DNA of 64,000 nt from Candidatus Hydrogenedentota bacterium (GTDB lineage Bacteria; Hydrogenedentota; Hydrogenedentia; Hydrogenedentales; SLHB01). Under the pieces are notes generated by a model. It was not told where the DNA came from, ran no database searches, and saw nothing but the letters and a program-made list of their open reading frames with translations. The stretch is from positions 124,001 through 188,000 of the forward strand of contig JAKPDK010000042.1 in the NCBI GenBank assembly GCA_029552745.1, given 5' to 3'. Below, one piece after another: positions 1-64,000 of the stretch. Every line of letters starts with the position of its first letter. Positions within the stretch are counted from its first letter, which is position 1. A program made the translations under genes and the position numbers.

Positions 1-111
1 ACCGTCGCCATGATCTACACCGTTCCACGCACGTACCGCGTGACGCTTATCGTCTGGGACGCAGAAGGACGCGCAGGACGAGTGGAGCGGTTGGTGTCCA
101 TTTCTCGCTGA
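1..111 (+). CDS. C-terminal end of a PKD-domain-like secreted protein (partial)
   Basis: Only the last 36 codons are in the window, ending at TGA 109-111. The visible residues read as the final strands of a PKD/immunoglobulin-like beta-sandwich: a 'YTVPRTYRVTLIVWDAEGR' segment, close to the usual 'Y..PGTYTVTLTV.D..G' pattern of PKD repeats, followed by a short terminal strand. PKD repeats occur in extracellular or surface glycan- and protein-binding proteins, so the full gene probably encodes an exported protein, but nothing else of it can be seen. It ends about 90 bases before the promoter of the macroglobulin gene. Confidence 0.6.
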   Translation, partial: TVAMIYTVPRTYRVTLIVWDAEGRAGRVERLVSISR

Positions 112-198
112 CTTCCCGTTGGGAAAATGAGACAATCATATTACTACTGTCTAGGTGTGCTCCCATATGAAAAGGCATTCCTAAATTCATCAGCGTGT

Positions 199-204
199 TA
201 TAAT
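199..204 (+). promoter_or_regulatory. Extended -10 promoter element of the macroglobulin gene
   Basis: A perfect TATAAT preceded by TGT (a TGn extended -10) sits at 199-204; no good -35 hexamer is visible. Transcription would begin near 211. The first in-frame ATG of the downstream gene (203) lies inside this hexamer and so cannot be on the mRNA, which supports the start at 257. Confidence 0.55.
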
Positions 205-256
205 GCAGCCATGGGTGGGTATGTCGCTCTCCACTTGGAACAGGAAAGGGACGAAC

Positions 257-3200
257 ATGAACCAGTTTAGAAAGCGTATCTTGCCGATGTCATTCTGTTT
301 AGCCTTTGTTGCTTCCTTTCTTTTCTACGATGAGCCGCTACATCTCAAAATCTACGCGGCGGAACCTGACAATTCGTCGCAGACCCTGCTACGTCTGGAT
401 GAAGAAGTTACCCCGGGAGAACCGCCAGCGGGGGTATCCTTCTTCAGAGTCATTGGGCATAGCCCATTCACCCCCTATGAGGTGACGAAAGAAATCGTAC
501 TGTTTTTCAATAAACCGGTGGACTGGACATCTGTGGCGATACCTGTTCGAGTGGAACCATCAGCACGTTACGAAGTCCATCGAGAAGATTATTCTCTTCG
601 AATCGTGCTCCCTTCAGACTTCCCAGAAGAAGAACCTTTGCGCGTGACTCTCTCTCCTGCCTTGCGCTCCGGCACGGGCGCTTGGCTACACCCGGAAAGT
701 CGCGCGTTCGGCTTTAGCACCCGCGAATTCAAACCTTTGGACCTGTTTGTCGTCGAAGAAACTCCTGACCGCACGGTTCTCGGCGTAAACTTTTCTTACC
801 CCGTCTCGGTGGAATCGCTCCGTAAAAATGTCATCGTGCAAGATAGCGCCCAATCATCTTTGCCTTGCACTGTAGAACCCGGCACGGAACCGGCCATGTG
901 CCACCTGATCCTGGAACCGCTCAAAGGAAGATCTGTGACCGCCTTCTTCAAAGCAGGTATCTCCGATGCGCGCGGCATCGTCACCCTGAGTCAAGAACAT
1001 GCCCTAACGTACGATCAAAGCAAAGCGCTGGAAGTTGTCTCTGTTGACTTAGCTGGAAGCGACGAGGAAGGCTGGATTGTCAACGTCCAGTTTTCCGAGC
1101 CGGTCGCCCCAAATGAACTGAACAAATACCTGAAACTGTTGGATGGCAAAAATGGCAACGTTGTAAGTTACGAGGTGCAGTCCGAAGAACCCGAAGCTGT
1201 GCTGACGCTTGCGCCTCAAACTGATACGGGACTACCTACTCTTCTGAAAGTCGTGGTGGAGTCAGGACTCTCAAGCATCAACCATGCAGTTTTGAAACAG
1301 CCTTTCGAAAAAAAGTTTCGGACACAAGCCAAACCCTTCCAGATTAACAACTATTGGTGGCGCAATTGGAGAGGACGAAGAGAAGGTGCCGCGTTATACG
1401 TCCAATTCAGTCAGCCCGTAAAGCCGTCCATTTTAAAAGACTACCTGAGTTTCAACCCTCCGTTGAAAAATATGACCATCGCACCCAGTTACGGCAATGC
1501 CGTGGAGGTCTATGGCGATTGGGTTTCCAAACAGCCGTACGAAATGGTGGTCAAGCCCGGCCTGCCCCTGGCTGATGAAAAAACGCTCACTTCTGCTCTT
1601 CAAATCCATCTAGAAACCATAGATGTCCAACCCTACATAGGTTTCGGGTATGAAGGCCGTTTCTATTTTCCCCGACAAGCGGCTGTCCCGCTGAAAATTG
1701 AATCGCGTAACATCAGCCGCGCCCGCGGCACCCTATATCGCATGTTCCCGAGCAACATCGCAGTGGCATTGGAAGACATGAACAACGGCGATGCTAACTG
1801 GGAATTCAACGATGCTTGGGCAGAGCAACTTGCCGAAATCGAGCTACCTCTTACCCCAGGTAGGGACACATTGGTGGAAACACCGGTAAATGTGGAAGAG
1901 CTGTTCCTCAAGAATACGCGTGGGGTATTCTGCCTGGAAGTGCGCAACGCAGAAGGTTCGCAAGATTACTCAGAAACTGAAGCCCGTAAGATCATCGTCT
2001 GGACGGATATGGGCGTCCTGGCGTATTGGCAGAAAGACGGTTTGGCGCTTTTTGTCCACGATCTGTATTCTCTTGCCCCGGTATCGTCCGCTGCAGTGAC
2101 CGTGTATTCCGCCAAGAATCAAGTGCTCGCCACGGCGCATACCAACGCAAATGGAATGGCGTTGTTGTCCGATTTCAGTCCCTTATTGGGCGAACCCCGG
2201 GTGGTCGTCGTCGAACATGAAAACGACTATACCTTTTTGGAACTGAACCGCCGTGAAGACGACCCTGTGGCATACACCGACGGCATGCCGGCGTACGATC
2301 GGAAGGGCTACGATGCATTCCTCTATGCAGACCGCGAGTTGTACCGCCCAGGAGAAACGGCTCACGTTCATTGGATCGTGCGCACCAACTATGGAGATGC
2401 CGTGGGCGCCATCCCGCTCCAGGTCCGCGTGCTCAAACCCAACGGCCGAATCCTGCTTGAAAAGCCTGTGGAACTCTCCCCCTTGGGCACTGGCGGGCTC
2501 GACCTTGAAACCCAGCAGAGTTATCCGACAGGGAAATACACCGTGGAGCTTTTGGTGCCGGCCGCGAAAGAATCTATTGGCACCTATACATTTCGTCTTG
2601 AGGATTTCGTTCCAAATCGTATCAAGGTGGATGTCTCTTTACAGGATGCCTTCCTCCGAGCGGGCGCAAATCATACCGTTCAACTCAGCGCCCAACACTT
2701 ATTCGGCGCGCCGGCGGCAGACCGCAAAGCGGAACTCACGCTGGTACTTTTGCGTGGAGCCACCCCCCCGACTGGTTGGGAGCAATTTCGATTTGAGAAT
2801 GATTCGAGTTTCACACCCGACACGTTTTCCGCAGGAGAAACGCGCACGGATGAACATGGTATAGCCCAATTCACATTAAATTACCCGACATCCGACAAAC
2901 TCACTTTTCCCGTGCGCGCGGTCGTCGTCGGAAGGGCATTTGAACTCGGCGGGAGAGCGGTTGCCAACTCGGTCGAGCGCACCCTTTATCCTAGCGAAAC
3001 ATCCCTAGGGCTTGCCGTGGCACCCCGCACACAGGGACCTGGGGTTGACGTGGCGGTGGCAGCGGTGTCTCCTGACGGGAACCCTGCTAACTTGGCGGAG
3101 GTCAAGGTCACACTAGAAAAGCAAGTGTGGAATTACTACGTGCGCCGGTATTACACCCACCACGAGACCAATTGGGCAGAGTCGTTCGAACCGGTGGAGA

Positions 3201-6031
3201 CCCGCACCGTTTCTCTTACGAACGGAAAAGGAACAACTTCCTTTGAAATACGCGACTATGGCTATTACCGGGTCCGTGTCCATTCCGAAACGACGCCGCA
3301 ATATAGCACGCAGTCCTTCTTCTCGTGCGCCGGACAATGTAGTCTCGTAGATGCCACGCGCCCCAGCCTCATCAAACTGGTAGTGGATAAAAATGAATAT
3401 GTGGTTGGGGACACCGTACGGGCGCGCATTGAATCCCCCTTCGACGGGAAAGGCGTTGTGGTCATGCAAGGAGAGACTATCCAAAAAATCGCAACGGTCG
3501 ATATCCGCGACGGCGTTGGGTGGGTTGAGTTTGGTTTAACCCGAGACCAAATCCCCAACGTATGGCTAGAAGCAACTGTCGTCCACGCGCTCCAGGCTGA
3601 CCGCGCCCAGGTGTATCCCTTCTCCAGCTTCGCGATGGCCAACCTGCCCGTGCGAGACCCGGTCAGAAAAATCGACGTCAGTTTCGTGGAGTTGCCGGAA
3701 GAGGTTCTCCCCGCGTCTGAGGCAACCTTCACAGTGGAGACAAAGTTTTCCGACGGTTCCCCCGCAGAAACGGAAGTCACGCTCGCGGCCGTGGACGAAG
3801 GGATCCACGCCATAACCAACTACCAAAGCCCAAATCCTTATGCGTGGCTTTTCCGCGACCGCAAACCCGATTTCAATCGCGCTCACTATTACGACCGGGT
3901 CGCATATGATTTTGAAAAACCTGCCCCAGGCGGTGATTTAGAAGCCCTTCTCGGAAAGCGAACGGCATCGCCGGATGAAAACTGGATTAAGCCTCTATCA
4001 CTGTGGTCTGGTACGGTGCAAACAGACGTTTCCGGCAAAGCCACGGTACGCTTTAACCTGCCGGAATTCACGGGACAACTTCGTTTAGTGGCCGTTGCGT
4101 GTTCCAGCGCGGCTGTGGGCGCTGCAGAGGGACATGTATACGTCCGCCGTCCCTACCTCTTGAGGGTCGGCATGCCCCGCTTTGTCTTGCCGGAAGACAC
4201 CTTCAGGTGCCGCGCCATCGTTTTCAATACGCAGCAACAACCTGTAAAAGCGCGCATCTCATGGGCAGCCTCCGGCTCCATTCGCTCCGGAGAGGGCAGC
4301 GTCGAGCTTCTCGTTCCGCCCCAAGGCGAAGCGAACGGGACCGCGGAGTTCAAGGCTGGTCTGGTGCCTGGGCAGGGGAACATACATTGGGAAGCTGTCA
4401 TCACCGATGAAAACGGGAAAGAACTCGAACGACTTGTACAAGAAGCGCCCCTTCCCGTACGTGCACCGGCAGCCTATCAGACAACACACGACATTACGGT
4501 GCTTAAACCCGGAGAAACGCGGAAGTTCACCAACACCACATTCCTAGATGACGAACGGGTCGAAATGCATATCGCTGTTTCAGCAAACCCGTTGCTGCGG
4601 TTGGGCAAGGCGCTGAACAACGTAGTGGGCTATCCCTACGGATGCGTGGAACAGGTCACCTCACAACTCTTCCCCATCTATTTGTTACGGCAACAAATCC
4701 ACCTCTTCGATCTTCAAACAACCAATAGCGACGTTGCCCGGTTGGCAGATGCAGATAAGGTACAAACTTATCTCAACGCGGGTATCTCGTGTCTTTTCTC
4801 GATGCAAACCACCGAGGGCGGTTTGAGTGTCTGGCCCGGCAACGATTCTGCCTATGACTATGGCTCCGTTTATGCCTTGCATTTCCTTTCCTTAGTGAAA
4901 CGGGATCGCCAACTAACCGTTCCGGAAGACAGTTACCGTGCTCTACAACGTTACGTGCGTCGAATTGCCCTCGATTGGACAAGAAACAATCCTGGAGACC
5001 TGTACACGCGGGCATATGCCCTGTATGCCTTGGCATTGGGCGGCGATCTGGAAGCGCTTCAGCAAATCCAACGATTTGACGCTTTACCTATTCCACGCCC
5101 TGCACGATACCTACTTGCCGCAGCAATCGCCGCCAATACGCAAAACACCGACCGTGTGAAAATGTACTTGTCAACGGCGCCGACCATGCCCTACATGTCT
5201 AGGGAAGCAGGAGGCAATTTGAACTCGGAATTGCGCGCCAAAGCGGTCGAATTTCTGGCGCTTACCCAGATAGGGGCAACCCCACAAGAACTCGCCCAAG
5301 CTGCGGATGACCTGTGCTCTCGACTGGCGGGGGCTCAAACCCTAACCACGCAAGAAGCTGCATTTGCCATTGCGGCGCTCTCGGGATATCTTGCTGCGTC
5401 GGCTCAAGAAGTTGCAAACGCATCGGCGAGAATCACGACACCGGAGGGCGAAAAGGAAATCCGGGGTGGCGAAGTGTTCCGCGGCGAACACAAGGGTCCC
5501 GATGCTGCGTTCTCCGTCGCCAATACAGGAAAAACGCCCCTCTACATCAACACCAGGGTATCGGGCGTCCCGATGCAGGCAAATCAGCAGGAAATACAGC
5601 AAGGGATACAGGCACACCGTGCATTGTTCACCCAAAGCGGCAACCTCATAGACAATAAAGCGGACATTACCCTTAAACAAGGCCAGACGTACGTCCTGGG
5701 TATTCGGCTGGTCTGCGACCGCGACGTGGAAAATCTGGTCGTCGTTGACCTACTGCCGGCGGGATTGGAGATCGAGAATCCCCGTATCGATGCAGACGCA
5801 ATCCCCGGTGAAGCCTTTAAGAGCGCTGTCTCACCGTCCCACGTCGAAATCCGCGATGACCGATTGGTCCTCGCGTTCGATGCGCTGAAAGTCGGTAAAT
5901 ACCAGTATTATTATGTAGTGCGTGCCGTCACGCCCGGCAAGTATCAGCACCCGCCTCTTGTTGCGGAATGTATGTACGACCCATCGGTAAAAGGAGCGTC
6001 TGTGGTCGGACAACTGGAAATCACGGAATAA
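257..6031 (+). CDS. Bacterial alpha-2-macroglobulin (protease-trapping thioester protein)
   Basis: A 1924-residue exported protein of the bacterial alpha-2-macroglobulin family. These proteins act at the cell envelope: cleavage of a bait region lets an internal thioester trap the attacking protease. A basic N-terminus and hydrophobic stretch (about residues 10-25) form a signal peptide. Successive beta-sandwich (MG) domains follow, including an 'ELYRPGETAHVHW' strand near residue 700. The central A2M domain near 1250 contains 'WSGTVQTDVSGKATVRF'. The thioester motif GCVEQ has its cysteine at residue 1463, followed by the helical thioester domain. The start at ATG 257 is chosen because AGGAAAGG lies just upstream and the earlier in-frame ATG overlaps the promoter. 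The penicillin-binding protein PbpC that often accompanies this family is not next to it here. A single promoter-driven gene is likely. Family assignment is firm; the target proteases are unknown. Confidence 0.95.
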   Translation: MNQFRKRILPMSFCLAFVASFLFYDEPLHLKIYAAEPDNSSQTLLRLDEEVTPGEPPAGVSFFRVIGHSPFTPYEVTKEIVLFFNKPVDWTSVAIPVRVEPSARYEVHREDYSLRIVLPSDFPEEEPLRVTLSPALRSGTGAWLHPESRAFGFSTREFKPLDLFVVEETPDRTVLGVNFSYPVSVESLRKNVIVQDSAQSSLPCTVEPGTEPAMCHLILEPLKGRSVTAFFKAGISDARGIVTLSQEHALTYDQSKALEVVSVDLAGSDEEGWIVNVQFSEPVAPNELNKYLKLLDGKNGNVVSYEVQSEEPEAVLTLAPQTDTGLPTLLKVVVESGLSSINHAVLKQPFEKKFRTQAKPFQINNYWWRNWRGRREGAALYVQFSQPVKPSILKDYLSFNPPLKNMTIAPSYGNAVEVYGDWVSKQPYEMVVKPGLPLADEKTLTSALQIHLETIDVQPYIGFGYEGRFYFPRQAAVPLKIESRNISRARGTLYRMFPSNIAVALEDMNNGDANWEFNDAWAEQLAEIELPLTPGRDTLVETPVNVEELFLKNTRGVFCLEVRNAEGSQDYSETEARKIIVWTDMGVLAYWQKDGLALFVHDLYSLAPVSSAAVTVYSAKNQVLATAHTNANGMALLSDFSPLLGEPRVVVVEHENDYTFLELNRREDDPVAYTDGMPAYDRKGYDAFLYADRELYRPGETAHVHWIVRTNYGDAVGAIPLQVRVLKPNGRILLEKPVELSPLGTGGLDLETQQSYPTGKYTVELLVPAAKESIGTYTFRLEDFVPNRIKVDVSLQDAFLRAGANHTVQLSAQHLFGAPAADRKAELTLVLLRGATPPTGWEQFRFENDSSFTPDTFSAGETRTDEHGIAQFTLNYPTSDKLTFPVRAVVVGRAFELGGRAVANSVERTLYPSETSLGLAVAPRTQGPGVDVAVAAVSPDGNPANLAEVKVTLEKQVWNYYVRRYYTHHETNWAESFEPVETRTVSLTNGKGTTSFEIRDYGYYRVRVHSETTPQYSTQSFFSCAGQCSLVDATRPSLIKLVVDKNEYVVGDTVRARIESPFDGKGVVVMQGETIQKIATVDIRDGVGWVEFGLTRDQIPNVWLEATVVHALQADRAQVYPFSSFAMANLPVRDPVRKIDVSFVELPEEVLPASEATFTVETKFSDGSPAETEVTLAAVDEGIHAITNYQSPNPYAWLFRDRKPDFNRAHYYDRVAYDFEKPAPGGDLEALLGKRTASPDENWIKPLSLWSGTVQTDVSGKATVRFNLPEFTGQLRLVAVACSSAAVGAAEGHVYVRRPYLLRVGMPRFVLPEDTFRCRAIVFNTQQQPVKARISWAASGSIRSGEGSVELLVPPQGEANGTAEFKAGLVPGQGNIHWEAVITDENGKELERLVQEAPLPVRAPAAYQTTHDITVLKPGETRKFTNTTFLDDERVEMHIAVSANPLLRLGKALNNVVGYPYGCVEQVTSQLFPIYLLRQQIHLFDLQTTNSDVARLADADKVQTYLNAGISCLFSMQTTEGGLSVWPGNDSAYDYGSVYALHFLSLVKRDRQLTVPEDSYRALQRYVRRIALDWTRNNPGDLYTRAYALYALALGGDLEALQQIQRFDALPIPRPARYLLAAAIAANTQNTDRVKMYLSTAPTMPYMSREAGGNLNSELRAKAVEFLALTQIGATPQELAQAADDLCSRLAGAQTLTTQEAAFAIAALSGYLAASAQEVANASARITTPEGEKEIRGGEVFRGEHKGPDAAFSVANTGKTPLYINTRVSGVPMQANQQEIQQGIQAHRALFTQSGNLIDNKADITLKQGQTYVLGIRLVCDRDVENLVVVDLLPAGLEIENPRIDADAIPGEAFKSAVSPSHVEIRDDRLVLAFDALKVGKYQYYYVVRAVTPGKYQHPPLVAECMYDPSVKGASVVGQLEITE

Positions 6032-6234
6032 GACGGCGCTTTCACCCATTACAACCTTGTGGGAGAGCCAGCGGCGATTGTCTTTCTCCCAGAGAAAGAA
6101 AACCGCACGTCGTTGTGTCATTGAGTAGCCATCGCCGTTGATTCTCAGTTGATAAATCGCTTGAGGTTCCCCGTCTTCCTGGCCACGATTTTGAAAAGGA
6201 TCAAGCTACACGAGCAGGGGGGAAAGGAATGCGG

Positions 6235-6311
6235 TGGTGGGCGGTGCGTGACTCGAACACGCGACCCCCTGCGTGTAAGGCAGGTGCTCTAACCAACTGA
6301 GCTAACCGCCC
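6235..6311 (-). tRNA. tRNA-Val (anticodon TAC)
   Basis: On the minus strand the sequence folds as a 77-nt cloverleaf. It has a 7-bp acceptor stem (GGGCGGT with ACCGCCC), a D arm with TTAGCTCAGTTGGTTAGAGC, an anticodon stem CCTGC/GCAGG enclosing CTTACAC (anticodon TAC, valine), a variable loop with GGGTC, a T arm with GTTCGAGTC, and an encoded ACCA 3' end. It stands alone between the macroglobulin gene and a repeat cluster. Confidence 0.96.
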
Positions 6312-6424
6312 CCGATTGCCTATACTTTATCACGTAATGCCATTCTCGGGCAACCTGCAGGTGAAAGCCCACGGTGCCCGGTGAACTGCGTTAAGCGCCC
6401 GGAACATAATCCGCCTTTTTTCTT

Positions 6425-6582
6425 GTAGGGGCGAGCCCCCGTGCTCGCCCTCCCTGTCCCTGCCTGTAGGGGCGAGGCATGCCTCGCCCTACCACGCCGC
6501 CTTCACACCGTTCAGCCCCCTGTATTCCCCCGCACGCGGGGGGGACGGGACATCGTACGGGCGGTTCGCGAACCGCCCCTAC
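6425..6582. repeat. Cluster of GTAGGGGCGAG-type palindromic repeat modules
   Basis: Part of an 850-base gene-free stretch (6312-7164). Modules of the form 'gtaggggcgagg-catg-cctcgccctac' occur at 6425-6453 and 6466-6492, and a related palindrome built on 'gggcggttcgcgaaccgccc' at 6555-6582. Related modules recur at 23026-23215, 50022-50128 and 63755-63776. They are near-perfect inverted repeats, would fold as stable hairpins on either strand and contain no credible coding sequence. They resemble the dispersed palindromic repeats common in uncultured bacterial genomes. Confidence 0.85.
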
Positions 6583-6728
6583 CCTGCATGCCACGCACGC
6601 GGGGCAACGGAATATCCGTGGGGGAATTCCGAACCCGATTCAACCTGCATGCCACGCACGCGGGGCAACGGAGGATTAAAACAGGCTCCAAACCCCCTCG
6701 TATCCGTACTGTTCGTGCGTGCCGGGGT
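6520..6728. repeat. Degenerate direct repeats with 61-63-base period (possible relic array)
   Basis: A 29-base unit 'cctgcatgccacgcacgcgg...' occurs identically at 6583-6611 and 6644-6672, a 61-base period. A related unit with a perfect CCCCCGC/GCGGGGG hairpin lies 63 bases earlier (around 6520-6546), and a poorer one 62 bases later (around 6705-6728). A 29+32 layout and a GC-hairpin repeat are typical of type I-E CRISPR. However, only two copies match well, one 'spacer' contains a dispersed palindrome, and no cas genes are present. A relic array or a chance tandem of dispersed repeats are both possible. Confidence 0.4.
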
Positions 6729-6736
6729 TCTAACAT

Positions 6737-6942
6737 GGGGCAACCACGGGGGGTGCCCCTGCACATGTTCGGAATAGCCCCATTTTGTCCATTTCGTCCT
6801 GGATGTCATTGCGAGGAGTGCCGCTAGGCACGGCGTGGCAAACCCCTCGGGAATCCAGGGATCACGCTGCCCGAAGTCCTCTTGCGCTACGCGGTTGAGG
6901 GGATTGCTTCGTCGCTTCGAAAACTCGCTCCTCGCAATGACA
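6737..6942. repeat. Composite repeat: 85-base shared block followed by REP-like element
   Basis: 6737-6822 ('ggggcaaccacgg...' through 'cattttgtccatttcgtcc') is nearly the same as 50196-50282. It runs directly into a 139-bp element at 6804-6942 that starts with TGTCATTGCGAGGA and ends with TCCTCGCAATGACA, with internal GGCACG..CGTGGCAA and GGGGATTGCTTCGTCGCTTCG arms. Other copies of this element lie at 11940-12083, 41880-42034, 52433-52577, 60363 onwards and 63782-63923. Decayed pieces ('ggcggcacttctcggaatgaca') continue to about 7045. Confidence 0.85.
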
Positions 6943-7110
6943 GGGGTACGGATGCAGTACCAGAGGACATCGTGCCTGGCGGCACTTCTCGGAATGACAA
7001 CAAGGTGCTCCAGCTCTAGAGGACATCGCGCCTAACGGCAGCACGCGGCGCGCTGACTGGGCGAGAGCCGCGGAAGGAAAGATTAGTGCACTTCCGTATA
7101 CAACTTCCAA

Positions 7111-7154
7111 AAAGAAAACGGGAGTCGCATTCGCCTGAAACGACTCCCGTTTTT
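7111..7154 (-). terminator. Rho-independent terminator of hppA
   Basis: A 13-bp perfect stem (AAAACGGGAGTCG with CGACTCCCGTTTT, arms 7141-7153 and 7115-7127) is followed on the minus strand by CTTTTT. It lies just past the hppA stop codon. The A-rich 5' arm means it could also work in the opposite direction. Confidence 0.88.
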
Positions 7155-7164
7155 ACTCGGAACG

Positions 7165-9255
7165 TTAGAAAAGGGGCGTGATCGTCTTGAACAACGGGGC
7201 AAGCACGAGCGAAATCACGCACATCAACTTGATCAGAATGTTGATAGAGGGACCCACCGTGTCTTTCAAAGGATCACCGACCGTATCACCCGTAACGGCG
7301 GCTTTGTGTGCTTCGGAACCTTTCCCACCGAAGTTCCCTTCTTCGATATACTTCTTGGCGTTGTCCATCGCACCGCCCGAGTTGGCCATCTGAATACCCA
7401 CCATGACCCCTGTAGCAATAGCGCCGACCAGCATACCAGCTAACGCCTCGGGTCCCAGCACGAATCCGATGACGGCAGGGGCGAGAATCGCCATAATACC
7501 CGGCACCATCATACCGTTCAGCGCACCGCGCGTTGCGATATCCACGCATTTCGCGCTGTCCGGATACACGCCTTCTTTTCCTTCCTTGAGACCGGGAACC
7601 GTGCGGAACTGACGGCGCACTTCGTCAATCATGGCATATGCCGAACGACCCACTGCCCGGAATAACATGGAGGAGAACAAGAATGGCAACATTCCACCGA
7701 TCAGTATGCCCGAAAGGATGTGTGAATTTGCCAAGCTGATGCGCTCTCCAGCAAGACCCGCCGACAACACAAACGCAGCAAGCAGTCCAATCGCGGCAAA
7801 CGCGGCACTGCCGATAGCGAAGCCCTTTCCAATGGCTGCCGTGGTGTTGCCGACTGCGTCCAAATTGTCCGTGATCTTACGCACTTTAGGATCAAGGCCG
7901 CTCATTTCCGCGATACCGCCGGCATTATCCGCAATCGGTCCATAAGAATCGACGCCGACCACGATTCCTGTGGTCGCCAACATACCGAGAGAAGCAATAC
8001 CTACGCCATACACACCCGCCACTTTGTACGCAATAATGTTGGCGATAGCGAGTACCACCACGGGCAACGCCGTGCTCTCCATACCCACGGCGAGACCTTC
8101 AACCACCGCAACCGCGGGACCCGTCTGGCAGCGCTCCGCAAGCTGTTTCACCCAGCGGTAATGACCAGATGTGTAACGTTCACTAACAATACCCACTGCC
8201 ATGCCGGCGACGATTCCCAATACACATGCGATGAAGGGCCCTTGCGCGCCGTAGGTCACGCCGCCCAGCGTAAATGGGACGGCAAACTTCCAGGAATACA
8301 CCCCTACACCAATCAATGTGAGAATGGCGCTGATGTACGTCCCCCAAAGCAAGGCTTTCTGGGGATCAGATTGCGCGAAGAGTTTCACATAGAACACGCC
8401 GATGATAGAGGCGAACACGCCGATCGCGGCGATCATGAACGGGAAAGCACGCACAAACTCCAGACTATCCGGAGAGGGCTGCACCGCTACGGCAAAACTC
8501 ATCGAGGCAGCCACTGCCAAACTTGCAATGATGGACTCCACATAGGACTCGAGCAGGTCGGCACCCAGTCCCGCCACATCACCCACGTTATCACCTACGT
8601 TATCGGCGATAACAGCGGGATTGCGGGGATCGTCTTCCGGAATACCTGCTTCCACTTTACCCACAAGGTCTGCCCCCATATCGGCGCCTTTGGTATAGAT
8701 ACCGCCGCCAGAGCGGGCAAAAAGTGCCAACAGCGAGGCGCCCATGGCGTACCCGTTTACAACGACGGGGTCACCATTGAAAACTTTATACACGATGACA
8801 AGACCCAATAAGGAGATACCCACAACACTCAATCCCATCACGCCGCCGCCACTAATGGCTACGTCCAACGCCTTCTTGACACCGCCCGTGGCTGCCGCAT
8901 GGGCTGTGCGCGCATTGGAACGCGTAGCGATCGTCATACCGCAGAAGCCGGCAAGCAAACTCGCGATCGCGCCCGCAACAAAGGAGACGGCCGTCTTCCA
9001 GCCCAGACCTAGGTCCGGACGGACAAAACCGATGACCGTAAAAATCACCGCCACAACAAGGACGACAGGACCGACATACGCGTACTCCCGAAATAAGAAC
9101 GCCTGCGCGCCTTGTTGAATTAGGCGCGAAATAGTTGCCATTCGTTCCGTGCCTTCTGGTTTCGATAGCACGTACCGAACCAGATACACGACAAAAGCCA
9201 ACGCCAACAGCGCAGCCACCATCGTGATTTCCAAGAAGTTTTTCATGGTCGACAT
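7165..9255 (-). CDS. hppA: Membrane-bound ion-pumping pyrophosphatase
   Basis: A 696-residue integral membrane pyrophosphatase (about 16 transmembrane helices). It hydrolyses cytosolic PPi and pumps H+ and/or Na+ across the inner membrane. Diagnostic motifs are present: [17 protein letters not shown] near residue 216, [17 protein letters not shown] just before it, and C-terminal [10 protein letters not shown] and [11 protein letters not shown], all PPi/Mg2+-binding loops. At the position that separates the subfamilies the protein reads [10 protein letters not shown] (about 467-476), with alanine rather than lysine; by the established rule this is the K+-dependent type. Whether it pumps H+ or Na+ cannot be read safely. 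The minus-strand leader has AAGGAAGGAG before ATG 9255; a second ATG three codons later is possible. A strong terminator follows; 78 bases separate its start from the end of rnc. Confidence 0.97.
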
Positions 9256-9333
9256 TTCTCCTTCCTTTTACCTCAACAACGTGCAACATACCCGCGAATT
9301 GCACGAAATGGGTAAACCTTGTGTTACCTAACT

Positions 9334-10038
9334 CTACTGCTCGTTTTCCAAGGCGGCGCGGGCCGCCCGTTGTTCCGCTTCTTTTTTACTTGTCCCAATG
9401 CCACGTCCAGCCGGACGCCCATTGAGAATCACTTCAACTTCAAACTCTTTTCGGTGGTCGGGTCCAGCAGACCGTACCACGACAAACTTCGGCAAGGTGT
9501 GGTGACGTGCTTGACAAACATGCTGCAACTTGGACTTGTAGTCCAACCATTGACCAATGGACTGCGCCCGCTCCATTTCTTCCGAAAAGAGACGTTGCAC
9601 AAATTCCACTACCGCTTGCCAACCTTGGTCAAGATAAACGGCTCCTACCACCGCCTCGAGGCAGTCTTCCAGCAACGCATCGCGCAATCGTCCCCCCGCG
9701 CGTTCTTCGCCTTTTCCGAGACGAACGGCTTCGCCTAGCCCCAGCTGACGAGCGAGCCGTGCGAGACTGCGCCGGTTTACCACCGCGGCACGCATCCGAC
9801 TATATTCCCCGGGGGTTCGTTCAGGCGCCTGCCGAAATAAACAGTGCGAAACGGCCAAATTCAAAGCCGCATCACCAAGAAATTCCAATGCCTCATAGTG
9901 CGGAGCGGATTTATCATGGTCACCGGAGACGGACGCATGGGTTAACGCCCGATCCAGCAATCTGAGGTCATTGAAATGGAGCCCCAACCGTTCCGCTATG
10001 GCGCGGAGTTCTTCGGCACGGTCATCCTGATCAGTCAT
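9334..10038 (-). CDS. rnc: Ribonuclease III
   Basis: A 234-residue RNase III, cleaving double-stranded RNA during rRNA and mRNA processing. The signature HYEALEFLGDA is at residues 47-57, with a second metal-binding helix LLEDCLEAVVGAVYLDQG near 122-139 (catalytic Glu at about 128). A C-terminal dsRNA-binding domain (about 160-232) includes DYKSKLQ and SKKEAEQRAARAAL. Length matches the family. Its ATG overlaps the fabF stop by four bases (ATGA), so it is translationally coupled. The acpP-fabF-rnc order is widespread in bacteria and supports the assignment. Confidence 0.96.
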   Translation of the reverse strand: MTDQDDRAEELRAIAERLGLHFNDLRLLDRALTHASVSGDHDKSAPHYEALEFLGDAALNLAVSHCLFRQAPERTPGEYSRMRAAVVNRRSLARLARQLGLGEAVRLGKGEERAGGRLRDALLEDCLEAVVGAVYLDQGWQAVVEFVQRLFSEEMERAQSIGQWLDYKSKLQHVCQARHHTLPKFVVVRSAGPDHRKEFEVEVILNGRPAGRGIGTSKKEAEQRAARAALENEQ

Positions 10039-11264
10039 TCGTAGCGTTTAAGAATTATGGATGCGTTATGACCGCCAAATCCTAACGAATTGGACATCAC
10101 AACGTCAACTTTTTTCTCCAGAGCCACATTAGCAACAATGTTCACCGGACACTCGGGGTCAGGGGTATCGTAATTGATGGAAGGATGCACAATGTTCGTC
10201 CGTATAGTCTGCACGCAAGCGATTGCTTCTACCGCCCCGGCAGCCCCAAGCAGATGGCCAATCATGGATTTTGTCGAACTGACCAGCGGCATGTTATCAC
10301 CAAACACCGTACGCAACGCGAGCGACTCAGAAATGTCGTTGTATTTTGTGCTGGTACCGTGAGCGTTGAAGTAATCCACATCTTCCGGCGCCAAGCCCGC
10401 ATCCTTTAACGCGATTTTCATCGCCTCGGCAGCGCCAGAACCATCAGGACGCGGGGCGACAACGTGATAAGCGTCACACGTTTCGCCATAGCCGGCAACC
10501 TCACCCAGGATCTCGGCGCCCCGTGCCCGCGCATGCTCCTCCGATTCCAGCACGAGAATCCCCGCCCCTTCTCCCATCACAAACCCATCTCGGTCCAAAT
10601 CAAAAGGTCTACTCGCACGCTGCGGCTCATCGTTCCTACGAGAAAGGGCTTTTATGGCGGCAAACCCCGCGATCCCAAATGGAACCACCCCCGCTTCGGA
10701 CGCGCCCGCAAGCATGACATCCGCCTGGCCACAGCGAATGTTGTTTGCCGCTTCCGTAATGCTCTGCGTGCCGGAAGCACACGCCGTTACCACCGCCTTG
10801 TTGGGGCCCCGCAACCCCAACCGAATGGCAATTTCACCCGCCGCCATGTTCGAAAGAATCTTGGGAAGCATCAGCGGCGAAATCTTGGAAGGTCCTTCCT
10901 GCAAATAGACTTTATGCTGCTCTTCGATGGTTTTTAGACCGCCAATACCGCTCCCAAACACCACCCCGCATCGTTCCGGACATTCCTTATTGATGTCGAG
11001 TCCGGCTTGCTTCCATGCTTGGTCTGCCACGTACAGGGCAAACAACGTGTAGCGATCACGACGCCGTACGTCTTTGGGAGACATGTTCGCCGGGTAGCAA
11101 TCCTCGCATTCACCCGCAATCCGAACGGGAAGATCCGAGGCGTCAAAACTACGAATGAGACCAATCCCCGACTTCCCTTCGATTAATGCCTTCCAAAACG
11201 TCTCCACATCGTTCCCGACCGGAGATACCACACCCATGCCTGTGATAACGACTCGCGACCTCAT
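10035..11264 (-). CDS. fabF: 3-oxoacyl-[acyl-carrier-protein] synthase II
   Basis: A 409-residue KAS II condensing enzyme, elongating acyl-ACP with malonyl-ACP in fatty acid synthesis in the cytosol. The nucleophilic cysteine is Cys162 in VVTACASGTQSI. The two histidines of the Cys-His-His triad are in NAHGTSTKYND (about residue 302) and KSMIGHLLGAAGA (about 338). The thiolase fold begins with RVVITGMGVVSPVGND. It lies between acpP, which provides its carrier, and rnc, with which it overlaps by four bases. A hairpin in the 141-base acpP-fabF gap may adjust the relative output of the two genes. Confidence 0.97.
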   Translation of the reverse strand: MRSRVVITGMGVVSPVGNDVETFWKALIEGKSGIGLIRSFDASDLPVRIAGECEDCYPANMSPKDVRRRDRYTLFALYVADQAWKQAGLDINKECPERCGVVFGSGIGGLKTIEEQHKVYLQEGPSKISPLMLPKILSNMAAGEIAIRLGLRGPNKAVVTACASGTQSITEAANNIRCGQADVMLAGASEAGVVPFGIAGFAAIKALSRRNDEPQRASRPFDLDRDGFVMGEGAGILVLESEEHARARGAEILGEVAGYGETCDAYHVVAPRPDGSGAAEAMKIALKDAGLAPEDVDYFNAHGTSTKYNDISESLALRTVFGDNMPLVSSTKSMIGHLLGAAGAVEAIACVQTIRTNIVHPSINYDTPDPECPVNIVANVALEKKVDVVMSNSLGFGGHNASIILKRYE

Positions 11265-11316
11265 ACGGCTATCCCTCTTCAGCGTGCATCGCCCTCTTTT
11301 CGGTCTATACAGAACA

Positions 11317-11345
11317 CCCAGCCCGCATACGAAATACGGACTGGG
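11317..11345 (-). promoter_or_regulatory. Intercistronic hairpin between acpP and fabF
   Basis: On the minus strand CCCAGTCCGTAT pairs with ATGCGGGCTGGG around a five-base TTCGT loop. All 12 pairs form only if two U-G wobbles are counted, which happens only in the minus-strand (mRNA) sense. No T tract follows, so it is not a classic terminator. A processing or stabilising element that lets acpP be expressed above fabF is plausible. Confidence 0.5.
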
Positions 11346-11405
11346 CGCTCCTCATCACCAACCTTTATCCTAAACGCACTCCAAAACGAGCGCGAGAACC
11401 TCCCC

Positions 11406-11642
11406 TTACAGTTTCGACTCAATGTATTTTACCGCGTCGCCGACTGTCTGTATCTGGTTCGCTTCATCGTCGATATCAATGTTGTACTCTTCCTCCAGCG
11501 CCATCAACAACTCGGTAATATCCAAAGAGTCCGCACCCAAATCATCGATGAACTTCGCTTCCATCGTCACTTCTTCGGGTTTACGATCCAACTTCTCTGC
11601 GATGATCTGTCGTACTTTTTCTGCAACGTTGACTTCCGCCAT
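11406..11642 (-). CDS. acpP: Acyl carrier protein
   Basis: A 78-residue acidic carrier protein holding growing fatty acids on a 4'-phosphopantetheine arm. The attachment serine is Ser39 in the invariant DSL motif ([19 protein letters not shown]). The four-helix pattern and length are standard. A perfect AAGGAGGTGA Shine-Dalgarno sequence sits eight bases before ATG 11642. The GTG three codons upstream is part of that ribosome site and is not the start. First gene of the acpP-fabF-rnc group. The very strong ribosome site fits the usual high level of ACP. Confidence 0.98.
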
Positions 11643-11939
11643 CCCGGTCACCTCCTTTTTTCTTTAAACACACATAGTCTGCCATGATGGGCAGCGGTTG
11701 CTTGAATTCTAACAAAACGGAATAACCATTTTCCAATACGTTATGTTCGCCTGACAACCTACACAAAATATACCGCTTATGCCAGACAGATTTTGCCTGT
11801 CCTGCATTGCCACAAACGGGTCATACGGGTTTAAATTACCTACCAAAACAGCCCTATCGCATGCAACTTTCTAACCGGCTTCAGAATATACTCGCGCCGT
11901 CAAAAAACCTAAGACACAATGAAGCCTCTCTTCCCACGC

Positions 11940-12083
11940 TGTCATTGCGAGGAGTGCCGTAGGCACGACGTGGCAATCTCCTTGTGAGAACGGGGAAATC
12001 CCACCTTCGCCCTATGCCCCTTTGCGTTGCGTGGTTAAGGGGATTGCTTCGTCGCTTCGAAGACACCGGTCCTCGCAATGACA
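11940..12083. repeat. REP-like 144-bp element
   Basis: A full copy of the element bounded by TGTCATTGCGAGGA and TCCTCGCAATGACA, with the internal GTGCCGTAGGCACGACGTGGCAA and GGGGATTGCTTCGTCGCTTCGA arms. It fills the middle of a 770-base gene-free stretch between acpP and ndk. The rest of that stretch shows nothing recognisable apart from the ndk promoter. Confidence 0.85.
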
Positions 12084-12285
12084 ACGCTCAGGGTACGGTG
12101 CGGAAAGAGATGGTATCTGCTAAGAAAATCGCCAAAGCGCGCATTACTGGTTACCAAAAGGAAATAGCATGTTTCCGCGATGCATGCAGATGAAAGGGTC
12201 GCTTTCTGGGACGTCGCCCGTCCCTTAGGATTTCCTGTCTAATTCTTCTCTTCGACCTCCGAGCGAATGTACATACGCGTAAAGG

Positions 12286-12315
12286 TTGCGCTGTTACACG
12301 CGTATTTGGTAAACT
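12286..12315 (+). promoter_or_regulatory. Candidate promoter of ndk
   Basis: TTGCGC (12286-12291) and TAAACT (12310-12315) are separated by 18 bases, about 100 bases before the ndk start. Match to consensus is moderate. Confidence 0.35.
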
Positions 12316-12413
12316 AGGTTTCCGCGTTCGCGGAATGCGTGACACATGCCTTTTGGGAACGGGTTTACAGTGACACCGCGTCGCGGTATCTGTCGAAAAG
12401 CGAAAGATCGTCG

Positions 12414-12866
12414 TTGATAGAACGCACGTTTGTCATGATCAAACCTGACGGCGTAGGTCGCAGGTTGATTGGCGAAATCATTCGCCGTTATGAACAAAAA
12501 GGGTTGAAGTTAATCGGGTTGAAAATGCAGTGGCTTTCGCCCGAACTCGTCGAGCGACATTATCAGTCGCACCGAGGTCAACCTTACTATGAGCCGTTAG
12601 TGACTTTCGTCACGTCGGGACCCGTCGTGCTGATGGTGTGGGAAGGTTACAACGCGGTTTCGGTTGTTCGACAGATAAATGGCGCCACAAATGCCTTAGA
12701 GGCAGACGTGGGTAGCATTCGCGGCGACCACGCGGTGACGGTTCGGTACAACCTTGTGCATGGGTCGGACTCACCCGAAGCCGCGCGTCGTGAAATTGGC
12801 TTGTTTTTCTCAGAGAATGAGCTTGTGTCGTATACCATGCCCGATGAGTCGTGGTTGAAATTGTAA
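12414..12866 (+). CDS. ndk: Nucleoside diphosphate kinase
   Basis: A 150-residue NDK transferring the gamma phosphate from ATP to nucleoside diphosphates through a phosphohistidine. The protein opens with ERTFVMIKPDGV (nucleotide-binding lysine), contains TSGPVVLMVWEG and INGATNALEADVGSIRGD, and has the active histidine at His116 in LVHGSDSPE. The family starts immediately before ERTFVM, so the TTG at 12414 is the best start. An in-frame ATG 25 codons earlier would add a tail the family lacks. No strong Shine-Dalgarno is visible before the TTG. It heads a plus-strand run with the small basic peptide, the DUF1844 gene and purA, a nucleotide-metabolism and translation grouping. Confidence 0.95.
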   Translation: MIERTFVMIKPDGVGRRLIGEIIRRYEQKGLKLIGLKMQWLSPELVERHYQSHRGQPYYEPLVTFVTSGPVVLMVWEGYNAVSVVRQINGATNALEADVGSIRGDHAVTVRYNLVHGSDSPEAARREIGLFFSENELVSYTMPDESWLKL

Positions 12867-12907
12867 TTAGGTCGCATCTCGTTAACACATGATAAGGAGG
12901 GAAGTGC

Positions 12908-12997
12908 ATGGCCGGCGGAAGAAAGGTTCGGCGCGCCAAAATTGCTAAGCACAAACGCAAAAAGAAACGCCGCGCAAATCGTCACAAGAACAAGTGA
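12908..12997 (+). CDS. 29-residue basic COX24/AURKAIP1-like (bS22-type) ribosomal peptide
   Basis: A tiny ORF (ATG 12908, TGA 12995-12997) with an excellent ribosome site, AAGGAGG eight bases upstream. The product has about 17 Lys/Arg in 29 residues: it starts MAGGRKVRRAKIAKHKRKK and ends with NRHKNK. The spaced pattern K.RR.KI.KHKRKKR...NRHK matches the short COX24/AURKAIP1 C-terminal domain. That domain is the basis of the mycobacterial ribosomal protein bS22 and of short homologues in planctomycete-type genomes. The likely role is binding rRNA in the small subunit. It lies 41 bases after ndk. Assignment is from pattern recognition, not from a search; another small basic ribosomal peptide such as bTHX is less likely. 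Confidence 0.75.
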   Translation: MAGGRKVRRAKIAKHKRKKKRRANRHKNK

Positions 12998-13169
12998 CGA
13001 CGATGCGGTGCTTTGGCTTGCCAATTGCATTCAAGAGGGACAGTCGGGTCGCCTTGTTTTTCGTAGGAAACGAGGCGTCCCGGCTTATGTTTCCAGTCCA
13101 TGTTGACCAGGACATAGCAACAAGTTCCCAAAATCGTGCAGCATAAATTAGGATTAAGGAGAAATTGCC

Positions 13170-13595
13170 ATGGCTCCCGATGATGAACCGAAAATAATCG
13201 TTGACGAAGATTGGAAAGCGCGCGTGCAGCGAGAAAAAGAAGAGGCTGCGCGCAAAGCTGCCCAATCGCAAGAACACGGCACTGAGTCCGAAGAAGAAGA
13301 GGAGCAGTCGCTTTTTTCTTCGTTGGTCGACCGTCTCGCTCTGGAAGGAGCCATGGCGCTCGGGTTGATCGCCCCGAAAGATACCAAAGAGGTAATGATT
13401 GACCTCAGTTTAGCTCAGTGGATTATCGACGTGCTGATGGATTTACGGGAAAAGACCCGCAATAATCTCGAACCGGAAGAGCAAGGAAAACTCACAGCTA
13501 CCCTTGCCGATCTGCAGCGGGTGTTTGTGCTACGTTCCCAACAAGTTCACGAAGCGATGTTAAAGAATGCCGACCTAAAACCCAAGAATCCATAA
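13170..13595 (+). CDS. DUF1844 domain protein
   Basis: A 141-residue cytosolic protein. Residues 1-55 are highly charged and probably coiled or disordered (runs of Glu, Lys, Arg). From about 55 the DUF1844 pattern appears: LFSSLVDRLALEGAMALGLI, then a helix with DLSLAQWIIDVLMDLREKTRNNL, and a final helix ending in LRRVFVLR-like sequence. Function of the family is unknown; it is found mostly in planctomycete, acidobacterial, delta-proteobacterial and related genomes. AAGGAG lies before ATG 13170. It sits 39 bases before purA and is probably co-transcribed with it. Confidence 0.85.
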   Translation: MAPDDEPKIIVDEDWKARVQREKEEAARKAAQSQEHGTESEEEEEQSLFSSLVDRLALEGAMALGLIAPKDTKEVMIDLSLAQWIIDVLMDLREKTRNNLEPEEQGKLTATLADLQRVFVLRSQQVHEAMLKNADLKPKNP

Positions 13596-16189
<2,594 letters not shown>

Positions 16190-16240
16190 GATCAGCCCTG
16201 CCCGTTCTTCCCGGCAGACCCGTAAGCACGTGCTAAACGA

Positions 16241-16990
16241 TTAATCCTCAAATTCCATACGGAAACGCTCGCCCAGATAAATCTGACGAGCCACAGGATT
16301 TTCCGCAATCTCCCGAGGCGTTCCCGCCACTACGACCTTTCCCTCGCTGATGAGATAAGCCCTGTCGGTAATACGTAACGTCTCCCGAACATTGTGATCG
16401 GTCACTAATACACCAATTCCACGCAGTTTCAGCGAGGCAACCATATCTTGTAGATCAGCCACGGCGATCGGGTCAATGCCAGCAAAAGGCTCGTCCAACA
16501 AAAAAACACGAGGCTCGGCAACAAGCGCCCGACAGATCTCCGTGCGCCGTCGCTCGCCCCCGGACAAAGCATACGCCGGGCTGTCAGCCACGTGGGAAAT
16601 TCCAAATTCCTCCAGCAATTGGTCCAAACGCTCGCTGCGTTGTTTCGCAGGAAGCGGCAAAAACTCCATCACCGCCAACAGATTCTGACGTACCGTCAAC
16701 CGACGAAACACCGACGGCTCTTGCGGCAGATATGCCATACCGGCGCGCGCCCGCTTGTACATGGGCAACCGCGTAATGTCGTTTCCCGCAAACCAAATCT
16801 TCCCACCGTCCGGACGCAACAAACCTACCGTCATGCGGAAGGTCGTGGTCTTTCCTGCGCCATTCGGACCCAATAGCCCGACAATTTCACCCGGGCGCAG
16901 TTCGATAGACACCTGGTCTACAACTCTTCTCCGATGGAATACTTTGACCAAGTTTTCCGTACGCAAGACTATTTCTGAGGTTTCCGCCAC
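16241..16990 (-). CDS. lptB: LPS export ABC transporter ATP-binding protein
   Basis: A 249-residue ATPase of the LptB type, powering extraction of lipopolysaccharide from the inner membrane with LptFG and LptC. Walker A GPNGAGKT is at 41-48, the Q-loop is in [15 protein letters not shown], the ABC signature LSGGE at 142-146, Walker [14 protein letters not shown] at 162-174, and the switch histidine is in [12 protein letters not shown]. The [12 protein letters not shown] stretch is characteristic of LptB as opposed to branched-chain amino acid ATPases. It follows the LptC/LptA-like lipoprotein by 14 bases. The permeases LptF and LptG are not in this window. Confidence 0.94.
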
Positions 16991-17004
16991 TTTTTTCTAA
17001 CCCC

Positions 17005-19353
17005 TTATCGTTGAGCTCCTCGTGACATTATCGGCGCGATACACCCAGGAAAAGCCGCCTCAAACAAGCCCCGATTCATCCGCACCCGCTCGGCTTTGGA
17101 AAGATCCGCCGAATTCCGCTTGACCAAAACACGCGTCTCTTCATCCAACGGGCTATCCCGCCATGCGTCCGGATCATACAGGTCGCCCCGTGTGAGCAAA
17201 GGATTCAGTTGGCGCAAGATTTCCTCCTGAACCGTGCTATTCGGGGTACGATCCGGAGCCAAACGTTCCAAGGCGCTTCGGAATTCCGCGGGAAGCAAAT
17301 TGGCGATCCGACTTGCTGCGAAGGAGTCCGATGCGCCTCCCGACGCCCGGAGCATTTGCAAGAACCTAGGCCAATCCCGAATGTCTGAAGCTTTCAACAA
17401 GAACGCGTCTTCGGGCTTCTCCCCGCGAGGATTCAGTTCAGCAATGTTCGCCTTCGCGATGCGCACCTCATTGGTTGCCGGGTTGAAGTACAACTCCTCA
17501 GCTGCTAAACCTCGCACCGGCGGGGCATCCCCATGAACGTTTCCTACAAAATGCAACTCTTTGGTCGCGGGATTCAGCTCCGCCCGTTCCGCTCGAATCG
17601 TGCCGTCTTCGTGCAGTATCTCCACAGCACCTTGCAGAACCACTTTTTGTGGGTCATACGTCAACTCCCCGGCGCGGAACTGTGGAATGTCAGGTGTCCG
17701 TCCCGCTACCTCTCCCGAAAAAACAAACCGCTTCGCCTGGGGACTCATCTCCGCGCGTTGGGAACGAATTTCACCCTGGGTGCCCGACACATGAACCCCG
17801 CCTTCCAAACGCACAACCGACGGCAACGATCCTGTTGCGTCTGCGCTATACACGAACTTAGCTTCCGCCGCGCGCACACGCATACTACTGGATTCTCGTG
17901 CGGCGCCACGAAGCACAAACTCCATGCCTCCCAAAATCGCCTTGACACGTTTTTCCTTGACACGCACCTGCGGGGCTTTTTCAATGGACATCTCAGAAAA
18001 GTCCATCCCGCTACCATCCGATTTCTCTTCGGGGGCTTTCATTTCAATACGCCGAACCTTCAAGTCGGTCAGATCGGCGTCTCCCTTTTCCAAATGATAG
18101 ACAATTCGAGCCGCAGAAAATCCACGAATTTCTCCCAGGTCGCCTTGCACTCCCCCGGAAAAAACCATACGGCGGGACGCCTCATTCAACTCCGCAGTAT
18201 TCGAGCGTATTGTCCCCTCTGTGCCACTCATAACAACGCCTTCGGAAAATGTCATGACGCGATTCTTGTCATCGCGTACGGCTCGGCCTGCGTCTACCTC
18301 GCCATCTGCTGTGGCGACATGTACCCGACCCTCGAGCTCGAGTCGCCCCGAACCATATGCAAGTCGGTCTGCTTGAAACTCCTGTACGTCCGGCGACGAC
18401 CCGCGCACAGCACCGACGAAAAGAATCTGTTTTTGAGAGATATCAAACGTGGCCGTTTTCGAGGAAATACTGCCCAACGGGCCGCTAAGCTGAACGTCTC
18501 CTTCAAGTTTTATTTCACTGGGTAACATCTGTCCCGGCGCACTGTAGCCAAACGAAACGGTTTCCGCTGCCAAGCGGACCGTCTCCTTTTCAGATTTGGT
18601 GGAGGTGAGTTCAACAGTCACACCGCCCGTGATCGAGTGCAACCGTCGAGCCACCATGCGCACCATTGGGGCTTTTTTAAGCGCCATTCGGTCAAAATCC
18701 ATGCGCACAGGGCCCTCTCCCGACTCCACGGCTTGGTCGGCTGCCTTTTGGGCAACATCAGCGCCTTGTCCCGACGTCAAGTCGATATCCCCCGTTGTCT
18801 CTGACAAAAGGAGCACTTCCTGGTCTCGGTTCGTCTCGTCGCCTCGGGGATAAAAAACAAACGTTGCCGCACGTAACACGGTGGCGTTGTTACGAATAAT
18901 CGCGGGTTTTTCCGAACGGGCAGACTGCGTCTCGTTAGTCCAGAGGATATCGGCGAGCTCGATGTGCAAGGCACCAGAGTCCAGAACAATACCGCCCGTC
19001 AGGGCAATGCGCTTTGTGCTCTGGTCATACTCTCCGGCGCCCGCTCGCAAATAAGACTCGGTACCGTCCGAAGACGTGAATACCGCCTCCGCGTTTTCAA
19101 AAGACATGATGCCGCCTTCAACTACCCGCACACGCGTTTTCAAACGTAAAGTCGGCTGTGTCGGAATATTCGTCGGCATGCGCTCATCATAAAAAAGAAG
19201 TTCGATCATCCCGGATGCCGCTGACTTGTCTTGGGGCAAAGAGGCATCCCCCGAATCCCTTTCACCCCCAGCGTTTGACGTGGGAAGATTCGGTTTCGTA
19301 CACGCGCCCAAAAGAAACATCAGGATCAGTACCAAAGCGTGAGCGCGCTTCAT
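17005..19353 (-). CDS. Large LptC/LptA-like lipoprotein (multi-repeat OstA beta-taco)
   Basis: A 782-residue lipoprotein (signal peptide, lipobox LLGA-Cys18). After a low-complexity linker, an LptC-like segment (about 50-190) includes IELLFYDERMPTNIPTQPT and strands describing 'unfavourable-to-favourable' conversion (FENAEAVFTSSDG, LRAGAGEYDQ). At least four repeated OstA/LptA-like units follow, each with a pattern like 'GTEGTIRSNTAELNEASRRMVFSG', typical of beta-taco strands forming the LPS bridge. The last ~120 residues are helical. Separate lptA and lptC genes normally precede lptB; here one gene appears to carry both functions in expanded form. Its ATG overlaps the coaX stop by four bases. 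It most likely acts in the periplasm as the LPS conduit. Role inferred from repeats and position next to lptB. Confidence 0.75.
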   Translation of the reverse strand: MKRAHALVLILMFLLGACTKPNLPTSNAGGERDSGDASLPQDKSAASGMIELLFYDERMPTNIPTQPTLRLKTRVRVVEGGIMSFENAEAVFTSSDGTESYLRAGAGEYDQSTKRIALTGGIVLDSGALHIELADILWTNETQSARSEKPAIIRNNATVLRAATFVFYPRGDETNRDQEVLLLSETTGDIDLTSGQGADVAQKAADQAVESGEGPVRMDFDRMALKKAPMVRMVARRLHSITGGVTVELTSTKSEKETVRLAAETVSFGYSAPGQMLPSEIKLEGDVQLSGPLGSISSKTATFDISQKQILFVGAVRGSSPDVQEFQADRLAYGSGRLELEGRVHVATADGEVDAGRAVRDDKNRVMTFSEGVVMSGTEGTIRSNTAELNEASRRMVFSGGVQGDLGEIRGFSAARIVYHLEKGDADLTDLKVRRIEMKAPEEKSDGSGMDFSEMSIEKAPQVRVKEKRVKAILGGMEFVLRGAARESSSMRVRAAEAKFVYSADATGSLPSVVRLEGGVHVSGTQGEIRSQRAEMSPQAKRFVFSGEVAGRTPDIPQFRAGELTYDPQKVVLQGAVEILHEDGTIRAERAELNPATKELHFVGNVHGDAPPVRGLAAEELYFNPATNEVRIAKANIAELNPRGEKPEDAFLLKASDIRDWPRFLQMLRASGGASDSFAASRIANLLPAEFRSALERLAPDRTPNSTVQEEILRQLNPLLTRGDLYDPDAWRDSPLDEETRVLVKRNSADLSKAERVRMNRGLFEAAFPGCIAPIMSRGAQR

Positions 19354-20126
19354 TCGTTTTCCTTTGCGTTACGCTCAAAAATAAGTTTCAAACCCTTCAG
19401 TGTAAGAAAGGGATCCACATGATCGATCCTTCGGGCAACCCCAGCAATGAGACCGGCGAGCCCACCGGTGGCGATGACAAACGGCGTTGCCCCAAGTTCA
19501 GCCGTAATCCGCTGAATCAAGCCATCCACCATGTCTGCATAACCATACGTCAGCCCGGCTCGTATATTGGAGACGGTATCGCGGCCGATTACCGTAGGAG
19601 GCACTGCAATGTCTACCTTGGGAAGTTTCGCACAGCGTTCAAAGAGCGATTCAGCGGAAATGCCGATTCCAGGCACGATGATCCCGCCGCAAAATTCACC
19701 TTTTGCCGACACCACATCGAACGTAGTTGCCGTGCCAAAATCTATCACAATGAGAGGACCCTTGTGTTCCGCCAAAGCCGCTACACAATTCACAATGCGA
19801 TCAGCGCCCACCTCTTTTGGATTGTCTACCGATATGGGCAAGCCCGTGCGTATTCCCGGCTCCACCACAACAATTGGCTTACCAAATACCCGTGCACAGG
19901 CATGTTCCAGCGAAGCATTGACCGGAGGCACGACACTGGATATACAACAGCCGCGGATCTGGGGTAATTGCAAGCCCTCTTCGTGAAAAAGCCCCGACAG
20001 AACGACCCGAAACTCGTCGGAGGTACGGTCTGGCGCCGTCGCAATCCGCCAGTGAGCCCGAAGGGTACTCCCATGAAAAACGCCGAGCACCGTTTGGGAA
20101 TTACCTACGTCAATGACAAGTACCAT
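19350..20126 (-). CDS. coaX: Type III pantothenate kinase
   Basis: A 258-residue CoaX kinase phosphorylating pantothenate, the first step of coenzyme A synthesis. Motifs: the N-terminal phosphate loop VIDVGNSQTVLGVF (Asp6), VGADRIVNCVAAL for pantothenate binding, and DFGTATTFDVVS for metal and ATP binding, then GGIIVPGIGISAESLF. Type III kinases need a monovalent cation and are not inhibited by CoA. It follows birA by 31 bases in the common nadC-birA-coaX arrangement and overlaps the following lipoprotein gene by four bases. Confidence 0.96.
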   Translation of the reverse strand: MVLVIDVGNSQTVLGVFHGSTLRAHWRIATAPDRTSDEFRVVLSGLFHEEGLQLPQIRGCCISSVVPPVNASLEHACARVFGKPIVVVEPGIRTGLPISVDNPKEVGADRIVNCVAALAEHKGPLIVIDFGTATTFDVVSAKGEFCGGIIVPGIGISAESLFERCAKLPKVDIAVPPTVIGRDTVSNIRAGLTYGYADMVDGLIQRITAELGATPFVIATGGLAGLIAGVARRIDHVDPFLTLKGLKLIFERNAKENE

Positions 20127-20157
20127 CGGTTTGTCTCCCGGGAACCAACCCGCACCC

Positions 20158-20931
20158 CTACGCCGCGTCCGAGCTGTTCAACGAAAAGACTTGAACAGAA
20201 TCACCGTAAAGAACCGTGATGACACGATCGCCCTGCCGAACGTACAGCGTCCCCAAACTGTCAACCCCTTCAATAATACCTTGTCCCTCGTGCCACGTGG
20301 CAACTCCCCCCCGCAAACGACAAAAGTCAAACCATTCCCTGCTTGCTTCATCCGCCTGAAAAGGGTCCGCCCGCAACGAAACAACCCGCTTGTCTATTGC
20401 CTCGAGGATAGTACGAAACAACTCCGAACGTTGCGGCGTCCAATTCAATTCTTGAAAGAGCGACGTGGCACTCCCTTGTAATTCTTCGGGAAAATCCTCC
20501 CGTCGGTGCAACACATTTACGCCTAACCCCAAAACGCAGCCGTTAGAACGTTTTTCTACGAGGCAACCGCAAAACTTCTTTCCTCGTAAGAGTAGATCAT
20601 TGGGCCATTTCCCCCTCAGCGCGTCAGCGGCATCAGGGTAAAGCCGAGTCAACGCCTCCACCACCGCCAAAGGACCAATAAACGGCAATCCCGGCAAATC
20701 GCCTTCAAAGAAAATACTGAACCAAAGCCCACGCCCTGCGGCACTTGCCCAAGACCTACCGCGTCTCCCTCTGCCCGCCGTCTGACGGTCGGCTATTATG
20801 ACGGCACCATCCGTGGCTACAGCAAACGCCCGATCATTCGTGGAATCCACCACAGGAAAAAGTAAGACACGCGACCCGACGACTTGCGTGTTCAACGGTG
20901 CAGGATTCAGCGATACGTAGGACTCAGACAT
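20158..20931 (-). CDS. birA: Biotin--[acetyl-CoA-carboxylase] ligase (monofunctional)
   Basis: A 257-residue biotin protein ligase that activates biotin to biotinyl-AMP and attaches it to the carboxylase carrier domain. Motifs: VDSTNDRAFA, ADRQTAGRGRRGRSWAS (biotinyl-AMP loop), KWPNDLLLRGKKFCGCLVE (catalytic lysine), LGLGVNVLH, and a small C-terminal SH3-like domain with GIIEGVDSLGTLYVR. There is no N-terminal helix-turn-helix domain, so it does not also act as a biotin repressor. It overlaps nadC by eight bases and precedes coaX. Confidence 0.95.
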   Translation of the reverse strand: MSESYVSLNPAPLNTQVVGSRVLLFPVVDSTNDRAFAVATDGAVIIADRQTAGRGRRGRSWASAAGRGLWFSIFFEGDLPGLPFIGPLAVVEALTRLYPDAADALRGKWPNDLLLRGKKFCGCLVEKRSNGCVLGLGVNVLHRREDFPEELQGSATSLFQELNWTPQRSELFRTILEAIDKRVVSLRADPFQADEASREWFDFCRLRGGVATWHEGQGIIEGVDSLGTLYVRQGDRVITVLYGDSVQVFSLNSSDAA

Positions 20932-21757
20932 TTTTGATAATCAAGGAAAGATCGACAGCGGGGGCAGAGTGCGTGAGCGCCCCTACCGAAATTAGGTCAA
21001 CACCTGTTTCCGCAACCGATCGTACCGTTTCCAAGGTGATATTGCCGCTTGCCTCTAAAATGACCTTTTTCCCTTTCACCATTTCCACTGCCCGCCGCAT
21101 ATCTTCAAGAGACATGTTGTCTAACAGGATCGCATCCGCGCCGGCATCGACCGCTTCCTGAAGTTCTTCCAGATTCGTCACCTCGATTCCGATTTTCATC
21201 AAGCGATGCGTTCCTTCTACTGCGCGTTTTATGGCTGTCCGAATTCCCCCCGCTGCCGTGATATGGTTTTCCTTGATCAATACCCCGTCAAATAAGGCAT
21301 ATCGGTGATTCGTGCCCCCTCCATGAACAACCGCGTCTTTCTCTAACTTGCGCATCAGCGGCGTCGTCTTTCTCGTATCACACAAACGCACGTTCAACCC
21401 TTCCAATGCAGCCTTATAACGCGCCGTCAGCGTGGCAATACCTGACAAACGCTGAACAAAATTGAGAGCCACGCGTTCTCCCATCAATACCGCTCGCGTC
21501 CGCCCTTGGAACCCAACGATCTTATCGCCTTTACGGAAACGCGTGCCATCCGTAAGGCCATCCCACTCGCGAATGTCGGCTTCCAATAATTCAAAAACAT
21601 GCCGAAACACACCGATACCACTGATCACCCCGTCCTGTTTGCCGATTAACCAAGCTTGACAGCGTGCATCCGCCGGCACCGTGGCGTTTGTGGTGATATC
21701 CCCTTGTCCAATGTCTTCAGCAAGGGCGTCTCGGACAAGGGCTGACAAATCTTTCAT
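20924..21757 (-). CDS. nadC: Nicotinate-nucleotide pyrophosphorylase (carboxylating)
   Basis: A 277-residue quinolinate phosphoribosyltransferase making nicotinate mononucleotide from quinolinate and PRPP in NAD synthesis. It begins LVRDALAEDIGQGDITT. Active-site elements: RVALNFVQRLSGIATLT, CDTRKTTPLMRKLEKDAV, GGGTNHRYALFDGVLIKENH, and the C-terminal VILEASGNITLETVRSVAETGVD. ATG 21757 is preferred because AGGAGG lies upstream and the homologous core begins there; a longer in-frame reading would add 29 residues foreign to the family. First gene of the nadC-birA-coaX-lptC/A-lptB run. The upstream 298-base divergent gap holds a partial dispersed repeat. Confidence 0.96.
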   Translation of the reverse strand: MKDLSALVRDALAEDIGQGDITTNATVPADARCQAWLIGKQDGVISGIGVFRHVFELLEADIREWDGLTDGTRFRKGDKIVGFQGRTRAVLMGERVALNFVQRLSGIATLTARYKAALEGLNVRLCDTRKTTPLMRKLEKDAVVHGGGTNHRYALFDGVLIKENHITAAGGIRTAIKRAVEGTHRLMKIGIEVTNLEELQEAVDAGADAILLDNMSLEDMRRAVEMVKGKKVILEASGNITLETVRSVAETGVDLISVGALTHSAPAVDLSLIIKNV

Positions 21758-21831
21758 ACGTCGAGAATCCTCCTGCCGCCAGAATTGCGGAATTTTAACA
21801 CGAAATACTCCAGAATTGCACAAAAGAAGGC

Positions 21832-21890
21832 AAACCTTTGGCACTGCATCGAAGAGGTTGACTAGCGCTTCTACGCCCCGTTGTCATTGC
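21832..21890. repeat. Partial flank module of the composite repeat
   Basis: AAACCTTTGGCACTGCATCG and the following bases up to TTGTCATTGC match the outer module of the element at 41830-42034. The REP core itself is missing after GTCATTGC, so this is a truncated copy. Confidence 0.6.
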
Positions 21891-22055
21891 CACCTGTCAG
21901 TGTCTTTCCCTTAAGGACCTTCATGGAAAACCCTTTCTTCAATTATTCCTATCCAACACAACAAAGAGTGCCAAAGACACCGAACGAATACATCGCAGTG
22001 CATTCCCAGAAATTTTGTGATAACCTTACTTGTTATTTTTTCGGGAGGTAATACG

Positions 22056-22862
22056 ATGTCTACTGAATCTTCAGACCCCATCTGGGATGCAATACGGCAG
22101 GAAGTGCTCGCCGAAGCCGAACGAGAGCCTGTCCTCTCCAGCTTTTTGTATGGATGCGTTTTGAATCATCATACTCTTGAGGACTCTTTGAGCTTTCTTT
22201 TGGCCACAAAGCTCGAAAGCGCCACCATTCCCGCCATTGCGTTGCGGGAACTTATTGATGAAGCTTTTCAGAACGACCCAGCAATTCGCGAAGCCATCCG
22301 CGCCGACATCCAAGCCGTGTGCTCACGCGATCCAGCATGCCGCGGTTTCTCCGTACCGCTTCTCTTCTTCAAAGGTTTTCATGCGCTGCAGTCCTACCGC
22401 GTCGCCCACTACTACTGGACTCAGGGCAGGGAAACCTTAGCGTTGTTTATGCAAAGCCGAATATCCCAGGTATTGGCTGTTGACATTCATCCCGCTGCTC
22501 GTATTGGCAAAGGGATTCTGATAGACCACGCTACCGGACTCGTTGTCGGCGAAACGACTGTCATCGGCGATAACGTCTCTCTGTTCCACGAAGTCACACT
22601 GGGCGGAACCGGTAAAGAAACCGGGGATCGTCACCCCAAGATCATGAACGGCGTGCTGATAAGCAGCGGCGCGAAGATTCTCGGCAATATTCGAATTGGC
22701 GAAGGAGCCAAAGTAGGCGCCGGAAGTGTCGTTTTACACGACGTGCCGCCGCACACCACCGTTGCAGGCGTACCGGCAAAAATCGTGGGCAAACCCCGCA
22801 CCGACCAACCCGCCTTGGAGATGGACCATAGCATCGGAGAAAACGGCGGGCAGGGCGAATAA
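22056..22862 (+). CDS. cysE: Serine O-acetyltransferase
   Basis: A 268-residue serine acetyltransferase forming O-acetylserine for cysteine synthesis. The N-terminal half is helical (SATase_N: DPIWDAIRQEVLAEAEREPVL onward). The C-terminal half is a left-handed beta helix of hexapeptide repeats, with DIHPAARIGKGILIDHATG carrying the catalytic Asp/His, and GETTVIGDNVSLFHEVTLGGTGK and ISSGAKILGNIRIGEGAKVGAGS following. ATG 22056 has GGGAGGT six bases upstream; an earlier in-frame ATG adds 13 unrelated residues. It stands alone, with no cysK nearby. The C-terminal tail after AGVPAKIVGKP is short and hydrophilic. Confidence 0.96.
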   Translation: MSTESSDPIWDAIRQEVLAEAEREPVLSSFLYGCVLNHHTLEDSLSFLLATKLESATIPAIALRELIDEAFQNDPAIREAIRADIQAVCSRDPACRGFSVPLLFFKGFHALQSYRVAHYYWTQGRETLALFMQSRISQVLAVDIHPAARIGKGILIDHATGLVVGETTVIGDNVSLFHEVTLGGTGKETGDRHPKIMNGVLISSGAKILGNIRIGEGAKVGAGSVVLHDVPPHTTVAGVPAKIVGKPRTDQPALEMDHSIGENGGQGE

Positions 22863-23025
22863 AACATTGCCCCTCTGACAGCAAGGCATTCGTGCGTAAT
22901 CCCTTCGGATTTCCCAGAACAAAATAGCCCAAGCAAACACCGCAGGGACGTCCCCTATCTGACCTCGGCAACAACGTTAGGACACCAAACCCCACGAGCT
23001 CGCGTAATACCCGTCCCTTTCATCC

Positions 23026-23215
23026 CCTGTAGGGGCGAGGCTCAACCACCGCCACAAACTGGCGATCTGCATAGCCCCCGTCCTTCCCTATAGGGGCGAG
23101 GCATGCCTCGCCCCTACCCCGTCTCTGGCAGAACTTGCCTTCTCTGCGAATCCCACGGTTTTCCCCACAGGCACAAAATTGGTGGGTCGACCACACGCGG
23201 TTCGCCCCTACTACG
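23026..23215. repeat. Palindromic repeat modules in the cysE-lipoprotein gap
   Basis: The gene-free stretch 22863-23438 contains a 26-base perfect palindrome (TAGGGGCGAGGCA/TGCCTCGCCCCTA, 23091-23116), a partial module at 23026-23042 and a one-sided remnant 'gcggttcgcccctac' at about 23197-23211. They belong to the same families as 6425-6582. Nothing else was recognised in this gap. Confidence 0.8.
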
Positions 23216-23438
23216 TCCGTGTTCAGGATAAACCCCTTATACCCTCGTCCTTTCCTGTTGTCATTTTTAGATACCCTAGAGATTCCTAACAAGGATAAAT
23301 AAAACCTGCCTCGGGTAAAGGGGGAATACAACTGTCTGAAATGGGTCGCCACTCTATGATATTATTTCAGTGTTATGTCTGAGTCTAAACCGTAGAACAC
23401 GTCACACCCCGATCTTCGGTCCAGGAAGGAAACAGTTC

Positions 23439-24098
23439 TTGATCGATAAATGTAAAACCTCAAGGCGTTCTCTATTCGCCTTCTCATTCGGCATTTTCGT
23501 GATGGCTCTTGCTGCTTGCTCCAAGCCTGCCGACAGAATGGAAATCAAACAACTTCGCACCATTGACGCGGCATTTCGTCAGGTTCCTGAGGCAATGTCC
23601 TCCTCGGAACGTTTTGGCTTCTCAACATCGTCGCCCGCATCACCCCGGCGTCAAAGCAAATCCGTCTCATTAAGTTGGAAAGTTCCTGAGGGATGGGAAC
23701 CTCTTCCCACGGGCGGGATGCGGGCCGCGTCGTTTCGTATCGGCACGGGTGCGGAGTGTGTGGTAAGCCTATTGCCGGGCACGGGCGGCGGTTTAGAGGC
23801 AAACATCAACCGTTGGCGCCATCAAATGGGATTGGAGCCTCTCTCCAGCGAAGCGATTGCTGCTTTACCGAAGATACACGTCCTCGGGGTTGCATCTCCC
23901 TATGTGGAAATGTCCGGAACATTTACCGGCATGTCAGGCACTCCCCAACCGGATTGGGCTCTCCTTGGCACAATTTGCCTACTTCCCGAATCGTCAATCT
24001 TTGTAAAACTCACGGGTCCGGCTGACGAAGTCCTATCTCAGCGGGAAGCCTTTCAAACATTTTGCCAATCCTTGCAGCAATTGGAGTCCGATCAATGA
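23439..24098 (+). CDS. Uncharacterised lipoprotein in the ResB-CcsA operon
   Basis: A 219-residue lipoprotein of unknown function. The proposed TTG start at 23439 has AGGAAGGAAAC upstream and gives a normal signal peptide with lipobox ALAA-Cys27; an in-frame GTG 23 codons earlier lacks such support. A low-complexity Ser/Pro linker is followed by a compact beta-rich domain: WKVPEGWEPLPTGGMRAASF, an 'NINRWRHQMGLEPLS' helix, and a C-terminal strand and helix. The pattern recalls PsbP-like or heat-stress-like folds but is not diagnostic. Its stop overlaps the resB ATG (ATGA), so it is tightly coupled to cytochrome c maturation and may assist that process at the periplasmic face. Confidence 0.7.
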   Translation: MIDKCKTSRRSLFAFSFGIFVMALAACSKPADRMEIKQLRTIDAAFRQVPEAMSSSERFGFSTSSPASPRRQSKSVSLSWKVPEGWEPLPTGGMRAASFRIGTGAECVVSLLPGTGGGLEANINRWRHQMGLEPLSSEAIAALPKIHVLGVASPYVEMSGTFTGMSGTPQPDWALLGTICLLPESSIFVKLTGPADEVLSQREAFQTFCQSLQQLESDQ

Positions 24099-25258
24099 AA
24101 AAAGTACTTCAGGCTGTTTTTCAGGTCTTGGCTTCCAGCGCGTTGGCGTGTGTTTTGCTCATTCTCCTCATGGCCGTCACGTTTGTCGGCACCTTAGAAC
24201 AGGTCGATCTTGGCATTTACGAGGTTAAACGTCGCTATTTTGAATCGCTGATTACGGTGCACTGGTTCTTTAATAAAGTACCCGTTCCCTTGCCAGGCGT
24301 TTATCTTCTGACATTTCTCGCGGGGGTGAACCTTGTCTGCGGCGGCTTGGTGCGCATCAAAAAGGGCATCTCTCAGTGGGGCGTCGTTGTGGCGCATGCG
24401 GCGGTGGTGATTCTTCTTGTGGGAGGCTGGGTAAAACACGAGTACGGCGAAGAAGGATACATGACCCTTCACGAAGCCGAAGTAAGTAACGAATTTGAAA
24501 CGCCTTTGGATTGGGAGATCGCGATTTGGAAAAAAGATGCAGCACCCATCACGGAATATGTCATCCCCCACAGGGATTTCGCGCATGCATCTCAAGATCA
24601 TCCTGTAACATTCCAACACCCGGATCTGCCTCTCGACATCCAAGTGACCGCTTTTTTCCCTAATTGCCTGCCGCAACCCGCCGGCGCGCAAACGGACGTC
24701 CCCTCCGCCGACGGCTTCATCTTGCAGCCCATCTCGGAAAAGACGAAGTTGGAAGAACAGATACCCGGAGCGGTAGTACAACTGCAACCGAAAAACGCCA
24801 CCGCCGTTAACGTGGGTTTGCTCTGGGGTGCGCAACGCGGCCCGTGGGTTGTCAGGTCTAACGACGAAACATGGGTTGTGGACTTTCGGCGGCAACGGCG
24901 CCTGCTCCCCTTTGCTATTCGCCTGGACAAGTTCACACGCGAACTTCATCCGCGTACCAATCTGCCCCGTGCCTTTTCCAGTGACATAACCCGCATCGAG
25001 AATGGCGAAGAGTTTCCCGCTAAAATCAGCATGAACGAACCCTTGCGCCATAAAGGGTACACGCTCTATCAAGCATCCTGGGGACCTCAAAACGCACCCG
25101 AAGGCACTCGCCTCTTTTCCACACTAGCGGTAAGTTACGACCCTGCGGAGCGTCTTCCTCTTTACTCGTGCGTCGTACTGACCGCGGGACTGGTTTTTCA
25201 TTTTGGATGGATGCTGTACCGTCGACTACGTCGCATTGCCGAGGAGAATGCTTCATGA
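24095..25258 (+). CDS. resB: ResB/CcsB-like cytochrome c biogenesis protein
   Basis: A 387-residue membrane protein of System II cytochrome c maturation, which with CcsA carries heme to the outside and attaches it to apocytochrome. Transmembrane helices: about 5-28 (ALACVLLILLMAVTFVGTL), 67-85 (VYLLTFLAGVNLV) and 95-115 (WGVVVAHAAVVILLVGGW, containing a conserved histidine). A long periplasmic region follows, with NEPLRHKGYTLYQASWGP typical of ResB, then a last helix before the C-terminus. The start ATG 24095 overlaps the previous stop; its own stop overlaps the ccsA ATG. Shorter than Bacillus ResB but consistent with the epsilon/PVC-type proteins. Confidence 0.88.
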   Translation: MKKVLQAVFQVLASSALACVLLILLMAVTFVGTLEQVDLGIYEVKRRYFESLITVHWFFNKVPVPLPGVYLLTFLAGVNLVCGGLVRIKKGISQWGVVVAHAAVVILLVGGWVKHEYGEEGYMTLHEAEVSNEFETPLDWEIAIWKKDAAPITEYVIPHRDFAHASQDHPVTFQHPDLPLDIQVTAFFPNCLPQPAGAQTDVPSADGFILQPISEKTKLEEQIPGAVVQLQPKNATAVNVGLLWGAQRGPWVVRSNDETWVVDFRRQRRLLPFAIRLDKFTRELHPRTNLPRAFSSDITRIENGEEFPAKISMNEPLRHKGYTLYQASWGPQNAPEGTRLFSTLAVSYDPAERLPLYSCVVLTAGLVFHFGWMLYRRLRRIAEENAS

Positions 25259-27288
25259 TACGTCTATGGCTTACCCTCATCCTCTTCACCGGGAATGCCT
25301 TCGTCTTTGCCGCGGAAACCTCCGATACGGAAACCATTCCTACTCCTACCCCGTGGGAACCGGACGTGGTGCAGATGTTTAAGACGATTCCCATCCAGGA
25401 AGGTGGCAGAATCAAACCGATCAGCACCTACGCGGGGTTTTTACTCTTGAGGCTCAACGGAAAGAGGGAATGCCGCACCCCCGATGGCAGACGCATGACC
25501 CCTTCGGAATGGTTCATGGACTGTCTTCTACGTCCGCAACTAGCGCAAGAATACCCCGTGTTTCTCGTTGATGACACGGCGGTACTGGATGCCATCGGCG
25601 TGCCACACGAAGGTCGCAAAAAACGCGACCGCTACACGTACGCGGAGTTGGCGCCCGCGCGCGAACGTCTGATGGATATTGCCCAACGCGCTTCGAACAC
25701 GCCACCACAACAACTGAATATGCTTGAAGCGAAAATCTTGCGGTTGGCGCAAAACCTTCAGGATTTCGAAAAGGTAATACATCATTTCGATTTCGCCCGC
25801 TATGCCTACTCGATCCCTGCTGACAGCCCCCTCGCCACCCTTCTTCCCGAAAAACGGTTCAGTGAGATCGTGAAAAAAGCCCGCATAATCGCAGTCGCCG
25901 CGGTGGCGCTCCATCGCGGAGAACTCCCTAATGCCGAGCCCCTTAACCCGAATGACGAAGAATTGCTCCGAAAAATCCTACCGGATTCCTTACAGAACCT
26001 CGACGCAGAAACCCGCACCCATACCATCGAAACCCTGGAACGACTTTTGAACGAGGTAGACACGTTAGCAGCACGTTCGGACGCTCTTGCGGCTATCCCG
26101 CCGCCCGACAGCGAAACGGAATGGCTCACGCCGGGGGATTTTGTAGAACATGCGTTCTTTTCGGGTCCCCTTCCAGATGCCTTGCTTCAAATGCTCTCCC
26201 TCTACGAAGAGTTGCCCCGCGCCGCAAATGACCCAAGAACCTTCCGTTCGTGCCTGTCTTCCTTTGCCGAGGCGGCAATCCACCGCGCACAAGAACGTGG
26301 AGAATACAAAAAAATCCCGCTCGAAGTCATACTGTACGACACCCAACCCTTTTACTATAGTTTGATCCTCTACGCGCTGTGCTTTGTGCTAGCAGCTCTG
26401 ACTTGGATAAGCCCAAAGAACCGTCGGCTGGCAGGGCTTGCATTTATCGCCCCGCTCATCCCGACAGCGCTTCTGGCTTACGGTATCACCCTTCGCTGTA
26501 TCATTCGTGGACGTCCCCCCGTGACCACGTTATACGAAACCATCCTGTTTGCCACAGCAGTCGCGGTGCTCATCGCTTGGATTGTCGAGTGGATTGACCG
26601 AAAGAAGATCGCTCTTTCCATAGGAACGTTGCTGGGTGCGGCCGGCATGTTCCTTGCCTTCAAGTACGAAGCGAAAGAAGGCGTTGACACCATGCCCAGC
26701 CTTGTCGCCGTTTTGGATACCAACTTCTGGCTCGCCACCCATGTGACTACGATTACCATTGGGTACGGTGCAGGACTTCTCGCTGGAGCCATCGCCCATG
26801 TCTACATCTTCGCCAAGTTCATCGGCTTAAACAGCGAAGGTGCCGATGAGTTCTATGAATCCCTGACCAACATCGTTTATGGGGTACTGTGTTTTGCCTT
26901 GGTATTTTCGGTGTTGGGTACGGTGCTTGGTGGCATCTGGGCGGCTGAAAGCTGGGGCAGATTCTGGGGGTGGGATCCAAAAGAGAACGGCGCCTTGTTG
27001 ATCGTGTTGTGGCAACTCACCATCTTGCACGCACGAAAAGGTGGGTACATTCGGGAGTTGGGCTTACACGGCGCCGCGGTGTTTCAAAACGTTGTTATCG
27101 CATTCTCATGGTGGGGCGTCAACCAGCTCGGCGTCGGACTACACAGTTACGGCCAAACCACAGGTATCATGCGCGCCTTGTTCGTGTTTTATGCCGTTGA
27201 GTTTACGGTTGTAGCCTTTGCAATTGGGCTTTGGCTCTTTCCACGTTTCTCTTCGGCACAACCAGCCGTGAAATCTATCCCCAAATAA
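25255..27288 (+). CDS. ccsA: CcsA-like heme channel, cytochrome c synthase subunit, with long N-terminal domain
   Basis: A 677-residue System II cytochrome c synthetase component. A signal-like segment at the N-terminus (LTLILFTGNAFVFAAE) is followed by about 340 periplasmic residues that include GGRIKPISTYAGFLLLRL, a sequence also seen in the CcsA/ResC-type proteins of Bacteroidota and planctomycetes. From about residue 365 come eight or more transmembrane helices, one histidine-bearing (THVTTITIGYGAGLL). The heme-binding tryptophan-rich WWD motif ESWGRFWGWDPKENGALL is near residue 566, and a last conserved histidine lies in GLHSYGQTTG. ATG 25255 overlaps the resB stop by four bases and has GAGGAGA upstream. 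It completes a three-gene coupled operon. Confidence 0.92.
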   Translation: MIRLWLTLILFTGNAFVFAAETSDTETIPTPTPWEPDVVQMFKTIPIQEGGRIKPISTYAGFLLLRLNGKRECRTPDGRRMTPSEWFMDCLLRPQLAQEYPVFLVDDTAVLDAIGVPHEGRKKRDRYTYAELAPARERLMDIAQRASNTPPQQLNMLEAKILRLAQNLQDFEKVIHHFDFARYAYSIPADSPLATLLPEKRFSEIVKKARIIAVAAVALHRGELPNAEPLNPNDEELLRKILPDSLQNLDAETRTHTIETLERLLNEVDTLAARSDALAAIPPPDSETEWLTPGDFVEHAFFSGPLPDALLQMLSLYEELPRAANDPRTFRSCLSSFAEAAIHRAQERGEYKKIPLEVILYDTQPFYYSLILYALCFVLAALTWISPKNRRLAGLAFIAPLIPTALLAYGITLRCIIRGRPPVTTLYETILFATAVAVLIAWIVEWIDRKKIALSIGTLLGAAGMFLAFKYEAKEGVDTMPSLVAVLDTNFWLATHVTTITIGYGAGLLAGAIAHVYIFAKFIGLNSEGADEFYESLTNIVYGVLCFALVFSVLGTVLGGIWAAESWGRFWGWDPKENGALLIVLWQLTILHARKGGYIRELGLHGAAVFQNVVIAFSWWGVNQLGVGLHSYGQTTGIMRALFVFYAVEFTVVAFAIGLWLFPRFSSAQPAVKSIPK

Positions 27289-27304
27289 CGAAAAGCGAAA
27301 CGAT

Positions 27305-27330
27305 GGGCGCGAGCCCCCGTTCTTTTGTTT
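27305..27330 (+). terminator. Weak terminator after ccsA
   Basis: GGGC-GCGA-GCCC (27305-27316) followed by a T-rich stretch CCGTTCTTTTGTTT. The stem is short, so this is tentative; it lies between the convergent ccsA and RRM genes. Confidence 0.3.
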
Positions 27331-27479
27331 GGAAACAAAAACGCTTACGTTTTTTGCCCGCAATTTTGAAGAAAGGGCTCTATTAGAAGGCAAAAAGAGG
27401 CCCCGACCTAATCAAAAAGAAACCCCATTAAGTACGTTCTGCGAATTATCCTGCGGGGTAGGCTTGCAAAAAAAGAAAA

Positions 27480-27755
27480 CTAATAACGACCACCGCGGCT
27501 CGGACGACGCTCTTCACGCGGACGCGCCTCGTTAACCTTTAACGCGCGGCCCTGCATCTGCCAGCCATTCAATTTTTCAATGGCTTGCTGCCCTTCGCTC
27601 TGATTTGGCATTTCGACAAAACCAAACCCGCGCGAACGCGACGTTGCGTAATCCATGACCACACGTGCCGACGACACCGTCCCGTATTGGGAAAAAACCT
27701 TCATGAGCTCGTCATCCGTGGTGCTGTAGGGCAAGTTTCCGACGTAGATGTTCAT
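27480..27755 (-). CDS. RRM RNA-binding protein
   Basis: A 91-residue single-RRM protein like the cyanobacterial and planctomycete glycine-tail RNA-binding proteins. RNP2 is MNIYVGNLPYST at the N-terminus and RNP1 is RGFGFVEM near residue 44, with a helix EGQQAIEKLNG between them and a short Arg/Gly-rich tail (PREERRPSRGGRY). It binds single-stranded RNA in the cytosol and is often cold-induced in other bacteria. ATG 27755 is preferred over an earlier ATG because AAGGAAGG directly precedes it; the earlier reading would translate through that ribosome site. Single gene, convergent with ccsA. Confidence 0.93.
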   Translation of the reverse strand: MNIYVGNLPYSTTDDELMKVFSQYGTVSSARVVMDYATSRSRGFGFVEMPNQSEGQQAIEKLNGWQMQGRALKVNEARPREERRPSRGGRY

Positions 27756-27971
27756 TCCTACCTTCCTTCTCTTCGACAAAAACCACAGGGAAAAGCCCGA
27801 CGCGCCTTTGCGCTTGCGCTACTACCCCCAAGAAAGCAGGAAACCGGCAGGAACCTACAAACGGCGGGTTATGACTGCAATCGTTACCAGCGAGTCGAAT
27901 CGTCCGAATCAACTTCTCCCTAATTTCAACATTCTTACTATATACCAAATTCAATTATTTCGCAAGACTTT

Positions 27972-29087
27972 TTATAGAGCGCCTCCACAATCCTCAAAAG
28001 CGCGACGATAACCCGCCAATGCCGCCCGCGCCATCCGTTCCACCGAAAAATGACGCGCACGCAACAGTCCCTCCTGCTGGAAACGTCTTCGGAGTTCTTC
28101 ATCAGTTAAGAGTCGCATCAGCCCATTCTCAATCGACTCGACATCTTCCGGATCACACAATAAAGCCGCTCCACCTGCAACTTCCGATAATGCCGGGTCG
28201 TGCGAACACAGAACAGGCGTCCCGCAAGCCATGGCTTCCAGAACAGGCAACCCAAACCCTTCATAAAGCGACACATACGCGAAAATAGCCGCCGCACTAA
28301 AAAGCGCCGGCAAGTCGCTCGCGTCGACATAACCCAACCGCACCAGTCGGCCAACTTCTTCAAACGTACGCAAAGCCTGTTCCACGCGTGCCCCGAGCCA
28401 TCCCGGTTTGCCCACAATCACTAAGACGTGGGGAAACCCTTTTTCCGCAAGTCGACTACAGGCGGCAGCAAGGCGTGACAAGTTCTTGCGAGGTTGCAGC
28501 GCGCCCACGTAGAGGATAAAAGACGAGGGCAAGCGATACTTCTTCCGCACCGCTTCCACCCGTTCGGGTTCAGGCCGAAACGCCGGACTAACGCTGTTCG
28601 GTGTTACCTCAAATCGGTCTTCAGGAAGTCCATACATCTCCAGGGCTTCCCTCTTCATGGCTTCTGTCACGACGAAGATGCGAGCGGCACGTCTCAAGGT
28701 CCACGGAACCAACGTAGTCAGTCTCCATCTATCGCGTGCGGGCATCGTGTCGGGAACCCGAATCCACGCCATGTCGTGAAGAGTCACCACAAACGGACAA
28801 GGACAACGCGGTGGCGCGATGTACTGGACATGCAACAGGTCAGGCTGCGTCTCACGTAGAGCGGTTCTCAAACCAAACAAGACACGCAACGCGGAAGAAC
28901 GATAACGCATACGATGGACAGGAAAGCCGGCGCTCAAGTCTGCGCCCTCCGGAAAGTCCGGATTCACCAGCGCCACGATATCCTCGGAACACCCAATGGC
29001 ACGAAGTCCTTGCAACAAGCGATGAACGAACGTCTCGTTGCCGCCGGCGCCCGTCCCCAGCGCATGAGCATCAAGCGCGATCTTCAT
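27972..29087 (-). CDS. GT4-family glycosyltransferase
   Basis: A 371-residue GT-B fold glycosyltransferase of family GT4. The N-terminal acceptor domain starts MKIALDAHALGTGAGGNETF. The C-terminal nucleotide-sugar domain has LYVGALQPRKNL, LVIVGKPGW and the E-x7-E motif in YEGFGLPVLEAMACGTPVLCS. It presumably adds a sugar to a lipid-linked glycan on the cytosolic face. The product resembles mannosyltransferases of O-antigen clusters, but donor and acceptor cannot be read. Last gene of the minus-strand envelope operon; its start overlaps the preceding glycosyltransferase stop by four bases. Confidence 0.92.
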   Translation of the reverse strand: MKIALDAHALGTGAGGNETFVHRLLQGLRAIGCSEDIVALVNPDFPEGADLSAGFPVHRMRYRSSALRVLFGLRTALRETQPDLLHVQYIAPPRCPCPFVVTLHDMAWIRVPDTMPARDRWRLTTLVPWTLRRAARIFVVTEAMKREALEMYGLPEDRFEVTPNSVSPAFRPEPERVEAVRKKYRLPSSFILYVGALQPRKNLSRLAAACSRLAEKGFPHVLVIVGKPGWLGARVEQALRTFEEVGRLVRLGYVDASDLPALFSAAAIFAYVSLYEGFGLPVLEAMACGTPVLCSHDPALSEVAGGAALLCDPEDVESIENGLMRLLTDEELRRRFQQEGLLRARHFSVERMARAALAGYRRAFEDCGGAL

Positions 29088-30244
29088 GTCCGCCTGCTGT
29101 ACTCCGAAATGGCTTCTTCATAGGTTTCGCAGACCTTCGCAATCATCTGCTCCAGGGTAAAAGCCGACCTCACCCACGCTTGTGCCGCTTCCCCCATCGT
29201 CCGTCGCCGTGATGAATCCGACACGAGGTCACTTAAGGCGTCCGCGAGCGCCGCCGCATCCTTCGGAGGAACCAGTAAACCCGTTTTCGGGACATCCATC
29301 GTCTCTGCCGTACCACCAGTGTCTGACGCCACAACGGGCAAGCCCATCGTCTGTGCCTCCAGAACAACCGTCGGAAACCCCTCATCGAGAATAGACGGTA
29401 ATGCAAAGATATCCATCGCGCGCAACGCCCCCGGCACGTCGTCGTAAAAACCCGTGAACCGCACATGGTCGGCGATACCCAATGACGTTGCTTCCTTTTC
29501 CAATGCAGGGCGCAAAGGACCCTCCCCAACGATCAACACATACAATTCCGGATGCCGCGGCAGTAATTGCGCAGTGGCTTGAAGCAAATACGTGTGCCCC
29601 TTCTCAACATAAATTCGACTGACAGTACCCACTACGGTCGCCGACTCGGGAATAGCGAACACTCGGCGCACTTCCTCGCGCGAATGTCGAGGCTGCAAGC
29701 GCTGGGGATCAAGCCCTGTAGGAATCACACGAATACGCTCCGGCGCCGTGGGCCCCCGCAGAATCTTGCGTTTCATGTTTTCGGACACGGTGATGACTCG
29801 GTCGAACTGCGGTAACGCTAGGTTTCGTTCCGCCCAAATATGAGCATGGATACGCAACGGGAAAAGCCGCTCCCACCAACCGTAGGCGCTTGCCACACAC
29901 GCACACCGCCATCGCCTCCTGCCTATGCCTATCAGTACGTTCGAATGAGGATCATGGGTATGAATCAATGCGGCGTTGTATCGTTGAACCAAATCCTCCA
30001 CGCAATCCCGCGCTTTTCCCCAGGCGAACCGCGTCTTCCAAGGAATTCGCACGGGGGCAACCTGGAACGCCTCCCGTTCCGCCGCTTCCACGAACTTCTC
30101 ATCTCCCCCTGAATGGGAATCATATACCACAGGAATCAGATGGAACTGCTCCTTGGGTAAATGGCGCATTAAAAGCAGCATTATTGTGTGGGAGCCCCCT
30201 AACGCCCAGGTTCGAATCAAGTACAACACATTGACAGGTGCCAT
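29084..30244 (-). CDS. GT4-family glycosyltransferase
   Basis: A 386-residue GT-B glycosyltransferase (GT4). The N-terminal part has VLYLIRTWALGGSHTIMLLL, typical of acceptor-domain loops, and IHTHDPHSNVLIGIG. The C-terminal part has TVSRIYVEKGHTYLLQA, LIVGEGPLRPALE and the E-x7-E element ILDEGFPTVVLEAQTMGLP. It works together with the adjacent glycosyltransferase in assembling a surface polysaccharide. Start ATG 30244 is one base from the end of the GH10 gene (30246); overlap with the next gene is four bases. Confidence 0.92.
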   Translation of the reverse strand: MAPVNVLYLIRTWALGGSHTIMLLLMRHLPKEQFHLIPVVYDSHSGGDEKFVEAAEREAFQVAPVRIPWKTRFAWGKARDCVEDLVQRYNAALIHTHDPHSNVLIGIGRRRWRCACVASAYGWWERLFPLRIHAHIWAERNLALPQFDRVITVSENMKRKILRGPTAPERIRVIPTGLDPQRLQPRHSREEVRRVFAIPESATVVGTVSRIYVEKGHTYLLQATAQLLPRHPELYVLIVGEGPLRPALEKEATSLGIADHVRFTGFYDDVPGALRAMDIFALPSILDEGFPTVVLEAQTMGLPVVASDTGGTAETMDVPKTGLLVPPKDAAALADALSDLVSDSSRRRTMGEAAQAWVRSAFTLEQMIAKVCETYEEAISEYSRRT

Positions 30245-30245
30245 A

Positions 30246-32381
30246 TCACGTTTCCCCTAATAAAACCTCGACGGTGGCACGAGGCGTCACCGTTGCGGTA
30301 GCATGCGCCTTCTTCCCGTTTGACAACCCTACAGTCATTTCATAGTCCCCAGCTAGGATTTCGGTTTCCGCAATCCCTTCTTGATTCGTAACCATTTCCT
30401 CGTTCTTCATCCATGCATGGATGCGGTCGCGGAGACGCTCAAAAACAGGTTTGGGAGAAACGTCGGGATATGTCAAGCCACCATGAATCACGGAGGGTTT
30501 TGCGTCTGTAATATCCCAATACGTAATGGACTCGATCGCGGGCGTCCCAAAAGCCAACGTGAACACGGCCTCCGTGTAGTCCGCCTGGGTCTGTAGCGTC
30601 CACGGTTCCCGCCAATAGGCGATCTCCGAACGGTCACCCGGTGAGGATGGCACGGACATTTCGGTGATATGCAGTGGTTTGCCAAACTGGCGGTATCGTT
30701 CCACCGTATCTACAAACCAACCTAACGAAAAGGCAGGGGCAATATGCCCGCCCAGAGCCGTATTGAGCCGCGGTCCCGAATAGAATTGGAGACCGATAAT
30801 ATCCACCAGATCCATTGTCCCCCGGTCTCGTAACATGCGCAAAAACGCCGAATACGTCAACGGATAATCTTCTGTCGGCTCGCCATCCAAAGAAAAACAC
30901 TGATACTTGCGTCCATAATCAAATTCATGCGGGCTGTTAATCAGGGTAGGTTTCTGGGTCGTTTCTTTCACGAGACGCCCCACGTCGCGCACGAGATTAA
31001 ACACGTCCTCCCGAGGCAACCCAATTATGTTCACGGTAGCAGGTTCATTCATCACTTCCCAGAGGTCAATTTGATCGCCCCACACATCCAACAACGTCTT
31101 CACATGGCGCTGGGCTGCTTTAACAAACAAATCGGGGGACAAGTTTCGCTTTGTTTCCGGCAGAATGCCATACTCTTGCAACCAGAGCACGCCATGAGCC
31201 TTTACGGAAAACCCCATTTGGCGTAGGGCGCTAATTCCCAAGATACGATTGATCGCGGGCCAATTTGCCCCTGCGCTTTCGTCCGTCCACCCCCATGCCG
31301 GCAAGACAGTGGCTAGTGAAAATCCCGCCTCGTGAGCTGCCTTATATGCCGCGCTGTTGAACGGACTTCCTTCAAACACACCAAACTGAAACCGAGGTTG
31401 CCGCAAGTGTAGATCGATCCGTTTTCCCGAAACCGGAACACCGGACTTGTCTCTCACCGTAACCTTCAGTTTCCCTTTCCGCACAGATAAAATGCGCCTT
31501 TGGGCAGCTTCCACTTCTAACTTGTCGCGAAGCCGCAGGGCATCTCCCAACAGCGTATTCGCGGCAACGGCACGATCCACCGGGGACTTCTTGGAAAGCA
31601 CAACGGAGAGACGCTGGTCCAACTCATCCAGAACACTTGCATGGGGTATAATCTCGCTGCGCCGTTTCAGATCAGCCACCGCCGTCCGCGCCAACTCCAC
31701 CTCGAAATCCAGAATGACGAGATCCCCTGCTTTTTCTACCCGAAACCCTTTACCTTCGTTGTCCGCACGCACCAGCACATTCCCGTATCCCGGCACATCC
31801 CAAAACAACGCCTGCACCACGTAGGTTTTTCCCGGTCTCACCGCCAGGGCGGGCAAACCCGTCTTCCACGAAGAACCCGTCACTCTCGAAGTTTTATCAT
31901 GCACGGGCCAACATACCGCTTCCACGGCTTCATCATTCAAGTCCGTCGCATAAAGAAATGCTCCGCCAAAGGTGCCGCGAGTCTCAAAATCTTCCCATCG
32001 CATGAGGCTACCGTCCTGACGATAAGCCCGAACGACCAGACAGCCCGCAGGCGGGAGACGTAGAACCAAATTCTCGGATGCTTCCTTGAGGGCAAAAAGT
32101 CGAGGCTGGTATGCATAACCTTCTATCTCTTCTTTTGCAGCAACCGCAGCCGGCTGCACAGCAAGAAACCGTATGGCGCGATCTGACGTTATGGTAAATG
32201 TCCCATCGGGTTCCGTCACCGCGTAGCCGTCCATCGTTCTATCTTGGGTTAAGGCAGAAATAAACGCCCCAGGAATCGGACGGTCGGAAGTGTCCCGCAA
32301 CGTACCCCGTATATCCCCAAACCCAGAAAAACAAATGCAAAAAATGACGTACACCGCCACACGAAAGCAGCGCGGTGACAT
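30246..32381 (-). CDS. GH10-family endo-beta-xylanase-like glycoside hydrolase
   Basis: A 711-residue exported enzyme. Signal peptide about 1-22 (VAVYVIFCICFSGFG), then a carboxypeptidase-regulatory-like beta domain (about 23-100: GTLRDTSDRPIPGAFISAL...DGTFTIT), a linker region with coiled segments, and a GH10 (beta/alpha)8 barrel from about 330. The acid/base glutamate is in LWEVMNEP (near 445) and the nucleophile glutamate in LHITEMSVP (near 572). Further GH10-like context: HGVLWLQ and IESITYWDITD. A short beta domain ends the protein. GH10 enzymes cut beta-1,4-xylans or related glycans. Placement between polysaccharide polymerase/ligase and glycosyltransferase genes suggests trimming or release of the cell's own glycan rather than nutrition; this is inference. 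Confidence 0.88.
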   Translation of the reverse strand: MSPRCFRVAVYVIFCICFSGFGDIRGTLRDTSDRPIPGAFISALTQDRTMDGYAVTEPDGTFTITSDRAIRFLAVQPAAVAAKEEIEGYAYQPRLFALKEASENLVLRLPPAGCLVVRAYRQDGSLMRWEDFETRGTFGGAFLYATDLNDEAVEAVCWPVHDKTSRVTGSSWKTGLPALAVRPGKTYVVQALFWDVPGYGNVLVRADNEGKGFRVEKAGDLVILDFEVELARTAVADLKRRSEIIPHASVLDELDQRLSVVLSKKSPVDRAVAANTLLGDALRLRDKLEVEAAQRRILSVRKGKLKVTVRDKSGVPVSGKRIDLHLRQPRFQFGVFEGSPFNSAAYKAAHEAGFSLATVLPAWGWTDESAGANWPAINRILGISALRQMGFSVKAHGVLWLQEYGILPETKRNLSPDLFVKAAQRHVKTLLDVWGDQIDLWEVMNEPATVNIIGLPREDVFNLVRDVGRLVKETTQKPTLINSPHEFDYGRKYQCFSLDGEPTEDYPLTYSAFLRMLRDRGTMDLVDIIGLQFYSGPRLNTALGGHIAPAFSLGWFVDTVERYRQFGKPLHITEMSVPSSPGDRSEIAYWREPWTLQTQADYTEAVFTLAFGTPAIESITYWDITDAKPSVIHGGLTYPDVSPKPVFERLRDRIHAWMKNEEMVTNQEGIAETEILAGDYEMTVGLSNGKKAHATATVTPRATVEVLLGET

Positions 32382-32386
32382 GGCGG

Positions 32387-33883
32387 TCAGCGCTCCCTCA
32401 CTGAAGTGGATTCCGAATCAGGCGGAAGATACGCCGTAGCCACTGCGGCGACCGCCGCAATCATCCACCAGACCTTTTGCTGCAACGCGTGTAGAAACAG
32501 CGCACTAATGAGGAACGCTATTAAGCCCACTTCGATGGACGACGTCAGCGCTTCTCCGTCCTTGTCGCCACAACGCGCTAACTCGTGGTTGGCGTAACGA
32601 AGGTTTCGAAGCAGCACCGCGAAAAATATCGCAATCAGCCCCAGCCCCACAACACCCGTTTCGGCAGACAACTGGAGATACATGTTATGTGGTCCGATAA
32701 ATTGTGGCGGCCAGTCGTAGCGTTCGACAAACCACCGCATGGTGCGCGCCACCCGCGAGTTCTTTTGCAACAGATGAGGACCGTAACCGCCAAGTCCAAC
32801 GCCCAAAATAGGATTTTCTAACGTTGTCTCCCATGCCGCCTTTTGCAACTCCATACGATTACTGATCGATTCGCTACGGCCGTATTGCGTAAAGTTCAAC
32901 ACGCGCGCTTTGTACGCCTCGGGCAACAAGAACCATCCAAAGAATAACGCTAGTGCAAGCGCGGCGACACGCTGCGGCGTGAATCGCACGAGATTCCGGG
33001 CAGCCAATACGACCAAAACAATACATCCAATCAAGAAACCGGTCCGCGTAAACGTCAACACCAGCGCACAGATTTCCAAAAATACCGTCACCAACGCCAA
33101 AACACGAAATGCGCGGCCCCTTGCCGTCATAAACCAATAGGCATTTAGGGGCATAATGGTCAAAATGAGTAAGGCTAGCCAGTTCGAATGTCCGGTTCCC
33201 CCGCTCACCCGAACCGCCACCATCCCAGCGGCTTCGTCGCGTTCAATGTAGGCGCCTTCCGCCCTCGAGCCAACATCCGCTTCCTGACTCGGCAGTTCCA
33301 AGTGTAGGTCTTTTATAAAATATTGGGCGAGCGCAAACAGCGCGAGCAACAGACCACACACCAACACCAAAACCACATAGGCGCGAATTCGGGAACGCGT
33401 CGTCAAAATGTTCACCGTGAAAAAGAAGTAAACCACCAACGTCGCCAGACGAATCCATTCAGGCCACTGCACGCGCCAGGTCGTCGACGAGGCAATCCCT
33501 ATGCCCGCCCAGCCCAAGAATACAAATAAGACCACTGTCGGCGTCGGAAATCGTATCGGTTCCTGTCGGACTATGGCGCGACACAACCACGCCGCAAACG
33601 CAGCCGCTCCACAAACCTTGGCAGCGGTTAACGGAACTTGCATACGAAGGTCTCCTACAACCGTGGCAGACCCGGATAGCAAAAGGAGAGCCGTCGTCAC
33701 ATAGAGGCCAAACTGCGGATAAAGCAGAAACACACCGAAAAAGGCAAGCCCAAACACCGCATACAGAGCCGCCGTGCCGGTCGCAAGAATACCCAACGCC
33801 AACACCAGCCCCACAAGGACCGCCCACCCCAAATTGTTGTAACGTTCAGGAACAGCTCGTTCGGCTTCTGTCAATACGCTCAT
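32387..33883 (-). CDS. O-antigen ligase / polymerase-like membrane protein
   Basis: A 498-residue polytopic protein (about 12 helices) of the Wzy_C/WaaL superfamily, which polymerises or ligates lipid-linked glycans on the periplasmic side. The large periplasmic loop contains LGVGLGGYGPHLLQ and the characteristic IGPHNMYLQLSAETGVVGL, whose histidine is the catalytic one in WaaL. ATG 33883 with GGAGAGG immediately upstream is taken as the start rather than the GTG four codons earlier, which overlaps that site. It is followed by the GH10 gene after five bases. Ligase versus polymerase cannot be settled from sequence. Confidence 0.88.
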   Translation of the reverse strand: MSVLTEAERAVPERYNNLGWAVLVGLVLALGILATGTAALYAVFGLAFFGVFLLYPQFGLYVTTALLLLSGSATVVGDLRMQVPLTAAKVCGAAAFAAWLCRAIVRQEPIRFPTPTVVLFVFLGWAGIGIASSTTWRVQWPEWIRLATLVVYFFFTVNILTTRSRIRAYVVLVLVCGLLLALFALAQYFIKDLHLELPSQEADVGSRAEGAYIERDEAAGMVAVRVSGGTGHSNWLALLILTIMPLNAYWFMTARGRAFRVLALVTVFLEICALVLTFTRTGFLIGCIVLVVLAARNLVRFTPQRVAALALALFFGWFLLPEAYKARVLNFTQYGRSESISNRMELQKAAWETTLENPILGVGLGGYGPHLLQKNSRVARTMRWFVERYDWPPQFIGPHNMYLQLSAETGVVGLGLIAIFFAVLLRNLRYANHELARCGDKDGEALTSSIEVGLIAFLISALFLHALQQKVWWMIAAVAAVATAYLPPDSESTSVRER

Positions 33884-33930
33884 GACCCTCTCCACCTACG
33901 CTTGTGGCAATACCTACCTGGAGCTCATGG

Positions 33931-35352
33931 CTACTCCGATATCGCCGGTGCCAACCTGGGTTCAGTCGGCTGCCCTCCACTACCGCGACGGGCGTCCGTC
34001 GTCCACCATGCACATGCCATCGTCAGTAGACTTATTGTACCTTTTGCGACAACCGTCGTCCATGCCATACCCAAGATACCATATCGCGGCGCCAGAAAGG
34101 CAGCGACACTTACGAAAATAAGAAGTTTCAAACCTTCTAAGATTGCTATCAAACGGGAACGCCCCAACGAATAGACCGTTGCACTCGCTGGAACGCCCCA
34201 CAACGCCATAAAGGTGCCAAACAACAACACAGCAAGACAAAGAGTCGCGCGCGTAAACTCTTCCCCGAAGGTGAAACGCAATACGAAACGAAGAAAAGGC
34301 GACATCAGTACCAGCAGCACAGAACAAACCGTACAGCCCACCACCAACGGCAAAGAATATCGGATCAAGAACGAACGCGTGGTGTTCGCGTCACGACAGG
34401 TTCCCGCTTTCGGCAGTAGAACGCTGAAAAGACTCAACACCGCCAAATCTCCAACCTGCGCCAGTGCACGTGCCGCACTATAATCCCCACGAGGAACTTC
34501 TCCAATCCGAAACCACCCTAACAACAACATGTCGGCTCCGTTAGCAGCGCTTGTTAACGCACATGCGACCGCCACCCACCGAATGAAATAGAACATCTCT
34601 CGCAGTCGGTTCCAGATCTCCAATCGTGTTGCATGGTGAGAATACGATAACAAGGGAAGCCCAACAACCGACAAGACCCACGGGATAGCGGCATATGCGA
34701 CAAACACCAACAGCGGCGAGCGCCACCCCGCAACAAGGAGGATACTTATCGCAACCAAGCGGATGAGGGCGTGACCAAAATCCAACCCCCCATACAGCCC
34801 GAACCGCTGCCGTGCCTGAAAATACACGCGCACATACTCAAACAGCATAAAGCCGCCCGCCCCCGCAAGCGCGGCCGTCACCAACCACGGCGAAACGGGC
34901 GTGCTCGGATCGGAATGAAACAACAGGTTCCGTAAGAGAGAGGCTGCTAAAAATCCTACGACGAGCAATAGTCCAGCAAGCGCGGATTTGACCCATAAAA
35001 TCGCCCGAAGATAAAGATCCGCAGTTTCAGGTTCTCGCGTCGCAAACCGTACCGCGGCGGTGTCAAGTGCGGGACCTAGCAAACCCGCTGCGGTAAGCAT
35101 CAACGCCCGTGCAACCGATAAGTCGCCTAACCCCGTTGCTCCCAGCGCACGTCCCACCAACGCCAACGTTGCAAACGAGATCGCCGTCGAAAACACACGA
35201 AAAACAAAGACCGGACCGAAACTTTGTGACAACTCTGAAAACAACCCGCGCGGAGATGTGTTCGCAGTTGACAGGATATGTCCGGTGTCCCGTGTGTCTC
35301 CAGTTTGCTGCTCCATATCACGATACTGTCGGAAAAAGAGAGGAAAATGCAA
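33931..35352 (-). CDS. Polysaccharide flippase (Wzx / MOP superfamily)
   Basis: A 473-residue protein with about 12-14 transmembrane helices and the pattern of lipid-linked oligosaccharide flippases: SELSQSFGPVFVFRVFSTAI, LVGRALGATGLGDLSVARAL, and a middle section with ANGADMLLLGWF and GDYSAARALAQVGDL. It would move the lipid-linked repeat unit across the inner membrane for the adjacent ligase/polymerase. The start is uncertain: TTG 35352 is six bases after the stop of the preceding zinc-ribbon ORF and would be coupled to it, while ATG 35316 is a conventional alternative without a clear ribosome site. Function assignment does not depend on this. Confidence 0.88.
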   Translation of the reverse strand: MHFPLFFRQYRDMEQQTGDTRDTGHILSTANTSPRGLFSELSQSFGPVFVFRVFSTAISFATLALVGRALGATGLGDLSVARALMLTAAGLLGPALDTAAVRFATREPETADLYLRAILWVKSALAGLLLVVGFLAASLLRNLLFHSDPSTPVSPWLVTAALAGAGGFMLFEYVRVYFQARQRFGLYGGLDFGHALIRLVAISILLVAGWRSPLLVFVAYAAIPWVLSVVGLPLLSYSHHATRLEIWNRLREMFYFIRWVAVACALTSAANGADMLLLGWFRIGEVPRGDYSAARALAQVGDLAVLSLFSVLLPKAGTCRDANTTRSFLIRYSLPLVVGCTVCSVLLVLMSPFLRFVLRFTFGEEFTRATLCLAVLLFGTFMALWGVPASATVYSLGRSRLIAILEGLKLLIFVSVAAFLAPRYGILGMAWTTVVAKGTISLLTMACAWWTTDARRGSGGQPTEPRLAPAISE

Positions 35353-35358
35353 TCCCTT

Positions 35359-35472
35359 TCATTCGGGGGTTCGAAGCACGTTACCACAAAACCGACAACG
35401 CACGAAACCTTTGCTGCGACAGTGGCGACATCCAAACGCCGTAGCAATATGCCGTAATTCGAAGCCGATCAG
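35359..35472 (-). CDS. Cryptic 37-codon zinc-ribbon ORF (non-ATG start)
   Basis: In the 116-base gap between the auxiliary lipoprotein and flippase genes, one frame encodes a short peptide with two closely spaced CxxC knuckles: CRHC-x7-CRFCG, preceded by LRHIATAFG and ended by NVLRTPE and TGA. Four cysteines in a rubredoxin/DnaJ-like 'CxxC..KG...CxxCG' spacing are unlikely in random sequence. There is no ATG. The CTG at 35470-35472 overlaps the upstream TGA as CTGA, mimicking the ATGA overlaps used elsewhere in this operon, with GAGG four bases before it. The flippase TTG lies six bases past its stop. Expression is unproven; a zinc-binding regulatory or assembly peptide is possible. Confidence 0.45.
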   Translation of the reverse strand: MIGFELRHIATAFGCRHCRSKGFVRCRFCGNVLRTPE

Positions 35473-36077
35473 CGAGCCTCAGACGTGGACAATTTCAGCG
35501 CAACCATGTGCTGAACCGCCTCGGAGATGACACGTCCCGCGGCGCGACCCAGCGCTTGGACAGACGCAGCGGGATCGTTTGGCGTGGCTACAGGCTCCGT
35601 CGCCGAAAGCGTCTCCACCCATACCACCCGCCGATCGGATGCAGCGCGAAGTTCGAAACTGACCTCGCACAATACCTGCGTCGAGGCTCCTGTCCGCACT
35701 TCCTCAAATCGCCGTATCTTACCTAACACTAGGAAATCCGGTACTCCCACATCGAAAACAAGCCCCACATCTTGAAACCGCCCCGATGCACGCAACGCAT
35801 CCACAAACGCCCGCGTCAGCGTTTCCGCTGGCAATTCTGCCCATTCGGCATTCGGATAAGCGGTCAACGTTGTACCTTGCTCCAGATATAACACCTGCAA
35901 ACGGTAGGGACGGGCTGCCTCCAAAGGACGCACCGCGAGGCGCAAGGGCAACGTTTCCGCCTGACTCGTCTCCACCGGCGGCTGCAACACATACCGGGTC
36001 ATCGGAACGTAACGAGGCGTAGAAACGCAACCGGCAAAAAACAAACAACCCACCAGAAGTGCAGCGTAACGCATCAT
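35469..36077 (-). CDS. ABC-type transport auxiliary lipoprotein (PqiC-like)
   Basis: A 202-residue outer-membrane-type lipoprotein of the ABC_trans_aux family (PqiC-like), the fourth partner of MCE/Mla-type lipid transporters. Signal peptide with lipobox FFAG-Cys17. The body shows the family pattern: TRYVLQPP, LPLRLAVRPLEAARPYRLQVLYLEQGTTLTAYPNAEWAELPAE split over two strands, then a helix LTRAFVDALRASGRFQDVG and strands with VPDFLVLGKIRRFEEV. It likely receives or docks the MCE protein at the outer membrane. Its ATG overlaps the mlaD stop by four bases. Its stop overlaps the proposed CTG of the zinc-ribbon ORF. Confidence 0.85.
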   Translation of the reverse strand: MMRYAALLVGCLFFAGCVSTPRYVPMTRYVLQPPVETSQAETLPLRLAVRPLEAARPYRLQVLYLEQGTTLTAYPNAEWAELPAETLTRAFVDALRASGRFQDVGLVFDVGVPDFLVLGKIRRFEEVRTGASTQVLCEVSFELRAASDRRVVWVETLSATEPVATPNDPAASVQALGRAAGRVISEAVQHMVALKLSTSEAR

Positions 36078-37042
36078 CTACCTCCTGCCGCTTTCCCTTT
36101 TCCGCGTACCAGTGCGGACGGGTCTTCTCTCAGATATTCAATGAGATCATGTAGCGCAGCTACGGTCTCATGAACCGTGTCAAGCGTCTCTTTGAACTTG
36201 TATTGAACGTGTTGGGTGTCTTGAAGCACGTTGCCAGCCGCATGGTCAAGTGATTCCGCCGTCTTCTGGAGACGTTCTAATAAAACGCCGCCTTTTTGCA
36301 GAACATTCGCCAAATCGGCGTTGACCTGTGCCGTGTCCAATGCGTTGATTTTGGTGCGTAAGTCAACCACAGTCGTACGGATCTCTTGCGAAGTCGCTAT
36401 CAAGTCCTCCGTGAGACGTTGAAAACTTTCTGTGCCGGAATCCACGCGGCTACCTATTTTTTCTGCCTGCTCCCGGAGCGTAGCCACAGTCTCTTTGGTC
36501 TCTTCTACAAGTTCATCCGTACGCTTAATCAAACGTGCAAAATCGCCTTCCTCTATCCCTTCCAGACTCTTGTTCACCGCGTCGGCTACATCGGAGAGAT
36601 TCTTCAACAGGACAGAAGTCTGTTCGCCAGCCGCACCCAAAAATGAGATTTCGCTTTCGATGGACGACCCCGCCGGCAGGGGCGGTGCATCTGATTCGCC
36701 ACCGTATAAGTTTACGGCCAGTGACCCCGTAGCGAGACTGTATAGTACCAACTGCGCTTTTACCCCTTGGTGCAACGTCACCTTGTCCACCTCCACATGG
36801 ATAAGTACGCGGGCATGACCGCTAGGCAAAACGTCGATGTCTTTCACTTTCCCTACAGGCACCCCTTGATACACCACATAGGCGCCTGGATAAAGACCCA
36901 GAACCGACTCCGTGAATTCGACGTAGTACGGCAACATGGGTACATGCGTAAATCCTTGGATAATCGCCAGTCCTGCCGCCATTACCCCAACACAAATCGC
37001 CAAGAACAAGAGCACCTTGAGTTTTTGCGCTCGCGTTGCCAC
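36074..37042 (-). CDS. mlaD: MCE/MlaD-family substrate-binding protein of lipid transporter
   Basis: A 322-residue inner-membrane-anchored MCE protein. One N-terminal transmembrane helix (about 10-30, LLFLAICVGVMAAGLAII), one MCE domain (about 35-115) with ESVLGLYPGAYVVYQGVPVG and a later TGSLAVNLYGG strand, and a long C-terminal helical tail with heptads (about 140-310). It forms a hexameric ring that passes phospholipid between membranes. GTG 37042 is chosen: GGAG lies upstream and it starts just after the mlaF stop; the longer ATG reading would run through mlaF coding sequence. The coiled tail is longer than in E. coli MlaD, as in PqiB/LetB or Mce-type proteins. Confidence 0.9.
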   Translation of the reverse strand: MATRAQKLKVLLFLAICVGVMAAGLAIIQGFTHVPMLPYYVEFTESVLGLYPGAYVVYQGVPVGKVKDIDVLPSGHARVLIHVEVDKVTLHQGVKAQLVLYSLATGSLAVNLYGGESDAPPLPAGSSIESEISFLGAAGEQTSVLLKNLSDVADAVNKSLEGIEEGDFARLIKRTDELVEETKETVATLREQAEKIGSRVDSGTESFQRLTEDLIATSQEIRTTVVDLRTKINALDTAQVNADLANVLQKGGVLLERLQKTAESLDHAAGNVLQDTQHVQYKFKETLDTVHETVAALHDLIEYLREDPSALVRGKGKAAGGR

Positions 37043-37044
37043 CT

Positions 37045-37824
37045 TCAGGTCTCCTTTTTGCCACTTTTCGCGAATGAACCATCGGCGCACCGTTTGAAGA
37101 AAGCTTGCACGTAGGGATTCTCACTCGCCTCCGCTTCAGGCACCGTTCCCGTAAAAATCGCCTTCCCACCATGTAACATCACCGCACGATGGGCGATAGT
37201 TCGAATACTCTCGAGTTCATGCGTCACGATGATAAAGGTGATACGCAGCATGCGATTCAGGCTTAAGATCAACTGATCGAGGCCTGCGGCAGTGACGGGG
37301 TCTAGCCCCGCAGAGGGCTCGTCAAAATAAACCACGGGCGGATCCAACGCCAAGGCGCGCGCCAAGCCCGCTCGTTTCCGCATACCCCCAGACAATTCCT
37401 CCGGCAAAAGAGCCCGGGATTCCGCCAACCCAACCAGGCTCAACTTCAAACGAACCACGGCATCAATTAAACGCTCTTCCATGTGCCCGTATTCACGTAG
37501 CGGCAAGGCTACATTGTCTGCAATCGTCATCGAGTTAAACAACGCACCACCTTGAAAAGCAATGCCAATAGTCTGCTGCAGTTCGGCTAGCTCGTCTTCA
37601 TCCAGTAAGGTAATATCCGTCCCGCGATATCGAATAGATCCAGACGTCGGTTTCAACAGACCCGTCATGTGTTTTAGCAATGTGGTTTTGCCACAACCAC
37701 TGCCTCCGATTATCACGAGAATCTCACCTTCGTACACTTCAAGCGACACCCCATCGAGGATCTTCCTGTCCCCGTAGTGCGTCACCAAGTTTTCAACCAC
37801 GATCAACGGTTCCGTCATCGTCAC
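37045..37824 (-). CDS. mlaF: Phospholipid ABC transporter ATPase
   Basis: A 259-residue ABC ATPase of the MlaF/Mkl type that powers the MCE transporter. Walker A GGSGCGKTT (near residue 39), Q-loop in IGIAFQGGALFNSMTIADNV, ABC signature LSGGMRKRAGLARALAL, Walker B VVYFDEPSAGLDPVTAAGLD, switch histidine in FIIVTHELESI. The FQGGALFNSMTV stretch and SGGMRKR signature are specific to this subfamily. GTG 37824 or ATG 37818 may be the start. It lies directly between mlaE and mlaD. Confidence 0.95.
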   Translation of the reverse strand: MTMTEPLIVVENLVTHYGDRKILDGVSLEVYEGEILVIIGGSGCGKTTLLKHMTGLLKPTSGSIRYRGTDITLLDEDELAELQQTIGIAFQGGALFNSMTIADNVALPLREYGHMEERLIDAVVRLKLSLVGLAESRALLPEELSGGMRKRAGLARALALDPPVVYFDEPSAGLDPVTAAGLDQLILSLNRMLRITFIIVTHELESIRTIAHRAVMLHGGKAIFTGTVPEAEASENPYVQAFFKRCADGSFAKSGKKET

Positions 37825-41003
<3,179 letters not shown>

Positions 41004-41024
41004 CTAATCCAGAAAGGGATAAAC

Positions 41025-41813
41025 ATGCATCACAGTGTCGTTCTCAAAAAACTCCGCAATAATGAGCCCGTATGGTGTACCAAAACGAATCTGATCGATC
41101 CCAATGTTGTGGAGATCTACGGCCATTTGGGTATCCATTGCGTATGGCTGTGCATGGAACATATGGCAGTCGATTTCCAAACCGTACACAATCAAGTACG
41201 TGCCGCAAAAGCATTCGGCATGGACTCCATGGTTCGTGTCGCCAAAGGGTGTTATTCCGACTGGGTAAGACCTCTGGAAATGGACGCCACAGGACTGATG
41301 GTGCCTCATGTGATGTCGAGGAAAGAAGCCGAAGACATCGTCCGCATGACGCGCTTCCACCCCTGGGGGCGCCGTCCCTGGGAGGGCGGCAATTCCGACG
41401 GCGCCTTCGCGCTGTTGTCACCGGAAAAATACATTCGCTTCCAAAACGAGGAACGGTTCATCGTAATTCAAATTGAAGACAAAGAAGCCGTAGACTGCCT
41501 AGACGAGATCGTTCAAGTCGACCATATCGACGTCTTCTTCCTCGGACCTTGTGATCTGGCTCACAGTTACGGCTTTCCAGGTCAGATCGACCACCCCCTG
41601 GTACAAAAAGCCATCGACAAATTGGCCAATGCCTGCACAAAGTACAAGAAAAACTGGGGCATGCCGTGCTCACCCGAAACCGCCGGCCAACTCATCGAGT
41701 ACGGTGCCCGATTCCTTACCTGCGGCGCGGACATCTTAGCCATCACCGACTACTACCGAAATCTCCGACATGCCTTTGAAACCTTGGGGTTCACATTTTT
41801 GAGCCGTTTTTAA
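41025..41813 (+). CDS. HpcH/HpaI-family aldolase
   Basis: A 262-residue class II, metal-dependent aldolase of the HpcH/HpaI (citrate lyase-like) family, which splits 2-keto-4-hydroxy acids to pyruvate or 2-keto acids and an aldehyde. Motifs: LGIHCVWLCMEHMAVDF (catalytic histidine region), VRVAKGCYSDWVRPLEMDATGLMVPHV (substrate arginine, then Gly-rich loop), VIQIEDKEAVDCLDEI with the metal-binding glutamate, and FFLGPCDLAHSYG with the metal-binding aspartate. AAAGGGAT precedes ATG 41025. Single gene, divergent from ligA. The substrate (2-keto-3-deoxy acid, HKHD or other) cannot be told from sequence. Confidence 0.9.
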   Translation: MHHSVVLKKLRNNEPVWCTKTNLIDPNVVEIYGHLGIHCVWLCMEHMAVDFQTVHNQVRAAKAFGMDSMVRVAKGCYSDWVRPLEMDATGLMVPHVMSRKEAEDIVRMTRFHPWGRRPWEGGNSDGAFALLSPEKYIRFQNEERFIVIQIEDKEAVDCLDEIVQVDHIDVFFLGPCDLAHSYGFPGQIDHPLVQKAIDKLANACTKYKKNWGMPCSPETAGQLIEYGARFLTCGADILAITDYYRNLRHAFETLGFTFLSRF

Positions 41814-41829
41814 TAAATACAGAAGCTCA

Positions 41830-42034
41830 AAACGTTTGGCACTGCATCGGGGAGGCAGACCTAGGCTGATATGCCCGCTTGTCATTGCGAGGAACAAGTC
41901 CCTGAGTGACAAAGCAATCTCCCCGTGCTTTTGTAGGGACGCAACGCGTTGCGCCTTGTCCTGTCCGCGGGTTATAACCCCTGATACCTGAGGGGACTGC
42001 CACGTCGTGCCTACGGGCACTCCTCGCAATGACA
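41830..42034. repeat. Complete composite repeat element (flank module plus REP core)
   Basis: The best-preserved full copy: outer module AAACGTTTGGCACTGCATCG..CCTAGGCTGATATG at 41830-41874, then the core bounded by TGTCATTGCGAGGA and TCCTCGCAATGACA (41880-42034). The core holds a nested 'gtagggacgcaacgcgttgcgcc' palindrome. The other full copies are 52433-52628 and 60363-60556, the first of these with the flank on the opposite side in window orientation. It occupies most of the 383-base gap 41814-42196. Confidence 0.8.
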
Positions 42035-42162
42035 CCAGCGCCGCAGACGCTGTTTCCCGCCTATTCACTCAAGCCCCCCTCACAGGCTAAAAGCCCTCTC
42101 GTCAATTTCTTACCCAAATGGTCAAGAAATACAATAAGGTGATTTTAGTGCCGCAAATCGTG

Positions 42163-42168
42163 TATACT
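42163..42168 (+). promoter_or_regulatory. Candidate -10 element of the pRiA4b-ORF3-like gene
   Basis: TATACT at 42163-42168, 34 bases before the start codon; the -35 region is poor. Confidence 0.4.
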
Positions 42169-42196
42169 ATCCGTTCGCAATTGCAAGGAGGATCGA

Positions 42197-42802
42197 ATGG
42201 CAGGTGTGCGAAAATCCGTGAAATCTGGGAAAGCTAAGACGGTACCGAAACAGCCTAAAGTGCAAATATATGATATTAAGGTCGTGCTCGTGGGTAGCGA
42301 TCCACCCATTTGGCGCAGGTTTCAAGTCAGAAACGACATCACCTTGGATGTCTTGCACCAGACCATTCAAACCGTCATGGGGTGGCAAGATTGTCACATT
42401 CATGAGTTTCAGATCGATGACGCAGCATATGGCCCCGTCGATGCCGGCGGCTTGGAAGATGTAAAGGATGAACGCAAGGTACGTTTGTCAAAAGTAGTCA
42501 AGGAAGAAGGCGCCCGTTTTCGTTATGTCTACGATTTCGGAGACGATTGGGAACACGAACTCGTGGTGGAACGCATCTCCGAGCCCAGCAAGGCCGGTCG
42601 ATATCCCATTTGCTTGGATGGCGAAGGGGCATGTCCGCCCGAAGATTGCGGGGGCGTTTGGGGTTACTACGACATGTTACAGACTATCGAAGACCCAGCT
42701 GACCCCGAATATGAGGATGTGCTGGAATGGCTGGGCGATGCCTTCGATCCGGAATCTTTCGACATACGCCAGGTAAACGCCTCTTTGAAAAAACTGCAAT
42801 AA
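42197..42802 (+). CDS. Plasmid pRiA4b ORF-3 family protein
   Basis: A 201-residue protein of the PRiA4_ORF3 family, named after an Agrobacterium rhizogenes plasmid gene; the family function is unknown. Recognised from YDIKVVLVGSDPPIWRRFQV (the 'PPIWRR' signature), LDVLHQTIQTVMGWQDCHIHEF, FRYVYDFGDDWEHELVVE and YPICLDGEGACPPEDCGG. A Lys-rich leader of about 25 residues precedes the domain. GCAAGGAGGATCGA gives a strong ribosome site before ATG 42197. Such genes are often found in accessory or plasmid-derived DNA; here the gene stands next to a composite repeat, which may hint at past insertion. Confidence 0.93.
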   Translation: MAGVRKSVKSGKAKTVPKQPKVQIYDIKVVLVGSDPPIWRRFQVRNDITLDVLHQTIQTVMGWQDCHIHEFQIDDAAYGPVDAGGLEDVKDERKVRLSKVVKEEGARFRYVYDFGDDWEHELVVERISEPSKAGRYPICLDGEGACPPEDCGGVWGYYDMLQTIEDPADPEYEDVLEWLGDAFDPESFDIRQVNASLKKLQ

Positions 42803-42849
42803 ATCCCCCTTTAGAAATTAGCATTCTTTTGTAAACGAGGAAAGCCATT

Positions 42850-42981
42850 ATTACCATCGCCGTTGTTGATTTACCTCGTGATCAATTCATATCATACCGA
42901 TTGCAGTTGGCAGCAGGTTCTGCAAAGAAAGTGGTTACTTTAGAGCAAAAACTGCAGAACATCAGCGTGGAAAGGGTGTAA
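42850..42981 (+). CDS. Possible 43-codon ORF with ATT start before the Wzz-like gene
   Basis: The 182-base gap before the Wzz-like gene is open in one frame from 42835 to TAA 42979-42981. From ATT 42850 it would encode 43 residues of plausible composition: TIAVVDLPRDQFISYRLQ, then a basic-amphipathic end with VVTLEQKLQNISVERV. AGGAAAG lies 8 bases before this ATT. No ATG, GTG or well-placed TTG exists. It may be a small protein with a rare start, a gene remnant, or chance. The stop lies only 3 bases before the Wzz-like ATG. Confidence 0.25.
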   Translation: MTIAVVDLPRDQFISYRLQLAAGSAKKVVTLEQKLQNISVERV

Positions 42982-42984
42982 TTA

Positions 42985-44313
42985 ATGTCGTCTGATATAG
43001 TCGCGTCAACGACGCCGGAAAATAACGAAACCATCCGGTTGAGCCTGAAAACGGTCATACTAGCTCTCTGGGATTCCCGCAAACTGGTTGTGGCCAGCGT
43101 CGTCATCGCAGCGGTTGCCAGTGCGGTCATATCGCTCCTTCTCCCCGAAGAGTTCGAATCGAGCTCAACGGTCCTCGTAACTTCCGCGCCTTTTAAGAAT
43201 GTGCAGGAACAAACAGGGCTTTTCCCACGGACAATAGGTGTTCAAGACTATGCACTGCTCCTGATGCAAGATGCAGTCTTAAAAGAAGTCGTAGAGAAAG
43301 TAAACAGTGCAGGATTGTTGACGCCGGAACAGTTTGAAGAATTAAGCCGTCCAAGCGTCTTACGGAAAAAAATGGAAATCGAAGTTACCGTAAATGAAAA
43401 AACTGCTTACGGGACAAAGAACTCTCCCGCACTTTTACTCATTGCAAGGGGCCCCTCGCCCGAAATCGCCCAAGCACTAGCCCAAACCTGGGGCGAAGTC
43501 GCCCAAGAAAAGTCCATCGAACTTTTTAAAAAGAGCAAAGGAGATCAGGCCAGATATCTTTTGGAACAATCGGACACAACCAGAAAGCAGTGGACTCAAG
43601 TTCTGGACGCTCTAGAGAAAAATGAGGCCGCATTTAGTGAAGAAGAGGCAAAAAATCGACTACATGCAATGACGCAGTTGTACAGTGAATTGGAAAATGA
43701 CCGTTACAGGATTCTTATTGATATCGACAGTTCGAAAAAAGAAATTCAAGCCTTGGAAACAGAAATTTCGGGAGAAGAGCGAGTTTTGTCTTTATTTAAT
43801 TCTCCACCGATGACAGCCGTTTTCCTGGATAAAAAGCTAGTGCCACCAAGTCCCGGAAAAAATGAGAGCGTCGGATATTGGAGTGAAATACTTAACCCTC
43901 TCTATACCAGTCTTTCAGAGATTTTGGCACAACGAAAAGCTCAACTCGCTGGAAAAGAAGAAAGACTACTCTCTTTAGAACGTAATCTGAACGATCTAAA
44001 GAATAAAATAGAAGAACACCAAAAAGAGATGGCTAAATTCCGTCACGAAAAAAGACAACTGGAAATGGAAGAAAGCATTTCAAATAAATATTATCTTGAG
44101 CTTGCCAGTCAATACCAACAAGCAAAAATGGCAGAAGTGGAAGAACAGACCATGGCGGATATTCGTCTGGTAGCCGATGCCATAGCCCCCGATAGAAAGG
44201 TCGCCCCGCAAAGAACTCTCATTGTTATTCTGGCCGTTTTCTTGGCCTTCTCGGCAAGCGTTTGTTGGAGCATCGCGCGCCACGTCGTACACCACATCCT
44301 TGCCGGCACATAA
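42985..44313 (+). CDS. Wzz/GumC-type polysaccharide chain-length determinant
   Basis: A 442-residue polysaccharide co-polymerase. N-terminal helix (about 36-53, VVASVVIAAVASAVISLLL), a Wzz domain (LPEEFESSSTVLVTSAPFKN), a long periplasmic coiled coil (about 185-395), the PDRKVAPQRTLIV motif (Pro-rich) just before the second helix (about 405-430), and a short cytosolic end. It sets the length of, or helps export, a surface polysaccharide. It has no C-terminal tyrosine-kinase domain. GGAAAGGGTG precedes ATG 42985. The coding sequence is visibly more A-rich than its neighbours, a possible sign of transfer. It pairs functionally with the glycosylphosphotransferase at 45018-46493. Confidence 0.9.
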   Translation: MSSDIVASTTPENNETIRLSLKTVILALWDSRKLVVASVVIAAVASAVISLLLPEEFESSSTVLVTSAPFKNVQEQTGLFPRTIGVQDYALLLMQDAVLKEVVEKVNSAGLLTPEQFEELSRPSVLRKKMEIEVTVNEKTAYGTKNSPALLLIARGPSPEIAQALAQTWGEVAQEKSIELFKKSKGDQARYLLEQSDTTRKQWTQVLDALEKNEAAFSEEEAKNRLHAMTQLYSELENDRYRILIDIDSSKKEIQALETEISGEERVLSLFNSPPMTAVFLDKKLVPPSPGKNESVGYWSEILNPLYTSLSEILAQRKAQLAGKEERLLSLERNLNDLKNKIEEHQKEMAKFRHEKRQLEMEESISNKYYLELASQYQQAKMAEVEEQTMADIRLVADAIAPDRKVAPQRTLIVILAVFLAFSASVCWSIARHVVHHILAGT

Positions 44314-44346
44314 AAACACGGGAGGTATCGGCAGGAAAACAGCTTA

Positions 44347-45018
44347 TCAAGGGGTCTCGCTCAAGATTTGATCACGTTCCGCCTGTGCCTCCGCCATACG
44401 AATAGTCAGCTTGTCCGCCTCTTGATGTCGCCCGGCTTGGCGGTACGCGGCGATCAAACGATTCATGATTTCTATGTTCTTTGGGAACTTTTCGAGCTCC
44501 TCTTCCAACAGGGCAACGGCCTTCTCGAAATCGCCCACCTGAAGCCAGGCGATCGCCACATATCTCGGAAGATCCTTGGAAATCTGGCTGGAAGAAAGAA
44601 GTCGGCTCCCATATTCTGCCGCTTCCTTATACCGTTTGGCATTCATTAAACACCAAAAAAGACGCTCTTTTATCTTTATCAAATCAGGATTCAGCATTTC
44701 AGCGCGTCTGTACATCTCTGCCGCGTTGTCCCATTCCCGCCGGGCATAGTGGAGATGTCCCTCGATGTAATAAGGCTCAAAACGATTCGGGGCCAATGCC
44801 ATCGCTACGCGAAGTTCCCGGAGCGCCTCATCATACTCCTTGGCATAGATCAACTTATCCGCACGCGTCCAATGAAAAACCGGATTCTGATCCCGCCAAG
44901 TCGCCACCCGTTGCGCCAGTACCACATTACCCCCTATTCCAAGGGCTAAAAGAACAGCAAGCGCAATCACCCACGAACGAAACAGGCGAATGGCCTCTTT
45001 CCGCCAACGATCCGGCAT
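44347..45018 (-). CDS. Membrane-anchored TPR protein
   Basis: A 223-residue protein: short basic N-terminus, one transmembrane helix (about 14-36, SWVIALAVLLALGIGGNVVL), then at least four TPR-like repeats, for example ADKLIYAKEYDEALRELRVA and YPYYIEGHLHYARREWDNAA-type pairs, to the C-terminus facing the periplasm. TPR proteins of this layout act as scaffolds in exopolysaccharide secretion, similar in role to PelB or EpsE-associated proteins. Its ATG shares one base with the stop of the glycosylphosphotransferase gene, so the two are co-translated. Exact role unknown. Confidence 0.8.
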   Translation of the reverse strand: MPDRWRKEAIRLFRSWVIALAVLLALGIGGNVVLAQRVATWRDQNPVFHWTRADKLIYAKEYDEALRELRVAMALAPNRFEPYYIEGHLHYARREWDNAAEMYRRAEMLNPDLIKIKERLFWCLMNAKRYKEAAEYGSRLLSSSQISKDLPRYVAIAWLQVGDFEKAVALLEEELEKFPKNIEIMNRLIAAYRQAGRHQEADKLTIRMAEAQAERDQILSETP

Positions 45019-46493
45019 TATTGAGCCCCTTTCGCTCCCAAAACCACGCGAACCGTCGCTAGTAATATTTTCAGGTCCATCATAAAAGACAGATTACTGA
45101 TATAGAGCAAATCGTACCGCAGTCGGTCACTCGGATCAGATTCGTAAGAACCCAACACATGAGAAAGACTTGTAACACCAGGACGGACCAAAAGCCGCTT
45201 GTCAAAAAGCGGCCATTTCTTGCGAAACTCCTGATGAAAATGCGGACGTTCCGGTCGGGGACCAATCAAACTCATATCTCCACGCAACACGTTAATCAAT
45301 TGAGGGATCTCGTCGATTCGATGTTTCCGAAGGAACTTCCCAACAGGCGTGACGCGCTGGTCATTCGATTTCGCCCATACCGGACCCGTAGCGGCTTCCG
45401 CATTGGGAATCATCGTGCGAAATTTCAGAAGGTTAAAAGGCTTTCCATCCTTGCCCATGCGCTCCTGAGAATAAAAGACCGGCCCTGGGGAAGTTAACTT
45501 AATCGCCAAGGCTGCCACTACGCCCACCGGCAGAGCCAAAACAAGACCCAAAGCCGCTGCCGTAATATCAATAGCCCGTTTGACATACAAATAGAGTGAC
45601 ACCGGACGTTTGGGCGCAAATTCAATCAGCGGAATCCCACCAACAGCAGAAAAACGCGAAAAAGGAAAGAAAAAGGTATCTTCTAGTGCAGGATAAATAA
45701 AAATACGGTCATAAATCGCCATTGCGTGACTCAAAAGAGGAATCATTTCCTGACGGTTTTCTGGAGACACCACCAGAATCGCCTCGCTAGGAAAAATCAC
45801 ACGGTGTCCAGACCTAACATGCCGCGCAATCCGGTAAAACAACTCTTCCGAACAGTAATACGCCCCCCCAGGCGCCTCTTTGTTTGCCCGAATTTCATGA
45901 ATCAGGCGCGCCGCCGTTTCGGGTTCACCCAAGACATGAAAACTGCGCCTCATACTGGAAAGACGCGAAATAACGCTGGCGGCTCGATAGCGCTCTGCCC
46001 CAATAATCACTGCCCCCACTGCAGCCCCTGCCAAAATCTCGCGTATGGATAGGGCGCGTTGTTTTTCTTCAACAACATTTACCAGCACCAGCTCCAACAG
46101 GGCGCTCCAAAACAAAGCCAGCCATACATAGTAAGCCGAATCGAACTTATCCGTAAGACGCATCCGACGGTACGCGCCAAGTGCAGCTGCCACGACAACA
46201 AAAACACCCGTACACAGGATACGGTCGCGCTGCAGCATCCACATGTCTGCATAGATCAGGGTCTGCAGACGCAAAAACGTCCCAAAATTCAAAGCTATCC
46301 AGTAAAGTAAAGCGTCTGTCGCCACGAAAAGCGCCATCAGCGTAAATCGTTCTAAGCGCAGCGCTCTCGCAACAGTCCGGGGCTTAGGAAGCGCGTCAAC
46401 AGCCGCACGAACCCCCGCCGCATTCTCTCCCAAAAGAGAATTCGCGTCCAGACTTAACGAGCGATTATTCCCGCTTCGTTTCAATTCGTGCAC
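45018..46493 (-). CDS. Exopolysaccharide polyprenyl glycosylphosphotransferase
   Basis: A 491-residue initiating transferase (WbaP/WcaJ/EpsE type) that puts a sugar-1-phosphate on undecaprenyl phosphate. Four or five N-terminal helices (about 50-160), a Rossmann-like middle domain, one more helix near 310 (AALGLVLALPVGVVAALAIK), and the catalytic bacterial-sugar-transferase domain: TSPGPVFYSQERMGKDGKPF, LLKFRTMIPNAE, KFLRKHRIDEIPQLINVLRG (Asp-Glu pair), MSLIGPRPERPHF and RPGVTSLSHV. It starts synthesis of the polymer handled by the Wzz-like, flippase and ligase proteins. A minus-strand promoter may lie at 46507-46537. Confidence 0.94.
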   Translation of the reverse strand: MHELKRSGNNRSLSLDANSLLGENAAGVRAAVDALPKPRTVARALRLERFTLMALFVATDALLYWIALNFGTFLRLQTLIYADMWMLQRDRILCTGVFVVVAAALGAYRRMRLTDKFDSAYYVWLALFWSALLELVLVNVVEEKQRALSIREILAGAAVGAVIIGAERYRAASVISRLSSMRRSFHVLGEPETAARLIHEIRANKEAPGGAYYCSEELFYRIARHVRSGHRVIFPSEAILVVSPENRQEMIPLLSHAMAIYDRIFIYPALEDTFFFPFSRFSAVGGIPLIEFAPKRPVSLYLYVKRAIDITAAALGLVLALPVGVVAALAIKLTSPGPVFYSQERMGKDGKPFNLLKFRTMIPNAEAATGPVWAKSNDQRVTPVGKFLRKHRIDEIPQLINVLRGDMSLIGPRPERPHFHQEFRKKWPLFDKRLLVRPGVTSLSHVLGSYESDPSDRLRYDLLYISNLSFMMDLKILLATVRVVLGAKGAQ

Positions 46494-46506
46494 TCCTTCC
46501 TCTTAT

Positions 46507-46537
46507 TTTATACAATATAAGCAGCGGTAAATGCCAA
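46507..46537 (-). promoter_or_regulatory. Candidate promoter of the glycosylphosphotransferase-TPR pair
   Basis: TTGGCA (46532-46537) and TATAAA (46507-46512) on the minus strand with a long 19-base spacer; the AT-rich divergent gap (46494-46584) supports a promoter region though the exact box is uncertain. Confidence 0.35.
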
Positions 46538-46584
46538 TCTAATAATCATTTTCACGCAACCGAAAAAAGTGAGTTTTGAAAAAC

Positions 46585-47655
46585 ATGGTTTCCATTCGGC
46601 GCCTAAAAATACCTTATACCCAAGTTATTGGCTGGATAACGGCCTGGGCGATCTGCGTGTTTCTCTTATTGTCCGCACTTCAAGGCATTGCATTCATCCG
46701 CGACACCGTGCGACCCTTTGCAGGGTTTACATTCGAAAAAACAATCCGCCAGGCTCTTGATGCCGGCGATTACGTCCGGGCAACTCAGATCGCTTCCGGC
46801 GCCATGCGGGTATGGGTCGGCAGACAAGATGTCGACGGTATGGCACGATTACTACGAAGCCGCGCTGCCGCAGAAATGAACGACCTCACCAACGCACTGG
46901 AAGACTTGCGCGCCGCCGCAGCTTTTTGGAAAACACAACCATGGTACGTCACAGACTCCCTACAACAAGATGTCATATCTGCCTCCGCGCTTTTGGCGGA
47001 ACGTTTTTGCGCTAGAAACCAAATCGACCAAGCCTTTGCCGCCCTTTCCGCCGGTGCACGAGGCTCCACCGCGCCGGGGTTATTTCTCAAAAAAATGATG
47101 GAAACACTTAGCCAAGATACCAAGTCCAAACTGTGGCAAAAGGAACCCATACTACGTATCGAGGACTTCGAAACAAAGGAGGCACCCCCGATCGAACTGC
47201 GAGGTACACCGAACGTCTCAAAAAAGACCGGTCTTGACGACAACGTTCGTTTTGAAGGCAACCGCAGCGCCTTCCTTCAAGCACAACCATCGCAAGAGAC
47301 CACATTACGCGCCGCAGTGCGACTCCATCTACGTCTCAGTGCGGACGTACCATTTGGGATACGGTTCCGTGCCAACGCTTCAAATGCCGTTATCACCGGC
47401 GGAGGAATTCTATTTTGGGCGGATGGGCCTTTCCAGACACATACGTTAGCTCTGGAACCGAGAGACCCAGATGAAAAAGGTTGGTATTTGTTCGAGGCTC
47501 CCCCTAGCCTTCTCTATAGCAACCTGCCGGATGCGTTACAAGAGGCTCTCCGTCAGAACGACCTCGAGGTCTTGGACATCGAAGTCAGGGTCTCCCCAAA
47601 GGAACCTTTCACTCTGAACATAGACGCTGTTGACGTGTACCTACCACAACCCTAA
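46585..47655 (+). CDS. Membrane-anchored protein of unknown function with beta-sandwich C-terminus
   Basis: A 356-residue protein I do not recognise. One transmembrane helix near the N-terminus (about 15-38, ITAWAICVFLLLSALQG), then a helical region of TPR-like pairs (about 50-165: ALDAGDYVRATQIASGAMRVW, AAAEMNDLTNALEDLRAAAA), then from about 190 a strand-rich region resembling a carbohydrate-binding beta-sandwich (VRFEGNRSAFLQAQPSQET..., GILFWADGPFQTHTLALEP, FTLNIDAVDVYLP). ATG 46585 is chosen over a TTG three codons earlier. Divergent from the glycosylphosphotransferase and convergent with dnaX (14-base gap). Position suggests a part in polysaccharide export or modification. Confidence 0.6.
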   Translation: MVSIRRLKIPYTQVIGWITAWAICVFLLLSALQGIAFIRDTVRPFAGFTFEKTIRQALDAGDYVRATQIASGAMRVWVGRQDVDGMARLLRSRAAAEMNDLTNALEDLRAAAAFWKTQPWYVTDSLQQDVISASALLAERFCARNQIDQAFAALSAGARGSTAPGLFLKKMMETLSQDTKSKLWQKEPILRIEDFETKEAPPIELRGTPNVSKKTGLDDNVRFEGNRSAFLQAQPSQETTLRAAVRLHLRLSADVPFGIRFRANASNAVITGGGILFWADGPFQTHTLALEPRDPDEKGWYLFEAPPSLLYSNLPDALQEALRQNDLEVLDIEVRVSPKEPFTLNIDAVDVYLPQP

Positions 47656-47669
47656 GTCTCGTCTCGTAC

Positions 47670-49442
47670 CTAGGAACCATCCGCATCAGGCGACACGCCA
47701 TGCCTATGAACAGCAACTATCTCGCCCTTAAATATGTCCAATACCGATACTACATGCGGATTCTCCATCGCTTTTTGAACGAGGTCTTGAGGAACTTTCG
47801 TTGAAGGGAAAGATCTCGGCGATTTCTGTCTCGTGGGTTGGCTGGAAAACGCGCTGTCGCCTCCGCTTTCTTCTGTCATGCGGGTACATTCATAGCACGT
47901 AACATTTGCCGTAAGCCGTTGCAAAATGCGATCGACAAGCTCGTGACTCGAAGGTCGGTCGGCTAGTTCATACGATCGGTCGTGATAGGAAGCAAAGCGC
48001 AAAACTAGGGTCTGCTCTCGAACCCGGTCGGGCTGCCCATGTCCCAGCGCCACCGCAAGGCTCAAATTCTCCTTGGCAACACGATGCGTTACTGCCGCCC
48101 ACACCTCACGCAAATTATCTTGGTTTACAGTAACGCGAGCACTATCCCCCGTACCACGATCCTTGTCCTCTCCCGCACCGTTTGGTTCCGTTTTCTCCTC
48201 TGCGGCGGCTACCGACGTATTCAACCCGGTGGTCGCCGCCCGCCTAGGGTTTGGCGGAGATGCCCCCGGCGTTGCGCTTGTAACACCTCCCGCTCCGAGT
48301 TCCATCAATTTTTCAAGAACCGTATCAATGGAAACTTCCACAGCAACCTTAGAAATCCGGATCAGCGTGGTCTCCAAAAGAATCCGTTGCCCTAACTGCG
48401 AATGAAAATCCCGCAGCAGGTCCGCAAATTGTTCGATAAGCCGAATCAGGTCCGTCAATTTGAACTTTTCGGCACGCGCCTGCATTGCCGAAATCTCTTC
48501 CTCAGGCAAAGCAAGAAAAGCCGCTGGATCGGCCACCGTCTTACACACAAGTAGGTTGCGGAAATATTGAAGAACATCTTGCAAGAACTGATTGAGATCT
48601 TTGCCCCGAGCTACTACTTCCTCTACGATAGCAAGCTCCTTCTTGATATCTTTGGCGAGAATCGCGTCACAAAGATCATGAAACGTCTGCCAGTCGACCA
48701 GCCCCAATACCTCAAAAACGTCATGAAAAGTAATCTCATTGCCACTATAAGAAATAACTTGCTCCAAGATGCTTTCCGCGTCCCGAATGCTTCCGTCAGC
48801 AGCACGGGCAATCGCATGCAGCGCTTCCTCAGAACAGCGCACCCCTTCCGCATCCAAAATCCGCCGCAACATCGTCTTTACTGCGTCAAGACCAACCCGC
48901 CGAAAATCGTACCGCTGGCATCGTGACACAATTGTCGCGGGAACCTTGTGGGCTTCCGTGGTGGCAAGAATGAATACGGCGTGAGACGGCGGCTCTTCCA
49001 ACGTCTTCAGCAAAGCATTAAAAGCCGATGCGGATAATTGATGCACCTCGTCGATAATGTAAATCTTGTAACGAGAGCTCGACGGAACCATGCCCACATG
49101 CTCTCGAATCTCCCGGACATCTTCCACTTTGTTATTGGAAGCGCCGTCGATTTCCATCACGTCGATATTGTTTCCCGCGGCAATCGTCCGACAATTCTCG
49201 CACGTGCCACATGGCTCCGCAGTGGGCGCCGAAGAAGACAGGCAATTCAGCGCTTTCGCCAAAAGCCGCGCCGTGGTCGTCTTCCCAACCCCCCGAGTTC
49301 CAATGAAGAGATAGGCATGCGCGATTCGCCCAGAGCGAATACTGTTTTGAAGAGGTCGCGTGATATGGTCCTGGCCTACTACTTCCTCAAACCGCTGAGG
49401 CCTCCATTTGCGCGCCAAAACCAGATACGTTTCCTGCGCCAC
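47670..49442 (-). CDS. dnaX: DNA polymerase III subunit gamma/tau
   Basis: A 590-residue clamp-loader ATPase. N-terminus YLVLARKWRPQRFEEVVGQ, Walker A GTRGVGKTTTARLLAKAL, a zinc-binding CGTCENC cluster, Walker B IYIIDEVHQL, SRC motif TIVSRCQRYDF, then the collar domain (to about 360) and a low-complexity linker with a C-terminal tau-like region. GTG 49442 is the start: GAGGA lies seven bases upstream and the family begins at this point. A longer reading would run into the SRP RNA gene. The preceding SRP RNA gene is the same arrangement as scr-dnaX in Bacillus. The usual ybaB-recR genes do not follow; the next gene is convergent. Confidence 0.95.
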   Translation of the reverse strand: MAQETYLVLARKWRPQRFEEVVGQDHITRPLQNSIRSGRIAHAYLFIGTRGVGKTTTARLLAKALNCLSSSAPTAEPCGTCENCRTIAAGNNIDVMEIDGASNNKVEDVREIREHVGMVPSSSRYKIYIIDEVHQLSASAFNALLKTLEEPPSHAVFILATTEAHKVPATIVSRCQRYDFRRVGLDAVKTMLRRILDAEGVRCSEEALHAIARAADGSIRDAESILEQVISYSGNEITFHDVFEVLGLVDWQTFHDLCDAILAKDIKKELAIVEEVVARGKDLNQFLQDVLQYFRNLLVCKTVADPAAFLALPEEEISAMQARAEKFKLTDLIRLIEQFADLLRDFHSQLGQRILLETTLIRISKVAVEVSIDTVLEKLMELGAGGVTSATPGASPPNPRRAATTGLNTSVAAAEEKTEPNGAGEDKDRGTGDSARVTVNQDNLREVWAAVTHRVAKENLSLAVALGHGQPDRVREQTLVLRFASYHDRSYELADRPSSHELVDRILQRLTANVTCYECTRMTEESGGDSAFSSQPTRQKSPRSFPSTKVPQDLVQKAMENPHVVSVLDIFKGEIVAVHRHGVSPDADGS

Positions 49443-49483
49443 AACAATTCCTCTAGTGCCATGAAATAAACACAGGTGTAAAT

Positions 49484-49754
49484 ACCCGCGCACCCACCGT
49501 CGAACACTTACCCAGAACGGCCACGGAGTCGCCAGCTCGGGCCAGGCACTCCTACAGCACACGCGCCGGACCGCCTACGGCTGCTTCCTTCCGGACCTGA
49601 CCGGGTTTAGCGACGACGCGTTGAGTAGGACCCAACCGTCAACGCCACGTGCTCCGTACCTGACTAATGAATAAGGAGCCCTCGGGTGGGAATTCGACCT
49701 CGCTAAAGCGGATTGCGAGTACAGGACACCGCTAACTTCCCGTCTAGCGCGGGT
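49484..49754 (-). ncRNA. ffs: Large signal recognition particle RNA (Alu domain + S domain)
   Basis: On the minus strand the S-domain core GTCAGGTCCGGAAGGAAGCA is unmistakable (49577-49603 region), flanked by arms that pair as the 4.5S hairpin (about 49540-49637). Upstream lies a second conserved block of the large bacterial type: GCGCTAGACGGGAAGTTAGCGGTG split as a T-arm/Alu-like 5' domain, then CCTGTACTCGCAATCCGC and GAGGTCGAATTCCCACCCGAGG. The extreme ends pair (ACCCGCGC at the 5' end, 49747-49754, with GCGCGGGT at 49484-49491), giving a closed molecule of about 271 nt, the length of Bacillus scRNA. It guides ribosomes making membrane and secreted proteins to the membrane with Ffh. dnaX starts 42 bases downstream. 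Confidence 0.93.
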
Positions 49755-49793
49755 AAAAAGCAATTGCAGGTCTACATTCCCAAGCCTGATAAT

Positions 49794-49823
49794 AGTGTAG
49801 CAAGCTACCCCTTCTCGATTCAA
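49794..49823 (-). promoter_or_regulatory. Candidate promoter of the SRP RNA
   Basis: TTGAAT (49818-49823) and TACACT (49794-49799), 18 bases apart on the minus strand, about 40 bases before the RNA 5' end, which would imply a short processed leader. Confidence 0.45.
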
Positions 49824-50021
49824 CAACCGGTTTATCGTGGCACCCCTGAAAGCCGCTATCGGCATTAAAACAAACTACGATCCCTAAGCGCTCCTTTCAC
49901 CAAATCTCTTACGCATCCAACAATAATCACGCAGAACTGACACCTACCCTGAGACCACCAAACAATCACCAACGGTCCAAACCAAAATCCCTTTTTGTCC
50001 ACGTCCCCCGGTTATCCCTTG

Positions 50022-50128
50022 TAGGGGCGAGTCCCCGTGCTCGCCCTCCCTGTCCATCTCGGGGACTACGGTCACGCACATCCAACGCTCCCCCGTAGGG
50101 GCGAGGCATGCCCTGCCCTTACAATGTC
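50022..50128. repeat. GTAGGGGCGAG-type palindromic modules
   Basis: Two modules ('gtaggggcgagtccccgtgctcgccc' at about 50022-50048 and 'gtaggggcgaggcatgccctgccc' at about 50095-50120) separated by the same 'tccctgtcc' spacer start seen at 6453. They fill part of the 720-base gene-free stretch 49755-50475. Confidence 0.8.
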
Positions 50129-50195
50129 CATGCCCAGAACCACCTTCTCCAGCCATCCCCCAGCCTTCCCCGTAAAGGCCAATCATTAATGGGCA

Positions 50196-50303
50196 GGGCA
50201 ACCACGGGGGGTTGCCCCTACACATGTTCAGAATAGGCCCATTTTGTCCATTTCGTCCTGTTTGCATTGCGAGGAGTGCCTGCAGGCGCTCCTCGCAATG
50301 ACA
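50196..50303. repeat. Second copy of the 85-base block joined to a minimal REP hairpin
   Basis: 50196-50282 repeats 6737-6822 with few changes. It runs into a 41-base minimal element (50263-50303) in which the two outer arms of the REP core (TTGCGAGGAGTGCC and GGCGCTCCTCGCAA) are directly fused around TGCA, with the interior lost. Confidence 0.8.
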
Positions 50304-50414
50304 ATGGAGGGGTGTTTTTTGAGTAGCAGAGTAATTTTCTAGAAAAGGGCGACTACTCAAAAAGGCTCTTTACGAACTTCTGGTATATAGTCACCTTGTA
50401 AAAGGCGACCACCA

Positions 50415-50450
50415 AAGGAAGACCCCCGCGGGATTCCCGCGGGGGTCCAA
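50415..50450 (-). terminator. Terminator of the porin gene
   Basis: A 12-bp GC-rich perfect stem (GACCCCCGCGGG / CCCGCGGGGGTC, arms 50436-50447 and 50421-50432) with a three-base loop, followed on the minus strand by TTCCTTT; 26 bases after the porin stop. The T tract is modest. Confidence 0.75.
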
Positions 50451-50475
50451 AACAGTCAACACTGACTAGGCAACA

Positions 50476-52056
50476 TTAGAAGGCAAGTTTCGTCTCGACC
50501 CACAGATAATCTGCATCGTCGGAGTCGCTACCGCCATTGAACAACAAGCCGTTAAGGCTGTTGAAGTTGCCGTCGGCCAAGCCGTCACCCGTGAACAGGT
50601 GCGACCAACCTGCCTGGAAGCTCAGGTCTTCACTGTAGTTGTAGGTCGCAACCAGCTCGACTTCCCAGCCAAGGTCGCTGTCGTTGCTGTCTGTCCAGAA
50701 GCTAAGCGCCGGAGCAATCGGTATGCGGAACCGACCAAAGTCGAAGTAAACCGGAGAATCAAATTCGGCGTCTGCCTCGAAGTAGGAGACGTTCAGCTCA
50801 AGTTTGACACTCTCGGTCGGCATGGCGCTCACGCCACCACGGTAAATGAGCACATTCGACAGATCCGTGAAGTCGATGAACTTGCTGTACTCCCAGTTGG
50901 AGAACAGACGGTTGAAGCTCACGCTGGCTTCCGGTCTGTCAAACGGCCACCACCACTCAAACCAACTGATGTCGCGGTTGTCTTCGCCACCAAGGTAAGC
51001 AGCGCCCAAGTACACCCGGGGCTGCCATGCCATGTCAAACGTGTAACCCAACTCAAGGTTCAATGCCCAGCTGTCATAGTCGGCTTCATCATCACCGTAC
51101 AAGAACGGCTTGAACAAGAACCCAACCTGACCGGCATCACCCCATTGATATGCCGCTTCGGCTTCAAAGTCAAACGCACCAATCGTGCCAGCTCCGCGGA
51201 GGCCGACCGTGTGAATGTTGGTCACATCGTAGTCATCTACACCAAACCAGTCTTCCAGCCACTCTACGAACCAAATGAAATTGGTATCGTTCAGGCTGCG
51301 AGCATCACGCACCCACATCCAGTAGGCATCAATCGTGATGTTCTCAAGGCCTTTGTAGCTACCGTAAACACCATAGAACCAGACATCGCCGTCTTCTTCC
51401 GTAACGCCGGCTTCTGCCAATTCCGCCGCCCATGCATCCACGCTGAATACGTCGGTCGCATAGGTCAGACGCAACGCGTCAAACGAAAGACCCCACGGCC
51501 CCTGATTCTTGTCATTCACACCGACCAGCCACTGGCTGCCGAAGCTGAGCTCTTGACGACCGATACGAGCACGAAGCGGTAAGCCCCACATCTCGTTCGC
51601 TTCGATGTAGGCTTGATAGACTTCTACGTCGTCCACACTGACCGAGCGCGCATCTGCCCCCGTGATCCAGTTCGAACGGAAGTCTTCGCCCCAAATGTCG
51701 TAACTGTCAAGCTCAATAAACGCACTCACTTCGTTCGTGAAGTCCGCCTTCACGTTCAAACGCGTGCGCTGCTCGACATAGTCCAGATCGTTACCTTCGC
51801 TGTCCCAGGCAAACGGGCTCAGAATACCAATCCCGTTCCCAATGCCACCAAACGTCCCAATAGGACGCGCCGACAGCGTATTGAAACCCGCCAGAGCCGG
51901 CCAACGAAGACGCGCCGCACCCGGGCTCGTAAACGTGTTCATGTAATAGTTAGCGCGAATCCGCAGCTCGCCGCCTACTTGAACCGTCTGCAATTCCGCA
52001 AACGCAGCGCCGGCTACGAGAACCGCTGCTAGAGTTACAAGCAATGTTTTACGCAT
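50476..52056 (-). CDS. Outer membrane beta-barrel porin, alginate-export type
   Basis: A 526-residue outer-membrane barrel. Signal peptide with AGAAFA cleavage around residue 20, then VQVGGELRIRANYYM, alternating amphipathic strands ending on aromatic residues, the YVEQRTRLNVKADFTNEVSAF start typical of the alginate-export (AlgE-like) family, an LRARIGRQELSFGSQWLVG strand, acidic loops with many Asp/Trp, and a C-terminal strand ending in phenylalanine (WVETKLAF), the recognition signal of the BAM complex. It is probably an abundant general or polysaccharide-linked porin: it has a consensus promoter, a ~240-nt leader, AGGAG at the start and its own terminator. The substrate is not predictable. 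Confidence 0.85.
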   Translation of the reverse strand: MRKTLLVTLAAVLVAGAAFAELQTVQVGGELRIRANYYMNTFTSPGAARLRWPALAGFNTLSARPIGTFGGIGNGIGILSPFAWDSEGNDLDYVEQRTRLNVKADFTNEVSAFIELDSYDIWGEDFRSNWITGADARSVSVDDVEVYQAYIEANEMWGLPLRARIGRQELSFGSQWLVGVNDKNQGPWGLSFDALRLTYATDVFSVDAWAAELAEAGVTEEDGDVWFYGVYGSYKGLENITIDAYWMWVRDARSLNDTNFIWFVEWLEDWFGVDDYDVTNIHTVGLRGAGTIGAFDFEAEAAYQWGDAGQVGFLFKPFLYGDDEADYDSWALNLELGYTFDMAWQPRVYLGAAYLGGEDNRDISWFEWWWPFDRPEASVSFNRLFSNWEYSKFIDFTDLSNVLIYRGGVSAMPTESVKLELNVSYFEADAEFDSPVYFDFGRFRIPIAPALSFWTDSNDSDLGWEVELVATYNYSEDLSFQAGWSHLFTGDGLADGNFNSLNGLLFNGGSDSDDADYLWVETKLAF

Positions 52057-52303
52057 TGTGCGTAATCTCCTTTTGTTATTTGTTTACTCGCACTCGGCGG
52101 AACAAGAAACTTCCGCCATTACGAACGTTATCCAACCGAATCTATGGACACATCACACGATGACGACCCTTGGAAAGAACACGCTGGTTCTCTCTTGCAT
52201 CCCTCCTTCCGTCTCCAAATTAGGATCGTCAAGGATGTTTTTGTTATGACTCGCTTCCGCAAAGGCATTCCCACTTCCGAATGCCCCGTCCATGTTCCTC
52301 GTC

Positions 52304-52332
52304 AATATACCAGATTTGTCTCTTCGTGTCAA
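52304..52332 (-). promoter_or_regulatory. Consensus sigma-70 promoter of the porin gene
   Basis: Minus-strand TTGACA (52327-52332), exactly 17 bases, then TATATT (52304-52309). Transcription would start near 52297, giving a leader of about 240 bases. Confidence 0.85.
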
Positions 52333-52432
52333 GAGCTTATCTCCACAAAATCTAGTACGTAGGCGTTACGCTACCACAAACCAATAGGCTAGATCAAACG
52401 GGTGTAGTCGCCCCCTACGGTTCCCCCAGCCC

Positions 52433-52628
52433 TGTCATTGCGAGGAGTGCCGTCAGGCGCGACGTGGCAATCCCTTTAGGTATTCGGTAATCATCCCAAC
52501 CTCTGTTACACGCCACCTTGCGCTGCGCGGTTATGGAGATTGCTTCGTCACTCGGAGACTCGCGCCTCGCAATGACAATAGAACGTATAAACCAATTGTC
52601 TATCTCCTCGATACCGTGTCAAAGGTTT
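52433..52628. repeat. Complete composite repeat element (REP core plus flank module)
   Basis: The core runs from TGTCATTGCGAGGA (52433) to CCTCGCAATGACA (52577), followed by the outer module in reverse sense (…CTCGATACCGTGTCAAAGGTTT, to 52628). It fills the middle of the 713-base gap 52057-52770 between the porin promoter and the DUF2007 promoter. Confidence 0.8.
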
Positions 52629-52742
52629 CTGCACTTATGCATTCTACCTTTCCGGTAAAAACGCATCAGGAACGTCGCAACAGGTAAACCTTTGACCCGA
52701 AATTACGCAAACCTAATGTATATTCTTATTGTGTTGGCATGT

Positions 52743-52751
52743 GCTATGATA
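52743..52751 (+). promoter_or_regulatory. Extended -10 element of the DUF2007 gene
   Basis: TGCTATGAT (TGn plus TATGAT) ends 19 bases before ATG 52771. No convincing -35. Confidence 0.45.
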
Positions 52752-52770
52752 ACGCCTATGGAGATGCGGC

Positions 52771-53031
52771 ATGACTGAAGATTTTCCTTCGGAAGAGACT
52801 CAATACACGGAACTCCAGGTTGTCTACCAATGTTGGAACGAAAATGAAGCCGCAGTGATAGTATCTTTCTTAGAAGGGTGCGGTATTCGAGCGTTGACAC
52901 GACGGGAACTACCTTATGGTGTCTTCCCGGTCAGCGTCGGAAAACTAGGGGAAATCCAAGTCTGTGTGGCTTCCCAAGACGCCCAAAAGGCATTGACGTT
53001 ACTCGAGGAAGCCCAGGGCGAGGCTACTTAA
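52771..53031 (+). CDS. DUF2007-type putative signal-transducing protein
   Basis: An 86-residue cytosolic protein matching the DUF2007 pattern: a first strand ELQVVYQCWNENEAAVIVSFLEGCGIRAL, in which a helix follows the strand, then GVFPVSVGKLGEIQVCVASQDAQKALTLLEEA split as a strand and C-terminal helix. The fold is a small GlnB-like ferredoxin fold and the family's role is unknown. GGAGATG is upstream of ATG 52771. Monocistronic, convergent with tex (14-base gap). Confidence 0.8.
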   Translation: MTEDFPSEETQYTELQVVYQCWNENEAAVIVSFLEGCGIRALTRRELPYGVFPVSVGKLGEIQVCVASQDAQKALTLLEEAQGEAT

Positions 53032-53045
53032 ACGTCGAGATACCG

Positions 53046-55511
53046 TCATTTGCCCGTAAACTTTTCCCGTAGCGCTGCCAACTGTTCCGCCAAGAGGGTG
53101 TTGAACGCCCCCGAAGAATCAGAAAACGCGGGTTGCCGTTCGGGTTTCTCTTTTGCGGGCCGTGAGGGACGTTCTTCCTTGCGTTTGGACACGGCGACGT
53201 CCCGCCGCCTCGTTTGTCTTTTTTCTTCATCCTTTGGGGTGGAAGCCACCTCCGTTTCGGCGGTTTTGGCCCGACTGCGGCGTTTTTCCTCTTGGACACG
53301 TTCTGTGTTTCTGCGTTCCCGCTGCGGTTTTTCCCGTCGTGGGGGCGCCGTATGGACATTTTTCATCGACAAAGAGATCCGAGGACTCTCTTTGTCCACT
53401 TTGATCACCCGGACGCGAACCACATCCCCCACTTTGACTAAAGCATGAGGGTCGCCTACAAACTGCGGGGATAATTCTGAGAGGTGTACCAATCCGTCTT
53501 GCCCCACCCCAATGTCCACAAATACACCGAAATCGATCACATTCGTCACGACCCCTTCCAGGACCATCCCGACTTCCAGGTCTTGAACGGAACATACGTC
53601 GTGACGGAACCGCGGCACTCGGAATTCGCGGCGAGGGTCTCGGCTAGGTACAAGCAACTCTCGACGAATATCTTCTAACGTGAGCTCTCCGATAACTCCC
53701 GTAGCAAACGGTCGTAAGTCAACATCGGCTAGCAAGGCTTCGTTTCTAAACAACTCAGGTACAGGCACCTTAAAATGTTCCGCGATCCGAGCCACCACAG
53801 GATAGGCTTCGGGGTGAATCGCCGTCGCATCCAACGGGTTTTCGCCGTCCTTTACCCGTAAAAAGCCGGCACACTGTTCATACACGGAGGGCGTAATACC
53901 TTCGACGCTCAACAACTGTTCGCGCGATGCAAATCGTCCTAGCTCGCCACGTTTTTGAACAATACGCGATGCTATTTTGGGAGACACGCCACTGACGTAG
54001 CTCAAGAGCGTTGCTGAGGCACGGTTCAAATCAACACCCACCCGATTCACGCACGAGGATACCGCACGCCGCAGACCTTCCCGCAAACGCTTCTGATCGA
54101 CATCGTGCTGATATTGCCCCAACCCGATCATACGAGGTTCGACCTTCACGAGTTCACTGAGCGGGTCTTGCAAACGCCGTGCAACCGACACAGCCCGTCG
54201 AACCGGCACAGGAACGTTCGGCAACTCTGCTTGTCCCAAGGGCGACGTCGCACAAGCCGTCAATGCTGACTCGTTGACAAACGTGCAGAATACGTCGCGC
54301 AATCCACCCGTAGACAAAAGATTTCGGAAGAATACAGCCACTTCGCGGCCGCTGGGACCGTTTCCGATCGCAATCGCTTGAATCGCATGTCGCTGAATCA
54401 GCGATAGAAATTCCTCCGTCGTAGCCGCACCATCATCTTCGTCATTAGCCCGAAAACGCAGAAAAATGTGCTCCAACAACGTTCCAGACCCGTCCACAAC
54501 GGCTACCGTTAATCGGCGAGGCTCTAGAACGTCCACTCCTATCACCGGAATCTGTCCCGCTGGAGCTGCCAACAGCACATTCTCTATGTTCACCCGGAAA
54601 ACTTTAATCGCGTCCTCGTCCGCCCGATTCTTGAGAAACTCAAACACATCATTTTCAATGGCAGGACGGATCAAGTGATAATAAGCGTCTTCAACCGCTC
54701 GCCGTAAGAATGGCTCAAACGGAGAATCCTTCTCCCGCACAATCCGCTCGACAATCTCGTCAATAATGCGGCCGTCGTCCACCTTAAGTTCTATGCGAAG
54801 AATGCCCTCTTTCACCCCCCGCTGCGCCGCCAAGTACCGATGAGAGGGTATGGTCATAACCGCATCCGAAAAAGAATAATAGGCTTCGTATTTCGTCTTC
54901 TTGCCCTCGGCATTTTTCGTGGGATAGGTCGCGACGATGCCTTCGCGGAACATAGCGTTCCGTACCACTCCTCGTATTTCGGGATCATAAGAAAGCCGTT
55001 CCGCCACAATGTTGCAGGCGCCTTCCATCGCCTCTTCCGCAGAGGACACCGAACGTTCCGGTACCGCAAAGGTCTCCGCATAGCCCATTAACCCCAAGTG
55101 ATTCAGTTGTTGGTTCCACAAATAATCAGCAAGGGGTTCCAAGCCTTTTTCTCGGGCAATCATTCCCTTTGTGCGCTGCTTTTTGCGGAAAGGCAAAAAG
55201 ATATCTTCCAACACCCCGCGGTCTGTACAAGTTTCAATCGCCTGACGCAGGCTTTCTGTCAAGACACCTTGTTCCGAGAGCGTTTTCAGAATGGTCGCCC
55301 GCCGTTCTTCTAAAGACCGATGATATGTATAACGGTCAAAAATGGCTTCTAGCTGGGCTTCATTCAGATTTCCCGTCACGTCTTTTCGATATCGGGCAAG
55401 AAACGGAATGGTAGCGCCCCCACTCAGCAGGTTCATCACGCCTCCCACTTGAGCAGGACTGAGTTCGAGCTCTTCCGCCACACGTTGAACAATCTGGTCA
55501 TCAATCATCAT
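53046..55511 (-). CDS. tex: Tex-family RNA-binding transcription accessory protein
   Basis: An 821-residue Tex protein, related to eukaryotic Spt6, binding RNA and the transcription or translation machinery. N-terminal helix-turn-helix region (ELELSPAQVGGVMNLLSGGATIPFLARYRKDVTG spans the Tex_N signature), YqgF/RNase H-like domain (PVIGVDVLEPRRLTVAVVD), helix-hairpin-helix pair (VNRASATLLSYVSGVSPKIASRIV), then an S1 domain (GMVLEGVVTNVIDFGVFVDIG). The family usually ends soon after S1; here a ~100-residue Arg/Lys/Glu-rich tail follows, ending AALREKFTGK. GGAG lies six bases before ATG 55511; the ATG four codons earlier is less likely. Single gene. Confidence 0.95.
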   Translation of the reverse strand: MMIDDQIVQRVAEELELSPAQVGGVMNLLSGGATIPFLARYRKDVTGNLNEAQLEAIFDRYTYHRSLEERRATILKTLSEQGVLTESLRQAIETCTDRGVLEDIFLPFRKKQRTKGMIAREKGLEPLADYLWNQQLNHLGLMGYAETFAVPERSVSSAEEAMEGACNIVAERLSYDPEIRGVVRNAMFREGIVATYPTKNAEGKKTKYEAYYSFSDAVMTIPSHRYLAAQRGVKEGILRIELKVDDGRIIDEIVERIVREKDSPFEPFLRRAVEDAYYHLIRPAIENDVFEFLKNRADEDAIKVFRVNIENVLLAAPAGQIPVIGVDVLEPRRLTVAVVDGSGTLLEHIFLRFRANDEDDGAATTEEFLSLIQRHAIQAIAIGNGPSGREVAVFFRNLLSTGGLRDVFCTFVNESALTACATSPLGQAELPNVPVPVRRAVSVARRLQDPLSELVKVEPRMIGLGQYQHDVDQKRLREGLRRAVSSCVNRVGVDLNRASATLLSYVSGVSPKIASRIVQKRGELGRFASREQLLSVEGITPSVYEQCAGFLRVKDGENPLDATAIHPEAYPVVARIAEHFKVPVPELFRNEALLADVDLRPFATGVIGELTLEDIRRELLVPSRDPRREFRVPRFRHDVCSVQDLEVGMVLEGVVTNVIDFGVFVDIGVGQDGLVHLSELSPQFVGDPHALVKVGDVVRVRVIKVDKESPRISLSMKNVHTAPPRREKPQRERRNTERVQEEKRRSRAKTAETEVASTPKDEEKRQTRRRDVAVSKRKEERPSRPAKEKPERQPAFSDSSGAFNTLLAEQLAALREKFTGK

Positions 55512-55782
55512 TTTGCGCTCCATTCAACAGAACACTACGAACACTTCTTCGCACAAAAACACAAATATACACGGCCTTTCTCCACCTGAACCCTATTTGA
55601 AATGCGCCGGGCGGCGGGAAAAACTTCAGGTAAACCTCATCGGCAACGTAGCCCAGACTTCTCAAGAACGCGCCGAAATGTCCACACAGTCCATGTGGGA
55701 GGTTACCGCGCTCTTCTTGCGCCTAGTACCTTGCAAGTGTACCAAAATACCCTTAACTCGTACAAACTTCCTGTCTAGGCCT

Positions 55783-58317
55783 TCACAATATCCCATACGG
55801 ATCTAAATCGACTTTGATATCTACCCCCGATGCCCCTGGACCCCGTCGCAGCGATTCCACAACGGCTCGTACCAGTGCATGCAGCCACTTCGCATGGGGC
55901 GAAAGAAATCCAACATTCCACCGGTATTTTTTTCGAACTCTCGGAACGAGTCCCGGCGCAGGTCCCAATATCGCGGTATGCGTATATCCTGACTCTTTAC
56001 GATACGCACGGGCAATTTTCTGCGCCGTTGCAGCCGCACGCTCCGCACGAACGGGATCTTCTGATTCCAACAACACATTCGCCATACGACGGAAGGGCGG
56101 ATAACCGGCTCCCTGCCGGTTCACGATTTCCTGTTCGTAAAAAGATTGATAGTCATGGGTAGCGGCACAACAAATCGCGTAATGTTTGGGACGATACGTC
56201 TGAATAATGACTTCTCCCGGTAAATCCCCCCTGCCGGAACGACCACCTACCTGCGTTAGCAACTGAAACGTTTGCTCGGAGGCCCGAAAATCCGGAAATC
56301 CAAGACCACTGTCGGCATTTAATACCCCGACAAGCGTCACATACGGATAATCATGCCCCTTGGCAATCATTTGGGTCCCCACCAAAATATCAATTTCCCG
56401 CGCCGCAAGGCGCCCGAGAATCTTCGCGTGTCCTCCCTTCCCGGATGTTGTGTCGGCATCCATACGTTCCACGCGGCGGTCGGGAAACATATGTCGCAGG
56501 GTTTCTTCCACTTTTTGTGTGCCCTGCCCCAAAAAAAGAAGGGTCTGAAAACCACACTCCCCACAAACCTGAGGGACGTCCGTCCGGCGATTGCAATAAT
56601 GGCACACCAGTGCCGCCCCCTTAGCATGGTAGGTCATGCTGACATGGCAATCCACGCACGTGGCGCTCCAACCACACATTGGACAAAGCACGAAGGGCGC
56701 AAACCCGCGTCGGTTCAGTAATAGCAGTACCTGTTCCTCAACATCCATTCGTTGACGAATGGCTTCTTCCAAGCGCCGAGAAAAAAACGGCGCACTTCCC
56801 ACTTCCCTGGTTTCCGCGCGCATATCCACGATCTCAACCCGCGGGAGCGCGGCGGAAAGGGCACGACGCGTTAACATCAACTGCCCAAACTTTCCTCGCT
56901 CGGCGTTATACGACGACTCCAACGAAGGTGTGGCCGAGCCTAGTACGCAAACAGCTTGAGCCAATTTTGCCCGCATTACCGCCACGTCCCGCGCATGGTA
57001 CCGTGGGGCAGGGTCGGCTTGCTTGTAAGATAAATCATGTTCCTCATCCACGACAAGGAGTCCCAGATTCGCTACGGGCGCAAAAATCGCTGAACGCGCG
57101 CCCACGACAATCCGCACTTCGCCCCGCCAAGCCCGTCGCCATTCGTCATAGCGCTCCCCGGGGCTCAAGCCGCTGTGTAACACGGCAATATCCGTATCAA
57201 ACCGCGCCTTAAACCTCGCTACGGTCTGCGGCGTCAACGAGATCTCCGGAACGAGAATAATCGCGTTTTTCCCTAACGAGAGCACGTATTCCACTGCTTG
57301 AAGATACACCTCGGTTTTGCCCGAGCCTGTTATCCCTTGAAGCAAGAAGGTTCGAAAACTTCCCGCGTCCACTGCCTCGACGATCTCACGCCAAGCCGCT
57401 TCTTGCTCCTCGTTCAGCGCCGGTTTCACGCGGGTCTTTTCATCCACGGCAAACTCCGGAAGACGATAAGATTCCCGATGCTCAAGGCGAACCAATCCCT
57501 TGCGTTCCAGTGCGCGCAACACCTCGAGCGAAACAGAATGTTTCTCATAGAGGATGGGGGCCATTCGCTCGGGCTCGCCGTGCAACAAATCCAAGTAGAC
57601 GGCCGCCTGTCGCGGTGCCCTGCGCTGCAATTCCAGCAGCGATTCCTCCTCCAAGATTCGATCTTCTTCCAAACAAACGAAAAGTTCTAACTTTTCAGAA
57701 ACCTGCTGTTCTACGAGAGAAGGAGCCTCCACAATGACGTTTCGCTTCAACAGCGTCGTCAACTCCCTGCTCAAGTCCTTGACGCCCACCACGCGACAAA
57801 GGTCCCGCTCGGTCAACGTTCCCGCACGATACAAGGCTTCCACGATCGCCTTTTGTTTTTCCGTAAACCTTGCGGATGTCAAGCCTTCGGGGTGAAGCAT
57901 GAACCGTCGTTGCGCATGCATACGGGCTCCGGGAGGCGCCGCAGCATGGAGCGCTTCCCCAAGGCTACAGCAATAATACTCTGACATCCAGGTACACAGA
58001 TGTAGAACTTCTTCCGTAAAAATCGGCTCTTCATCCGGCAAGTCAACAATACTTTTAACGGACTTTAGATCGGTCTCTTCGGACAACTGCACAACATATC
58101 CCATGCGAAGTCTATTTTGAACCGGTGCCAGGGCGCGCATGCCCACCGCAATGCGGGACTGTAACTCCGGAGGAACGGCGTACGTCAACGGGCTAGGAAG
58201 AGATAAGGGGAATGCAATCGTCGCAAAAGGAGCCGAGCGGCACCCGCTCACTTGCGTCCATTGCCTGGCTTTGTTAGGAAAAGCGTCGGGTGAGGCTTTT
58301 GACGAGTTGTCATTCAC
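55783..58317 (-). CDS. priA: Primosomal replication restart helicase
   Basis: About 844 residues; a DEAH-type 3'-5' helicase that reloads the replisome at stalled forks. N-terminal DNA-binding domain (PLSLPSPLTYAVPPELQSRI), Walker A LLQGITGSGKTEVYLQAVEY, Walker B VVDEEHDLSYKQ, motif III VLGSATPSLES, a zinc-binding insertion with four CxxC pairs (CPMCGWSATCVDC, CHYCNRR, CGECG), motif V GTQMIAKGHDYPYVTLV, and motif VI TQVGGRSGRG. The start is unsure: GTG 58317 lies after the HNH stop; an upstream ATG at 58407 would overlap the HNH gene by 59 bases. It is co-oriented with, and probably expressed from, the HNH gene. Confidence 0.94.
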   Translation of the reverse strand: MNDNSSKASPDAFPNKARQWTQVSGCRSAPFATIAFPLSLPSPLTYAVPPELQSRIAVGMRALAPVQNRLRMGYVVQLSEETDLKSVKSIVDLPDEEPIFTEEVLHLCTWMSEYYCCSLGEALHAAAPPGARMHAQRRFMLHPEGLTSARFTEKQKAIVEALYRAGTLTERDLCRVVGVKDLSRELTTLLKRNVIVEAPSLVEQQVSEKLELFVCLEEDRILEEESLLELQRRAPRQAAVYLDLLHGEPERMAPILYEKHSVSLEVLRALERKGLVRLEHRESYRLPEFAVDEKTRVKPALNEEQEAAWREIVEAVDAGSFRTFLLQGITGSGKTEVYLQAVEYVLSLGKNAIILVPEISLTPQTVARFKARFDTDIAVLHSGLSPGERYDEWRRAWRGEVRIVVGARSAIFAPVANLGLLVVDEEHDLSYKQADPAPRYHARDVAVMRAKLAQAVCVLGSATPSLESSYNAERGKFGQLMLTRRALSAALPRVEIVDMRAETREVGSAPFFSRRLEEAIRQRMDVEEQVLLLLNRRGFAPFVLCPMCGWSATCVDCHVSMTYHAKGAALVCHYCNRRTDVPQVCGECGFQTLLFLGQGTQKVEETLRHMFPDRRVERMDADTTSGKGGHAKILGRLAAREIDILVGTQMIAKGHDYPYVTLVGVLNADSGLGFPDFRASEQTFQLLTQVGGRSGRGDLPGEVIIQTYRPKHYAICCAATHDYQSFYEQEIVNRQGAGYPPFRRMANVLLESEDPVRAERAAATAQKIARAYRKESGYTHTAILGPAPGLVPRVRKKYRWNVGFLSPHAKWLHALVRAVVESLRRGPGASGVDIKVDLDPYGIL

Positions 58318-58348
58318 GGCAAGAACTGGTCTATCTGGTTTCCCGCCG

Positions 58349-58993
58349 TCACGATGAACCGTCGACGGACACGTCTTCCGTTTGGTCAGAAAGAACGGCA
58401 CGATCACGCGCTTGGAGAACGCGGGTATCTATAAACCGCTGCCATACTTCCAAATGGTCGTTTGGCAGCCGCATGCCGAAACGAGGCAACCACGCCGGAC
58501 GGGACGGCTTGCGCAATAAGGTCATCCCGGCTTCTTCAGGCGTCAAGTTCCCCTTACGCACATTGCACCGCATACACGCCACCACCAGATTGTCCCACGA
58601 TTCAGGACCTCCTCGCGATTGCGGGATAACATGGTCGAGCGTGAGTTGCGAACGCGGCAGTACCTTTCCACAATACTGGCAAGTATTCTTATCCCGCTCA
58701 AAAATGCTGTGCCTCGAAAACTTCGCCTCGTGGCGAATCATTCCGTTGAATTCCTTGAGCAATATCACTTCCGGAATCCGTATCCGCAACGTAGGCGTAT
58801 AAATATATCGCCCTTTTAAACCGTCTTGAGATAAGTCAATCCACGCGTCAAATTCGTGCAGGGTATACGCAGTCGGATGAACCGCCCGCGCCAAGCCCAG
58901 ATACAACAGGGTCAGCGCGCGCCGCGCAGGTGCAATATGCACCGCTACCCAGGAGCGGTTCAACACCAACACATGTTCATCTAGCGATGTCAT
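58349..58993 (-). CDS. HNH endonuclease family protein
   Basis: A 214-residue protein of the chromosomal HNH family widespread in cyanobacteria, actinobacteria and planctomycetes. The N-terminal part (VLVLNRSWVAVHIAPARRALTLLYLGLARAV) is typical of this group. The HNH motif has zinc cysteines CQYC and CMRC, the catalytic histidine in LTLDHVIPQSRGG, and WDNLVVACMRCNVRKGN. Probably a DNA-nicking or repair nuclease; no restriction partner is nearby. It lies directly upstream of priA. A leader hairpin (59007-59034) ends 13 bases before ATG 58993. Confidence 0.9.
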   Translation of the reverse strand: MTSLDEHVLVLNRSWVAVHIAPARRALTLLYLGLARAVHPTAYTLHEFDAWIDLSQDGLKGRYIYTPTLRIRIPEVILLKEFNGMIRHEAKFSRHSIFERDKNTCQYCGKVLPRSQLTLDHVIPQSRGGPESWDNLVVACMRCNVRKGNLTPEEAGMTLLRKPSRPAWLPRFGMRLPNDHLEVWQRFIDTRVLQARDRAVLSDQTEDVSVDGSS

Positions 58994-59006
58994 ACGATAT
59001 GCCTTT

Positions 59007-59034
59007 CGGAGTCTCTTTCATTCACAAGACTCCG
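59007..59034 (-). promoter_or_regulatory. Leader hairpin before the HNH gene
   Basis: CGGAGTCT pairs perfectly with AGACTCCG around a 12-base loop. On the minus strand it is followed by AAAGGC and the ATG, so the stem directly borders the ribosome site and could affect translation. Confidence 0.35.
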
Positions 59035-59044
59035 GCAAAAAGGC

Positions 59045-59073
59045 TTAAAAAACAACAGCCCAACAAAGGGCTG
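59045..59073 (-). terminator. Rho-independent terminator of the 109-aa membrane protein gene
   Basis: CAGCCC-TTTGTT-GGGCTG followed on the minus strand by TTGTTTTTT; seven bases after the stop at 59080. Confidence 0.85.
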
Positions 59074-59079
59074 GCACAT

Positions 59080-59409
59080 TCAGACGGTGTCTCTTTTTCG
59101 GAGAGCTTCGATGGCGTCGTTCAGACGGTTTATGGCTAATTTCAATTCAAGATGCTGGCCTTCTAACCGCGCCTGATACCGTGTAATCGCCGCTCCAATC
59201 AAAATGAGGCCAGCGGCGAGGAAAAGTCCCACCATCACCAAACTGTCAAAAGTCGCTGTTTCACTGGCGTCAGACGTACCTGACATCAAAAGATACATGA
59301 AAAACAAGGCACCACAAATGACCACAAGGAAGCAGAGCAACGTCACGTACCAGCTCAGACGGTACAACTTCCAAGTCCGTTCACCACGTTCCGGCGTAAG
59401 TCTTTCCAT
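59080..59409 (-). CDS. Small membrane protein with two helices and a coiled tail
   Basis: A 109-residue protein I do not recognise. Two transmembrane helices (about 19-42, SWYVTLLCFLVVICGALFFMYLL, and 54-76, DSLVMVGLFLAAGLILIGAAI) and a C-terminal helix with heptad spacing (LEGQHLELKLAINRLNDAIEAL). GGAGGG lies seven bases before ATG 59409. It has its own consensus promoter and terminator, so it is an independent, real gene despite its size. A membrane-associated assembly or sensing role is possible but not shown. Confidence 0.75.
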   Translation of the reverse strand: MERLTPERGERTWKLYRLSWYVTLLCFLVVICGALFFMYLLMSGTSDASETATFDSLVMVGLFLAAGLILIGAAITRYQARLEGQHLELKLAINRLNDAIEALRKRDTV

Positions 59410-59492
59410 CGCGAAACCCTCCCTATGTCGTTATCCCCTTTATGCGGGAATCACAGCGGATACACGCCACGTCGACGTATCGCTTCTCTTAG

Positions 59493-59521
59493 AGTATAAA
59501 ACCATCAAAAACACGTGTCAA
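59493..59521 (-). promoter_or_regulatory. Consensus sigma-70 promoter of the 109-aa membrane protein gene
   Basis: Minus-strand TTGACA (59516-59521), 17 bases, TATACT (59493-59498). Leader about 75 bases. The rest of the 345-base gap 59410-59754 shows only the hairpin at 59652-59683. Confidence 0.85.
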
Positions 59522-59651
59522 ATATCCACAGCAGCACATACTGCACTCACCTCCCTCACACAAACATTGCCGACACCTGGGCAACCGCTATGCTCAACAT
59601 CCCGTGCTACCGCCCCCGGGTCTGACTTTCTTAAGCACTTCCCTTAGGAAA

Positions 59652-59683
59652 GGACGGGCAGATACGGCAGTATCTGCCCGTCC
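59652..59683 (-). terminator. Hairpin downstream of the small lipoprotein gene
   Basis: A 13-bp perfect stem (GGACGGGCAGATA / TATCTGCCCGTCC) with a six-base loop, about 70 bases after the lipoprotein stop. Only TTTCC follows on the minus strand, so termination is likely but not certain. Confidence 0.6.
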
Positions 59684-59754
59684 AATGAGATCAAGGAGTC
59701 CATCCTCGCATCTTTAACGATGGAAAAAGAACTCTTTCTAAATCTAAGCCAACG

Positions 59755-60015
59755 TCACTGTCCCTGTGTGGGTGGCGGTGTCTGTTGCGTCTGAGCCGGT
59801 GGTAATTGTGTGCCTGGAGGCGGCTGAGGCGGGGTCATCGTCTGCTTCATCATCTGCATCATCTTTTGCCGACCGCTCTCCATCTGCGGGTCTTTCGCAC
59901 CTTCGTCCTGAATGACCACCTCTTTGCCGCCGCTACCGCCGCAACCGGCCAAACCAAGACCAAATACCACACAACTCCCAATAAGAATTCCCGCCAACAA
60001 TCGCTTCAACATCAT
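59755..60015 (-). CDS. Small Pro/Gln-rich lipoprotein
   Basis: An 86-residue lipoprotein of unknown function. Signal peptide MMLKRLLAGILIGSCVVFG and lipobox GLAG-Cys, then a Gly-rich linker, a short Met-rich helix (GRQKMMQMMKQTM) and a low-complexity tail of Pro, Gln and Thr. GAGGAG lies seven bases before ATG 60015, which is preferred to a GTG 23 codons upstream. Own promoter with a ~90-base leader. The tail suggests a spacer that reaches through the periplasm; no enzyme domain is present. Confidence 0.75.
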   Translation of the reverse strand: MMLKRLLAGILIGSCVVFGLGLAGCGGSGGKEVVIQDEGAKDPQMESGRQKMMQMMKQTMTPPQPPPGTQLPPAQTQQTPPPTQGQ

Positions 60016-60111
60016 CTTCTTACTCCTCTTACCTTTCTTTAACCCCGTTAAGGAACTCCTTAAAACTAGCTTACACTTTACCACCTTACGCCCTCTGTTC
60101 TCAAAAGCTAT

Positions 60112-60139
60112 ATTGTACCAGTATCTTTGGCGCTTTCAA
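60112..60139 (-). promoter_or_regulatory. Promoter of the small lipoprotein gene
   Basis: Minus-strand TTGAAA (60134-60139), 16 bases, then TGG-TACAAT (60112-60117), an extended -10. Confidence 0.75.
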
Positions 60140-60190
60140 TTCTCTTGGCATGGCGAACTGAAGAGACAATTTTCAATCAAGCTCATTAAC

Positions 60191-60273
60191 GTAAAAACAG
60201 CGGCGCATGAGACCCCAAAAACACCTTGCAGCCGTTTACAAATCCTTTGTTTTTGGGGACTACTCGTTTTTAC
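60191..60273. repeat. Imperfect inverted repeat
   Basis: GTAAAAAC (60191-60198) and CCCCAAAAACA (60213-60223) are mirrored by TGTTTTTGGGG (60248-60258) and GTTTTTAC (60266-60273) around a 24-base centre. No T tract suits termination on either strand. It lies in the gap 60016-60571, otherwise occupied by the lipoprotein promoter and repeat copies. Confidence 0.6.
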
Positions 60274-60307
60274 CTTTTGCGTCCTATTGCGTTTTTACCC
60301 GCCCCCC

Positions 60308-60556
60308 GTCATTGCGAGCAGTGCCGCCACACACGACCTCCTACTACGCTATAGCCTTACGTTGTCATTGCGAGGAGTGCCGTTAGGCACGACGCGGCAA
60401 TCCCCTCGGGAATTCTGGGAAGTCCCCTACTTTTTTCGGTGTCCTCGTGCGCGGGCGATTGAGGCAATTCCTTCGACACTCGCGGAATCACTCCCCGAAA
60501 TAAAAGCCGGCCGTATAAGCCTAGGTCTAAGGACTTGATACACTGCAAAAGGCTTG
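60308..60556. repeat. Composite repeat element, decayed, with a preceding partial core
   Basis: A short partial start (CGTCATTGCGAGCAGTGCCG, 60307-60326) is followed by a longer copy from TGTCATTGCGAGGAGTGCC (60363) through GGCACGACGCGGCAATCCCC, an altered interior, and the outer module GTATAAGCCTAGGTCT...CACTGCAAAAGGCTTG to 60556. Confidence 0.7.
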
Positions 60557-60571
60557 TGATTCTATGCAAAA

Positions 60572-61648
60572 TTACTGCGTGGCACCAGCGCCATCCTTTT
60601 GCTTACCCCGGACCCGCTCCACATAAGTTTTATACCCCTCGTACCAGTCTTTAGCCGCTTGACCGAGTTTCGGCCTGCAAAACTCCACGTATCCCCACGT
60701 GACAATCCGCTCAACATACGCCGCAGCCAAACGCAATTTGCTTTCTAATCGATCCAGCGGCACGGGACGCCAGGGTGCATCTTTCACCGTCGAATGGTGA
60801 ACCCGACCATATCTCTTCACATACGTCTCAAGGCTCGGACATTCGAACTCCGCACACTCAACGTTTCCCCAAAATCGCGCGCCGCTCTCATCGCATGCCT
60901 CGCGCATCGCTTCGAAAAATGGCCGTCTTTCCTCGTTCGTCACATAAGAAAAATGTTCCCCACTGTCCTGCATCATTACCACATCAAAACCACTCCGACG
61001 AATCAACGCTGCCCAATACCTACGGTATTCCTCCGGCTCGGCATAGCGAAAGTCCCCAAACACGCCTGTTTTGTCCAAAATAAAAAATGGCGACACGGTG
61101 ACCAACTTCTTGGGTGTGGTACTCTTACATAATGCCACAATTGCCGGATAGACCTTATCAATGAAAGCGGCACTGGCGTCCCACGTCACATAAATCTCCT
61201 GAGGAACATACCACCCATAAAATGCGGGATGATCCCCCACGCGTTCCACAATCATCTCGATTTGGCGCTTGGCGTATTCAATTTCTCTTTCTGCATCTAG
61301 CCGCACATACCAGTCCGGTGTGGACCCCGTGTCCAGCAACACCTGCATCCCAACCGTACTGTACAAGTCAAGCAATTCACGAAGTCGCGCATCGGGAGCA
61401 TCCGCCTCCAACAACGCCTGCACATGGCACAACCATCCTAAATCAAACCCAATCGCCCGTTCGTCATCCACCTCCTGTTTCCAAGATTCAGTGAAGTCTG
61501 GCTTGACGTATTCCTTGTTAACCCACCGCAATGCCCCCGAAATTATCGGGGGACACCGTAGCGGCTTTTCTTCCCCAATCCCACGCCAACTCGCTACACC
61601 CAATGCCGTCCCACAACAGCCCAAGAATGCCCTTCGGCTTAGCCGCAT
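60572..61648 (-). CDS. Tat-signal DUF4434-type glycosidase-like protein
   Basis: A 358-residue exported protein. Twin-arginine signal (MRLSRRAFLGCCGTALGVAS), then a TIM-barrel-like DUF4434 domain: LRWVNKEYVKPDFTESW, a GFDLGWLCH segment, QVLLDTGSTPDWY, HPAFYGWYVPQEIY with the conserved acidic residue on strand 4, VVMMQDSGEHF, and RFWGNVECAEFE carrying another conserved acid. DUF4434 proteins resemble glycoside hydrolases of clan GH-A; activity is untested in general. GAGAGGTG lies before ATG 61648; an earlier ATG would put 14 residues before the Tat motif. Single gene, divergent from the terminase pair. Confidence 0.8.
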   Translation of the reverse strand: MRLSRRAFLGCCGTALGVASWRGIGEEKPLRCPPIISGALRWVNKEYVKPDFTESWKQEVDDERAIGFDLGWLCHVQALLEADAPDARLRELLDLYSTVGMQVLLDTGSTPDWYVRLDAEREIEYAKRQIEMIVERVGDHPAFYGWYVPQEIYVTWDASAAFIDKVYPAIVALCKSTTPKKLVTVSPFFILDKTGVFGDFRYAEPEEYRRYWAALIRRSGFDVVMMQDSGEHFSYVTNEERRPFFEAMREACDESGARFWGNVECAEFECPSLETYVKRYGRVHHSTVKDAPWRPVPLDRLESKLRLAAAYVERIVTWGYVEFCRPKLGQAAKDWYEGYKTYVERVRGKQKDGAGATQ

Positions 61649-61704
61649 AAAGCACCTCTCTTGTTCATCAATGCAACACCCGGGATCCAATTAATAGGAA
61701 TGGT

Positions 61705-62217
61705 ATGGGAAATATGCCACCTATTACAACCGAAACAAACCTCCTGGCGAGACTTCTCTCAGAACGCACCGCCGCATTGTCCGGACCCGACCGCGACATC
61801 ATCGTCCATTTCCTAAACGAACAGATCGTTCTACTTGCCCAAAATGGCACCGCTAATCTACCTGTTGTACTTGGACGACTGTACGAAGTGGCGGGTTGTC
61901 TACGGGACCTCATGCACATGGAAGACGCCTTCGAGAAAGAGCCCACTCCCGCTCACTACGAAACCCTCGGTAAAACAAGAGACCGATTTAGGAAAGCCAT
62001 GAAAGAATTTGAAGATTCTGTATTACGTGTAGGACTGCCCACCGGCCACGGATTCGCCGACGCCCTCCGCCCCTTGATCAAGAAGTCCGAAGGGGTGTTC
62101 CATGCCCTACTCGCTTCGCCCAAAACCGAATACTCCCAAGAAAACAAAAACGACGAACCCAGGTCTTCTGATACCGGTTCAAGTCCCCACAAGAATACTC
62201 CAAACTCTTCGCTATAA
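61705..62217 (+). CDS. Unrecognised helical protein preceding the terminase gene (possible small terminase)
   Basis: A 170-residue, mostly helical, charged protein I do not recognise. It contains RLLSERTAALSGPDRDIIVHF and VVLGRLYEVAGCLRDLMHMEDAFEKE helices and a disordered tail rich in Asn, Ser and Pro. It ends 17 bases before the terminase-like gene and is co-oriented, the normal place of a small terminase (TerS) gene. It has no obvious helix-turn-helix motif. AGGA lies five bases before ATG 61705. The TerS role is from position only. Confidence 0.5.
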   Translation: MGNMPPITTETNLLARLLSERTAALSGPDRDIIVHFLNEQIVLLAQNGTANLPVVLGRLYEVAGCLRDLMHMEDAFEKEPTPAHYETLGKTRDRFRKAMKEFEDSVLRVGLPTGHGFADALRPLIKKSEGVFHALLASPKTEYSQENKNDEPRSSDTGSSPHKNTPNSSL

Positions 62218-62234
62218 CCGTCTCGACCAGTCCC

Positions 62235-63698
62235 ATGCGCTTGGATTTCAGCCGCGCCCGTACTCTCCTTCAAAACCACGGGTTCACGAAAACCGAAATC
62301 GAACACTGGATCGCTCTTTACCACCGCGCCACATTTGCTCACCTCGTCTTCACAGATCGCAATGGAAAGCCTTGGCAACTCCGCCCTTATCAAAAAGACT
62401 CCTTCGAGTCCTACGCCCTGCGAAAAGTACACTGTGACGGCAGAGACGTCGGTAAAACCACAGAAATAGAGCTCATCGCCGCGTGGGCATCGGTCGCCTT
62501 GCCTGATTCCGAAATGCTCGTCGCAACACAATGCGAAAACCATCTTTACCCTTTAATGGACCGCATCTGCCGACGCATCCAAACCACCTCCGCACTGGCC
62601 GGCAATCTTGTCGAACTGCACCGGTCCCCATCGTGGCACATGCGATTCCGAAATGGATTCGTTTTATGGGGACGTATCGCGGGACCACGCGGTATCAATT
62701 TTCAGGGACTCCACGTGGACTGGCAAATCATCGACGAAGCCCAAGAAATGACCGAAACGGCATGGGGCGAACTTTACCAAGCCCTCAACGCCGGCGGCAA
62801 GCGCTGGGTGTACGGCGTTCCCAACGGACTACGTAACACCTTCTACCGAATGACACAAATTGCCGACGCCGAACAATATAACTGGCCTTCAACCCTTCAT
62901 CCCGATTTCACATCGGAAAAAGAAGAAGAACTTGCCCTCCTCTATGGCGGAAAAGACTCCCCGGGATACATCCACCGTGTTCTGGGACAACACGGTGCCC
63001 CGGCGCACGCTGTGTTCGACCTCGAAGATTACTTGGCTTGCGTTCAAGATTCCCTCGAGTTCTGCGAGATCTGCCTCGACGCAAACGACCACGCACTTGA
63101 CGTGCCCAATCCACCGCAAGGCGTCTACTACCTCGGATGCGACCTCGGTTACGCCCGCGACCCTTCTGAATTCGTCATCTACCGACTCGACGGCACCGAC
63201 TTGATTAATACGGCACACATCCACCTGGCAGCCGTCCCCTACCCCCGACAACAAGAGGTCATCCTGGAACTAGACCGCGCCTACAACTTCCACGCTATCG
63301 GAATAGACAACGGCAACAGCGGCCGGGCTGTCGCCCACGCACTCATGGGACTCGGCAGCGATTGGTGCGAAAAGGTGTTTCCCATCGATTTCGGCGGAAA
63401 CATCACGGTTGAGACGCTCCCCGATGGACGCCCGGACCGCCGCCCCGCGAAACAGTTCATGACCGAACTACTCACCCGCCGTATGGCGGAACGAACCATC
63501 ACGTTTCCTCGCTACCCACGACGCGAAACCCAATATGCCGCCCATACCTACTCCGTCACTTCCAACGGAAGAATCCTCTATGACAAAGGCGACGACCATA
63601 TTATCGACGCAGATCGGTGCGCCCTTCTCGCCCACTACCTTGACACCCACCGCGACCACTACCCCGTCACCCTGCGCCTGCGCCTCGAAAGTTTCTGA
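62235..63698 (+). CDS. Phage terminase large subunit-like ATPase/nuclease
   Basis: A 487-residue protein with the two-part build of TerL. ATPase part: a Walker A-like GRDVGKTT (69-76, Lys74), Walker B IIDEAQEM (Asp167, Glu168), and a C-motif region VYGVPNG. Nuclease part, RNase H-like: YYLGCDLGYARDPSEFV (Asp303), AIGIDNGNSGRAVAHAL (Asp358) and HIIDADRCALLAHYL (Asp458/460). TerL pumps and cuts phage DNA during packaging. All key residues are intact, so it is not an obvious pseudogene. No portal, protease or capsid gene follows before the repeat cluster at 63.7 kb. A prophage remnant, a gene-transfer-agent or satellite component, or a domesticated copy are open options. No clear ribosome site before ATG 62235. 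Confidence 0.75.
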   Translation: MRLDFSRARTLLQNHGFTKTEIEHWIALYHRATFAHLVFTDRNGKPWQLRPYQKDSFESYALRKVHCDGRDVGKTTEIELIAAWASVALPDSEMLVATQCENHLYPLMDRICRRIQTTSALAGNLVELHRSPSWHMRFRNGFVLWGRIAGPRGINFQGLHVDWQIIDEAQEMTETAWGELYQALNAGGKRWVYGVPNGLRNTFYRMTQIADAEQYNWPSTLHPDFTSEKEEELALLYGGKDSPGYIHRVLGQHGAPAHAVFDLEDYLACVQDSLEFCEICLDANDHALDVPNPPQGVYYLGCDLGYARDPSEFVIYRLDGTDLINTAHIHLAAVPYPRQQEVILELDRAYNFHAIGIDNGNSGRAVAHALMGLGSDWCEKVFPIDFGGNITVETLPDGRPDRRPAKQFMTELLTRRMAERTITFPRYPRRETQYAAHTYSVTSNGRILYDKGDDHIIDADRCALLAHYLDTHRDHYPVTLRLRLESF

Positions 63699-63754
63699 GC
63701 ATCCCGACCGTACCCATCATTCCCCGCACATCGCCTCTGTCTTTCCTCTTGTCG

Positions 63755-63776
63755 GGGCGAGTCATGACTCGCCCCA
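63755..63776. repeat. Perfect 22-bp palindrome of the GGGGCGAG family
   Basis: GGGGCGAGTCA/TGACTCGCCCC; a variant of the modules at 6425 and 23091 with a TCATGA centre. Confidence 0.8.
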
Positions 63777-63781
63777 TCCGG

Positions 63782-63923
63782 TCATCCTTGCGAGGAGCGG
63801 AGTCCCCGACGCGACGAAGCAATCCCCTCAACCGCGTAGCGCAAGAGAACCCAGGACATGGTCATCCCCGAATTCCCGAGGGGATTGCCACGTCGTGCCT
63901 AGCGGCACTCCTCGCAATGACAT
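63782..63923. repeat. REP-like element copy at the window end
   Basis: From GTCATCCTTGCGAGGAGCGGAGTC (63782) to CACTCCTCGCAATGACA (63923), with GACGCGACGAAGCAATCCCC and GGGGATTGCCACGTCGTGCC arms. The gene-free end 63699-64000 contains only this and the palindrome above. Confidence 0.8.
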
Positions 63924-64000
63924 AGGTCAGATGTAGCACATGGGGTGTAGCACATCGACGGGGTATCCACAACTTTCCGGGGGAATTGTCCCGTCTCCCA

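What the first reader, a model, noticed from the sequence alone, without database searches (positions are those of the whole stretch)
12908..12997. 29-residue COX24/bS22-like ribosomal peptide next to ndk
A very short ORF with a near-perfect ribosome site encodes an extremely basic peptide whose KI.KHKRKKR..NRHK pattern fits the AURKAIP1/COX24 domain of the actinobacterial ribosomal protein bS22. It is easily missed in annotation and would be a further case outside actinobacteria.
Basis: partly seen in the sequence, partly recalled or inferred. Interest (0 to 1): 0.55.

Follow-up and report, generated by a model that had tools for sequence, protein, structure and literature searches.

The report
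Unannotated ribosomal protein bS22 gene
A 29-residue, strongly basic reading frame in a Hydrogenedentota genome is a genuine, conserved gene that very probably makes the tiny ribosomal protein bS22, which gene-naming models miss, and relatives of it turn out to be common in several little-studied bacterial phyla.

Summary
In detail: window 12908-12997 (+) encodes MAGGRKVRRAKIAKHKRKKKRRANRHKNK behind AAGGAGGG, 41 nt after ndk, in a Candidatus Hydrogenedentota genome. The ORF is under strong purifying selection and occurs in 62 of 68 genomes of the phylum, next to ndk and DUF1844 in nearly all of 37 loci examined; of six genomes without it, five lack ndk and one breaks off inside ndk. Its nearest solved relatives are ribosomal bS22 chains (7jil, 8fmw). 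It fails the Pfam PF08213 cut-off and NCBIfam, but so does the 7jil bS22, so that proposed refuter is not valid. Homologues from Verrucomicrobia and kin bridge it to PF08213, mycobacterial bS22 and mS38, and both sequence subtypes follow hisG in other phyla. It is a new member of a known kind, not the first outside Actinobacteria. New here is the breadth: 59 of 59 Verrucomicrobia-centred and 55 of 58 Omnitrophota-centred genomes, none of 61 Limosilactobacillus- or 80 Magnetococcales-centred ones. Ribosome binding in this phylum is inferred.

The parts
12908..12997 (+). bS22-type ribosomal peptide gene, 29 codons plus TGA
12894..12901 (+). Shine-Dalgarno sequence AAGGAGGG
   Evidence: read directly; a core of 5 nt or more in 35 of 38 Hydrogenedentota loci, 4 nt in the other three
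12339..12866 (+). ndk, nucleoside diphosphate kinase, upstream neighbour (this is the longest frame; my reading of the sequence puts the start near a TTG at 12414)
   Evidence: PF00334 180 bits; found upstream of the bS22 gene in 36 of 37 other Hydrogenedentota loci examined, not in L015
13043..13084 (+). RNA hairpin downstream of the gene, possible 3' end of an ndk-bS22 transcript
   Evidence: As a local window it beats 60 of 60 shuffles, but the whole 175-nt interval folds only weakly better than shuffles (z -1.71, 13 of 200 as good). A local hairpin with z <= -2 is found in 27 of 38 loci. No T-tailed terminator found
13170..13595 (+). DUF1844 protein, downstream neighbour
   Evidence: PF08899 54.6 bits; found downstream in 37 of 37 other Hydrogenedentota loci examined
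13635..14936 (+). purA, adenylosuccinate synthetase, next gene
   Evidence: PF00709 625 bits; found within the fetched stretch in 23 of 37 other loci

Best explanation
The ORF is the gene of small-subunit ribosomal protein bS22 of Candidatus Hydrogenedentota. The product is a short, bent, basic helix that sits in the RNA pocket of the 30S subunit formed by 16S helices h27, h44 and h45, near the decoding centre, and touches the 23S rRNA in the 70S particle, so that it stiffens the top of h44 and adds an inter-subunit contact. Shown here: a real, selected, phylum-wide gene, and homology to proteins seen in that pocket. Inferred from published structures of homologues: the shape, the binding site and the stabilising role. 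Inferred from the layout: co-transcription with ndk and its own strong ribosome site for high output, with a hairpin as possible 3' end.
For: phmmer with the window peptide alone against the PDB gives 4 distinct sequences at E<=10: 7jil_5 (30S ribosomal protein S22 | 50S ribosomal protein L38 in the depositors' names, E 5.2e-4, gapless over 1-29), 8fmw_V (bS22, 1.1e-3), 9i5v_10 (AURKAIP1/COX24 domain, 0.056), 8a22_BC (mS38, 0.15). Hydrogenedentota-only profile A3: 8fmw 2e-6, 7jil 7.3e-5, 8a22 0.078, 9i5v 0.15. Composition control: scores to the 7jil, 8fmw and 9i5v chains exceed all of 5000 shuffles (z 9.7, 8.9, 8.2). Bridge: of five MGSIKK-type homologues three pass PF08213 (29.9-35.9 bits; the others 22.6 and 18.4) and one passes NCBIfam bS22; their profile A2 finds mycobacterial bS22, mS38 and 7jil; A3 against A2 97.3%, E 1.9e-11 for that one comparison. 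Both subtypes follow hisG on the same strand, in 13 of 20 loci outside Hydrogenedentota. Phylum 62 of 68 genomes; of the six misses five have no ndk match and one breaks off inside ndk at a contig end. Structures place bS22 in the h2/h27/h44/h45 pocket with a 23S H67/H68 contact (PMC10618245, PMC10085706, passages).
Against: No ribosome of this phylum has been examined and there is no expression evidence. The direct comparison with mycobacterial bS22 (residues 1-25) is not above shuffles (score 37, 1170 of 5000 as high); the link to it is only through intermediates. PF08213 10.9 bits, under the cut-off of 23; NCBIfam no match. None of five GRK/GKK-type homologues scanned passes either library. 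A peptide this short and basic carries little information, so the single-sequence E-values are modest. One locus (L015) has no ndk upstream within the fetched 1.5 kb.
Confidence: 0.93

Rival explanations
1. A basic nucleic-acid-binding or antimicrobial peptide that is not a ribosome subunit and resembles bS22 by composition.
For: Extreme K/R content; C. acnes bS22 itself inhibits bacterial growth and cell-free translation (PMC10085706, passages).
Against: Position-by-position match to ribosomal bS22 exceeds all of 5000 composition-preserving shuffles for three solved chains; nearly always one copy per genome, 62 of 68 genomes, near-identical sequence; synteny with housekeeping genes.
Confidence: 0.04
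2. Chance ORF or translated leader whose sequence, not product, matters.
For: Very short; lies between two longer genes; a local hairpin follows.
Against: Divergence mainly at third positions, 8441 synonymous to 1823 non-synonymous codon differences, start codon swaps that keep the frame; homologues in other phyla lie at other genes.
Confidence: 0.01
3. Independent (convergent) occupant of the eL41 pocket, an analogue and not an orthologue of actinobacterial bS22.
For: Direct similarity to mycobacterial bS22 is within shuffle range; convergence has been proposed for eL41 and mS38 (PMC6582356, passages).
Against: Series of intermediates that align without internal gaps, profile link A3-A2, A2 to 33-residue mycobacterial and Cutibacterium-type bS22 at E 0.0016-0.0027 and to PF08213, and the shared hisG locus of both subtypes.
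Confidence: 0.05

Closest known systems
bS22 of Bacteroidota and Borrelia ribosomes (PDB 7jil, 8fmw; that 7jil is Flavobacterium johnsoniae and 8fmw Borrelia is recalled)
   Same: Length 28-30, gapless alignment, invariant G4, K6, K11, H15-K16-R17-K18-K19, N24-R25-H26-K27 in alignment A1; GTG start in Borrelia, unannotated there, and GTG start in 8 of 38 Hydrogenedentota loci
   Different: Starts MAGGRK and not MPSGKK/MPCGRK; gene lies beside ndk and DUF1844; no structure
bS22 of Actinobacteria (PDB 5o61 and others; NCBIfam NF047430)
   Same: Tiny basic small-subunit protein, linked through intermediates
   Different: MGSVIKKRRKRM N-terminus, 33 residues; direct similarity not significant; NF047430 does not match
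Mitochondrial mS38 / COX24 / AURKAIP1, Pfam PF08213
   Same: Core K-x-KI-x-KHK aligns; 8a22 mS38 is among the four hits
   Different: mS38 is a longer protein in most species; PF08213 score below cut-off
eL41/aL41 of eukaryotic and archaeal ribosomes
   Same: Same pocket in published structures (passages)
   Different: Shorter unbent helix; homology not tested here, proposed as convergent with mS38 by one paper and as one universal family by another
E. coli Sra, formerly called S22 (recalled)
   Same: Only the old name
   Different: Unrelated stationary-phase protein; recalled, not tested

Membership tests
bS22 ribosomal protein, subtype of 7jil/8fmw | Sequence homology to a bS22 chain solved in the ribosome | tested here: met
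   phmmer E 5.2e-4 and 1.1e-3; profile E 7.3e-5 and 2e-6; shuffle control
bS22 ribosomal protein, subtype of 7jil/8fmw | Length about 28-34 residues, more than half K/R, no indel in the core | tested here: met
   29 aa, 55% K/R; no internal gap in alignments A1 and A4 (22 chosen rows, tails trimmed)
bS22 ribosomal protein, subtype of 7jil/8fmw | Conserved gene in nearly all genomes of the lineage, as a rule one copy | tested here: met
   62 of 68 genomes, 37 of 38 of high quality, two copies in 2 genomes; of six misses five have no ndk match and one breaks off in ndk
bS22 ribosomal protein, subtype of 7jil/8fmw | Bound in the 30S pocket h27/h44/h45 of the organism's ribosome | not testable with these tools
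   needs cryo-EM; known only for homologues
Pfam PF08213 COX24_C as curated | Score at or over the gathering cut-off of 23 bits | tested here: not met
   10.9 bits, E 0.45; the 7jil bS22 used as control also has no match, so this cut-off does not define bS22
NCBIfam NF047430 ribo_bS22 as curated | Score at or over 34 bits | tested here: not met
   no match; 7jil bS22 control also none; of ten homologues scanned only the peptide of L134 passes, 35.2 bits

The most novel reading that the evidence does not exclude
bS22/mS38 is not a sporadic actinobacterial, Bacteroidota or spirochaete extra but an old bacterial ribosomal protein, core in whole phyla (Hydrogenedentota, Verrucomicrobiota, Omnitrophota), overlooked because it is under 35 codons, often uses GTG/TTG starts and falls outside Pfam and NCBIfam models; it was lost in lineages that gave the textbook ribosomes (Bacillota, Pseudomonadota), and mitochondrial mS38 descends from it.
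Probability: 0.45. Interest if true: 0.62.

Novelty: new member of a known kind. Interest (0 to 1): 0.42.

Why it matters
It adds a ribosomal protein to the likely parts list of a whole uncultivated phylum and shows that the two naming libraries tried here miss a nearly universal gene there. The presence/absence map (every genome of the Verrucomicrobia-centred sample, none of the Limosilactobacillus- or Magnetococcales-centred samples) makes the question of where mitochondrial mS38 came from testable. It also warns that the E. coli and Bacillus ribosomes may not be a complete template for bacterial 30S structure near the decoding centre.

Tried and rejected
PF08213 over the whole own genome listed one chance-level match elsewhere (9.6 bits, E 7.6, contig 25) and not the window ORF, presumably because the loose first look passed over it. 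NCBIfam and PHROGs scans of the peptide: nothing. T-tailed intrinsic terminator after the gene: none found; a hairpin is there, but 11 of 38 loci lack one at z <= -2 and the whole interval folds only weakly better than shuffles, so it is offered only as a possible 3' end. Structure prediction was not run: the peptide has 29 residues and the tool takes 30 or more. Profile A1 contains the solved bS22 chains, so its PDB hits are circular and not used as evidence; A3 (Hydrogenedentota only) was made for that test. Direct homology to mycobacterial bS22 was tested and not shown. Weak or partial genome hits that I set aside as loci: L150 (Omnitrophota, E 0.04, a second hit), L140 (Theseobacter, fragment at a contig end) and the contig-end second hit of G001/G071 (L139); their genomes each have a full copy. 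The 8 of 59 include one hit with an internal stop, one at E 0.0066 and two more that cover only part of the profile. No search was made for companion proteins such as bL38.

Full report
Where it is. The window lies at contig 31, 124001-188000, of a 4.36 Mb genome. The best record (L032) is titled Nitrospiraceae, but its contig length and bS22 position equal those of a genome in the window's own family (G010), so the title looks wrong.

The ORF. ATG 12908, 29 codons, TGA 12995-12997, with AAGGAGGG upstream. Neighbours on the same strand: ndk ending 12866, DUF1844 from 13170, purA from 13635. The gene is real by comparative evidence. With the peptide as query, 35 of 40 genomes of the family and order (own included) have it, one copy in all but one; with a profile, 62 of 68 of the phylum (own included), 37 of 38 at high quality. 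In 38 distinct Hydrogenedentota loci, of the 62 genomes, codon positions differ by 0.119, 0.080 and 0.486 per site; the flanks, compared without alignment, by 0.73-0.74, which is what unrelated letters give. There are 8441 synonymous against 1823 non-synonymous codon differences in 703 pairs; 14 loci encode exactly the window's peptide with 2-18 nucleotide differences between pairs. The start is ATG 23, GTG 8, TTG 7; a Shine-Dalgarno core of at least 5 nt is present in 35 of 38 and of 4 nt in the other three.

Synteny within the phylum. In 37 other Hydrogenedentota loci (L002-L031 without L004, plus eight further genomes) tblastn finds ndk upstream in 36 (not L015) and DUF1844 downstream in 37; purA is within the fetched stretch in 23. 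The six genomes without bS22 were asked for ndk: five have none at E 1e-10, and in the sixth the match ends 6 bases before the end of a 3169-base contig. The simplest reading is missing assembly, not gene loss, although real loss of both in those five is not excluded; one of the five is rated 97% complete.

What it is. The window peptide alone, by phmmer against the PDB chains, matches 7jil chain 5 (30S ribosomal protein S22; also named L38 by depositors of one or more of its entries) E 5.2e-4, 8fmw chain V (bS22) 1.1e-3, 9i5v (AURKAIP1/COX24 domain) 0.056 and 8a22 mS38 0.15, and nothing else at E<=10. I recall 7jil as Flavobacterium johnsoniae and 8fmw as Borrelia; the Borrelia paper says that both organisms have bS22 (passages). 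A profile from Hydrogenedentota sequences only gives 7.3e-5 and 2e-6 for the same two chains, 0.15 for 9i5v. As the peptides are so basic I tested composition: ungapped scores to 7jil, 8fmw, 9i5v and the L135 homologue beat all 5000 shuffles (z 8.2-9.7); to mycobacterial bS22 (residues 1-25) they do not (1170 of 5000 as high).

Why the database models miss it. PF08213 gives 10.9 bits against 23, NCBIfam nothing. Ten homologues were scanned as controls. Of five MGSIKK-type peptides three pass PF08213 (35.9, 35.8, 29.9 bits), two do not (22.6, 18.4), and one passes NCBIfam NF047430 (35.2 against 34); of five GRK/GKK-type peptides none passes either library, and the 7jil bS22 among them has no match at all. 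So the curated models cover the actinobacterial/mitochondrial-like subtype, and failing them does not speak against bS22.

Two subtypes, one gene. The genomes of the 80 purA relatives were searched with profile A1: 25 of 80 match at E<=0.05, five of them Hydrogenedentota (with G068, the one titled Nitrospiraceae), leaving 20 of 75 others. Judged by eye, their peptides fall in a GRK/GKK subtype (Omnitrophota, Theseobacter, NPL-UPA2, Raymondbacteria, one Planctomycetota, one unnamed bacterium) and a MGSIKK subtype (Verrucomicrobia, Kiritimatiellae, Lentisphaerae, PVC group, one record labelled delta proteobacterium, one unnamed bacterium). A chosen set of 22 rows, tails trimmed, aligns without internal gaps. 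The MGSIKK profile finds bS22 of 33 residues (mycobacterial and Cutibacterium type, E 0.0016-0.0027), mS38 (2e-5 and 2.6e-4) and 7jil (4.3e-5), and aligns to the Hydrogenedentota profile at 97.3%, E 1.9e-11 for that one comparison. Independently of the peptide sequence, hisG lies upstream on the same strand in 13 of the 20 loci and in both subtypes: L128, L129, L142, L143 of the first and L133, L135-L138, L144, L147-L149 of the second. The gap, from the end of the tblastn match, is 22-95 nt in twelve and about 185 nt in L143. Seven have no hisG match: L130, L131 (which has only about 480 nt upstream), L132, L134, L141, L145, L146. Pfam confirms HisG and HisG_C for four of these (L128, L129, L135, L136). 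I take the shared place as evidence that both subtypes are one orthologous gene, which in Hydrogenedentota lies at ndk instead.

Breadth. Phylum samples around a named genome (the tool tells no group there, so the names are from the record title of the centre; cut-off E 0.01): Verrucomicrobia AV42 59 of 59 (profile A2); with profile A4: Omnitrophota bin17 55 of 58, Planctomycetota 8 of 59 (one with an internal stop, one at E 0.0066), Geomobilimonas 17 of 59, the centre itself not among them, Limosilactobacillus 0 of 61, Magnetococcales 0 of 80. The last two serve as specificity controls, as the same query rang. An empty result with this profile does not exclude a diverged bS22.

How it works. 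Published structures place bS22 in a pocket of 16S helices h2/h27/h44/h45 with contact to 23S H67/H68, near the decoding centre, in Mycobacterium, Flavobacterium, Cutibacterium and Borrelia (PMC10618245 and PMC10085706, passages; PMC6133939, passages). In yeast, absence of mS38 is predicted to free h44, and it impairs initiation on COX1-3 mRNAs (PMC6582356, passages). The Borrelia paper lists its bS22 gene among essential-gene candidates, reports that mass spectrometry missed it, and predicts that more species will be found because the gene is short with unusual starts. I infer the same site and a stabilising role here. Transcription with ndk is inferred from the 41-nt gap. After the gene a local hairpin beats 60 of 60 shuffles in the window and reaches z <= -2 in 27 of 38 loci, although the whole 175-nt interval is only weakly structured (z -1.71).

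What is known. bS22 outside Actinobacteria is in print for Bacteroidetes and Borrelia; one 2023 paper calls it Actinobacterium-specific in its discussion while citing Flavobacterium in its results. In the held open-access library I found no paper that joins bS22 with Verrucomicrobi*, hisG or Hydrogenedent*, and one joining bS22, ribosomal protein and phyla, whose passages speak of actinobacteria (PMC7005279). One paper with Hydrogenedent*, ribosomal protein and small protein was seen only in a listing (PMC7203096). No search joined bS22 with Omnitrophota, and subscription papers are not covered. Verdict: a new member of a known kind, with a distribution wider than I found in print.

Noticed in passing
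window 6804-6942, 11940-12083, 41880-42034, 52433-52577; single arms at 50291, 60363, 63910: Dispersed element of about 139-155 bp whose inverted arms carry TGTCATTGCGAGG: 11 copies of the 13-mer, all exact, against 0.10 expected at up to one mismatch; arm pairing checked only for the copy at 11937-12086. Looks like a small non-coding mobile or REP-like repeat.
   Followed up: partly
L128, L129, L133, L135-L138, L142-L144, L147-L149: hisG upstream of bS22 in Omnitrophota, Verrucomicrobia, Kiritimatiellae, Lentisphaerae, PVC-group and Theseobacter records; in six of these 13 a TPR-like protein is found downstream, some only weakly.
   Followed up: yes
   Followed up: partly
G215 contig 7, 53628-53714 and 53867-53953: A genome of the Omnitrophota-centred sample carries two bS22 copies about 150 bases apart with equal scores.
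   Followed up: no
window 13043-13084 and downstream of bS22 in relatives: Local hairpin after the bS22 stop codon, z <= -2 in 27 of 38 loci, no T-tailed terminator in the window.
   Followed up: partly
window 49486-49752 (-) and 6235-6311 (-): Bacterial large SRP RNA (192 bits) and tRNA-Val(tac).
   Followed up: no
control genomes: PF08213 gives sub-threshold matches in Methanocaldococcus jannaschii and Sulfolobus acidocaldarius (one of three ringing controls was over the cut-off); whether these are aL41 genes was not looked at.
   Followed up: no

Follow-up and report, generated by a model that had tools for sequence, protein, structure and literature searches.

Whether the short cysteine-rich reading frame between a pqiC-like lipoprotein gene and a flippase-like gene of a Candidatus Hydrogenedentota bacterium encodes a protein is the question raised by this locus, which lies in a window of 64,000 nucleotides (the whole stretch of DNA analysed). 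In the first-pass annotation it was put forward as a zinc-ribbon ORF inside an envelope operon, translated from a CTG. The present analysis leans against a translated protein, which is considered improbable, and reads the frame, at about even confidence, as a non-coding spacer with chance cysteines and not a gene.

The reading frame and its start options

The stop-to-stop frame on the minus strand (35478-35359) reads directly as GSLIGFELRHIATAFGCRHCRSKGFVRCRFCGNVLRTPE*. It contains a putative coding frame of 37 codons, LIGFELRHIATAFGCRHCRSKGFVRCRFCGNVLRTPE (35359..35472), which runs from CTG (35472-35470) to TGA (35361-35359) on the coding strand and sits neatly in the gap between pqiC and the flippase gene. 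Re-reading of the sequence confirmed the 37-codon minus-strand frame of the first-pass annotation with its four-cysteine motif CRHC-x7-CRFCG (35385..35427), as well as the overlap of the CTG with the pqiC TGA stop as CTGA (35469..35472). The nearby ATGA overlaps to which this had been likened are real at mlaD/pqiC (36077-36074) and ligA/mlaE (38904-38901), and the TTG placed six bases beyond the stop of the frame is found at 35352.

The description of CTG as the only start held in part. ATG, GTG, and TTG are all absent from the frame upstream of the cysteines, leaving it without a usable standard start codon; CTG is not strictly the sole exotic option, because ATC and ATT occur in the frame as well. 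A GAGG tetramer (35477..35480), weakly Shine-Dalgarno-like and embedded in pqiC codons, lies 4 nt 5' of the CTG and might assist initiation there. The candidate frame and the flippase gene share one reading frame, with a single TGA between them.

Genomic context

The candidate frame follows a block of minus-strand genes comprising ligA (38901..41000), an NAD-dependent DNA ligase gene with LigA matches and synteny in relatives; an mlaE-like permease gene with an N-terminal STAS domain (37825..38904; Pfam MlaE E 9.8e-62, STAS E 3.9e-5); an mlaF-like ABC ATPase gene (37045..37824; Pfam ABC_tran); an mlaD-like gene (36074..37042; Pfam MlaD E 5.9e-11); and the pqiC-like gene for an ABC-transport auxiliary lipoprotein (35469..36077; PF03886, E 6.3e-11). 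The mechanically called mlaD start, GTG 37090, is probably wrong, and the sequence context favors GTG 37042, which follows AAGGAG and lies 3 codons past the CTGA at the mlaF stop. PqiC has the full usual length and its relatives' C-termini end similarly; extension of its C-terminus by a frameshift was rejected, as the protein already ends at the relatives' C-terminal position. LigA matches place the genome in Candidatus Hydrogenedentota, the nearest named records being Hydrogenedentota MAGs and none a close relative. Matches to PqiC were also found in these MAG genomes, and the order ligA-mlaE-mlaF-mlaD-pqiC is kept across the order in Candidatus Hydrogenedentota relatives wherever the contig is long enough. 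That a DNA ligase gene is so stably linked to a lipid-transport operon (35469-41000) is curious in itself.

Downstream of pqiC, this genome carries flippase, O-antigen-ligase-like, and glycoside-hydrolase-like genes, an arrangement not seen in the relatives examined, where flippase homologues (34-38% identical) sit elsewhere in the genome. The gene next after the O-antigen-ligase-like one in this envelope cluster (30246-32381) encodes a protein that resembles glycoside hydrolase family 10 by eye. The flippase-like membrane protein is read from its ORF at 33931..35316 on the minus strand, with start candidates at ATG 35318-35316, TTG 35352, and TTG about 35245. Read from the ATG, the protein is already about 20 residues longer than its homologues, which align from around residues 20-33 onward, and the start is uncertain (35316-35359). 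Elsewhere on the contig, at ~187.7-192 kb (window end ~63.7 kb and beyond), two post-gene spacers encode the near-identical strings RGAESPTRRSNPLNRVAQ and RGAASPTRRSNPLNRAAQ, suggestive of a repeat dispersed between genes.

Chance expectation for the motif and the overlap

The claim that four cysteines in this spacing are unlikely by chance was overstated, as 505 kb of the same genome contain 12 instances of CxxC-x(5-12)-CxxC outside the frames of genes. Two of these 12 pairs are intergenic, the candidate frame counted among them, and another is read in a shadow frame of pqiC, at a distance of some 370 nt; the exact x7 spacing is found in the candidate frame alone in the 505-kb sample.

Among the stops of 357 called genes, ATGA is read 59 times, GTGA 35, CTGA 31, and TTGA 29; ATGA alone is in excess, and CTGA is not overrepresented compared with GTGA or TTGA. 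Of the gaps between co-directed genes, 19% measure 100-250 nt. Where a gene closely follows one of the other CTGA stops, its normal start comes at most a few codons later, exemplified by the mlaD GTG after AAGGAG, and none of the other CTGA cases examined shows a sign of a CTG start. Both the CTGA overlap and the gap size at the pqiC-flippase boundary are therefore ordinary.

Homologues, structure, and RNA signals

The first-pass annotation had named a peptide search of related genomes as a check on the frame. This search gave no convincing match to the 37-residue peptide in 60 relatives, and across 68 genomes of Candidatus Hydrogenedentota neither a homologue nor the four cysteines were recovered; since the genomes compared stand at family distance and none is congeneric, this absence is still compatible with a genus-level orphan. 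The best non-self matches in the phylum had E 0.004-0.008, all of them lacking the four-cysteine pattern, and a shuffled peptide with the cysteine spacing kept reached E 0.02, so the real peptide performs barely better than its shuffle. The same search found bL36, also of 37 residues, at ~1e-13 in most genomes and is therefore able to detect proteins that short. In 29 relatives, the 500 bases that follow pqiC encode no double CxxC pair (one contig stops after just 74 bases and one is partly masked), and neither do the 500 bases before the flippase homologues of 10 relatives. The candidate genome itself holds no second copy of the peptide; a weak match on another contig was rejected, since it falls within a predicted gene of that contig but outside its reading frame. 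Plasmid and phage searches returned matches with E above 4 only, and the relatives searched have no gene with the same C-terminus as the candidate frame.

NCBIfam gave nothing for the peptide and the PDB nothing significant. In Pfam, zf-BED (PF02892) alone came near it, with E 0.018 and 15.5 bits against a curated cut-off of 20.6; what is shared is this sub-threshold match of 15 residues around the second CxxC, and the candidate frame differs in matching only a fragment of the domain. Single-sequence AlphaFold modeling predicted one short helix and no ribbon at pLDDT 57, compared with pLDDT 52 for the chance four-cysteine frame from pqiC as a control; for small zinc proteins, models of this kind weigh little in either direction. 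The pqiC-flippase spacer shows no Rfam hit; no promoter, terminator, or structured RNA was matched in it, and its RNA does not fold more stably than shuffled sequences.

Coding potential

The synonymous codon choice of the candidate frame is very gene-like, with a log2 ratio of 4.9-6.6 across scorings. Measured against a mononucleotide background, the score is 6.3 bits; when intergenic triplets serve as the background and the local genes are excluded from training, it is 6.6 bits, a value reached by 1 of 3613 intergenic windows. Scores of 6.3-6.6 bits rank with the highest 1-5% of real gene windows and are attained by 0.03-0.5% of intergenic windows, all such intergenic fractions being approximate because the training gene calls came from a simple script and the windows overlap. 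Conditional on the peptide, P for the synonymous signal is ~5e-5 to 1e-4; among GC-matched intergenic windows, none attains the signal. The candidate frame scores best of the six frames over the stretch, and the signal ends at the TGA, falling to background level between this stop and the flippase gene. Such codon usage speaks for a stretch that codes for protein or once did.

Scores that include amino-acid content show only a weak signal, so that overall coding potential is modest and the coding evidence mixed. In total codon score the frame ranks at the 19th percentile among gene windows, a level reached by 10% of intergenic windows, and 3-periodic Markov models give the frame +2 to +2.7 bits, equaled by 7-10% of intergenic windows. 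The Cys codons alone contribute 4.9 bits against coding, and the richness in Cys and Arg lowers the score of the frame, a penalty that is unfair to a genuine zinc protein yet typical of spurious frames.

Weighing the explanations

The candidate frame is most likely no gene, because it is missing from the relatives, lacks a normal start codon, and shows a pattern of a kind that arises by chance; its orphan status, the start codon, and the ordinary overlap statistics together favor a chance frame, and its codon choice leaves some doubt on this reading. The weights attached here to the four explanations are judgements and not computed values; the sequence, the missing homologues, and the codon statistics are demonstrated, whereas translation, zinc binding, and the junction are inferred. 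In the preferred explanation, the conserved ligA-mla block ends with pqiC, a flippase gene specific to the lineage was joined on behind it in this genome, and the stretch would be part of the untranslated spacer between the two; the four cysteines would be a chance reading of this spacer. With no terminator or promoter matched in the spacer, its role may be limited to that of a flippase leader in a continuing transcript. One competitor, a translated, lineage-specific zinc-binding microprotein of ~37 residues, is unlikely. It would be made by termination-reinitiation at the CTG as ribosomes finish pqiC, and its four cysteines would hold one zinc ion and mediate contact with protein or nucleic acid. 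Such a protein draws on the gene-like synonymous codons, the GAGG 4 nt 5' of the CTG, a double CxxC motif built from cysteines only and closing with CG, and the location of the CTGA overlap in a block with ATGA overlaps, in line with the stop/start coupling that is widespread and described for ATGA and TGATG (PMC6728339). The candidate start shares with those ATGA-coupled pairs the 4-nt overlap with the upstream stop; unlike them, it uses CTG, and CTGA is not enriched at stops here. CTG is a rare start codon in bacteria: switches from AUG to CUG were found for only 2 of 61,358 reconstructed ancestral AUG starts (PMC5622118), fMet-tRNA initiation on CUG is inefficient (PMC11497404), and the other CTGA cases here have a normal start a few codons on. 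Precedent comes from the paired C(P)XCG zinc microproteins of Haloferax volcanii (PMC10716476), where HVO_0758 and HVO_2753 (PMC10716476, PMC6562870) resemble the candidate frame in being very short and in carrying two CxxC pairs with a G after the second. The two pairs of CRHC-x7-CRFCG would by their sequence suit one zinc ion. However, the first pair reads CRHCR, so that a G after both pairs is not found, and the Haloferax proteins come from an archaeon and have been studied and found to bind zinc, whereas the candidate frame has no canonical start and no homologue whose cysteines could be conserved among the 68 phylum genomes, none of them congeneric. The missing counterparts after pqiC and before the flippase homologues also tell against the protein, as does, weakly, a model without a ribbon fold. 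Taken as a whole, a lineage-restricted zinc microprotein in an envelope operon with its CTG start coupled to the pqiC stop is rather doubtful.

The codon signal has another possible source in a gene remnant, such as the truncated 3' end of a former pre-flippase gene at a rearrangement junction behind pqiC, which would have kept its codon choice and stop and lost its start. Gene-like codons without a start and a signal that ends at the TGA accord with this history, and because the flippase homologues sit elsewhere in relatives, a junction must be in or near the pqiC-flippase gap; nevertheless, no relative has a gene with such a C-terminus and the genome holds no second copy, and a remnant is likewise judged improbable. 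Far less credible is an N-terminal extension of the flippase by readthrough or recoding of the single in-frame TGA, which would fuse a cytoplasmic zinc ribbon to the membrane protein. That one codon is all that separates the frame from the flippase reading, yet a shared frame is a 1-in-3 coincidence, the flippase homologues have no such extension, the codon signal is at background between the TGA and the flippase, TGA is an ordinary stop of many genes in this genome, and the RNA fold does not exceed its shuffles.

Implications

As a probable chance frame, the pqiC-flippase spacer offers an example of how double-CxxC motifs arise by chance in spacers and shadow frames, and shows that overlap with a stop as CTGA means little on its own. 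If translated, the frame would yield a zinc microprotein that is an orphan and starts at a coupled CTG, which would be of some interest for small-protein annotation.
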